Source: Gammaproteobacteria bacterium (lineage in GTDB: Bacteria > Pseudomonadota > Gammaproteobacteria > Natronospirales > JAJUFS01). From it: a stretch of DNA of 44,121 nucleotides. The notes under the pieces were generated by a model. That model made no database searches. It was not told the origin of the DNA and was given only the letters and a program-made list of their open reading frames with translations. The number at the start of each line of letters is the position of its first letter. Position 1 is the first letter of the stretch. Below, piece after piece: positions 1 through 44,121 of the stretch. Location of the stretch: positions 1 through 44,121 of the forward strand of contig JAWWBS010000013.1 in assembly GCA_033720895.1 (NCBI GenBank). Reading direction: 5' to 3'. Position numbers and translations under genes: made by a program.

Positions 1-225
1 ACCGAAGCGGATTTCCGGATCCGGCAGGACGGCAGCAGCCTGCGCCGCCTCACGGCCAGCGGTCGCTTCCAGTCGCAATTGTTCGCCGACGGCATCGCGT
101 TCGATGGCAATCGTCTCTGCCTCGGACAGGGTCAACGGTTCGCTCGCCTGTGCGGCAGTGGCCTGAACAGCACTGGCCAGGATGCAGCCCAGCAGCAGGG
201 TCCCGGTGGACCTCGAAATGGTCAT
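1..225 (-). CDS. TolC-family outer-membrane efflux protein (CzcC/CusC type), N-terminal part only
   Basis: The reverse strand from ATG at 225 is open to the window edge and gives 75 residues. They begin with a signal peptide (hydrophobic [10 protein letters not shown], Ala-x-Ala region near residue 27). The following segment, [17 protein letters not shown], then a helix ending in [10 protein letters not shown], is the usual start of the mature outer-membrane component of heavy-metal RND efflux pumps (CzcC/CusC group of the TolC family). A GAGGAG ribosome site lies upstream of the ATG, which supports the start. In the family this protein forms the trimeric outer-membrane channel joined to a periplasmic adaptor and an RND pump; those genes would lie beyond the left edge. 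The Met/His-rich protein gene at 309-761 is 83 bases upstream in the same direction, so the two are probably co-transcribed. The metal handled cannot be told from this fragment. Confidence 0.8.
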
Positions 226-308
226 TTTTGAATACTCCTCTCACGATCAACGCAAGCATGCGCAACTAGCCGCCTGCCTCGCGGCAGCCGGTCACTCGAG
301 AGGAGAGG

Positions 309-761
309 TCATTCCTGGAAGGAGCAGATCAGGACGTGCAGGTCCCTGCCACTGGGTGGGCAAGGCGGTGAACGGGTTGCTGGAACCGGCAGCTCGCGCA
401 GCGCTGCAACAGGAGGCGTTACAGCCTCGACGGGCACTGCCGGGGAAAGCTCGATATCGGGCGTGCCCAGCAGGGCGGCCGGTTGTTCGCTGCAATCCTG
501 CATCGCATCGACGCAACTGCTGTCGACACTGTCGCAGTGCGGGCAGGCTTCCATCGATGCCATGGACGACATGTCCATGTCGTGCATGGCGTGGCCCATG
601 TTCATGGATGCCGGGTCCATGTGCGCAGGGCTCATGGCTGCTGGCTCGTCATGGGCCATCGCCAGGCAGGGGGCGAGCGCGGTCAGCAGCAAGCTGGCCA
701 GCAGCAATGCGGCCAGGCTGCCGTGCAGCGCATGTCCTTGTTGGCGAATCATTCCAAGCAT
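309..761 (-). CDS. Small secreted Met/His-rich metal-binding protein, CopL-like
   Basis: A signal peptide ([17 protein letters not shown]) is followed by a segment rich in Met, His and Asp ([20 protein letters not shown]), then ACPHC and two further Cys. The C-terminal half is Pro/Ala-rich and ends HVLICSFQE. This is the make-up of CopL-like copper-responsive proteins and of the small proteins found ahead of CusC/CzcC genes, and a TolC-family gene does follow 83 bases downstream. The likely role is periplasmic binding or sensing of copper or a related metal; this is inferred from composition and context, not from a recognised catalytic domain. The start is uncertain: ATGs at 797, 782, 761 and 752 are in frame and none has a convincing ribosome site. 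I chose 761 because it puts the signal peptide near the N-terminus and lies downstream of a candidate promoter. Confidence 0.65.
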
Positions 762-795
762 TAAGCAAGGCACCCAAGTCATTGACGAGAAAGAC

Positions 796-824
796 ATATT
801 ATCGGTCTTTAACGCGCGCGGCAA
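796..824 (-). promoter_or_regulatory. Candidate promoter of the metal-efflux operon
   Basis: On the minus strand TTGCCG (824-819) and TAATAT (801-796) are separated by 17 bases, four of six matches each to the sigma-70 consensus. The expected start of transcription is near 789, just before the candidate start codons of the Met/His-rich protein gene. I see no MerR-type long spacer or CopY/CueR-like dyad here. Confidence 0.3.
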
Positions 825-860
825 TGCTCCAGTCGGGCGCTGCGGCCAGGGCGTCACATC

Positions 861-889
861 TGGACTCGGGAGGCGGAATTCCTCAGAAT
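861..889 (+). promoter_or_regulatory. Candidate purC promoter
   Basis: TGGACT (861-866) and CAGAAT (884-889) are separated by exactly 17 bases. The expected RNA start is near 896, leaving a leader of about 40 bases before the purC ATG at 935. The bases 885-895 (AGAATACGCGG) recur identically at 12544-12554 just before purE. The GC-rich stretch after the -10 box resembles the discriminator of growth-rate-regulated promoters; that regulatory reading is inference. Confidence 0.45.
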
Positions 890-934
890 ACGCGGCTTCC
901 GAAGCCCCAAGTCCATGCCCGTCCGGAGACCGCC

Positions 935-1828
935 ATGACCGCGCCCCGCGCTCTGTACCAGTCCGACCTGCCCTCGCTGGAGCTGATCCACCGCGGCAAG
1001 GTTCGCGACGTCTACCGTATCGATGAAGAGCGCCTGCTGGTGGTCGCCTCGGATCGTCTCTCGGCGTTCGATGTCATCCTGCCGGACCCGGTACCGGGCA
1101 AGGGTCGCGTGCTGACCCAGGTCTCGAACTTCTGGTTCGACAAGACGAAACACATCATCGACAACCACATTCTCGATGTGCCGCTGACCGATGTGCTGAC
1201 CGCAGAAGAAGCGACGCAGGTCGAAGGTCGTGCCGTTGTCGTACGCTCGCTGCATGCCCTTCCCGTAGAGGCTGTAGTGCGTGGTTACATCATTGGCTCG
1301 GGCTGGAAGGACTACCAGGCGACCGGCACCATCTGCGGCATTGCATTGCCCGAAGGCTTGCAGCTTGCCGACAAGCTGCCGGAACCGATCTTCACACCGG
1401 CCACCAAGGCTGCCGTCGGCGACCATGACGAAAACATCGATTTCGACAAGGTGGTTGAGCTCGTCGGTGAAGAACTGGCGAACAAGGTTCGCGAAGCGAC
1501 CTTGCAGATCTACCAGTTCGCTTCCGACTATGCCCGCGAGCGCGGCATCATTATCGCCGACACCAAGTTCGAGTTCGGCACCGACAAGGACGGCAAGCTC
1601 TACATCATCGATGAAATGCTGACGCCGGACTCCTCGCGCTTCTGGCCGGCCGACACTTACCAGCCCGGCATCTCGCCGCCGAGCTATGACAAGCAGTTCG
1701 TGCGCGACTACCTGGAAACGCTGGACTGGGACAAGACCGCACCGGGACCGAAGGTTCCCGAAGAAGTGATGCAGCAGAGCGCGGCAAAATACCAGGAAGC
1801 GCTGGAAAGGCTCACAGGGAAAGACTGA
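935..1828 (+). CDS. purC: Phosphoribosylaminoimidazole-succinocarboxamide synthase (SAICAR synthetase)
   Basis: PurC joins aspartate to CAIR using ATP, a late step in IMP synthesis in the cytoplasm. The 297-residue protein shows the family signatures: HRGKVRDVY at 19-27 (nucleotide-binding loop), [10 protein letters not shown] at 38-47, [14 protein letters not shown] in the middle, and DTKFEFG and [13 protein letters not shown] toward the end. It belongs to the longer form (about 300 residues) rather than the 237-residue E. coli form. The reading frame is open far upstream, but homology begins at the ATG at 935, which has a GGAGA site 6-10 bases before it. The gene stands alone and away from purEK (12555-14201), with its own promoter and terminator. 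The identification is secure. Confidence 0.97.
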
Positions 1829-1852
1829 CCAGGTAACAGTCCAAGATATGAG

Positions 1853-1877
1853 AAAGCCGGCGCAAGCCGGGTTTTTC
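1853..1877 (+). terminator. Rho-independent terminator after purC
   Basis: The stem CCGGC (1857-1861) / GCCGG (1866-1870) has a GCAA loop, with AAA before the stem able to pair with the run of five T after it (1872-1876). It begins 24 bases after the purC stop and overlaps the last codons of the converging gene at 1876-2676. On the minus strand the tail reads CTTTCTC, so it may work weakly in both directions. Confidence 0.7.
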
Positions 1878-2676
1878 ATTCAGCCCACGCCTTGATGTGC
1901 TTGTGGATTTCCTGCACGCCTTCCATCAGTGCCGCCGGGCCCGGCTGCAGGATGATGGCGGATTTGATTTCGTAAAGGTCGTTGTGCTGCACGGCGGGAA
2001 TGGCGCCGAAACCCTGGCGGGCAACGACTTTCTCGGGGCGGAATTTCTTGCCGCACCAGGAACCGAAAATGATGTCCGGCTGGCGTTCGATGACGGCAGA
2101 GCCATCGGCATGGATGCGATCCTTGGCCAGTGGCATGCGCGCGTTCTCGGGGAAGATGTCCTGGCCGCCAGCAATCTCGACCAGTTCCGACACCCAGCGG
2201 ATCCCGGAGATCATCGGCTCGTCCCATTCCTCGAAATACACCCGCGGGCGCTTTTTCAGACTCGCTGCCGCGCTGCGTATCTCTTCCAGGCCGGCTTCGA
2301 GATTCGACGCCAGCTCTTCCGCCTTGCCCTGAACACCAATCATGCCGCCGAGCACGCGGATCATCTGCAGGATCTCGGCAACCGAACGATGGTTGAAGAC
2401 GTGCACGTTAAGACCCTGCTTGACCAGGTCGGCAACAATGTCCGCCTGCAGGTCGGAAAAGGCCAGCACCAGGTCGGGTTTCAAATCGATGATCTTGTTG
2501 ATCTTGGCTGAGGTGAAGGCCGAAACCTTCGGCTTTTCCTTGCGCGCTCGAGGCGGGCGGACGGTGAAGCCGGAGATGCCGACAATGCGCCAGTCCTCTT
2601 CCAGCAGGTAGAGGGTCTCGGTGGTCTCCTCGGTGAGGCAGACGATTCGCTCGGGATATTTGGCCGCTTCGGTCAT
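1876..2676 (-). CDS. BtuF-like periplasmic-binding-fold protein without signal peptide
   Basis: The 266-residue protein carries the Fe-siderophore/vitamin B12 ABC substrate-binding fold (PF01497, COG0614): PERIVCLTEETTETLYLL at the start, IDLKPDLVLAFSDLQADI in the middle of the first lobe, the long linking helix around 120-140, and RQPDIIFGSWCGKKF in the second lobe. Members such as BtuF bind cobalamin in the periplasm, but this protein starts MTEAAKYPERI with no signal peptide, and no permease or ATPase gene is nearby. In-frame extension cannot add a signal sequence without running into srkA, which starts 23 bases away on the other strand. It may be a cytoplasmic ligand-binding protein; similar solitary proteins are often labelled cobalamin-binding, which I cannot confirm. 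The ribosome site is weak (AGAGACTC before ATG). Confidence 0.8.
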   Translation of the reverse strand: MTEAAKYPERIVCLTEETTETLYLLEEDWRIVGISGFTVRPPRARKEKPKVSAFTSAKINKIIDLKPDLVLAFSDLQADIVADLVKQGLNVHVFNHRSVAEILQMIRVLGGMIGVQGKAEELASNLEAGLEEIRSAAASLKKRPRVYFEEWDEPMISGIRWVSELVEIAGGQDIFPENARMPLAKDRIHADGSAVIERQPDIIFGSWCGKKFRPEKVVARQGFGAIPAVQHNDLYEIKSAIILQPGPAALMEGVQEIHKHIKAWAE

Positions 2677-2699
2677 GAGTCTCTGTTAGCATCGCGCCG

Positions 2700-3713
2700 A
2701 TGAAAGGCGAAAACCATAGCACAGCCCGCCCCGGGGCCCACCCTTACGACGCCCTGACACCGGACGTCGTGCTGGATGCCGTGGATTCGCTGGGCTTCGT
2801 CACGGATGGTCGCCTGCTGGCGCTGAACAGCTACGAGAACCGCGTCTACCAGGTGGGCATCGAGGATGCCCTGCCCGTGGTCGTGAAGTTCTACCGGCCC
2901 GCCCGCTGGTCCCGCGAACAGATCCTGGAAGAGCATGCCTTTGCGCTGGAACTGGCCGCCGCCGAGATTCCGCTCGTACCCCCGTTGGAACGAGCGGGAA
3001 AGACCCTGTTCGAACACCAGGATTTCCTGTTCTCGGTATTCACCCGCCACGGTGGTCGCGCACCGGAGCTGGACGACCACGACCACCTGGAATGGCTGGG
3101 GCGCTTCCTCGGGCGTATCCATGCCGTTGGCGCCGCGAGACCTTTCCAGCATCGCCCGGCACTGGTCGATGCCAGTGGCGGCGAAGCCAGCCTCGCTTTC
3201 CTCGAGAAAGGCGACTGGCTGCCGGATTACCTCGCCGAAAATTTCGTAACCACCGCCGAGCAGATCCTGCTGCGTTGCCGGGAAGGGTTCGAACGCGTGG
3301 CGTTCACCTCGCTGCGCCTGCATGGCGACTGCCATCCCGGCAACATCCTCTGGACCGATGCCGGGCCGCACTTCGTCGACCTCGACGACTGCATCACCGG
3401 GCCAGCGGTACAGGATCTCTGGATGCTGCTGTCCGGCTCGCGACTGGATCGCGAGCAGCAGCTCTGGACCCTGCTGGACGGCTACGAGGAATTCCACGAC
3501 TTCGACGCAGCCGAGCTCGGCCTGATCGAACCGCTGCGCGGGCTTCGCATGATCAACTACATGGCCTGGCTGGCGAAGCGTTTCGACGACCCGGCCTTCC
3601 CGCCCGCCTTCCCCTGGTTCAACACCCCGCGCTACTGGGAAGAACAGCTGAACGACCTGCGCGAACAGCTCGGCCAGATGGACGAACCGGTACTGCGCCG
3701 CCACCCCGTTTGA
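2700..3713 (+). CDS. srkA: Stress response Ser/Thr protein kinase SrkA (YihE)
   Basis: The 337-residue protein is collinear with E. coli SrkA/YihE: LNSYENRVYQ near residue 41, VVKFYRPARWSREQILEEH, LHGDCHPGNILW with His208 and Asp210 (catalytic loop of the APH/RdoA-like kinase fold), HFVDLDDCITGPAVQDLWML with Asp227/Asp229 (metal-binding), and PAFPPAFPWFNTPRYWEEQ at the C-terminus. SrkA is a cytoplasmic kinase that protects E. coli cells under stress, including opposing MazF-linked death. It is divergent from the BtuF-like gene, with only 23 bases between start codons. There is no clear ribosome site before the ATG; TAGCAT at 2687-2692 could be a -10 box, which would make the leader very short. 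Confidence 0.93.
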   Translation: MKGENHSTARPGAHPYDALTPDVVLDAVDSLGFVTDGRLLALNSYENRVYQVGIEDALPVVVKFYRPARWSREQILEEHAFALELAAAEIPLVPPLERAGKTLFEHQDFLFSVFTRHGGRAPELDDHDHLEWLGRFLGRIHAVGAARPFQHRPALVDASGGEASLAFLEKGDWLPDYLAENFVTTAEQILLRCREGFERVAFTSLRLHGDCHPGNILWTDAGPHFVDLDDCITGPAVQDLWMLLSGSRLDREQQLWTLLDGYEEFHDFDAAELGLIEPLRGLRMINYMAWLAKRFDDPAFPPAFPWFNTPRYWEEQLNDLREQLGQMDEPVLRRHPV

Positions 3714-3753
3714 GCCCGATTCCGGACCCTCCCGGACCGGCCTCAATTTCCTC

Positions 3754-3781
3754 TTGCAAAGCCGCAAATACCTGCCATTAT
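3754..3781 (+). promoter_or_regulatory. Candidate promoter of the acetyltransferase-peptidase / ATP-grasp pair
   Basis: TTGCAA (3754-3759) and CATTAT (3776-3781) lie 16 bases apart in the 119-base gap after srkA, with four of six consensus matches in each box. Transcription would start near 3788, about 45 bases before the ATG at 3833. Confidence 0.3.
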
Positions 3782-3832
3782 TCGCGCGCCTTGGTCCCGT
3801 TCCCGGTGACCAACAAGGGTCATGGAGGGATC

Positions 3833-4927
3833 ATGATCCGCGCCGCCATACGTCAAGACATCAATGCGCTGGTCGCCTTGGAAAGCCGCGCCTTCGAAAC
3901 GGATCGCCTGTCCCGCCGCAGCTTTCGCCGCATGATCGACAAGGCCCACGCCGATCTTCTCGTTGCCTGCGAGAACGACGTCCTGGCCGGCTACGTGCTG
4001 GTGCTCTACCACCGTGGCACCCAGCTCGCGCGCCTCTATTCCATCGCCGTCGATACCGACTTTCGCGGCAAGGGCATCGGCGGTCGATTGCTCGAAGCGG
4101 GAGAGGCTGCTGCCGTCGAACGCGGCTGCGTGTTCATGCGTCTCGAAATTCGTGATGACAATTCGGCGGCCGCTGCCCTCTACCAGCAGGCCGGCTACGA
4201 GCCCTTCGACAGCATTGCGCACTACTACGAAGACGACGCCGATGCGCTGCGCATGGAAAAATCGCTGGGCAGGCACCTCAAGCCAGCCATCTCGCGCGTG
4301 CCGCATTATGCCCAGACCACCGAATTCACCTGCGGACCGGCCGCGCTGATGATGGCCATGCGCGCTCTGGATGAATCGATCCCGCTCGATCGCAAACTGG
4401 AGCTGCGCCTCTGGCGCGAAAGCACGACCATTTTCATGACCTCCGGTCATGGTGGTTGCGGTCCCTATGGCCTGGCGCTCGGAGCTGCGCATCGCGGTTT
4501 CGATGTAGAGGTTTTTGTGAGCGAACCGGCGGCATTGTTCGTCGACACCGTGCGCAGCGAAGAGAAGAAGGAAGTCATTCGCCTGGTGCACGAAGACATG
4601 GCCGAAGAAATTGCGCGACGTGGCATCCCGGTCAGTTTCGAACCCGCCACGCTGGAAACACTCGAAGCCGCTCACGATGCCGGTGGCATTGCCCTGGTGC
4701 TGATCAGCTCCTGGCAGCTGTATCGCGAGAAGTTTCCACACTGGGTAGTCATCACCGGATTCGACGACCGTTTCGTCTACACCCACGATCCCTACATCGA
4801 CAGCGAAGAAGGCAAGACCTTGCTGGATGCCAGCGACATGCCGATTCGCCGCGACACCTTTGCCAACATGGCGCGCTACGGTCGCAATGCCCAGCGTGCT
4901 GCATTGATCATTCGAAAGGCACAATGA
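3833..4927 (+). CDS. GNAT acetyltransferase fused to C39-like cysteine peptidase
   Basis: The 364-residue protein has two domains. Residues 1-150 are a RimI-like GNAT acetyltransferase, with the acetyl-CoA loop RGKGIGGRLL at 78-87 and RLEIRDDNSAAAALYQQAGYEP at 103-124 typical of this group. Residues 152-360 are a papain-fold C39-like domain (DUF3335-type): PHYAQTTEFTCGPAALMMA places the nucleophile at Cys167 and the oxyanion Gln at 161, followed by His303 in FPHWVVITGF and Asp319 in THDP. The start ATG has a strong GGAGG site at 3824. The stop overlaps the next ATG as ATGA, so it is translationally coupled to the ATP-grasp ligase. Such fusions beside RimK-like ligases have been proposed from comparative genomics to make, trim or cap peptides or protein tags; the substrate is unknown. 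No signal peptide is present, so it is probably cytoplasmic. Confidence 0.88.
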   Translation: MIRAAIRQDINALVALESRAFETDRLSRRSFRRMIDKAHADLLVACENDVLAGYVLVLYHRGTQLARLYSIAVDTDFRGKGIGGRLLEAGEAAAVERGCVFMRLEIRDDNSAAAALYQQAGYEPFDSIAHYYEDDADALRMEKSLGRHLKPAISRVPHYAQTTEFTCGPAALMMAMRALDESIPLDRKLELRLWRESTTIFMTSGHGGCGPYGLALGAAHRGFDVEVFVSEPAALFVDTVRSEEKKEVIRLVHEDMAEEIARRGIPVSFEPATLETLEAAHDAGGIALVLISSWQLYREKFPHWVVITGFDDRFVYTHDPYIDSEEGKTLLDASDMPIRRDTFANMARYGRNAQRAALIIRKAQ

Positions 4928-6411
4928 ACAAGACCACCAGGGAAAGCCTCCCCCGCCACTTGATTGTCGTCGAGAAGGCCAGTGACTGGAAAAGCGACTA
5001 TCCGGCCTATCCGGTGGTTACGGCACGCGAGTACCTGTCGAGCCCCGACTACGCCCGGCGAGGCGTCAAGGTGCTCAACCTGTGCCGCAGCTTCGGCTAC
5101 CAGACCACGGGCTACTACTGTTCCCTGCTCGCACAAGCGCGCCGGCATCGCATGCTGCCCTCGGTACGCACGCTCTCCGACCTTATGAGAAAGTCCCTGT
5201 ACCAGCTGGAAGCCGAGGACCTGCACGAGCGCCTGCAGAAGGCGATGAAGAAGGTCAGCGAGGACAAGCTGGAACTCTGGCTGTTCTTCGGCCGGCTGGA
5301 CGAGGGCGCACCGGCCCATCTTGCCGAACTGGCGCGGGAAATCTTCGAAGCCTTTTCCTGCCCCATCCTGCGCATCGAATTGCGCAAGGACGGCGGCTGG
5401 AAGATCTTCTCGGTGCGTGCCGGTTCATTGACGCAATTGAAAGCAGGACAGCGGACGCGCTTCATCAACGCACTGGAAAGCTTCATCAGCAAGCCATGGC
5501 GAAATCGAAAGTCGCGCGGCAGCTCTCGCTACGACCTGGCCGTGCTGTTCAACCCGGACGACCCGTTGCCACCATCGGACCTGCGTGCGCTGAAGCACCT
5601 TGAACGTGTCGGCAAGACCATGGGTTTCTACCTCGAGATCATCGGCAAGAAGGATTACGCCCGCATCGCCGAGTTCGATGGCCTGTTCATTCGCGAGACC
5701 ACGCGCATCAACCATCACACCTATCGCTTCGCCCGCAAGGCGGAATCCGAAGGCGTGGTGGTTATCGACGATCCCGAGTCCATCCTCCTCTGCACCAACA
5801 AGGTCTACCTCGCCGAACTGCTGCGGGCGAATCGGCTGCCGGCGCCACGCACGGTCGTGTTGCAGGAAGGCATGCTGCAGCAGGCCGAGGCACTGGGCTA
5901 CCCCGTCGTGTTGAAAATCCCCGATGGCTCTTTCTCGCGCGGTGTCTACAAGGCGGCCAACCGACGGGAGCTGGAAGAAATCACCACCAAGCTGTTCAGG
6001 GAATCGGACCTGATCCTGGCGCAGGAATACCTCTATACCGAGTATGACTGGCGCATCGGCGTGCTGAACAGGAAACCGCTGTTTGCCTGCCAGTATTTCA
6101 TGTCGAAGAACCACTGGCAGATTGTCGATCACAAGAAAGGTGGAAGCTTTTCCGAAGGTGGCTATCGCACCCTGCCGATCGAGGAAGCGCCGGAAGCGGT
6201 CGTCAAAACGGCAGTCGCTGCGGCCGGCCTGATCGGTGACAGCTTCTATGGTGTCGACATCAAGCAGAACGGCAACAAGGTGTATGTCATCGAGATCAAC
6301 GACAATCCTAATCTTGAAGCAGGCGTCGAGGACGCCCACCTGAAGGATGCGCTGTATCGTGCCATACTCGAGGAGTTCGCGCGCCGCATCGACGCGAAGC
6401 GCGCCAGCTGA
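4924..6411 (+). CDS. RimK-like ATP-grasp ligase with N-terminal RLAN domain
   Basis: The 495-residue protein starts at the ATG inside the ATGA overlap with the previous gene. The N-terminal part (HLIVVEKASDWKSDYPAYPV, ARRGVKVLNLCRSFGYQTTG) matches the RimK-like ATP-grasp N-terminal (RLAN) domain. The C-terminal half is an ATP-grasp fold: CTNKVYLAELLRANRLPAPRTVV, the ATP-binding VVLKIPDGSFSRGVYK, the hinge ILAQEYLYTEYDWRIGVLN, and the Mg-binding VYVIEINDNPNLEAGV. RimK family enzymes add amino acids to a carboxyl end through an acyl phosphate, for example glutamates on ribosomal protein S6. This longer form is distinct from RimK itself, and its acceptor is unknown. Coupling to an acetyltransferase-peptidase suggests one pathway that ligates amino acids and then processes or caps the product. 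Confidence 0.88.
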   Translation: MNKTTRESLPRHLIVVEKASDWKSDYPAYPVVTAREYLSSPDYARRGVKVLNLCRSFGYQTTGYYCSLLAQARRHRMLPSVRTLSDLMRKSLYQLEAEDLHERLQKAMKKVSEDKLELWLFFGRLDEGAPAHLAELAREIFEAFSCPILRIELRKDGGWKIFSVRAGSLTQLKAGQRTRFINALESFISKPWRNRKSRGSSRYDLAVLFNPDDPLPPSDLRALKHLERVGKTMGFYLEIIGKKDYARIAEFDGLFIRETTRINHHTYRFARKAESEGVVVIDDPESILLCTNKVYLAELLRANRLPAPRTVVLQEGMLQQAEALGYPVVLKIPDGSFSRGVYKAANRRELEEITTKLFRESDLILAQEYLYTEYDWRIGVLNRKPLFACQYFMSKNHWQIVDHKKGGSFSEGGYRTLPIEEAPEAVVKTAVAAAGLIGDSFYGVDIKQNGNKVYVIEINDNPNLEAGVEDAHLKDALYRAILEEFARRIDAKRAS

Positions 6412-6434
6412 CTCATAGCAGCAGAGGAAAGGCG

Positions 6435-7763
6435 ATGTTGACCAGCTTTGGCAAGAAGCTACAGGACCTGCTCTGGGATCGTCCCCTGGAGTCGCTGCCG
6501 GCCTGGGATCGCATCCTGACGAAAACCGGCAGGATCGCGTTCGTCGTGATCCGCGACCTGGGCGAGGGGCAGCTGAACCTGCGCGCCATGAGCCTGGTGT
6601 ACACCACGCTGCTGTCGCTGGTGCCCTTGCTGGCATTCAGTTTTTCCGTGCTCAAGGGCATCGGCCTGGCCGATCGCCTGCGGCCCTTGCTGTACGAGTC
6701 CCTGACAACGCTCGGACCGAAGGGCGAGGAACTCGGCGACCGCATCATGGGCTTCATCGACAACGTACGTGCCGACGTCCTCGGCTCGGTCGGCCTTGCG
6801 CTGTTGATCTACCTGATCATATCGCTGGTTCAGAAAGTCGAGGCGTCGTTCAACCATGTCTGGCGGGTACAGCAACCCCGCAGCTTCGCGCGCCGCTTCA
6901 GCGACTACCTGAGCGTCATCCTGATCGGCCCCCTGCTGATCGCACTGGCACTCGGTATCACCGGCTCTGCATCGAACGCGACAGTGGTACAGAAGATCCT
7001 GGCTATCGAGCCGTTCGGCACGTTGATTCTGAAGGCATCGACACTGCTGCCCTACCTGTTCGTGATCGCCGCGTTCACCTTTGTCTACCAGTTCATTCCG
7101 AACACCCGGGTCAAGCTGAAGCCCGCACTGATCGGCGCGATCGTTGGCGGCATCGTCTGGCAGACGGCAGGCTGGTTGTTCGCACGGTTCATTGCTTCCT
7201 CGACAAATTACATTGCGATCTACTCGAGCTTTGCGATCGTGCTGATCTTCATGATCTGGCTGTACCTGAGCTGGCTGATCCTGTTGTCCGGCGCGCAAGT
7301 GGCTTTCTATGCGCAGAACCCGCGTTTCATCATGAAGTCCCGCTCGCGGCTGATGCTGTCAAACGCGCTGCGCGAACAGCTGGCACTGGAAGTGATGTAC
7401 CAGGTCGGCAAGCGTTTCCATGATCGGAAGACGCTCCTGACCATGGACTCGCTGACGGAGCACCTGCGGATACCGGGCGATTCGATCGCCTCCATCACTT
7501 CGAGACTGGAACGTGCCGGCTTGCTGCTGGTGACGGATGCCGACGTGCCGGAATTCATCCCGGGAACCGACCTCGACGTCATCACTGTCATCGACATCCT
7601 GGCGGCGGTGCGACGCACCGATCCGGAACTGGATCATGACGATGGCAGCGTGCCGAAAAGCCAGGCTGTCGGAAAGGTTCTGGACGCACTGGAATCGGAT
7701 GCAATTGAATTGCTGAAGGGCAAGACCCTGCGAGATCTTGTCGATAGCGAAGAAAGGAACTGA
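6435..7763 (+). CDS. YihY/BrkB-family inner-membrane protein
   Basis: The 442-residue protein has the YihY/virulence factor BrkB family pattern (PF03631, once mislabelled ribonuclease BN): LRAMSLVYTTLLSLVPLLAF in the first membrane segment, VGLALLIYLIISLVQKVEASFNHVW in the second, RRFSDYLSVILIGPLL, YQFIPNTRVKLKPALIGAIV, and ASSTNYIAIYSSFAIVLIFMIWLYLSWLILLSGAQVAF near residue 290. About six membrane helices are evident. The last 150 residues are soluble and look like a winged-helix-type extension (LTEHLRIPGDSIASITSRLERAGLLL). An AGAGGAAAG ribosome site precedes the ATG. It follows the ATP-grasp gene by 23 bases and may share its transcript, but its role in that pathway, if any, is not evident. 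The family's function is poorly known. Confidence 0.9.
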   Translation: MLTSFGKKLQDLLWDRPLESLPAWDRILTKTGRIAFVVIRDLGEGQLNLRAMSLVYTTLLSLVPLLAFSFSVLKGIGLADRLRPLLYESLTTLGPKGEELGDRIMGFIDNVRADVLGSVGLALLIYLIISLVQKVEASFNHVWRVQQPRSFARRFSDYLSVILIGPLLIALALGITGSASNATVVQKILAIEPFGTLILKASTLLPYLFVIAAFTFVYQFIPNTRVKLKPALIGAIVGGIVWQTAGWLFARFIASSTNYIAIYSSFAIVLIFMIWLYLSWLILLSGAQVAFYAQNPRFIMKSRSRLMLSNALREQLALEVMYQVGKRFHDRKTLLTMDSLTEHLRIPGDSIASITSRLERAGLLLVTDADVPEFIPGTDLDVITVIDILAAVRRTDPELDHDDGSVPKSQAVGKVLDALESDAIELLKGKTLRDLVDSEERN

Positions 7764-7776
7764 CGCGCGATACCGC

Positions 7777-8019
7777 TCAGGAATACTTGAGCCAGTCTTC
7801 CGGGTGGCCGTTGCGCACGGCCTCCAGCAGGCGACGGCGATGTTCCAGCAGGTTGACGTAAACCTTGCGCATGGCAACCGAACGCACGTCGTCGGCATGC
7901 TCGAGTTTCTGCAGTTCATCCTCGAAGCCACGAATGTCCGCCAGCAAGTGTTCCTCGTTGAAGGAGCTGTTCTCGCTGGGCGGGCTGGATTCGACAATCT
8001 TGACGGGATTCGTTGCCAC
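7777..8019 (-). CDS. Small acidic protein of unknown function, coiled-coil-like
   Basis: An 80-residue frame with a GTG start at 8019, preceded by AGGGAA about 6 bases upstream. The protein is mostly helical and charged (LLADIRGFEDELQKLEHADD, then VYVNLLEHRRRLLEAVRNG) and ends HPEDWLKYS. It has no signal peptide, no Cys and no recognised domain. It converges on the BrkB gene with 13 bases between stops and diverges from the PLP-enzyme gene at 8152; the 132-base gap with the 22-bp palindrome lies between their starts. Codon use looks like that of its neighbours. I regard it as a probable real gene, but I recognise no family. Confidence 0.6.
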   Translation of the reverse strand: MATNPVKIVESSPPSENSSFNEEHLLADIRGFEDELQKLEHADDVRSVAMRKVYVNLLEHRRRLLEAVRNGHPEDWLKYS

Positions 8020-8095
8020 TCGGGTTCCCTGTGGATGGCGTCATCGGTAGCATAGCCCCCTGCCGGCAAGCGGTAATCGGCCATCCGGCACATGC

Positions 8096-8117
8096 GCTGT
8101 CAGCCATGGCTGACAGC
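8096..8117. promoter_or_regulatory. Perfect 22-bp palindrome, candidate operator
   Basis: The half-site GCTGTCAGCCA (8096-8106) is followed at once by its exact reverse complement (8107-8117) with no spacer and no mismatch. It lies 34 bases before the ATG at 8152 and 76 bases before the GTG at 8019 on the other strand. Each arm contains CTGACA, close to a -35 box. It is followed by CTCACCC rather than a run of T, so it is not a terminator. A dimeric repressor site is the simplest reading; the regulator is not identified. Confidence 0.55.
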
Positions 8118-8151
8118 TCACCCTTTATGTTCAATCAAGGACCGGAATCGC

Positions 8152-9417
8152 ATGAGCCTGCCCGACAATCCCCTGCCACTTGACCTCGAATTCGTGCGCA
8201 ACGCCTTTGCCGGCCTCGAGCCCCATGCAGGGGATCACGGGCCACAGGGGGAACAGCCGTGGCTGTTTTTCGACAACGCCGGCGGCGCGTTCGTGCTCGA
8301 GGAAGTGATCGAGCGCACGGCGGAATACCTCAGGAGCACGCCCGTGCAGATCGGTGCGAGCTACCCGCGCTCGAAGCTCGCCGCCGACCGCCAGTCAGAA
8401 GCCATTGCCAAGCTGGCAAAATGGATCAATGCCGGTCATGAACAGGAAGTCATTGTCGGGCCTTCGGCCTCGGCACTGACCCTGCGGCTCGCCATCAGCT
8501 TCGGTGACACGCTTGTCGAGGGTGACGAGATCATCGTCACCAGCATGGACCACGAAGCCAATCGCACGCCCTGGCTCAGGCTGGCAAAGCAGGGTGCCGT
8601 CATTCGCACCTGGATGGCCGGCCCGGATGGCACGATGAATCTCGATGATCTCGATGCGTTGCTGAATGACCGGACGCGGCTGGTCTGCCTCGGACATTGT
8701 TCCAATATCGTCGGCAACATCGAGCCGGTGCGCGAGGTTGCCGACAAGGTGCACGCCGCTGGTGCAAAGCTTTTCGTCGATGGCGTCGCCTATGCACCGC
8801 ATCGCCCGGTCGATGTGCGCGAGCTGGATGCCGACTTCTACGTGTTCAGCCTCTACAAGACCTTCGGGCCGCATGCCGGGCTGCTCTGGGGCAAGCGGCA
8901 GCTGTTGCTCGACCTGCCCGGCATCAACCACGAGTTCGTCGCCAACGACTACCTCCCCTACAAGTTCCAGCCCGGCGGTGCGAACTACGAACTGACCTGG
9001 GGATCGGCGGCCATTCCGGATTACCTGTCTGCGCTGGATGAACACCAGGGTGGTACGGGCGACCGCACCATTGCCTGGGCCGCCATTGCCGACCATGAAA
9101 GCCAGTTGGCGCGGCGCTTGCTCGACTACCTGGACGCTCGCGAGGACATCACCATTCTCGGCAGCAGCTCGGCCGATCCGGCACAGCGACTGCCCATCAT
9201 CTCGTTCACCATCGCGGGAAGGAAATCGCAGGATGTCGTGCAGCAGCTGGAGCAACAGCACATTGCTGCCCGCTTCGGCAATTTCCATGCGAAGCGGTTG
9301 ATCGAACAGTTCGGGCTGGAACCTGCCGACGGTGTGGTTCGAGTGTCGTTCGCGCACTACAACGCGCTGGAAGATGTCGACCGGCTGGTCGATGCACTCG
9401 AGGGCATCAAGGGCTGA
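8152..9417 (+). CDS. Cysteine desulfurase-like PLP enzyme (class V aminotransferase fold)
   Basis: The 421-residue protein is of fold type I, class V. FFDNAGGAF at 39-47 is the substrate-loop start, HEANRTPW at 134-141 supplies the His that stacks on PLP, FVDGVAYAPH carries Asp210 that contacts the pyridine nitrogen, and VFSLYKTFGPHAG places the PLP lysine at 236. It resembles the cysteine desulfurase-like subfamily (TIGR01976) rather than IscS or SufS. The C-terminal loop that carries the sulfur-accepting Cys in true desulfurases reads RFGNFHAKRL at 374-383, without Cys, so desulfurase activity is doubtful and another amino-acid lyase or transaminase reaction is possible. ATG at 8152 has AAGGA about 10 bases upstream. 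It converges on the isoaspartyl peptidase gene with 6 bases between stops. Confidence 0.88.
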   Translation: MSLPDNPLPLDLEFVRNAFAGLEPHAGDHGPQGEQPWLFFDNAGGAFVLEEVIERTAEYLRSTPVQIGASYPRSKLAADRQSEAIAKLAKWINAGHEQEVIVGPSASALTLRLAISFGDTLVEGDEIIVTSMDHEANRTPWLRLAKQGAVIRTWMAGPDGTMNLDDLDALLNDRTRLVCLGHCSNIVGNIEPVREVADKVHAAGAKLFVDGVAYAPHRPVDVRELDADFYVFSLYKTFGPHAGLLWGKRQLLLDLPGINHEFVANDYLPYKFQPGGANYELTWGSAAIPDYLSALDEHQGGTGDRTIAWAAIADHESQLARRLLDYLDAREDITILGSSSADPAQRLPIISFTIAGRKSQDVVQQLEQQHIAARFGNFHAKRLIEQFGLEPADGVVRVSFAHYNALEDVDRLVDALEGIKG

Positions 9418-9423
9418 GTGTCG

Positions 9424-10482
9424 TCAGTCGGCGAGCGGCTCCGACTGCATGTCCTCGTCACCGTAGATCGCCGTTCCACGGTAACCGGACGAGTGGATGA
9501 AACCGCGGTACATGCCCTCGGAATTGAAATCGAAGACGATGTTCCCCCTGGCGTCGACAGCAATCACACCGCCGGTGCCGGTCGCATCACCCACCTTGCC
9601 CATGTTGTCGTGGATCGTGGCACGCGCCGCCGACTCCAGCGAGTCACCCTTGTATGCCATTCGTGCAGCAATATCATGCGCCACGACGGCGCGAATGAAA
9701 TACTCGCCATGTCCGGTCGCGCTGATCGCGGCCGTGCGATTGTCGGCATAGGTGCCGGCGCCGACAAGCGGCACGTCACCGATCCGGCCGAAGCGCTTGT
9801 TGGTCATGCCGCCGCTCGACGTGGCCGCGGCAAGGTTGCCATCAGCATCCAGCGCAACCGCCCCCACCGTGCCGAAAGCACGCGGATCATCACCCGCCAG
9901 CACTGCGGCGTCATCGATGCAGCCATTGCTGCCCTGCCTGGCCTGCACGCTCTTCAATGCCTGCCAGCGACGCTCGGTAAAGAAATACGCGGGATCGACC
10001 ATGTCGATGCCATGCGCCCGGCCCCAGCTCTCCGCACCGGCACCACTCAACAGCACATGCGGTGATTCCTCCATGACCCGCCGCGCCAGCAGGATCGGAT
10101 TGCGCACGGCCTTCACGCCGGTGACCGCACCGGCATTTCGATTGCGGCCGTCCATGATTGCCGCGTCAAGTTCGTTCGTGCCTGCACAGGTGAATACCGC
10201 CCCCTTGCCGGCGTTGAACAGCGGCGAATCCTCCATGACCAGGATTGCTGCTTCGACAGCGTCGAGACTGCTGCCACCACCATCAAGCACATGCCATCCG
10301 GCATCCAGTGCCGCATTCAGCGCAGCTCGGTATTCGGCATCACGTTCCGGCGTCATGTCCTTGCGAAGGATGGTGCCTGCGCCACCATGGATCGCCAATG
10401 CAAGTTCGCGTTCTCTTTCAGCTGCATCGGCAGCCGGGAGCATCGAGATTGAAACCAGCAGGGAGAGGAAGATTGCGCGCAT
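9424..10482 (-). CDS. Secreted isoaspartyl peptidase / L-asparaginase (Ntn hydrolase)
   Basis: The 352-residue protein is of the plant-type asparaginase family (IaaA-like). IHGGAGTI at 31-38 begins the mature fold, and the precursor is expected to cut itself before Thr205 in FGTVGAVALD, which becomes the nucleophile. TSSGGMTNK and GAGTYAD continue the active site, and TGHGEYFIR follows. The enzyme removes isoaspartyl dipeptides and hydrolyses asparagine. A signal peptide (MRAIFLSLLVSISMLPAADA) indicates periplasmic location. The start at 10482 is preferred because GAGGTG lies just upstream and it gives a clean signal peptide. An upstream ATG at 10509, overlapping the pmbA stop as ATGA, would add nine residues including two acidic ones. 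It probably shares a transcript with pmbA. Confidence 0.9.
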   Translation of the reverse strand: MRAIFLSLLVSISMLPAADAAERERELALAIHGGAGTILRKDMTPERDAEYRAALNAALDAGWHVLDGGGSSLDAVEAAILVMEDSPLFNAGKGAVFTCAGTNELDAAIMDGRNRNAGAVTGVKAVRNPILLARRVMEESPHVLLSGAGAESWGRAHGIDMVDPAYFFTERRWQALKSVQARQGSNGCIDDAAVLAGDDPRAFGTVGAVALDADGNLAAATSSGGMTNKRFGRIGDVPLVGAGTYADNRTAAISATGHGEYFIRAVVAHDIAARMAYKGDSLESAARATIHDNMGKVGDATGTGGVIAVDARGNIVFDFNSEGMYRGFIHSSGYRGTAIYGDEDMQSEPLAD

Positions 10483-10505
10483 GCCTAGCACCTCGGATTT
10501 ATCGA

Positions 10506-11885
10506 TCATTCACCGGCAATCGTCATGCCGTCGATCAGCAGCGAGCCGACCTGGATGTTGCCACGGGTATCGATGTCGCTGCCTGCCGCACGGATGTTGC
10601 GATACATGTCCAGCAGGTTGCCGGCGATGGTGATCTCCTCGACCGGATGCACGATCTCGCCATTCTCGACCAGGAAGCCGCTGGCGCCACGCGAGTAATC
10701 ACCCGTCACGCCATTCACGCCCTGGCCCATCAGCTCGGTAACCAGCAAGCCCTTGTCCATGTCCTTGCACAGCGCAGCGAAATCCATGCTGCCCGGGTGC
10801 ACCCGGACGTTGCGCACGCCACCGGCATTGCCGGTCGTCTGCAGGCCAAGTCGGCGCGCGGAGTAACTGCCCAGCAGGTAGGTCTGCAGGACACCGTTCT
10901 CGACCAGCGCCTTGTCGCGAGTTGCGACACCTTCGCTGTCGAAGCTGGCGCTGCTGGCCGCATTCGGCATGCGCGGTCGTTCGTCGATGTTCATGAATTC
11001 CGGAAAGACCTGCTGGCCGGCAGCACCCAGCAGGAAACTGCTTTCACGATACTGCGAGGTGCCACGCATGGCGCCGAGATAATGCCCGACCAGGCTGCGC
11101 GCCACTTCCGGCGAATACATTACCGGCAGCTTGCCGGTCGGCAGTCGCCGTGAACCGAGTCGCGCGACCGTGCGTTCGCCGGCGCGACGACCGACAGCCT
11201 CCGCGTCGGCCATGTCCGCGGCATTCCTCACGCTGTCGTACCAGTAGTCGCGCTGCATTTCGTCACCGGCTTTCGCCAGCACGGCACAGGACAGCGAATG
11301 CGAGGTGCCGCGGTGTGCGCCCATGAAGCCATGCGAATTGGCGTACACCCGCATGCCCGCCTGGCTGGAAAGCGAGGCACCATCGGAATTTTCGATACGC
11401 GGGTCCACGTCGCGCGCTGCCGCCTCGCAGCGCAGCGCGATATCGATCGCAGTTTCGATATCCAGTGCCCAGGGGTGCCAGACATCGAGATCCGGAAAGT
11501 CGGTGGCCATCAGTTCGGCATCGGCCAGTCCGGCGTGCCGGTCCTCGGCGGTGTAACGCGCAATGGTGCAGGCGGCCTCGACCGTTTCGCGAATCGCGTC
11601 CGGCGAGAGGTCGGTGCTGCTCGCCGTGCCCTTGCGCTTGCCGAAGTACACCGTCACGCCAAGGCCCCTGTCGCGGGTACGTTCCAGGGTCTCGACATCG
11701 CCCAATCGCACGCCGAGCTCCAGGCCGGAGCCCAGCGACACCGACACCTCGGCCTGGCTGGCGCCACGCTCGGCGGCCAGTTTCAGGACCGTTGCGGCGA
11801 TGTCCTTGAGTTCCGATTCACCGAGGGTGAATTCGCTGATGGCAAGATCCTGCTTCATGAGATCGGGAGCGTTGTCGGCATTCAT
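10506..11885 (-). CDS. pmbA: Metalloprotease partner PmbA (TldE)
   Basis: The 459-residue protein of the TldD/PmbA family shows GASQAEVSVSLGSGLELGVR near the start, RDRGLGVTVYFGKRKGTAS, then GTSQYRESSFLLGAAGQQVFP, MTGMP-like core RPRMPNAASSASFDSEGV and the closing GNIQVGSLLIDGMTIAGE. It lacks HExxxH, as expected for the non-metal subunit. PmbA (TldE) forms a heterodimer with TldD (14267-15712 here) that trims unfolded or modified peptides, including microcin B17 and CcdA in E. coli. It is divergent from darP with 82 bases between starts, the same neighbours as in E. coli (pmbA-yjgA). No strong ribosome site is visible before the ATG; a second in-frame ATG lies nine codons in. Confidence 0.95.
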   Translation of the reverse strand: MNADNAPDLMKQDLAISEFTLGESELKDIAATVLKLAAERGASQAEVSVSLGSGLELGVRLGDVETLERTRDRGLGVTVYFGKRKGTASSTDLSPDAIRETVEAACTIARYTAEDRHAGLADAELMATDFPDLDVWHPWALDIETAIDIALRCEAAARDVDPRIENSDGASLSSQAGMRVYANSHGFMGAHRGTSHSLSCAVLAKAGDEMQRDYWYDSVRNAADMADAEAVGRRAGERTVARLGSRRLPTGKLPVMYSPEVARSLVGHYLGAMRGTSQYRESSFLLGAAGQQVFPEFMNIDERPRMPNAASSASFDSEGVATRDKALVENGVLQTYLLGSYSARRLGLQTTGNAGGVRNVRVHPGSMDFAALCKDMDKGLLVTELMGQGVNGVTGDYSRGASGFLVENGEIVHPVEEITIAGNLLDMYRNIRAAGSDIDTRGNIQVGSLLIDGMTIAGE

Positions 11886-11967
11886 GCTTGGTAGTCCGCT
11901 TCATTGCGTGGCAAAGTCCGCATTCTAGCTTGCCTGCACCCTGGACTCGAACTGGAACAACCCGACC

Positions 11968-12498
11968 ATGAGCGAAGACTGGCCCGATTTCGACGATGAG
12001 CATGACGAAGGCAACGAGGACTGGGGCCCTTCCCGCTCGGCGCGCAAGCGTGACGCCAAGGCCCTGCAGGCGCTGGGCGAGCGCCTGATCAGCCTGAAGC
12101 AAGGCGAATACGACAAGCTCGAATTGCCGGAGGCCCTCAAGGACGCTGTCGATGCCGCCCGCAACATGAAGGCCCATGGGGCCCTGCGCCGCCAGCGGCT
12201 GCTGATAGGCAAGATCATGCGCCAGATCGATGCCAGCGGGATCGAACAGGCCGTGGCCAGTATCGACCAGGCCCATCTCGCCAGTGCCCGCGCCCATCAC
12301 AGCCTGGAAGACTGGCGCGAACGCCTGATCGCCGAGGGCGACCCCGCACTTGACGCCTTGCTGGCGGAACAGCCTTCGGCCGATCGCCAGCAGTTGCGGC
12401 AACTGATCCGCCAGGCCCAGGCCGAGAAAAAAAGCGGCGGGACACCGAAGGCCGCCCGCAAGCTGTTCAAGCTGCTCAGGGAGCTGTTCGAGGCCTGA
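11968..12498 (+). CDS. darP: Ribosome biogenesis factor DarP (YjgA)
   Basis: The 176-residue protein of the DUF615/UPF0307 family has the acidic N-terminus (WPDFDDEHDEGNEDWGPSRS), KRDAKALQALGERLISL, and RRQRLLIGKIMRQID, all typical of YjgA. In E. coli the protein joins late pre-50S particles and helps their maturation. The length is normal and the protein is nearly all helical. The ribosome site is weak (GGAACAACCC). It is divergent from pmbA and 56 bases before purE, which seems to have its own promoter. Confidence 0.94.
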   Translation: MSEDWPDFDDEHDEGNEDWGPSRSARKRDAKALQALGERLISLKQGEYDKLELPEALKDAVDAARNMKAHGALRRQRLLIGKIMRQIDASGIEQAVASIDQAHLASARAHHSLEDWRERLIAEGDPALDALLAEQPSADRQQLRQLIRQAQAEKKSGGTPKAARKLFKLLRELFEA

Positions 12499-12519
12499 GA
12501 CGCGCCCCCGCAGCAAGGG

Positions 12520-12548
12520 TTCAAGTACTCCGTAACTCCGAGTAGAAT
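12520..12548 (+). promoter_or_regulatory. Candidate purEK promoter, possibly leaderless
   Basis: TTCAAG (12520-12525) is 17 bases before TAGAAT (12543-12548). The ATG of purE begins at 12555, where RNA synthesis would be expected to start, and no Shine-Dalgarno sequence lies between. The bases 12544-12554 repeat the 11-mer AGAATACGCGG found before purC. A short direct repeat ACTCCG occurs twice (12527-12532 and 12535-12540) between the two boxes. Confidence 0.4.
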
Positions 12549-12554
12549 ACGCGG

Positions 12555-13043
12555 ATGAAACCACTAGTCGGCGTGATCATGGGCTCGACCTCGGACTGGG
12601 AAACCCTCCAGCACGGTGTCGACATCCTGGAAAAACTGGATATTCCCCACGAAGTTCGCGTGGTGTCGGCGCACCGTACGCCCGACCTGCTGTTCGAGTA
12701 TTGCGGCTCGGCACGCGAACGTGGACTGGAAGTCATCATTGCAGGCGCCGGCGGTGCCGCGCACTTGCCTGGCATGGCTGCGGCCAAGACGTCCCTGCCC
12801 GTACTCGGCATTCCCGTGCAATCGAAAGCACTCAATGGCATGGACTCCCTGCTGTCCATCGCCCAGATGCCCGCCGGCATTCCGGTGGGTACGCTGGCCA
12901 TCGGCAAGGCCGGTGCCATCAATGCCGCACTGCTGGCAGCCAGCATGCTGGCGAACCACTACCCGGACATTCGCGAGGCGCTGGACAGGTACCGTGCCGC
13001 GCAGACGGACAAGGTCCTGTCCAAGCCCGATCCCCGCGCCTGA
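12555..13043 (+). CDS. purE: N5-carboxyaminoimidazole ribonucleotide mutase
   Basis: The 162-residue class I PurE moves the carboxyl group of N5-CAIR to carbon 4 to give CAIR. The nucleotide-binding GSTSD sits at 10-14, SAHRTPD at 38-44 carries the catalytic His40, and the glycine-rich [12 protein letters not shown] and [16 protein letters not shown] close the active site of the octamer. The length is standard. purK follows after 27 bases. No ribosome site precedes the ATG, and a -10-like TAGAAT lies six bases upstream, so the mRNA may be leaderless. An alternative is that the message begins further upstream in darP. Confidence 0.97.
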
Positions 13044-13070
13044 TTCCACTGCACCTTTTCGGAGTTCCCG

Positions 13071-14201
13071 ATGAGTGACTCGTCATCCCGTTCTTTTGCC
13101 AAGGCCAATACTCGCCCGATTGTAGGCATTGTCGGCGCCGGCCAGCTTGGCCGCATGCTGGCCCTGTCGGGTTACCCGCTCGGCCTGCGGTTCGTCTTCC
13201 TCGACAAGAGCAAGGACGCGCCCGGCGGCCAGGTCGGCGACATCATCCTGGGCGAGTTCAACGACCCGGTGAAGCTCAAGGAGCTGTCCGAGGCAGTCGA
13301 CATCGTGACCTTCGATGTCGAAAACGTCTCGGTCGATGCCGTGCGTGAAGGTGTCAGCAAGCCGTTCCGCCCCTCGGTGGACCTGCTGGAGAAGGCACAG
13401 GACCGGCTCGACGAAAAGGAACTGTTTCGCTCCATCGACATCCCGACCGCGCCCTTTGCCGCGATCGATTCGCTGGATGATCTCGATGCTGCCGTCGACC
13501 GCATCGGCCTGCCGGCAGTCCTGAAAACCCGCCGCATGGGCTACGACGGCAAGGGCCAGCGCGTGCTGAGAAAGCCCGAGGACGTCAGACCGGCGTTCGA
13601 AGAGATCGGCGACGTGCCCTGCATTCTCGAAGGCTTTGTCGATTACGATCGCGAAGTGTCACTGATCGGCGCGCGCAGCGTCAGCGGTGATACCCGCTTC
13701 TACCCGCTGTCCGAGAACACGCACTTCGACGGCATCCTCAGCTACAGCGTTGCGCCTTACGAAGACCGGAACCTGCAGGGCCTGGCGGAGCGTCACATGG
13801 AACGCCTGTTCGAGCAGTTCGAATACGCCGGCGTGCTGACCATCGAGTTCTTCGAAGCCGATGGCAAGCTGATTGCCAACGAAATGGCGCCGCGGGTACA
13901 CAACTCCGGGCACTGGACCATCGAAGCTGCGGTCACCAGCCAGTTCGAGAATCACATCCGCGCCATCCTCGACCTGCCGCTGGGCGACACCGCGCCGACC
14001 GGCCATGCCGCGATGATCAATTTCATCGGCACCATGCCGGCCGTCGAACCGGTGCTGGAAATTCCCGGCGCGCACTACCACGACTACGGCAAGGAGCCAC
14101 GACCGGGACGCAAGCTGGGGCATGCCACGCTGACCAGCCAGTCGCGGGCCGAACTGATGACGCGCCTCAAGCACCTGCTGGAGCTGCGCGACAAGGATTG
14201 A
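13071..14201 (+). CDS. purK: N5-carboxyaminoimidazole ribonucleotide synthase
   Basis: The 376-residue PurK uses ATP and bicarbonate to carboxylate AIR on N5, feeding PurE. It has the N-terminal GIVGAGQLGRMLALSGY at 19-35, an ATP-grasp domain from about 105 (LPAVLKTRRMGYDGKGQRV, CILEGFVDYDREVSLI), the Mg-binding EMAPRVHNSGHWT, and a C-terminal domain with HYHDYGKEPRPGRKLGHAT. ATG at 13071 has CGGAG upstream. It forms a two-gene operon with purE, closed by the hairpin at 14222-14252. Confidence 0.97.
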   Translation: MSDSSSRSFAKANTRPIVGIVGAGQLGRMLALSGYPLGLRFVFLDKSKDAPGGQVGDIILGEFNDPVKLKELSEAVDIVTFDVENVSVDAVREGVSKPFRPSVDLLEKAQDRLDEKELFRSIDIPTAPFAAIDSLDDLDAAVDRIGLPAVLKTRRMGYDGKGQRVLRKPEDVRPAFEEIGDVPCILEGFVDYDREVSLIGARSVSGDTRFYPLSENTHFDGILSYSVAPYEDRNLQGLAERHMERLFEQFEYAGVLTIEFFEADGKLIANEMAPRVHNSGHWTIEAAVTSQFENHIRAILDLPLGDTAPTGHAAMINFIGTMPAVEPVLEIPGAHYHDYGKEPRPGRKLGHATLTSQSRAELMTRLKHLLELRDKD

Positions 14202-14221
14202 CGTTCATCGATGCAGAACGC

Positions 14222-14252
14222 AAAGACCGCGCCGAGGCGCGGTCTTTTTTTT
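14222..14252 (+). terminator. Strong Rho-independent terminator after purK
   Basis: An 11-bp perfect stem, AAAGACCGCGC (14222-14232) with its complement at 14237-14247, encloses the loop CGAG and runs into eight T in a row (14245-14252). It lies 20 bases after the purK stop and 14 bases from the stop of the converging tldD. The stem begins with AAA on the other side, so some activity toward tldD is possible. Confidence 0.9.
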
Positions 14253-14266
14253 GCATTGCAGGTTTC

Positions 14267-15712
14267 TCAGTGCCCCGTGCCACCCACCGTCAGGCCATCG
14301 ACCCGCAACGTCGGCTGGCCGACACCGACCGGCACGGCCTGGCCGTCCTTGCCGCAGGTGCCGACGCCGGCATCGAGTTCGAGGTCGTTGCCAACCATGG
14401 ATACCCGGGTCAGCACGTCGGGACCGTTGCCGATCAGGGTCGCGCCCTTCACCGGTCGCGTGATCTTGCCGTTCTCGATCAGGTAGGCCTCGCTGGCCGA
14501 GAACACGAACTTGCCGGAAGTGATGTCGACCTGGCCACCACCGAAGTTGTGCGCGTACAGGCCCTTGTCCACCGACTGGATGATTTCCTCGGGATCGTGC
14601 GGGCCGTTCAGCATGTAAGTGTTGGTCATGCGCGGCATCGGGAGATGGGCATAGGATTCACGACGACCGTTGCCGGTCGGCGCGACGCCCATCAGGCGCG
14701 CATTGGTGCGGTCCTGCATGTAGCCCTTGAGGATGCCGTTCTCGATCAGGGTGGTGCAGTTGGTCGGCATGCCCTCGTCATCGACATTCAACGACCCCCG
14801 TCGATTCTCCAGCGTGCCGTCATCGACAATGGTGCAGTACTCGCTCGCCACGCGCTCGCCGATGCGACCCGAGAAGGCGGACGTGCCCTTGCGGTTGAAG
14901 TCGCCTTCCAGGCCATGGCCTATCGCTTCATGCAGCAACACGCCGGGCCAGCCCGGACCGAGCACGACGGTCATGGTACCCGCCGGCGCTTCCTCGGCCT
15001 CGAGATTCACCATTGCCGAACGTACTGCCTCGCGGGCGATGTCCATTGCCTTGTCGCCCTTGAGAAACTCTTCATACGACACCCGGCCACCACCACCGGC
15101 ATAGCCCTGCTCGCGGCGACCGTTCTGCTCGACAATGACCGACACGTTGAAGCGCACCAGCGGTCGCACGTCACCGGCCATGGTGCCGTCACTGGCGGCA
15201 ACCAGCACCGTGTCGTGCTCGCCCGCCAGCGAGATCATTACCTGCTTGATGCGCGGGTCCATCGCCCGCACCGCCTTGTCGACCGACTGCAGCAGCTGCA
15301 CCTTGTCGGCAGAGGCCATGGCGTCCATGGGATTGTCGGGAAGATACAGCGAGCGGCCCTCGCGCTGCTGCCAGGCCGGCAGGCTGGCATTGCCACCGGA
15401 ACGCGCAATCGCCCGGGCGGTGCCGGCCGCTTCCAGCAGGGCCGCCGAATGAATTTCGTCAGCATAGGCAAAGCCGGTCTTTTCGCCCGACACGGCGCGC
15501 ACACCCACGCCCTGGTCAATGCTGTGGGTGGCATCGCGCACGATGCCGTCTTCCAGCGACCAGCCTTCGTGGCGAGTGAACTGGAAATAGAGATCCGCAT
15601 GGTCGACCCGTGCGCTGGTCAGTCGGGCCAGGGCATCGCCGAGACCGGCCTCGTCGAGTTCCGCGGGTGCCAGCAATTGGCGCCGCGCCAGTTCCAGGGT
15701 GTTGTTGCTCAT
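14267..15712 (-). CDS. tldD: Metalloprotease TldD
   Basis: The 481-residue protein is the catalytic subunit of the TldD/TldE peptidase. The zinc motif [11 protein letters not shown] places His261, Glu262 and His266. [11 protein letters not shown] and [18 protein letters not shown] at the N-terminus, [11 protein letters not shown] and [25 protein letters not shown] toward the end are family hallmarks. With PmbA (10506-11885) it degrades unfolded peptides threaded into its cavity. CAGGA lies six bases before the ATG. It is the last gene of the long minus-strand block, 45 bases after the nitrilase-family gene, matching the maf-rng-yhdP-tldD order of other gammaproteobacteria. Confidence 0.96.
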
Positions 15713-15757
15713 GATCGTCCTGTCTGAACCTGCCGACCGATGCGGTCAGCGAATGAA

Positions 15758-16576
15758 TTAGTGGCGTCGATGCTCGAGCGCCGGAAAGCGACGCCGGATG
15801 TCGGCCTGCCGATCGGTGTCGAATTCCGCCAGCACCAGGCCAGGCTGGTCACCGGCATCCGCGAGTACCCGACCCCAGGCATCGACAACCAGGCTGTGGC
15901 CATGGGTCCTGCGCCCGTTTGGATGCGTCCCGACCTGGGCAGCGGCAACCACCAGCGCCTGGTTTTCGATCGCCCGGGCGCGCAACAGGGTTTCCCAATG
16001 TGCCTCGCCGGTGGTCGTGGTGAAGGCCGCTGGCAGGGCAAAGAAATCCACGCCCTCGGCGGCCTCGGCCCGGAACAGCTCCGGGAAACGTAGATCGTAA
16101 CAGATCGCCAGCCCGAGCCGCCCGAAGGGCGTGTCGATGACCGCGGTACCCTCGCCGGGGATGGTCCACTCGGACTCCGCGTACTGCTCGTCACTGTCCG
16201 GCAGGGCCACGTCGAACAGGTAACGCTTGTCGTAACGCCCCCGGCATGTCCCGGCATCGTCATACACCAGGCAACTGCCATAGGCCCGCTCGGAGGCCTC
16301 GCCTTGCAACGGCAGGCTGCCACCGACAATCCAGAGCTTCTCCCGCGCCGCCGTTTCGGCCAGGAAGTCCTGGACGGGGCCCCTGCCGAAAGTCTCGGCC
16401 GACGCCACCCGGTCGCGCTCGGGCAGGCCAAGCCGGGCAAAATACTCCGGTAGCACGGCCAGGCTCGCGCCTTCCCCTGCCGCCCGCTGCAGCCATTCGC
16501 CGGCGACTTTCAGGTTGCCTGCCAGCTCCGGGCCGGAGGTCATCTGGATGGCAGCTAAGACCGGCTTGTTGCTCAT
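15758..16576 (-). CDS. Carbon-nitrogen hydrolase of the nitrilase superfamily
   Basis: The 272-residue protein carries the Glu-Lys-Cys triad: Glu44 in AVLPEYFARLG, Lys117 in CRGRYDKRYLFDV and Cys159 in GLAICYDLRFPELFR. The overall pattern is that of the Nit1/Nit2-like group (YafV/deaminated glutathione amidase relatives), so hydrolysis of deaminated glutathione or another omega-amide is the best guess. The start ATG overlaps the previous stop as ATGA. A nitrilase gene between yhdP and tldD is common in gammaproteobacteria outside the enterics. It has no signal peptide and is therefore cytoplasmic. Confidence 0.92.
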   Translation of the reverse strand: MSNKPVLAAIQMTSGPELAGNLKVAGEWLQRAAGEGASLAVLPEYFARLGLPERDRVASAETFGRGPVQDFLAETAAREKLWIVGGSLPLQGEASERAYGSCLVYDDAGTCRGRYDKRYLFDVALPDSDEQYAESEWTIPGEGTAVIDTPFGRLGLAICYDLRFPELFRAEAAEGVDFFALPAAFTTTTGEAHWETLLRARAIENQALVVAAAQVGTHPNGRRTHGHSLVVDAWGRVLADAGDQPGLVLAEFDTDRQADIRRRFPALEHRRH

Positions 16577-16944
16577 CGGCGGCTGCGCACGTCCAGCTCG
16601 ATGACATCGTTGTCGACGCCACCCATTTCCAGCCTCACGCGTTCGCCAGGCAGGCCGAGCGCAATCAGCCAGTCCTTCAATTCGGCCGCCCAGACGGACG
16701 ATTCCTCGCTGGTACCGTGGCGCAGCAGGATGACGCCGGCATCGTTGCCGTCACGCTGTTCCAGGGCGTGCCACTCGCGCACCGCCTCGGCCACGCCGGG
16801 CAGCGAAGTCACCATGTCCGCGCTGCGCGGGCGCGACCAGTCGGCCGCGGTCACTTCGTATGTGCCGGCCGTCGCCGGTGCCGTGGCAAGCAGCAACAAC
16901 AGGCAAATCGCGAGGCGATCAATTCGATTCGGATTCTGTTTCAT
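16573..16944 (-). CDS. Small secreted protein of unknown function
   Basis: A 123-residue frame with a signal peptide (LAICLLLLLATAPATAG) and a mature part of about 95 residues: VREWHALEQRDGNDAGVILLRHG, then WLIALGLPGERVRLEMGGVDNDVIELDV. The alternation of helices and strands, and the phrase about an exponent-like repeat (ALGLPGERVRLE), loosely recall periplasmic OmpA-like or SPOR-like folds, but I cannot assign it. AGGAGA precedes both ATG at 16944 and a GTG one codon upstream. It overlaps the end of yhdP by 26 bases and the start of the nitrilase gene by four, so it is tightly embedded in the operon. Periplasmic location is inferred. Confidence 0.75.
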   Translation of the reverse strand: MKQNPNRIDRLAICLLLLLATAPATAGTYEVTAADWSRPRSADMVTSLPGVAEAVREWHALEQRDGNDAGVILLRHGTSEESSVWAAELKDWLIALGLPGERVRLEMGGVDNDVIELDVRSRR

Positions 16945-19900
16945 CACTCACTTCTCCTGCAGGCGTCGAGCTTGAGGGCTCGTCCGACTGCTCTGCCGGC
17001 GTGGCCTGCCCTTCCGCGGGGCGGCCCTCGGTCACATCGGTGATCACCGGCTCGTCCCAGCTTCCGGTTACCCGGTATTTTACCTGGGCGATATCGGCCA
17101 GCGGTGCCTTCAGCAGTTGCGCCAGCACCAGGATGGCCGCTCCGACGTTGGGTCCTGCCGCCAGCGCACCGGCCAGGGGCAGGCTGCCACTGACATTGGG
17201 ATCGACAATGACCAGCTGGTCATAGTCCTGGGCAGCAATGCCGGTGCGACCGACCATCAGGGCAGCCATCGACGGGCCCTTGACCCGGAGGTTGGTGGTG
17301 TATGCCGAGCCATCGCTGACCACGAAATCACCTTCCATGGTATCGAAAGGCAGGCCGGCTTCGAAGACGTCCGAAAAATCCAGGATCAAGCGCCGCGGCA
17401 AGGCGCCCAGGCTGAGCAAGCCGAACAGGCGCCCGGCACCCTGGTTGACCTCGTCGATGCTGCCATCCTTGAAATCCAGCGAGACCTCGCCGTTGAGTCG
17501 TTCCGGTCGCCACACGAAGGGCGGCGCATGCCAGGTCAATGCCAGCTCGGCCTTCGCATCCTTGGCGTGCAGGCCGGTGCGGTAACCGAAATCGGTCAGG
17601 GTCTTTTTCAGGTCGGTGCTGACCAGCTCGGCCTGCAGCGATGTGTAATGGCCGTCGTCAAGTCGTTCCCAGCGACCGTTGACCGTCATGTCATGGGTCG
17701 GGCTGCGCGCCACAAGGCCGGTGGTCACATAGCCGATATTGCTGCGCTCCAGCCGGCCCTTGGCATGGCCGAACCGGTAATCCCCGATCACCAGTTCGCG
17801 AATGTCGAGTTCGACTTCGGGCAGCACGCGCGGATCGACCGCCATGGATTCGGTGCCATCCAGCTCGGCCCTTGCCGGGGTGGCGACCTCGTCTGCCTGC
17901 GGGTCCTGCTCCTCGCTGGCCGGTTCGGTGCGCAGGACCAGCCGGTCCAGGTCCAGGACGACCCGGCCGGGCGCGGCCACGCCTTGCGGGACAGTGACGG
18001 TCCCGGCCAGGTCGGGGCCTTCGGTCTCGATCGTCCAGGCCTGCTCGCCGAGACGAAAGTCGAACGACTGCTCGGGAAATTCGAAGCCCTTGATCCTTAC
18101 CTTGTCCGCCGCGACGGTAACAGCCTGCAATTCGGTGCGCCCCGATGCCGACGCCTCCCGCGCTTGCTCCAGCTCGACCCAGGCCAGCGGCTCGGTCAGA
18201 GGCACCCGGCCATCGATGAAAACACCCGGCTCGGCCGGCAGATCCGGCAGCGCCGCCTCGCTGCCATGCCTGACCTGGCCTCGCTCAAGGAACCAGCTGC
18301 CGGCTTCGTCGCCTGCCACTGGCAGGTCACGAAACAGCAGGCGGGTCGCCAGGCGCTCGGTGATGATTCCGGCCACCTCGAGATGACCGGGCTCGATCGC
18401 CCGCAACTGGAAGTCCGCAGGCCAGGCCACACCGGCCGGCTTTTGCAGGGGATGCGGCAGGCTGCTGGCCAGCTGGTCCAGGCCCGTGCGGATATCGACC
18501 GTCGGGACGCCCGCCGCCTGCACCGGTATGACCACATCCGTTTCGAAATCGATGCTTCCCGCCAGCTCGGCAGCCCAGTGTGACGGCAGCCACTCGGCCA
18601 ACGGCGCAACGGCGGCCCGGCCACTGGCCGTGATCTCGACCTGCTGGATACCCGCAGCAGCTTCATCATCCGTCACCGTGGTCATTGCCAGCGTGACGGG
18701 ATGCTCGAGCAACTGCCCCTCGATGCCCGACGCACTGGCTTGCCTTTCCGAGATCGAGACCTGCCCTTGGAGCTCGCTGACGGGCCAGGGCAGCACATGC
18801 GGCTTGAGACTTGCGCCCAGCAAGTCCAGGTCGATATCGATGCCCACCTTCGAATCCTTCACCAGCGGGATGTCCAGTCGCAGCGCGGCCCGCGAAGGGC
18901 CACTCGCCTCCATCGATTCGGTCACGCCGCGCAACTTGTCCGCCAGCGGCGTGGCGCGAATGAATTCGAAAGCGGCGCCGAGATCCATGTCGACCTCGGC
19001 ACTGATATCGAGCTGCTTGTCACGAAACTCCGGAATGCTGGCCTCGCCATTCGCAACCACCAGGCCCATGGAGCGTGCCTGGAGGATATCGATGTGCAGC
19101 GACGGTCCGGAAAACTCGACATCGGCCTGCAGCCCGTCCAGCCGCGGCCACCCGGGCACGTAATCGATACGGGTGTCCTGCATCTGGAACGCGATGTTGA
19201 AGACACCCTTGCCATCACGATAGGGATAGCTGCTCACCGGGCCGCGCCAGGTCAGGCGCGCTTCCGGCACATGGCCGTCGACCACACCGCGATCCAGCCA
19301 GGTCACGAGGGCATCGCTCATGACGCCGACAGGCAAATAGGCCGATTTCTGTGCAAGGTCGACATCGCGAGCCATCGCTTCGACATCGACGCTGACCTCG
19401 CCATCGTCGGCTATCGTCACGTTGCCCGTGGCGCTGGCGCTGGCCGCCGGGGTCACCACGTGAAGATCCCGGGCGTGCAGCTCCCATCCATCCAATTGGC
19501 GTTGCCAGTCGAGCTGCAATGCCAGTTGCCGGATCGGCAGCGGTTCGCGAAACAGGCGCGGCAGGCGCAGCGCAGAGTCGTTGGCCGTCAGCTCGACGTT
19601 GCCGCTGTCGCGCGTGCCATGAACTTCGCCGCTGACTCGCGCCATGCCGGGCAGGCCGCGCGTCGCTGTCATGGAGAAATTCTCCAGTTCGCCACCAACT
19701 CGCCAGTCGGCCTCCCGGTCATCCAGCGGAATGTCGATGATCAATTCGCTGACCTGGCCGACCGGATTCACGGCGGCAATCCAGTCAAAGATGGTCCAGT
19801 CCTGCTCGTCCCTGCCGCGTGGCAGCGCCGAGGCGATCACCGCCAGTTCGGCCAGCGACAGGTACTGGCTGACCAGCGACAGGCGTTGCTCGCCATCCGC

Positions 19901-20989
19901 CGGATGCAACCAGTCCAGCTTGAGATGCGTTTCGGGCCAGCGGCCGTGATCACGGACCAGCACCAGCGCGTCCAGGCCGATCCCGCTGCGTTCGCTGTCA
20001 TGCTCGATGGTCCAGTCGAAAGCCAGCTGGTCGATGCTTTCCAGCTTGGCGAATGCGGAATCCTGGTCGCTGCCAAACCGCAGGCTGCCGGCTTCGAAGC
20101 GCCCCTCGCCACCGAGACGCTCTATGCCACGCCCTTCCAGTGTGCCGTCGATGAAAAGCTCGCCGGAAAAGCGCCCCAGCCCGGGCCACTGCACCTGCTC
20201 CCGCAAGCGTGCGATGTCGACACGGGTTACGGCCACACCCGCCTGCCACTCCCAGTCTTCCGGCATTCGTGGCGGACCGGTGGCGTCGATGGACAGCGAC
20301 ACGGTCTCCCCCAGCAAGCCGGGCGGCAGGAGATCGAGGTCGATGGAATGTCGGGAACCGTCACTCTGGAAATGCAGGTCGATGTTGCGCACTTCCCAGT
20401 TGTCGATGCCGCTGCCAACCGAACTGCGCTGGTCGACAATGCGCAGGTTGGCATCAATGATTTCGACATTGGCTCGCCGCAGGGCCAGCTCCAGGATGTC
20501 GCGGAAATCACTGGCCGGCGCATCGCTCTCGGGCAGCGCGTAGCTGGAGACTCGCACGCCATCATCACCGAGCGTCACGGTGGCTCGCAGCTCCAGGATC
20601 CTGATGCGATGTGGCCGCAGCTCGTCGAGATGGAGAAAGTCCGAAGCACTGATCACCACTCCCAGCGCTTCCGCCGCAACGATCTCCTCGCCGCTCGCCG
20701 GGTCCAGCAGGGCAACACCGGTCAGCACCAGCTCCGGACGGATCCAGTCGAACCTGAGGTCCAGCGCCTCGATGCGCACGGGGAAACCCAGTGCAGTACT
20801 GAGCTGGGCTTCTGCATCCTCGGTCCAGGCCGGTACCAGGGGTGATACGAAGCGCAGGATGCCGATCAACAAAGCCAGCACGATGACCAGGCTGGCAAAA
20901 CCGGTGGCCGAAATTCGCCACAAGCGTCGACCCCAGTGGTCGAGTTTCTGCCGACGCGCCGCGCGCTTGTTGTCTGCCTCAGGGTTCAT
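16919..20989 (-). CDS. yhdP: YhdP family AsmA-like envelope protein
   Basis: The 1356-residue protein has a short cytoplasmic basic N-terminus, one membrane helix (about 31-48: FASLVIVLALLIGILRF) and a very long periplasmic part full of beta strands, as in YhdP/DUF3971 proteins. The C-terminal conserved block is present (GRLFGLLSLGALPRRLILDFSDVFEAGLPFDTMEGDF, then GRTGIAAQDYDQLVIVDPNVSGSLPLAGALAAGPNVGAAILV). YhdP and its relatives TamB and YdbH form bridge-like grooves that carry phospholipids to the outer membrane. After the last conserved block there is an acidic, Ser/Glu-rich tail. It lies three bases after rng, as in E. coli. Length is within the normal range (about 1270-1400). Confidence 0.94.
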   Translation of the reverse strand: MNPEADNKRAARRQKLDHWGRRLWRISATGFASLVIVLALLIGILRFVSPLVPAWTEDAEAQLSTALGFPVRIEALDLRFDWIRPELVLTGVALLDPASGEEIVAAEALGVVISASDFLHLDELRPHRIRILELRATVTLGDDGVRVSSYALPESDAPASDFRDILELALRRANVEIIDANLRIVDQRSSVGSGIDNWEVRNIDLHFQSDGSRHSIDLDLLPPGLLGETVSLSIDATGPPRMPEDWEWQAGVAVTRVDIARLREQVQWPGLGRFSGELFIDGTLEGRGIERLGGEGRFEAGSLRFGSDQDSAFAKLESIDQLAFDWTIEHDSERSGIGLDALVLVRDHGRWPETHLKLDWLHPADGEQRLSLVSQYLSLAELAVIASALPRGRDEQDWTIFDWIAAVNPVGQVSELIIDIPLDDREADWRVGGELENFSMTATRGLPGMARVSGEVHGTRDSGNVELTANDSALRLPRLFREPLPIRQLALQLDWQRQLDGWELHARDLHVVTPAASASATGNVTIADDGEVSVDVEAMARDVDLAQKSAYLPVGVMSDALVTWLDRGVVDGHVPEARLTWRGPVSSYPYRDGKGVFNIAFQMQDTRIDYVPGWPRLDGLQADVEFSGPSLHIDILQARSMGLVVANGEASIPEFRDKQLDISAEVDMDLGAAFEFIRATPLADKLRGVTESMEASGPSRAALRLDIPLVKDSKVGIDIDLDLLGASLKPHVLPWPVSELQGQVSISERQASASGIEGQLLEHPVTLAMTTVTDDEAAAGIQQVEITASGRAAVAPLAEWLPSHWAAELAGSIDFETDVVIPVQAAGVPTVDIRTGLDQLASSLPHPLQKPAGVAWPADFQLRAIEPGHLEVAGIITERLATRLLFRDLPVAGDEAGSWFLERGQVRHGSEAALPDLPAEPGVFIDGRVPLTEPLAWVELEQAREASASGRTELQAVTVAADKVRIKGFEFPEQSFDFRLGEQAWTIETEGPDLAGTVTVPQGVAAPGRVVLDLDRLVLRTEPASEEQDPQADEVATPARAELDGTESMAVDPRVLPEVELDIRELVIGDYRFGHAKGRLERSNIGYVTTGLVARSPTHDMTVNGRWERLDDGHYTSLQAELVSTDLKKTLTDFGYRTGLHAKDAKAELALTWHAPPFVWRPERLNGEVSLDFKDGSIDEVNQGAGRLFGLLSLGALPRRLILDFSDVFEAGLPFDTMEGDFVVSDGSAYTTNLRVKGPSMAALMVGRTGIAAQDYDQLVIVDPNVSGSLPLAGALAAGPNVGAAILVLAQLLKAPLADIAQVKYRVTGSWDEPVITDVTEGRPAEGQATPAEQSDEPSSSTPAGEVSDETESESN

Positions 20990-20992
20990 GAT

Positions 20993-22465
20993 CTACATGG
21001 GTACCACGTCGAATTGCTCGGGCGAGTAGAGATTCTCCGACTGCAGGCGAATCGGAATGCCGATGTATTCCTCCAGCTCGGCCAGGCTGGTCGATTCCTC
21101 GTCAAGCAGCATGTCGATGACTTCCTGTGCCGCCAGCACCAGGATCTCCTGCACCTTGAACTGGCGCGTCTCGCGAATCACTTCGCGGAAAATGTCATAG
21201 CAGACGGTTTCCGGTGTCTTGATCGAACCGCGGCCTTCGCAGGTCGGACATGGCTGGCACAACACGTGCTCGAGACTCTCGCGGGTCCGTTTCCTGGTCA
21301 TTTCGACCAGCCCGAGCCGCGACAGTTCGGTAACCTGGGTCTTGGCATGGTCTGCTTCCAGCGCCTTCTCCAGCGCCGCAAACACCATCTCCTTGTGTTC
21401 GGCCACTTCCATGTCGATGAAATCGAGAATGATGATGCCGCCGAGGTTGCGCAGACGCAGCTGGCGGGCAATCGCCTGGGCTGCCTCGAGATTGGTCTTG
21501 AGGATGGTTTCCTCGAGATTGCGATGTCCCACATAACCGCCGGTGTTCACATCGACGGTGGTCATGGCCTCGGTCTGGTCGATGATCAGGTAGCCACCCG
21601 ATTTCAATGGCACTTTCTTGTCCAGCGCCCGCTTGATCTCGTCCTCGATGTTGTAGAAATCGAAAATCGGCCGCTCGCCGGCATAAAGCTCCACCCTCGA
21701 CGCCATGTCAGGAATGAAGTGCTCGGTGAACGCCTGCATGCTGGCAAAGGTCTCGCGCGAATCGACCCGGACTTTCTCCACATTGGAATCGAGCAGGTCG
21801 CGCAGGATGCGCACAGGCAAGGGCAGGTCGCCATGGATCAAGGTACCCGGCTTGGCCGATGGTGATTGCTCCCTGATGGATTCCCACAAGCGATTGAGGA
21901 ACAGCATGTCGGCGCGGATGGCATCCAGGCTGGCACCCTCGCCGGCCGTGCGCACGATGTAACCGCCTTCCGGATTGTCCTCGTGCTCCAGGCAGGTGGT
22001 GACGACCTCCTTCAGGCGAGCGCGTTCGTCCTCGTCCTCGATGCGCGCCGACAGCGCAACACCACTGCCACCCGGCAGGTAGACCAGGTAGCGCGACGGT
22101 ATGGAGATGTGAGTGGTAAGCCGGGCGCCCTTGCTGCCGAGCGGATCCTTCAGGACCTGCACCAGCAATTCCTTGCCGTCGTGCAACAGGTCGCGAATGT
22201 CCGCCGGCTTGTTGTCGGCCTCGGCCTCTTCACCGGCATATGCCAGCTTGGCGATATCCGAGGCATGCAGGAAGGCCGTGCGTTCCAGGCCCATTTCGAT
22301 GAACGCAGCCTGCATGCCGGGCAGCACCCGCGAAACCTTGCCACGATAGATGTTGCCGACCAGGCCACGCTTCTGGGCACGCTCGATCAAGACCTCTTGC
22401 AGCATGCCGTTTTCCACCAGCGCGACACGCGTTTCGCGCGGCGTCACGTTGATCAGGATTTCCAT
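20993..22465 (-). CDS. rng: Ribonuclease G
   Basis: The 490-residue RNase E/G-family endonuclease begins MEILINVTPRETRVAL with a GGAAGG ribosome site; an upstream in-frame ATG at 22510 adds only low-complexity residues. The S1-like domain follows (GNIYRGKVSRVLPGMQAAFIEMG), then the DNase I-like catalytic core with GGYLIIDQTEAMTTVDVNTGGYVG and NLGGIIILDFIDM carrying the two metal-binding Asp. The zinc-link CPTCEGRG holds two Cys for the dimer contact. RNase G matures the 5' end of 16S rRNA and helps degrade some mRNAs. It sits between maf and yhdP as in most gammaproteobacteria. Confidence 0.96.
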   Translation of the reverse strand: MEILINVTPRETRVALVENGMLQEVLIERAQKRGLVGNIYRGKVSRVLPGMQAAFIEMGLERTAFLHASDIAKLAYAGEEAEADNKPADIRDLLHDGKELLVQVLKDPLGSKGARLTTHISIPSRYLVYLPGGSGVALSARIEDEDERARLKEVVTTCLEHEDNPEGGYIVRTAGEGASLDAIRADMLFLNRLWESIREQSPSAKPGTLIHGDLPLPVRILRDLLDSNVEKVRVDSRETFASMQAFTEHFIPDMASRVELYAGERPIFDFYNIEDEIKRALDKKVPLKSGGYLIIDQTEAMTTVDVNTGGYVGHRNLEETILKTNLEAAQAIARQLRLRNLGGIIILDFIDMEVAEHKEMVFAALEKALEADHAKTQVTELSRLGLVEMTRKRTRESLEHVLCQPCPTCEGRGSIKTPETVCYDIFREVIRETRQFKVQEILVLAAQEVIDMLLDEESTSLAELEEYIGIPIRLQSENLYSPEQFDVVPM

Positions 22466-22543
22466 TTTGCCTTCCGTCCCCGGTGCCGGGAGAACCGGGC
22501 AGCCTGCCACGCCCCTGCCGGGACGCGGACGAGGCCCGTCAGC

Positions 22544-23131
22544 TCAGGCCAGCACCGTAATTTCGAATTCCTTCAGCAGTGCGGCGGTTTCGGCCAGCGG
22601 CAGTCCTACGACCGCGCTGTAGCTGCCCTCGAGGCGCTCCACGAAAATCGCCGCGAGCCCCTGGATGCCATAGGCACCTGCCTTGTCGGCGGGCTCGCCG
22701 GACCTCCAGTATGCCCGGATTTCCGCCTCAGACAATGGACGAAAACGGACTTTGGTGGCCACAACCCGGGACTTTTCGCCTTGCTGGCCGACGACAGCAA
22801 TGGCTGTCAGCACCTCGTGCTCGCGACCCGACAAGGCAGCCAGCATGGCGCAGGCCTCGGCCTCGTCGGCCGGCTTGCCCAAGGGCTCCCCATCCAGCAC
22901 CACCGTGGTGTCCGAGCCCAGCACGACAGCGGCGGGACAGTCAACGGCAATGGCCCGGGCCTTTTCCAGCGCCAGCCGCTCGACGTAATGCTCGGGCGAC
23001 TCGCCGGGCTGCCAGCGTTCGTCGATATCGGCTGCCTGCTGGCTGAAGCGCAGGCCGAGGCCCGCCAGCAATTCGGAGCGGCGCGGCGACGCGGAGGCGA
23101 GAACCAGCTCGGGCTCGGCAGCGTGATCCAT
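22544..23131 (-). CDS. Maf-family dTTP/UTP pyrophosphatase
   Basis: The 195-residue Maf/YhdE-type protein shows [12 protein letters not shown] at 11-22, the catalytic [19 protein letters not shown], and [26 protein letters not shown]. In the family this enzyme hydrolyses dTTP, UTP and modified nucleotides to monophosphates, and has been linked to cell-division arrest. It is four bases after rlmH and 78 bases before rng, the largest gap in this block; nothing recognisable lies in that gap. Confidence 0.94.
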
Positions 23132-23135
23132 GCCG

Positions 23136-23606
23136 TCAGGCCCGGTGATAGGGGTGGTTGGCCAGGATGCTCCAGGCCCGGTACAGCTGTTCCGCCAGCA
23201 CGATGCGCACCAGCGGATGCGGGAGGGTCAGGGCCGACAAGGACCAGCGGCGCTCGGCCCGATCCAGCACCGACCGGGCCAGCCCGTCCGGGCCGCCGAT
23301 GGCGAAACAGACATCACGACCGTCCTGGCGCCACTCGGCGAGCTGGGTGGCGAGCTGCTCCGTGCGCCACGACTTGCCGGTGACATCCAGCGCAATCAGG
23401 CGATCACGCTCGCCCACGGCAGCCAGCAGCTTGTCGGCCTCGGCCGCCATGGCGCGTTCGACCGGCTGTGACTTGGACCGCTGACCCAGGGGGATTTCCG
23501 TCAGTTCCAGCCGGCAGTCCGGCGGCATGCGATGCGCGTATTCGTCGTATCCGGCCGTCACCCAGGCAGGCATTTTCTGGCCAACGGCGAGCATCCGGAG
23601 TTTCAT
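23136..23606 (-). CDS. rlmH: 23S rRNA pseudouridine-1915 N3-methyltransferase RlmH
   Basis: The 156-residue SPOUT methyltransferase is of standard length. It has [26 protein letters not shown] at the start, the SAM-binding knot with [44 protein letters not shown], and the conserved tail NHPYHRA. It methylates pseudouridine 1915 in helix 69 of 23S rRNA. Its ATG shares one base with the rsfS stop (TGATG), so the two are translationally linked. Confidence 0.97.
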
Positions 23607-23959
23607 CAGGCCTTGCTGTCTTCTTGCTTTGTCTCGCCATCGACAGACCAGAGTTTTTCCAGGCCGTAAAAGTCACGCACATCCGCGGTCATGGTGTGAA
23701 CAATGACATCGTTCAGGTCGATCAATACCCACTCGGCATCGCGCTCGCCCTCGATACCCAGCGGTTTCACACCGGCATCCTTCGCTTCCTTGAGAACACT
23801 GTCGGCCAGCGCCTTGACGTGACGATCCGAGGTGCCGGTCGCAATCACCATGAAATCGGTAATGGCTGTCTTGCCCCGCACATCGATCGCGACAATGTTC
23901 TGCGCCTTCATGTCTTCAAGGGCTTCGGTCACCAGGCTTTTCAGAGCTTCGGGTTTCAT
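23606..23959 (-). CDS. rsfS: Ribosomal silencing factor RsfS
   Basis: The 117-residue protein of the Iojap/RsfS family shows VAIDVRGKTAITDFMVIATGTSDRHVKALADSV and GERDAEWVLIDLNDVIVHTMTADVRDFYGLEKLW. It binds ribosomal protein L14 and blocks joining of the subunits when nutrients are short. AAGGA lies six bases before the ATG at 23959; an ATG two codons upstream (23965) would abut that site directly, so 23959 is preferred. It follows nadD by 10 bases. A short acidic tail (DGETKQEDSKA) is extra. Confidence 0.96.
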   Translation of the reverse strand: MKPEALKSLVTEALEDMKAQNIVAIDVRGKTAITDFMVIATGTSDRHVKALADSVLKEAKDAGVKPLGIEGERDAEWVLIDLNDVIVHTMTADVRDFYGLEKLWSVDGETKQEDSKA

Positions 23960-23969
23960 TTTCATTCCT

Positions 23970-24602
23970 TCAGTAAATTCGCTTTTCGCGCAGGTAGCGC
24001 GCAACCGGCTCCGGCACCAGGAAGCCGGGATCCTCGCCCCGCCCGACAACATGCCTGATCAGGGTGGAGGAAATCTGCAAGGGCGTAACCTCGGCCATCG
24101 CAATGGCACCCCGATCCTTGCCTGGCAGGTCGGCAATCGGGCAACGGCGGGCGCTCAGTTCCTGGTCGATGGCAGCATCGAATTCTTCCGTGCCGCCGGG
24201 CCGGCGCATGATGACAACCTGCGCCAGCGAGAAAATCTCCTGCCAGCGATGCCAGCGGTGCAGGCCGGCAAAGGCATCCTCGCCGAGCATCAGGACCAGC
24301 ATCGCCTCGGGCAGTTCGGCCCTCAGGCTCTCGAGCGTGTCGATGGTATAGGAGGTACCACTGCGCTCCAGTTCCTGAGAATCGACGCTGAACATGTCGT
24401 AGTCCGCCACCGCCAGTTCCAGCATGTCTCGGCGCTGTTCGGCCGTGGCGCTGGGTATGTCGCGATGCGGCGGTATGGCGCAGGGCAGCAGCCGGACATG
24501 GTCGAGACGTGCCTGCTCGGCCACTTCCAGTGCAGGCCGCAAGTGGCCGTGGTGCACGGGATCGAACATGCCGCCGAAAACGCCCAGTCTCATCTGGCTC
24601 AT
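23970..24602 (-). CDS. nadD: Nicotinate-nucleotide adenylyltransferase
   Basis: The 210-residue NadD joins nicotinate mononucleotide and ATP to make deamido-NAD. The nucleotidyl-transferase motif HHGH is at 17-20 in GGMFDPVHHGHL, RSGTSYTIDTL and LVLMLGEDAFAGLHRWHRW are in the middle, and ISSTLIRHVVGRG is the second signature (ISSTxxR). Its ATG overlaps the holA stop as ATGA. The order holA-nadD-rsfS-rlmH is conserved in gammaproteobacteria. Confidence 0.97.
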   Translation of the reverse strand: MSQMRLGVFGGMFDPVHHGHLRPALEVAEQARLDHVRLLPCAIPPHRDIPSATAEQRRDMLELAVADYDMFSVDSQELERSGTSYTIDTLESLRAELPEAMLVLMLGEDAFAGLHRWHRWQEIFSLAQVVIMRRPGGTEEFDAAIDQELSARRCPIADLPGKDRGAIAMAEVTPLQISSTLIRHVVGRGEDPGFLVPEPVARYLREKRIY

Positions 24603-25636
24603 GCCGGCATGGTATCAAGAGAAGCGCCCGCAAGGCGCGCTGTCAGTCTTTGGACAGCGGCCCATACCGCTTCCTTGCCGCTGGCAGCACCCATGCCCTT
24701 GACGCTGCGATCTGCCAGCGCCGCTTCCAGCAGCAGATCGTTCCACTGCCGGTGACTGATGCGTTGCAGGGCCTTTTCAAACAGCGGCCCGCGGCTTTTC
24801 GGCCAGACGCGCGACGTCAGGCGGCTGGCTGGTTCACCCTTTGCCAGGCGAAATGCCATGTCGGTCAGGGCGCGGATGTCCCGCGTCAGGGACCAGACCA
24901 GCAGGACGGGATCGGTGCCCTCCTCGCGCAGACCGTCGACAATTCGCAAGGCGCGATCGGGCCGACCTGCCAGCGCGGCATCCGACAAAAGAAAGACATT
25001 GAACCTGGCGCTGTTGGCCACGGCGTCGCGAACGGCCTCTGCATCTGCCTTGCCGTCGTTATCCTGGCCGACCAGCAAGGCCAGCTTGTCGATTTCCTGC
25101 TTGGCAGCCAGCAGGTTGCCCTCCACCCGTTCCGCCAGCAGGCGAGCCGCTTCCGGATCGGCAACCAGTCCGGCGGCCGACAGGCGCTTGCTGATCCAGG
25201 CGAGCAGTTGCTTCGGGTCCAGCGACCAGCTTTCCAGCAGTCCGCCAGACTTTTCCACCGCCTTGACCCACTTGACCTTCTTGTCGACCTTCGCGCTGCT
25301 GATGATCAACACCACCGTATCCTCGGGCGGGTTCTCCGCCAGCTCGATCAAGGCCTTGCCACCGGCATCACCGGGACGACCGGTGGGCAGGCGAATTTCC
25401 AGCAAGCGACGTTCAGCGAACAGCGACATGGCGCTGCCAGCCGCATGGATGGCATTCCAGTCGAAATGGCGATCGGTGAAAAAGACTTCGCGTGAGTCGT
25501 ATCCCTGGGCGCGGGCAGCAGCCCGAATCGCATCGGCTGCTTCTTCCACCTGCAAGGGCTCGTCGCCCGCCAGCAGGTAGACCGGCAGCAGGTTGCCGGC
25601 GAGGTGCCCATCGAGGCTGTCCGGATAAAGCTTCAC
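24599..25636 (-). CDS. holA: DNA polymerase III subunit delta
   Basis: The 345-residue delta subunit opens the beta clamp in the clamp loader. It is collinear with E. coli HolA: KLYPDSLDGHLAGNLLPVYLLAGDEPLQVEEAADAIR at the start, DWNAIHAAGSAMSLFAERRLLEIRLPTG, the AAA-like core with VVLIISSAKVDKK, and the C-terminal collar domain with DPVLLVWSLTRDIRAL. Start: homology begins at KLYP, preceded by GTG at 25636, four bases after the lptE stop. The ribosome site is weak (GGCGGAC), so translation may depend on coupling to lptE. Confidence 0.95.
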   Translation of the reverse strand: MKLYPDSLDGHLAGNLLPVYLLAGDEPLQVEEAADAIRAAARAQGYDSREVFFTDRHFDWNAIHAAGSAMSLFAERRLLEIRLPTGRPGDAGGKALIELAENPPEDTVVLIISSAKVDKKVKWVKAVEKSGGLLESWSLDPKQLLAWISKRLSAAGLVADPEAARLLAERVEGNLLAAKQEIDKLALLVGQDNDGKADAEAVRDAVANSARFNVFLLSDAALAGRPDRALRIVDGLREEGTDPVLLVWSLTRDIRALTDMAFRLAKGEPASRLTSRVWPKSRGPLFEKALQRISHRQWNDLLLEAALADRSVKGMGAASGKEAVWAAVQRLTARLAGASLDTMPA

Positions 25637-25640
25637 CGGC

Positions 25641-26149
25641 TCAGTCCGCCGCTGCCGGCAATCCGGTCGCCGCCAGGCGCTCGAGCACCTGCCGGGCCAC
25701 CCTTTTGCGCAAGTCACTGGCCGCTTCATCGCGGGCAACGCGTGCGCCGAGGGGATCCGTGGGATCCAGGCTAAGCACGGTGTCCTGCTCGGCGGTCAGG
25801 ATTTCGCCGCTCCTGCTGCCATCCGCCAGCGAAAGACGAATGGACCATTTCGCGGTTATCCGGTATTCGGTGGGCCTGCCATCGATGTTCTTGGAAATCA
25901 CTTCCTGCTCGACAGTGGCACGGAGGATTCGCAGGATCGCGGTCGCTTCGCCGCGCGAGCGGACCACCGTCACGCCGTTCTTGCCGAGGATGCGCGCCAG
26001 CACGCGCCGGACATCGGTGTCCGAGCCACGATAGTCAAGATACGTCTGCTGCATCTCGACGGGCAACGGCAGTTCGCCGCGCAAGTGGAAACCGCAGGCC
26101 GCGCATGCGGCAAGCAACAGTATCACCATGCTGCGCATCGGCCAGGACA

Positions 26150-26150
<1 letters not shown>
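25641..26150 (-). CDS. lptE: LPS-assembly lipoprotein LptE
   Basis: The 169-residue lipoprotein plugs the LptD barrel and helps insert LPS in the outer membrane. After the hydrophobic signal two Cys could be the lipid site: Cys16 in LLAAC fits the lipobox best, while Cys19, followed by GFHLRG, aligns with the mature start of E. coli LptE. ADGSRSGEILTAEQDTVLSLDPTDPLG and the helical end DEAASDLRKRVARQVLERL match the family. Its ATG shares one base with the leuS stop. leuS-lptE-holA is the standard gammaproteobacterial order. Confidence 0.93.
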
Positions 26151-30417
<4,267 letters not shown>

Positions 30418-30431
30418 GACAGGCCGCTCGT

Positions 30432-31973
30432 TCACGCGCTTGCATCCTTGCGCTTCGGCATGCTGAAGGCGAGCAGCAAGCAGGTCGCCCACACCACCAG
30501 GTTGCCATGACTACCGTAGGGCGAGCCTCCAGTGCGGGGCTCGATGCTCGCCATTGCGGCTGCAGTCTCGGACACCGGCATGCTCAGCAGCTTGCCGCCG
30601 TCGAATGCCAACAGGCCACTGATGCCCGTATTGGTCACCCGCACCAATGGCCGCGCGGCTTCCTTTGCTCGCATGCGCGTAATCTGGAAATGCTGCTTCG
30701 GACCAATGGACTCACCGAACCAGCCGTCGTTCGAAATATTGATGACAAAACCGGCCTCCGGCATGGCATCCATCGCCTCGCTACCAAAAACCGCTTCGTA
30801 GCAGATCAGCATCGCTGCCGATACGCCGGGCCAGAGCTCAAGCCTGTTATCGCCTTCGCCAGCTTCGAAATCGCTGTAGGGAAGGTTCATCAGGCGCAGC
30901 CATTCGCGCACCGAATCGGGAACGGGGAAATACTCTCCGAATGGCACCAGGTGGCGCTTGTGATAGAACCGCCGCTCTGCCCCTCCGATCACGACCGCGC
31001 TGTTGTAGTAGACGCCGCGCTCCCGGTCATGCACCAGAACGCCGGTTACCAGGCGCTGTTCGGGAGCAAGCATTTCATCCTCGATATGCATGAACAGCGT
31101 GTCATCGAGCTGCGAATACAGGAGTGGAATTGCCGCTTCAGGCCAGATGACCAGATCCGCGTCATGCAGCACGTCGCGCGTCAGGTCGAGATAGGTATCG
31201 ATTGTCCTCTGGCGATATTCCGGCAGCCATTTCTTGTCCTGCGGAATGTTCCCCTGCACCAGGGCCACCTTGATCGCATTGCCCGTTGGATGCGTCCACT
31301 GCACGGCCTGCAGCCAGTAGCTGGCAGAAAGGATCGCCATCATGATAGCTGCGGCTGCAGCCCGGAACTTCAGGCCGCTTGAAATGCAAAGCAACAGCGC
31401 ACCACCAAGCATCATGACAAACAGCGAAACCATGAAAACGCCGCCAACCGGCGCGAAGCCCGCCAGCCAGGTATCAAGCTGACTGTAACCCAGGCTGAAC
31501 CACGGAAAGCCGCTGAGAAACCAGCCACGCATGTATTCAAGCAATACCCAAAGGGCAGGCGCAGCCAGCAGGTAGCGGCGCCAGTTCACTCCTGCCGGCC
31601 CAGGTGCCGCAGGCCAGTATCGATTCAACAACCATGCAAAACCTGCGTAGTACGCCGCCATCAAGGCCACCAGGCAGATCATCAGGAAAACAGCCAGTAT
31701 CACGGGCGCTTTGCCATAGACATGCAGGCTGATATACAGCCAGTGCATGCCGATGCCGAACAGGCCGAAACCGAAAGCAAATCCGCGCCAGGCTGCAACC
31801 CGTGGCGACTGCCCGTCGATCAGCCATAGCAAGGCCAGCGGCAGGATCACGGCGAGAGGAAACAGGTGGAACGGCGCGAAGGCCAGGACCAGCAGCCCAC
31901 CAAGCGCAAAAGCGGCTGGCAAAGCCAGCCGCTGTTCTTTTCTCAGCGCTTCGATGAAGTGCGGCAGCCTCAA
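30432..31973 (-). CDS. lnt: Apolipoprotein N-acyltransferase
   Basis: The 513-residue Lnt adds the third acyl chain to lipoproteins in the inner membrane. Eight or so membrane helices (1-225) precede a nitrilase-fold periplasmic domain with Glu279 in LVIWPEAAIP, Lys339 in FYHKRHLVPFGEYFP and Cys391 in AAMLICYEAVFG, matching the Glu-Lys-Cys triad of E. coli. SNDGWFGESIGPKQHFQ follows. A last helix lies near the C-terminus. The start appears to be TTG at 31973, two bases after the corC stop, with AGGAG about 10 bases upstream; no ATG or GTG is nearby in frame. corC-lnt adjacency is standard. Confidence 0.95.
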   Translation of the reverse strand: MRLPHFIEALRKEQRLALPAAFALGGLLVLAFAPFHLFPLAVILPLALLWLIDGQSPRVAAWRGFAFGFGLFGIGMHWLYISLHVYGKAPVILAVFLMICLVALMAAYYAGFAWLLNRYWPAAPGPAGVNWRRYLLAAPALWVLLEYMRGWFLSGFPWFSLGYSQLDTWLAGFAPVGGVFMVSLFVMMLGGALLLCISSGLKFRAAAAAIMMAILSASYWLQAVQWTHPTGNAIKVALVQGNIPQDKKWLPEYRQRTIDTYLDLTRDVLHDADLVIWPEAAIPLLYSQLDDTLFMHIEDEMLAPEQRLVTGVLVHDRERGVYYNSAVVIGGAERRFYHKRHLVPFGEYFPVPDSVREWLRLMNLPYSDFEAGEGDNRLELWPGVSAAMLICYEAVFGSEAMDAMPEAGFVINISNDGWFGESIGPKQHFQITRMRAKEAARPLVRVTNTGISGLLAFDGGKLLSMPVSETAAAMASIEPRTGGSPYGSHGNLVVWATCLLLAFSMPKRKDASA

Positions 31974-31974
31974 G

Positions 31975-32850
31975 TCACTCGCTCTCCTGCCGCGCGATGC
32001 GCTTCACTTCCAGCAGGTGCAGGCGACGATTGTCGGCCCGCACGACCTTGAAACGGAATGGCTCGAGCTCCACCACCTCGCCGCGCTTGGGCAGGTGACC
32101 GATGGCATTCATGACCAGTCCGCCAACCGTGTCGAACTCCTGGTCGCTGAACTCGGCATCGAAGTAGTCATTGAAGTCATCGATCGGTGTCAGCGCGCGC
32201 ACCGTCCAGCGGGAGTCGTTGTGCTTGATGATGGTGGCATCTTCCTCGACGTCATGCTCGTCGTCGATCTCGCCAACGATCTGCTCGAGCACGTCCTCGA
32301 TCGTCACGAGCCCGGCAACACCGCCATACTCGTCGACCACGATGGCCATGTGATTGCGACTGCCACGGAACTCCTTCAACAGCACGTTCAAGCGTTTGGA
32401 CTCTGGAATGAACGTCGCCGGTCGCACGTACTCGCGAACATTGAAGCTGCCCGGATTTTCCACCCAGTAGCGCAACAGGTCCTTGGCCAGTACGATGCCG
32501 AGCACCTCGTCACGGCTCTCGCCAATCACGGGATAACGGGAGTGACCGGATTCGATGATGGTCGGCAGCACGGTTTCGAGCGAGCAGTCGCGCTCGACAA
32601 CAACCATTTGCGAACGCGGCACCATGACATCGCGCACCTGCATGTCCGTGACCTGCAGCACGCCTTCCAGCATGGCCAGGGCATCGGCATCGAACATTTC
32701 GCGTTGCTGGGCATCCTGCAGGACTTCGATCAGGTCGTCCCGATCGCGGGGTTCACCCGTGAATGCGCTGCCAAGGCGGCCCAGCCAGCCTTTGAGCCCG
32801 CTTTCCGGGTGATTGCTACTCGGAGGGTGATCGTCAGACATGATGGTCAT
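31975..32850 (-). CDS. corC: CorC/YbeX family CBS-domain protein
   Basis: The 291-residue cytoplasmic protein has two CBS domains ([23 protein letters not shown] and [19 protein letters not shown]), the linking [29 protein letters not shown], and a C-terminal CorC/HlyC-type domain ([24 protein letters not shown]). It is linked to magnesium and cobalt efflux in enteric bacteria. GAGGAAG precedes the ATG at 32850, which overlaps the ybeY stop as ATGA; a second ATG three codons in is possible. Confidence 0.95.
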
Positions 32851-33326
32851 GCTTCCTCAAGATAGGGGTCTGGATAGCCTAAGCGGCCCATAATGGCGGT
32901 TTCAAGCGATTCCATGGCCTCGGCCTCGGCATCGTTCTCGTGATCATGGCCCAGCAGGTGCAGGCAACCGTGTACTACCAGGTGAGCCCAGTGGGCATCG
33001 AGCGGCTTGCCCTGCTCGCCCGCCTCGCGCGCCACCACGGGCGCACAGATGACAAGGTCACCCAGCGGCACCGATTCCAGTGCCTCGCGCACTGCCGCCG
33101 GCAGTTCGTCGATGTCTGCAGGGAAGCTCAAGACGTTGGTCGGGTAATCCTTCTGCCGGTAGGTCCTGTTCAGCTCGCGACCCTCGTCCTCGCCAACGAT
33201 GCGGATCGACAGTTCGCACCCGGCACCAAGATCCGCCAGCGCCTCGCCAGCCCAGCGCTCGAAACGGGCAGGTGTCGGCAGCGCCGCGCTCTCGACCTCC
33301 GGCTGGATCTCGAGTGCCAGGTTCAT
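32847..33326 (-). CDS. ybeY: Endoribonuclease YbeY (16S rRNA maturation)
   Basis: The 159-residue zinc-dependent RNase has the UPF0054 motif [11 protein letters not shown] at 119-129, with His119, His123 and His129 as metal ligands, and the preceding [11 protein letters not shown]. YbeY takes part in 16S 3'-end maturation and ribosome quality control. Its ATG shares one base with the phoH stop (TGATG), and its stop overlaps the corC start, so three genes in a row are translationally linked. Confidence 0.96.
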
Positions 33327-34291
33327 CAGGATTTCTCGCCGGCGTCGTATGCCTGCACGATGCGCTGCACCAGCGAATGCCTCACGACATCCTGGGCCGA
33401 GAAGAAATTGAAACTCACCCCGTCGACATCCTTCAGCACTTCGATGGCATGGCGCAGGCCTGAGACCTGGCCGCGCGGCAAGTCGACCTGGGTGACGTCA
33501 CCGGTGACCACTGCACGCGATCCGAAACCGATGCGGGTCAGGAACATTTTCATCTGCTCGATGGACGTGTTCTGTGCCTCGTCGAGAATGATGAAGGACT
33601 CGTTCAGGGTGCGGCCGCGCATGAACGCCAGTGGTGCGACCTCGATGACATGCCGCTCGATCAAGCGAGCGACCTTGTCGAAGCCCATCATTTCGTACAG
33701 CGCGTCGTACATGGGCCGCAGGTAGGGATCGACCTTCTGGCTCATGTCGCCGGGCAGGAAACCGAGCTTCTCGCCCGCTTCCACCGCCGGGCGCACCAGT
33801 ACCAGGCGTCGCACTTCGCTGCGTTCCAGCGCTTCGACAGCGCTGGCGACTGCAAGGTAGGTCTTGCCGGTGCCTGCCGGACCGATACCGAACGACAGAT
33901 CGTGATCACGAATGCTGGCCATGTAGCTGCGCTGCGAAGGACCACGCCCGCGAATCGGGCCGCGCTTGGTGTGCACGACCACGTCCGGCTGGTCGGCCGG
34001 CGCCTTGCGCTTGCCATCGACCTCGGCTTCCTGGATGGCCAGGTGCACCTGCTCGGGATCGATCTCGTCCTTGCGCGTGTCGGCGTAGAGATCCTTCAGC
34101 AGCTCTGCCGTGGTATTCGCGGCCACCGCTTCGCCGATCACGCGGAAGCTGGCACCACGGTTGCTGATCTCGACACCGAGACGTCGCTCGATCTGTCGCA
34201 GGTGCTCGTCAAAGGGACCACATAGCATGGCCAGACGCTCGTTGTCTTCGGGCGTCAGAAGGATGTCGATGGTATGCAGGGAATCAGTCAT
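33326..34291 (-). CDS. ybeZ: PhoH-family ATPase (YbeZ)
   Basis: The 321-residue protein has a KH-like N-terminal region ([20 protein letters not shown]) and a P-loop ATPase core with [13 protein letters not shown] at 137-149 and [23 protein letters not shown] as Walker B. Such PhoH-like proteins act with YbeY on RNA and ribosomes. It lies 21 bases after miaB. Length is near the usual 350, slightly shorter at the N-terminus. Confidence 0.95.
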
Positions 34292-34312
34292 TGAATGCTC
34301 GAGAAGCAGGCG

Positions 34313-35659
34313 TCAGGCAGTCTGGCGAGCAGCATCGCCCACCAGTCGGCCACGCAGGGAGTTCGGCATGCGCGCGGTGATCTCGAGATCGACGAACTGG
34401 CCGATCAAGGAAGCCGGGCCGGCAAAGTTGACCCAGCGATTGTTGTCGGTGCGGCCGGCAAGTTCCTCGGCGTTCTTGGTGGACGGACGCTCGACCAGCA
34501 CGCGCTGGGTCGTGCCCACCATCTGTTCCGTGTATTCCTGGTTGAACTGGATGATGCGGCTTTGCAGGATCTTCAGGCGTTGCTGCTTGGTCTCGTGCGC
34601 GACATCGTCCTCGAAGGAGGCCGCCGGCGTGCCCGGGCGTGCCGAGTAGATGAAGCTGAAGGCCTGGTCGAATTTCACATCCTCGATCAGCTTCATGGTC
34701 TGCTCGAAGTCCTTGTCCGTCTCGCCGGGGAAACCGACGATGAAATCGGACGACAGGGAAATTCCCGGGCGCGCTTCACGCAGCTTGCGCAACTTCTGCT
34801 TGAACTCGAGCACCGTGTGACCACGCTTCATGCCGGCCAGGATGCGATCGGAACCGGACTGCACCGGCAGGTGCAGGTAACTGGCCAGTTTCGGCACGTC
34901 CCGGTATGCCTCGATCAGGCTGTCGGAAAATTCCAGCGGGTGCGACGTCGTGAAGCGAATGCGCTCGACACCATCGATCTCGGCCACGAAGCGAATCAGC
35001 AGCGCCAGGTCGCAGAGCGTGCCGTCATTCATTTCGCCGCGGTAGCCGTTGACGTTCTGGCCCAGCAAGGTGATTTCCTTGACGCCCTGCTCGGCCAGCT
35101 GGGCCACCTCGGCGATGACATCATCGAAAGGTCGGCTGACTTCCTCGCCACGGGTGTAGGGGACCACGCAGAACGTGCAGTACTTGGAGCAGCCTTCCAT
35201 GATCGACACGAAGGCAGTCGCACCTTCCGAACGCGGTGCGGGCAGGTGATCGAATTTCTCGATCTCGGGGAAACTGATATCCACGACTGATTCGCGCTTC
35301 TTGCGCACATCGTCCAGCATGACTGGCAGGCGATGAATGGTCTGCGGGCCGAACACCAGGTCCACGAACGGTGCGCGCTCGATAATGGCTTCACCCTCCT
35401 GGGAGGCCACGCAACCACCGACACCAATCACCAGGTCCGGCTTCTCGGCCTTCCAGTCCTTCCAGCGGCCCAGCTGGGAAAAGACCTTCTCCTGCGCCTT
35501 TTCGCGGATGGAGCAGGTATTCAGCAGGATGACGTCGGCAGCGGCCGGGTCATCGGTCGTTTCCAGGCCATGGGAATCCGCCAGCACGTCCAGCATCTTG
35601 GCCGAATCGTACTCGTTCATCTGGCATCCGTAGGTCTGGACGTAGAGCTTCCCGGGCAT
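34313..35659 (-). CDS. miaB: tRNA-2-methylthio-N6-dimethylallyladenosine synthase MiaB
   Basis: The 448-residue radical SAM methylthiotransferase modifies A37 of tRNAs reading UNN codons. The auxiliary 4Fe-4S cluster Cys are 12 ([11 protein letters not shown]), 49 (NTCSIREKA) and 83 (GCVASQEG); the radical SAM Cys are 157, 161 and 164 ([17 protein letters not shown]). A TRAM domain closes the protein. The open frame runs 100 codons further upstream but without homology, so ATG 35659 is chosen although its ribosome site is weak. It heads the 18-gene minus-strand block and has a candidate promoter 30-60 bases upstream. Confidence 0.96.
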
Positions 35660-35689
35660 TTGCGCTAACTCGTTGAAATCAAGAGCGGA

Positions 35690-35719
35690 ATTGTAGCAAG
35701 CGGCGGGCAAGCCGGTCCA
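35690..35719 (-). promoter_or_regulatory. Candidate miaB promoter
   Basis: On the minus strand TGGACC (35719-35714) and TACAAT (35695-35690) lie 18 bases apart, with four and five matches to consensus. The box sits in the 73-base gap between the glycan locus and miaB, where separate transcription of the housekeeping block would be expected to start. No terminator for the glycan locus was seen in this gap. Confidence 0.45.
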
Positions 35720-35732
35720 TGCTGGAGAGCCC

Positions 35733-37646
35733 TTACTTGACCACCCGGAGCGAGGCCGCCTCGGCTGCAGGATCCTTGAGACGGTCCATATTGCCCGGCG
35801 GCGTGTGGAAAGTGGGTACCAGGTTCCGCAGGGCCTCGAGGCACAGGACCGGGTCGTTCTCGGCCACCGCAGACTCCATGCGCTGCAGCGCGTCATCCAG
35901 TCGTTCGGTATCCAGCCCGGCGCTTTGCGCCAGCAGCAACTTGGGATGCGCCGTGCCAACCCGATCCTCGAAATCGTAGAACAGGTCCTCGTGCATCTTC
36001 TCGCCCGGTCGCAGGCCCGTGAAGGTGATGGGAATCTCGCTGCCCGGAATCTTGCCGTACAGACGGATCATGGTCTCGGCCATGTGCAGGATGGAGACAG
36101 GCTCGCCCATGTCGAGCACGAACACTTCGCCGCCCTTGCCGGTCACGCTGGCCTGCAGGATCAGCCCGGCCGCCTCGGCGATGGTCATGAAGTAACGCGT
36201 CACCCCCGGATCGGTCACGGTCACCGGTCCACCCGCCGCGATCTGGCTCTCGAACAGGGGCACGACCGAACCGCAGGAGCCGAGCACGTTGCCAAAGCGG
36301 GTAGTGATGAACTGCGTGCCGGCAGCATTGCCGAGACTCTGGCAATACAGCTCCGCCGCCCGCTTGGTGGCACCCATGATGCTGGACGGATTGACCACCT
36401 TGTCGGTGGAAATCAGGATGAATTTCTTCACGTTGTTGCGAATGGCGCAATCGGCCACCGTGCGGGTACCGAGCACGTTGTTCCGCACGCCTTCGCAGGG
36501 ATTCTCTTCCACGATGGGCACGTGCTTGTAGGCAGCCGCGTGGAACACCATCTCGATCGCATTGCGACGCATGCAGCTGTCGACACGAGTGGCATCGATC
36601 ACGCTGCCCAGCACGGCCTGGATATCGACATCCGGGAACTGCTTCTTCAATTCGATCTCGATGCGATAGAGATTGAACTCGGCATGATCGAAAACCACCA
36701 GGCGCTTCGGCTTGCGAGCTGCCAGCTGGCGACAGAGCTCCGAGCCGACGGAACCACCACCGCCGGTGACCATGATCGAATGGCCAGAGACGACACTGTC
36801 GATGTCGGTGTCGTCGAGATTGATCGATTCGCGACCGAGCAGGTCCTCGACGGTGATCGGCCTGAGCTTGCTGGAATATCCGTGCACCGCTTCCGGCTCG
36901 CTCAAGGACGGCAAGGTCGCCACGCGCACCTTGCTTTCGATGGACAGGCTGACTATCCGGTTCAACAGCTTGGCGTTCGCACTCGGCATGGCAATGAGCA
37001 CCATGTCCGCACGATGATTCTCGGTAATTGCGGGCAACTGGTCGATCCGGCCGCGAATGCGGACGCCGTGAAGCTCCTGGCCCTGCTTGCGGGGATCGTC
37101 ATCCAGGATTGCCACCGGTCGGAACGCACCGTTGCGGCTCAGTTCGCGGACCAGGATTTCGCCAGCGCGCCCGCCGCCGACGATGACCGCCCGGGGTCGT
37201 GAATCGAAATCCAGCCGCAGACCATGATCGACAATGGCGCGATAGAACACGCGCGCACCACTGACACCTGCCAGCAGGAAGATCGGGTACAGCACCAGCA
37301 CGGTGCGAGGGATCTCGGCCATGCGGTTGTAAAGGAACAGGGCCAGGGTGGTGACCAGCACACCGCAGGCCACGGCCGAAAAAATCCGCAGGAAATCCGG
37401 AATGGACGCAAAGCGCCAGACACCGCGATAGCAACCGAAGACCAGGAAGGCGCCAGCGTGTACCGGGACCGCGACTGTCAGGAAGGCCAGGAACCCAGAC
37501 ATGTTCTGCGCCGGCACTTCGCCGAAATTGAAACGCAGCCAGTACGCAAGCACGACCGCCACCGCTGTCCACAGCAGGTCATGAGCAAAGACCACGAATC
37601 TCTTGAAATGCAGCCCCACGCAACGGCACCTTTTCAGGACCCGCAT
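35733..37646 (-). CDS. WbpM/CapD-type nucleotide-sugar 4,6-dehydratase
   Basis: The 637-residue protein has about four membrane helices (20-130), a first Rossmann-like domain ([16 protein letters not shown] at 154-168) and a catalytic SDR domain with [10 protein letters not shown] at 294-303, ISTDK at 412-416 and [10 protein letters not shown] at 421-430. Met424 and Lys428 replace the usual Tyr-x-x-x-Lys, as in WbpM and other large dehydratases. The family converts UDP-GlcNAc (or UDP-GalNAc) to the 4-keto-6-deoxy sugar at the inner membrane, a step toward QuiNAc, FucNAc or bacillosamine units. It is the last gene of the glycan locus, 17 bases after the WbpL-like gene; this pairing is typical of O-antigen loci. 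The ribosome site is not clear. Confidence 0.92.
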
Positions 37647-37663
37647 CGCGCGGGTCGGTATTT

Positions 37664-38650
37664 CTAGACAGCCCCCCGGGGACAGCGACGGACGATGACC
37701 CCGTAAAGCACGACGTGCAATGCCACCTGCAGCCCGAGCACGAACCAGATCAGTTCATTTCGGACCCCGGAGGCCAGCCACAGGGCAAGCCCGGCATTCA
37801 CGCAAACAAGGGCAAATTCTAGCATAAGTACTTGATATACCGGCAATCCCGCCAGGCAGAGGCGCTGGTATGCATGCTCTCGATGCGCTTCCCAGATCCG
37901 CTCGCCCCGCCAGGCCCGGGCAACCAGGGTACAGCTGGCATCCACCAGGAAGGTCAGGAATGGCAGGATGACGAGGGCCGGATGGATTCCGGCCTCCAGC
38001 ACGGCATGAATGGCCAGTCCGGCCAGCAGGAAGCCGCTGGGTATCGAGCCGGCATCGCCCAGGAAAATCCGTGCTGGCGGCAGGTTCCAGGGCAGGAACC
38101 CCGCCATGGCAGCGGCCAGGATGGCCGCGACAAGCCAGCTGTTGCCGGCATCGCCTTGCCACAGCAAGACCGCCAGCGTGCTCGCGCCCACAACGCCCAT
38201 GGAGCCTGCCAGCCCGTCCATGCCATCCATGAAGTTGAAGAGATTGGTACACCAGGTCATCAGCAGGACCAGCAGGCCAAGCTGCCACCAGGCCAGCTCC
38301 ACCATCCACAGGAACAGCAGGGCAGCGCCGAGATGGACGAGCAGGCGCAACGGCGCCGAAAGATCGGCAATGTCATCCAGGACGGACAGGGACAACAGCA
38401 TCACCCAGCCGCCGATCAACATCAGCAAGCCGACGGGCGCCACGTCGACATGACCCAGGACGACGCCCGACAGCAAGGCAGCGATGCCGGCGCCGGCAAT
38501 GGCAAGACCGCCGGTGCGCGGCGTCGGCACCGAATGCAGGGAGCGATGATTCGGGACGTCGGTGATCGCCAGCCAGCCACGGGATAACACCCATGTCAGC
38601 AGGAAAGACAAGGCAAAGGCGCCAGCCAGCAACAGCATCGTGATGTCCAT
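37664..38650 (-). CDS. WbpL/WecA-type undecaprenyl-phosphate sugar-phosphate transferase
   Basis: The 328-residue integral membrane protein of the MraY/WecA superfamily has about ten helices. Conserved motifs are LSVLDDIADL with Asp92/Asp93, NLFNFMDGMDG at 136-146, FLGDAGSIPSGF with Asp199, and AHREHAYQRL at 255-264, the last typical of WbpL and TagO-like enzymes. It starts glycan assembly by moving a HexNAc-type 1-phosphate from UDP onto undecaprenyl phosphate. GGGGG lies before the ATG. It is 11 bases after the upstream glycosyltransferase gene and beside the WbpM-like dehydratase, which suggests its substrate is the 6-deoxy-HexNAc made there. Confidence 0.92.
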   Translation of the reverse strand: MDITMLLLAGAFALSFLLTWVLSRGWLAITDVPNHRSLHSVPTPRTGGLAIAGAGIAALLSGVVLGHVDVAPVGLLMLIGGWVMLLSLSVLDDIADLSAPLRLLVHLGAALLFLWMVELAWWQLGLLVLLMTWCTNLFNFMDGMDGLAGSMGVVGASTLAVLLWQGDAGNSWLVAAILAAAMAGFLPWNLPPARIFLGDAGSIPSGFLLAGLAIHAVLEAGIHPALVILPFLTFLVDASCTLVARAWRGERIWEAHREHAYQRLCLAGLPVYQVLMLEFALVCVNAGLALWLASGVRNELIWFVLGLQVALHVVLYGVIVRRCPRGAV

Positions 38651-38661
38651 CCAACCCCCGT

Positions 38662-39885
38662 TCAGGCTCGATCCGCCTTCTCATTGCGCAGGACACCGGC
38701 CAGGGCCTTTTCCAGCCGGGCGGCATGATGCTCGACCAGGAATTCGGCCTGCACGTACTCCCGACCTGCCCGGCCAAGCGCTGCCCGTTCCTCGCCAGAC
38801 CGGTCGCGCAGGTCGCGAATGGCTGCCGCGATGGCCTCTGGATGCTCGGACGGAACGCGCAAGCACGCGTCGCAATCCCGTTCCGGATGGTAGCGCGCTT
38901 CGGAACCGAACAGCACCGGCCGGGACATGGCCAGGTAGTCGAAAATCTTGTTGGCACTGACACCGTAGCGATAAACCGGCACGTCCTTGAACAGGATCAC
39001 AAAGGCGTCGGCCTCGGCCAGCACGTCATAGATCTCGGCCTTCGGCACCGCTGGCAGGAAGTGGACATTCTGCAGGCCCTCGTCAGTCGCGCGTCGCTGC
39101 AGGCGCTCTCGTTCCGGGCCCTGGCCGATGAGGCGGATTTCGATGTCATCGACACCCTGCTGCTGCAGGCAGGCCGCCGCGTCAAGCAAGGCATCGAGGT
39201 GATTGGCCAGGCCATGCGTACCGGAATACATCAGCACGAAGTTGCCATCACGAGGTGCCGGCTCGGCAAGCTCCGGCAGCCGGTACAGGGCGTTCGGGAC
39301 CCAGGCAAACGGGCATTCACGCCGGGCGACCGCGTTGATATGGCGCTCACTGCCCGGCAGGGCGGAAACGACCAGTTGCGCCCGACGATAAAGCAGCTTT
39401 TCCAGCAACCGGAAGGCCAGGATTCTCGGATCGAGGCGCGAGTACCCGCCGAGATCGATCAGGGAATCCGGCCACAGGTCCCTGATTTCCAGTACGAATG
39501 GCCGCTGCAAGCGGCGCGACAGCCACCAGGCACCCACTGCGGCAAACAATGACGGACTCGAGCCGATGACCACATCGGGCACCCGGTCCGGACGCAGGCG
39601 CGCCACCTGCCACATGAAATTCAGCATGTTGCGAATTCGTCCCAACGTGTTGCCACGGTAGGCCGGCGTCTTCAGCCACTGGAATTCGACACCCTCGACT
39701 CGCTCGCGACGACCGTCCTCGTCCGCTTGCAGGTGCGGATCGTGGCCAGCGAAATGATCATGGGATCCTGCCAGCAAGGTAACGGTGTTGCCGCGGGAAA
39801 CCAGCGCGCGCGAGTAATCAAAGGCACGTGACAACCCGGCCTGCTCTGGCTTCATGGCGTATTGATGGACATACAGGATATTCAC
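38662..39885 (-). CDS. Glycosyltransferase (GT4 type, WbuB-like)
   Basis: The 407-residue GT-B protein begins at GTG 39885 as VNILYVHQYAMKPEQAGLSR, with GGAG eight bases before it, immediately after the previous stop. The first domain has the long WbuB-like stretch PDVVIGSSPSLFAAVGAWWLSRRL and FVLEIRDLWPDSLIDLGGY; the second has MYSGTHGLANHLDALLDAA and SANKIFDYLAMSRPVLFGS, the donor-binding region of GT4 enzymes. WbuB-like enzymes transfer L-FucNAc or related sugars onto the lipid-linked acceptor. The exact sugar here is not known. It acts on the cytoplasmic side of the inner membrane. Confidence 0.9.
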   Translation of the reverse strand: MNILYVHQYAMKPEQAGLSRAFDYSRALVSRGNTVTLLAGSHDHFAGHDPHLQADEDGRRERVEGVEFQWLKTPAYRGNTLGRIRNMLNFMWQVARLRPDRVPDVVIGSSPSLFAAVGAWWLSRRLQRPFVLEIRDLWPDSLIDLGGYSRLDPRILAFRLLEKLLYRRAQLVVSALPGSERHINAVARRECPFAWVPNALYRLPELAEPAPRDGNFVLMYSGTHGLANHLDALLDAAACLQQQGVDDIEIRLIGQGPERERLQRRATDEGLQNVHFLPAVPKAEIYDVLAEADAFVILFKDVPVYRYGVSANKIFDYLAMSRPVLFGSEARYHPERDCDACLRVPSEHPEAIAAAIRDLRDRSGEERAALGRAGREYVQAEFLVEHHAARLEKALAGVLRNEKADRA

Positions 39886-39886
39886 G

Positions 39887-41029
39887 TCATCCGCTCCCGC
39901 CACCCGCGCCTTCGGCGAGCTCGTCGTACAAGGCCAGCAATGCGGACGCTTCCTGTTCCCAGCTGGCTTGTGTCTCGACATGTCGACGACCCGCCGCGCC
40001 CTGCTCGCGCAAGGCGCCGCGCTCGAGCCAGCGTGTCACCTCGGGCCAGCCCTGCGTGCCATCCTTGAGGTCGACCGCCAGGCCGGCGCCCGCAGCCTGC
40101 ACGATATCTCGCCACAAGGGGAACGCCGTGACAATGACCGGCAGGCCGGACGCCATGTATTCGAAGAGCTTGGTTGGCAAGGCACGTCGGTAATTCACCT
40201 TGTCATGCAGCAGGCACAGGCCGATACCGCCGCCGCGCAGCAGCTTCGCCACGCCCTCGCGATCCAGCTCGCCGTGGTAATCGCAAACGCCATCGCTTGT
40301 CGCTCTATCAAGCATCGCCTGGCAAGCAGGATCGACCCTGCCCGCCAGTTGCAGGCGCCGACCGGTGGCTTGCGCCAGGGAAAGCATCTCTTCTAGGCCC
40401 CGGTCGCGTGAAATGCGACCGACGTAGACAAGATCCTCGGGGACGGCAGTCGCGACCGAAAACTGCTCCAGGCGCGGGAAATTGCGGAGCGTCACGCATT
40501 GCACGGGAAGCGATGACAGGCGCTCATTGATGTCCGTCGTGGCCGTGATGACCGCATCGAAGCGCCGCATCAACAGGCGCGCCAGTGCATTGCTTGCGAA
40601 GGCCACGGGCCTGCGCAGGAATCCGGGGATCCATGGCTTGGCCAGCACCTGCAGGCCGATGTCCTCGTGCGCATCATAGATGTAACGGCAGCCCGGCAGG
40701 CGCGGCAACAGGCCGACCAGCAGCAGCTCGGGGTCGTGCAGGTGGACGATGTCGGGGCGGGTCTTGTTAATGATCTTCCTTGCCGCCAGCCACGACGTGA
40801 AGATTCGGCGCAGGCGACCCTGGCGAGCAGGAAAGGAGATTTCCTCCACGTCGACAGGTGCTGGAGAAGCGGTTTCTACCGGCCCGGGTCGACACCAGGT
40901 GACCGCATGGCCGTGCCCGGCAAGCGTCCGGATTTCCTTGTCGACAATACGAGGGTCCCGCGAAGGGTGGACACTCGAGAGAACAAGCACCTCGAGGCTC
41001 TTTGCAGCTTCAATCGATTTCGAGATCAT
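39887..41029 (-). CDS. Glycosyltransferase (GT4 type)
   Basis: A 380-residue GT-B protein from ATG 41029. It has VLVLSSVHPSRDPRIVDKEIRTL at the start, RPDIVHLHDPELLLVGLLPR, IYDAHEDIGLQV, LVYVGRISRDRGLEEMLSLA and ALPTKLFEYMASGLPVIVTA, the hallmarks of group 1 (GT4) enzymes. It probably adds one sugar of the repeat unit. The start is ambiguous: ATG 41029 overlaps the end of the ABC-like gene by 20 bases, ATG 41044 is five codons earlier, and neither has a strong ribosome site. The frame stays open further upstream inside the ABC-like gene, but without GT homology. Confidence 0.88.
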   Translation of the reverse strand: MISKSIEAAKSLEVLVLSSVHPSRDPRIVDKEIRTLAGHGHAVTWCRPGPVETASPAPVDVEEISFPARQGRLRRIFTSWLAARKIINKTRPDIVHLHDPELLLVGLLPRLPGCRYIYDAHEDIGLQVLAKPWIPGFLRRPVAFASNALARLLMRRFDAVITATTDINERLSSLPVQCVTLRNFPRLEQFSVATAVPEDLVYVGRISRDRGLEEMLSLAQATGRRLQLAGRVDPACQAMLDRATSDGVCDYHGELDREGVAKLLRGGGIGLCLLHDKVNYRRALPTKLFEYMASGLPVIVTAFPLWRDIVQAAGAGLAVDLKDGTQGWPEVTRWLERGALREQGAAGRRHVETQASWEQEASALLALYDELAEGAGGGSG

Positions 41030-42704
41030 CTTCGATATCGTCATCAGGCTCGGATTGCGAAGCTGCAGCATCCTGGCGCGATTGCTCCGACACCAGGTCG
41101 AGATCGTCATGCAACAGCTGGCCATCTTCATCAAGGGCCAGGAGGCGGACGCTTTCCAGCGAGCGATACTCATCATGGTAATGACCGGCGAGCACCAGCA
41201 AGCGACCGGCAAACTGCCCGTCACGTAGTTGCTTGAGAATGCCCGGATTGCGCAACCAGCGCCTGAATACCGAGTCGTCGATCACAATGTGCGAATCGGC
41301 GGGACCGGCGAGTGCCACCAGATACAGGACTTCTGCCTTGCGCTTGGCCGGAAGTCTTCGCCATTCGCCCAGCGACAATGGCCGGTCTGCGTTCTCGGCC
41401 AGCCACGACTTCGTCGCGCTGGCATCGAAACCAGGCTCTTGCTCGTTGCGATTCGCCTCCTTGAGGCTCGGGAAGGCATGGCTGATCGACTTGCCATCCG
41501 GATAGCCAGACATCATCAGCGGCAGGATATTGTTCGCCGTCACTCCATCCAGCGCGGCAACAAGAGCCTCTGCGAGCCCCCGTGACCTCGGCGCATTGCC
41601 CGTCATGATCACGGGAATCGAATCCGACGACACCGCATTGCTTAACCGGCTGCGGACGTGACCCTGTGGCAATTTCAGTTTTTCGAAAAGGGCAAGGACC
41701 ATCGCCACCTTCCGATAGAAACGATTGAAATTCGTCACGCCGCCAAACAGTCCCTTGAGACCCATGAACACCCTGTTGAGCACCAGGACATAGAGGACCA
41801 GATAGGACCACTGCGCAGACTGACCCTGCGGCAGCATGGCAAAGGAGCCCAGCACGAGCGCCATGGCAGCAATGAACGTCAGCGTGCTGAAGAACTGGCT
41901 GACATAAAGGTATTTGAGACTCTTTCTCCGCGCCTGGAAATTCATGCTGACAGCAGGCTCGCGGATGACCTCGCTTGAATCGACCGACGAGCTGACCATG
42001 CCGGTCATCTTTTCTTCGATGTATCCCCGAATACGACGCGATGTCTCGGCCCGGCTGTCATCCATCGCCCGGTTCCAGTTGGCGGCCTTGATGCTCAGTC
42101 GTCGCTGCGCGGTCAACGAAGAAACGGCCGCCAGCGCCACCAGCAGCGTGAGGACCGGCTTCAGGTAGAAAAGGAATACCAGGCCGATCAATACCGTCAG
42201 CACCTGCGGGAACATCTTGAGGATGATGCGGAGCACGCGGTTCGTTGATGCGCCATGACCGATCGCGGCACTGAAAATGACCTGCTGCGCATTCTTGTTC
42301 TCGGCATCGCCGAGCTTCCTGATCGCGGTGAAATTCCTGTCGGCATCCAGGCGATCGAGAATACGGCGCACCACTTCCACCTGGTAGGAAGACGAAATTC
42401 GCAGGATCAGCAGCCCCGAGGCGAGCTGGGAGCCTGCCTGCAACAACAGCAATCCGACGAATACCGAGCCGACCAGCCAGATCGTCCCGGCCTCGCGGGG
42501 ATCGAGCGACCACTCCTTGAATTGAATGAGCTCGCCGGACTCGAAGTACATGACAAATCCGGCGACCAGGCCGATACCGAGGAACTGCAGGACAACCGCG
42601 AACACGCTCGATGCCAGCGCACCGGCTGTCAGCCAGGGCACACGCCCCAGCGCATCAGCCAGGAAGCTAGCCAGCGTAGAGAGGTATTTCGCAAAATTCC
42701 TCAC
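41010..42704 (-). CDS. ABC-exporter-like membrane protein with decayed nucleotide-binding domain
   Basis: A 564-residue protein from GTG 42704, whose start overlaps the previous stop as GTGA. Residues 25-345 resemble the six-helix membrane domain of type IV ABC exporters (helices near 28-52, 74-102, 160-181, 183-200, 268-290, 298-318). Residues 361-540 follow the order of an ABC ATPase but without its key residues: VIMTGNAPRSRG at 365-376 where GxxGxGKS/T should be, PLSLGEWRR at 442-450 for the LSGGQ signature, HIVIDDSVF at 472-480 for Walker B (Asp-Asp instead of Asp-Glu), and LVLAGHYHDEY at 503-513 for the His switch. The tail is very acidic. ATP hydrolysis seems unlikely. It could be a non-catalytic partner, scaffold or regulator in glycan export or modification. 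Confidence 0.75.
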   Translation of the reverse strand: MRNFAKYLSTLASFLADALGRVPWLTAGALASSVFAVVLQFLGIGLVAGFVMYFESGELIQFKEWSLDPREAGTIWLVGSVFVGLLLLQAGSQLASGLLILRISSSYQVEVVRRILDRLDADRNFTAIRKLGDAENKNAQQVIFSAAIGHGASTNRVLRIILKMFPQVLTVLIGLVFLFYLKPVLTLLVALAAVSSLTAQRRLSIKAANWNRAMDDSRAETSRRIRGYIEEKMTGMVSSSVDSSEVIREPAVSMNFQARRKSLKYLYVSQFFSTLTFIAAMALVLGSFAMLPQGQSAQWSYLVLYVLVLNRVFMGLKGLFGGVTNFNRFYRKVAMVLALFEKLKLPQGHVRSRLSNAVSSDSIPVIMTGNAPRSRGLAEALVAALDGVTANNILPLMMSGYPDGKSISHAFPSLKEANRNEQEPGFDASATKSWLAENADRPLSLGEWRRLPAKRKAEVLYLVALAGPADSHIVIDDSVFRRWLRNPGILKQLRDGQFAGRLLVLAGHYHDEYRSLESVRLLALDEDGQLLHDDLDLVSEQSRQDAAASQSEPDDDIEDDLEID

Positions 42705-43570
42705 TTCCCGCCCTTCGTCAGCTTCGCGAGCATTGCCCTGAAGAGCCTCCTGAGCGGCAATACCGGCGAAGTCGTCTTGGCGTCGGAGGCTACGAGATAG
42801 GTCGGCTCGAAAGCAAAGCGCTTCTTCCATCGGCGCAAGCCGTCGCCACCCTGGTAATAACCTGCATACATCAAGGACTTGAAGCCTTCACCACAGGCAT
42901 TGCCCGCCTCGAGCAACCACTCCATGACACCGAGGTGAAGTCTGTTTACAACGCCATCCTTCAGGTAATCGCCATGGCCGATAATCATGCTGTACAGGCC
43001 GTAATCACCCAGCCTGCGCAAGTCGATGTACGCCAGGAGACGTTCGTTGGTAACAACGTCACCCTGCTTGTAGCCGTCGACTTTCTCGAAGATTCCCCAC
43101 CAGAGGTCGTAATGGACCGGGCAGGAGGGCATCTCTGTTTCGAAATGCTTCGAAGGAGCGCCGCCCATCTCGTCGATCGAACGGCGATAGGATGCTTTCA
43201 TCTTCCCACCGCTCCGGACTTCCTTCGATGTGTTGATTTCGACGATGTCTGGAATGTGCATGCGGCGGTCAAAAGGCTTCACATAATATCCAGCCTTGTC
43301 TGCCTTCTTGGCATCCCGAATCGCATTGCCCTTCGATATTTTCCGGCACGCCTTTTCATAATCGTCGAAACTCTCGAAACCGAGATCGAGGCAAGCGGTA
43401 ATGACCTGACCTTCGATGACATCGCCGATACCGATGAACTTTCCGCCCAGCCGATCAGCATTGCGCTCAACCATCGATCTACAGCGCGCCGAACCTGTGC
43501 ACTTCGGATGCCCGAGACCGTAGTCGATATGCTGAATCCTTACTTCTTCATTTTCGTTCATTTTTGGCAT
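42701..43570 (-). CDS. GNAT-like protein of unknown function in glycan locus
   Basis: A 289-residue soluble protein that I do not assign to a named family. Residues 175-258 (NERLLAYIDLRRLGDYGLYS, MIIGHGDYLKDGVVNRLHLG, LMYAGYYQGGDGLRRWKKRFAF) look like a GNAT/FemAB-type acyltransferase core. The N-terminal part has HPKCTGSARCRSM with two Cys near residues 24 and 30, and DIVEINTSKEVRSGGKM in the middle. The end is basic (LRRLFRAMLAKLTKGGK) and could touch the membrane. The start is either ATG 43570, within the end of the sulfotransferase gene, or ATG 43561; its stop overlaps the ABC-like GTG. Acylation of a sugar is a reasonable guess from context only. Confidence 0.75.
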   Translation of the reverse strand: MPKMNENEEVRIQHIDYGLGHPKCTGSARCRSMVERNADRLGGKFIGIGDVIEGQVITACLDLGFESFDDYEKACRKISKGNAIRDAKKADKAGYYVKPFDRRMHIPDIVEINTSKEVRSGGKMKASYRRSIDEMGGAPSKHFETEMPSCPVHYDLWWGIFEKVDGYKQGDVVTNERLLAYIDLRRLGDYGLYSMIIGHGDYLKDGVVNRLHLGVMEWLLEAGNACGEGFKSLMYAGYYQGGDGLRRWKKRFAFEPTYLVASDAKTTSPVLPLRRLFRAMLAKLTKGGK

Positions 43571-44121
43571 CCGTATTCATATACCCGAGCGAAACAAGAC
43601 TGGCACCCGCCACCTTCTCGAAAGCTTCAATCTGCTCTGGCTTGAGATCGCGCCGATATCGTCCCAACGCAGAATCGTTAATCGGGCGGGCGACCTGGTC
43701 CCTGCTGGGGTGTCTTACCTTGGTCTCGTACAGGGAATGGCCCTGCTCCGAGTGAGCAAGGACTGCCGGATCCCAGTCCACGCCGAGAAAGTCGAGCAAG
43801 CGCCTAATCGTTTCTTCGGGCTTCATGACGATGTCTTCATAGCGCACTTCGGTATAACGTACCGAACCGCTCGTTGCTCTTGCGCCGTCGATTACGGAGC
43901 ACCAGCCGGCAGCTGCTCGCGAAATGTCGCCATAGCCCCAGCTGCCATGCTCGGAAATCTGCGAGGCTGCAACATCCCGACCGTCCCTGATGATGTGGAT
44001 ATAGGTGGCGTCCGGGAACGTCTCTGCATACTTCTCGAGATTCTTGATCTCGCGCATGATCTTGAAGCCCCAGCGGGACTTGCCGTCCTTTTTCGCATTT
44101 CGCTCGCCGAGCTCGCGCACA
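43548..44121 (-). CDS. Sulfotransferase family protein, C-terminal part
   Basis: The 191 visible residues run off the right edge, so the N-terminus with the 5'-phosphosulfate loop is missing. The 3'-phosphate-binding segment of PAPS sulfotransferases is clear: ATYIHIIRDGRDVAASQ, followed by YTEVRYEDIVMKPEETIRRLLDFLGVDWD, and a late AGASLVSLGY. In this family (PF13469/PF00685) sulfate is moved from PAPS to a sugar, lipid or protein hydroxyl. The position at the head of a glycan operon suggests a sugar or lipid-linked sugar acceptor. The GNAT-like gene begins inside its last codons. Confidence 0.85.
   Translation of the reverse strand, partial: VRELGERNAKKDGKSRWGFKIMREIKNLEKYAETFPDATYIHIIRDGRDVAASQISEHGSWGYGDISRAAAGWCSVIDGARATSGSVRYTEVRYEDIVMKPEETIRRLLDFLGVDWDPAVLAHSEQGHSLYETKVRHPSRDQVARPINDSALGRYRRDLKPEQIEAFEKVAGASLVSLGYMNTDAKNERK

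Follow-up and report, generated by a model that had tools for sequence, protein, structure and literature searches.

The window, by which we mean the whole stretch of 44,121 nucleotides analyzed here, belongs to a draft genome of 124 contigs. It carries, in this order, genes for a sulfotransferase, a GNAT-like protein, a pseudo-ABC exporter, two glycosyltransferases, a Glycos_transf_4 enzyme and a Polysacc_synt_2 enzyme (Table 1), past which lie housekeeping genes (MiaB-like, phoH, ybeY, corC and lnt). Because the contig ends inside the sulfotransferase gene, the window lacks the upstream half of this glycan locus. A contig carrying a Wzm/Wzt-like pair (C69) was considered as the continuation of the locus and dropped, since the genes seen there are unlike it.

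Table 1. Coordinates of the pseudo-ABC exporter, its parts and its neighbors in the window
Feature	Positions	Strand	Remarks
Polysacc_synt_2, WbpM/CapD-type dehydratase/epimerase	35733..37646	-	PF02719 2.6e-113
Glycos_transf_4, WecA/WbpL-type initiating transferase	37664..38650	-	PF00953 4.3e-27
Glycosyltransferase	38662..39876	-	Pfam
Glycosyltransferase	39887..41044	-	Pfam GT domains; start picked by eye, overlaps pseudo-ABC tail
Pseudo-ABC exporter gene	41010..42704	-	564 aa, GTG start
Acidic C-terminal tail	41013..41072	-	D/E at 10 of the last 20 residues; DDDIEDDLEID
Degenerate nucleotide-binding domain, about residues 361-531	41112..41624	-	hhalign and low-confidence AF2
H-loop position GHYHDEY, residues 507-513	41166..41186	-	H508 at switch position
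Walker B remnant IVIDD, residues 473-477	41274..41288	-	catalytic Glu replaced by Asp
LSGGQ signature position, LPAKRK, residues 451-456	41337..41354	-	hhalign
Rewritten P-loop TGNAPRSRGL, residues 368-377	41574..41603	-	no Gly-Lys-Ser/Thr
Six-helix exporter-type transmembrane domain, residues 1-342	41679..42704	-	AF2, NCBIfam, hhalign
GNAT-like acyltransferase-type protein, 289 aa	42701..43570	-	overlaps both neighbors
Sulfotransferase	43548..44121	-	Sulfotransfer_3 1.6e-19; N-terminus cut off at contig end

The pseudo-ABC reading frame is intact from the GTG at 42704 to the stop at 41012-41010. The GNAT-like gene ends with a TGA that runs into this GTG, giving a four-base overlap (GTGA, 42704-42701). 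The downstream glycosyltransferase could start at the ATG at 41044, within the acidic tail, so that coupling is possible at both ends; several of the relatives described below also have strongly acidic tails. The GNAT-like protein had no Pfam match at E 10 and shares 47% identity with its homolog at a related locus, L022. A more distant homolog (L020) matches LPG_synthase_C at 1.3e-4 and GNAT at 0.006, which only weakly suggests a GNAT or LPG-synthase fold.

The six-helix exporter fold proposed for the membrane part in an earlier note, which was made from the sequence alone, agrees with the structure prediction, the profile comparisons and the structural search. AF2, run with a 12-row alignment, predicts helices at residues 23-56, 72-121, 139-181, 183-233, 250-289 and 299-342, with pLDDT mostly 75-95. 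The family profile of the transmembrane domain (TMD) aligns with the TMDs of real exporters at E 5.7e-14 (hhalign), and a profile-profile alignment of the pseudo-ABC with five real exporters reaches E 7.9e-13 over 473 columns. When the model was compared with the PDB by Foldseek, the top 50 matches were all ABC exporters (best E 3.3e-9, all <1e-6), including TmrAB, TM287/288 and MsbA; the alignments cover approximately the full length, with modest TM-scores of 0.36-0.55. No Pfam or NCBIfam model reached its cutoff for the window protein, with nothing from Pfam and weak NCBIfam matches to exporter membrane domains only (MsbA, 3.4e-4); a relative, L027, matches PF00664 at 2.9e-5, likewise under its cutoff, and a sequence search of the PDB with the window protein returned nothing useful. 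Conservation within the helices is low and the loop regions vary within the family. The only conserved charged positions of the membrane part in the family alignment are D17, R114, D/E215 and R328; the helices in this alignment show no conserved acidic or glutamate ladder of the kind that could account for another energy source.

The C-terminal domain (C-domain) had been described in the earlier note as retaining only the layout of a nucleotide-binding domain (NBD), and profile comparison bears this out. The eleven C-domains of the family align with real NBDs at E 8.4e-7 with a score of 49.3, against a highest score of 19.2 in 50 column shuffles; with four family C-domains, the value was E 4.8e-6. 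At the level of sequence profiles, this confirms that the C-domain descends from the NBD of an ABC ATPase. AF2 left the C-domain unfolded when given 5 alignment rows; 12 rows improved it, with pLDDT still about 30-60. At this low confidence, the predicted elements follow the order of an NBD: a P-loop strand (365-368), a helix (372-385), a post-signature helix (453-466), a Walker B strand (473-476) and an H-loop strand (502-510).

The catalytic motifs of this domain are lost or altered. G-x4-G-K-S/T is absent throughout the window protein by motif scan, and the P-loop without Gly-Lys-Ser/Thr reported earlier (TGNAPRSRG) is present at residues 368-376. Reading the family alignment by eye shows no Lys at the Walker A Lys position in any of the 11 members with a C-domain; this column holds Arg in eight, His in L047 and Pro in L002, and the window protein has Ser there with Arg on either side. 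The second P-loop position is often Pro. Given Arg in the Lys column of 8/11 members, the P-loop appears to have been rewritten and not merely eroded. Walker B does end in Asp-Asp as previously read, and the catalytic Glu is retained in L027 only. The earlier note had taken LSLGEW (443-448) as the signature; the profile alignment places the signature eight residues downstream, at LPAKRK, and LSLGEW is consequently a chance resemblance slightly upstream. Of the suggested His-switch remnant, the position stands, with H508 of GHYHDEY at the H-loop; its conservation does not, since by eye only the window protein and L045 (2/11) have His there, and H508 is accordingly not regarded as a retained functional switch. 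From these motifs, we strongly infer that the family has lost ATPase activity.

The family comprises 12 members, namely the window protein and eleven relatives (L002, L003, L022, L027 and L043-L049), which occur in the window's order (two; 19 genomes searched), in another order of the same class (one; 369 genomes searched) and in Planctomycetota. The planctomycete locus L027 was reached via its GNAT-like partner, and its class yielded matches in 7 of 198 genomes, L027's own included; the planctomycete origin of L027 rests on the label of its metagenome-assembled genome (MAG) together with the relatives found in further genomes of the same class. A sample of 399 Planctomycetota genomes searched at a stricter limit gave no further relatives, its one extra match being a normal exporter, and none were found among genome contigs (protein query), viral contigs (alignment query) or plasmids. 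Profile matches that possess Walker A (L011-L015 and L033) are ordinary exporters and were retained as controls only. A short frame at L027:3795-4157 also matches the pseudo-ABC profile, at 1.5e-5, and is possibly a remnant or a chance match.

The C-domain is present in 11 of the 12 members, and Walker A is absent from all 11. The remaining member, L022, is TMD-only: its gene stops after the membrane part, and no convincing NBD remnant was found in the 550 bases that follow. Within the family, identity is 18% in the C-domain and 20% in the membrane part, the reverse of working exporters, in which the C-domain (49%) exceeds the membrane part (31%). In a tree of the membrane part, the 12 members form one clade, split from seven working exporters by a 100/100 branch, and the window protein pairs with L022 (100/99) near the planctomycete members; because of long branches and a small outgroup, the exact placement and the direction of any transfer are unsure. 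A homolog with an intact Walker A, which the earlier note had named as a finding that would refute it, does not occur among the ten relatives that have a C-domain; this outcome favors the note and speaks against decay in this strain only. The existence of relatives in two phyla without the same ATPase parts points to a preserved engine-less family and not to one broken gene, and we therefore rejected strain-specific decay and a random pseudogene as explanations.

The gene trio of the window, sulfotransferase, GNAT-like protein and pseudo-ABC, recurs at L022, in a genome from another order of the class, and at the planctomycete locus L027. The L022 locus contains sulfotransferases, the GNAT-like gene, the TMD-only member, a methyltransferase and two glycosyltransferases, and its housekeeping block (MiaB-like, phoH, corC) matches that of the window. 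In L027, Sulfotransfer_3 and GNAT-like parts are joined in one 623-residue protein (5283-7154) encoded directly before the pseudo-ABC, a fusion that suggests that the two enzymes act together. Sulfotransferase genes also lie near the pseudo-ABC in L043 and L045, and in L044 one lies 30 bases downstream of it, followed by glycosyltransferases and a Bac_transf enzyme. Other loci have other partners: an AsnB-like amidotransferase gene is directly upstream in L048 (6294-8381), where it overlaps the pseudo-ABC by four bases, and in L049 (6084-8171); Stealth and LicD genes come after L002; and PEP-mutase and related phosphonate genes lie near L002 and L003 (the latter read by eye). The examined portion of L046 held no surface-polymer or sulfation setting. 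The setting that recurs is the assembly of surface polymers; its most frequent theme is sulfation, which is not universal, with the caveat that planctomycetes may be rich in sulfotransferases anyway.

By motif scan, no examined locus contains a canonical ABC gene. The window genome encodes one canonical PF00664 exporter, which is MsbA-like, and ABC2_membrane (Wzm-like) genes elsewhere. A Wzx-type flippase (PF01943) was not detected in this draft genome at E 1e-3 with the one Pfam model, nor within 30 kb of the pseudo-ABC in six planctomycete genomes; Wzx proteins are diverse, and a single Pfam model cannot exclude them. In G172, the genome of the TMD-only member, the contig with this member also carries a PF01943 flippase at a distance of ~28 kb, which may take care of translocation there. 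This distribution fits a translocator role without proving it.

The ancestry, the family-wide loss of ATPase motifs and the genomic context are results of computation. The interpretation in the earlier note is partly supported: its description of an exporter homolog whose ATPase has decayed, encoded within a glycan locus, is borne out, while its suggestion that the protein binds lipid-linked sugars or acts as a scaffold stays a hypothesis. We consider it somewhat short of an even chance (roughly 0.45) that the pseudo-ABC is an ATP-independent handler, either translocator or docking platform, of lipid-linked and often sulfated glycans. The family would then be a single lineage out of MsbA-type (type IV) ABC exporters that gave up ATP hydrolysis, and its members would probably be inner-membrane homodimers with the exporter fold and most likely handle a lipid-linked sugar intermediate in surface-glycan loci. 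This intermediate might pass the membrane through the pseudo-ABC without ATP, or might be held by it within reach of the sulfotransferase and the GNAT-like transferase. The former ATPase domain may have become a cytosolic dimerization or docking module, with a rewritten loop that often contains Arg and, usually, an acidic tail. A more specific proposal, that a hitherto undescribed family with the exporter fold moves lipid-linked, often sulfated glycan intermediates without an ATPase and that the former ATP site has been rebuilt around the conserved Arg and binds a phosphorylated donor, PAPS or the partner enzyme, seems to us doubtful. The likeness to MsbA and PglK lies in the six-helix fold, the half-transporter layout, the NBD-derived C-terminal domain and the association with export of lipids or lipid-linked glycans; unlike them, the family lacks Walker A, the signature and the catalytic Glu (apart from L027), and its C-domain is conserved no better than its membrane part.

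A pure scaffold or regulator for glycan-modifying enzymes, moving nothing, is on balance unlikely, although it accounts for the overlapping genes, the sulfotransferase-GNAT fusion adjoining the pseudo-ABC, the poorly conserved helices, the acidic tail, which suits protein contacts, and the presence of Wzx in the G172 locus. The full six-helix exporter fold has nonetheless been kept, which exceeds the needs of a simple anchor, and the partner enzymes vary by locus (AsnB-like, phosphonate/Stealth, methyltransferase). A scaffold dedicated to a single enzyme pair is disfavored by the swapping of partners, and a highly specific transporter by the low conservation of the helices; on these two grounds together, the ATP-independent handler was ranked ahead of the pure scaffold.

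We regard as improbable that the protein is the inactive partner in a heterodimeric exporter whose canonical half, encoded elsewhere (for example, MsbA), hydrolyzes ATP. Heterodimers with a single degenerate site are common among exporters, and a Walker A Lys-to-Arg change is known from ABCG5/G8 (PMC7756269). The best Foldseek matches include heterodimers of this type, and the MsbA-like exporter of the window genome would be at hand. However, TM287/288, TmrAB and ABCG5/G8, which share the erosion of ATPase motifs, have a canonical partner half and bind ATP at a degenerate site that retains most of its P-loop, whereas here the whole loop appears to be gone, no partner gene is encoded in any examined locus and L022 is entirely without an NBD. 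We also know of no precedent for coupling to the essential MsbA.

Still less probable is a secondary transporter powered by protons, which would parallel SbmA/BacA independently. SbmA arose from a type IV ABC exporter through loss of the NBD (PMC13316013), and the pseudo-ABC family, with its TMD-only member L022, seems to share both this descent and the absence of an ATPase. The family differs, however, in retaining the NBD-derived domain in 11/12 members, in giving no hit to the SbmA model of Pfam at E 10 and in its glycan loci as opposed to peptide uptake; the lack of conserved glutamates in the helices is the reason for rating an SbmA-type mechanism low. Independent pseudogenes in decay, which would account for very divergent C-domains and the outright loss of one, are very unlikely, given that the frames are open in all 12 members, which come from two phyla, and that the family has non-ABC features of its own that are conserved (P-loop Arg, R328 and W299), recurring operon partners and a single clade.

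The ATPase is what defines an ABC exporter. A clade across two phyla that has retained the exporter fold and an outline of the ATPase, yet no complete ATP site, would be the second instance, separate from SbmA, of exporters giving up ATP, with the relic ATPase domain still attached and one member already without it; no description of such an engine-less exporter family was found in the open-licence literature. It would also give a handle on the assembly and movement of sulfated and phosphonate-bearing bacterial glycans, for which the translocation step is often unassigned. Pseudo-ABC relatives at L008:391-11818 and L009:1-1926 lie beside genes for a PEP-mutase/cytidylyltransferase fusion and of the phosphonopyruvate-decarboxylase type, L008 also having Stealth and LicD genes, a combination that makes a phosphonate-decorated glycan likely.
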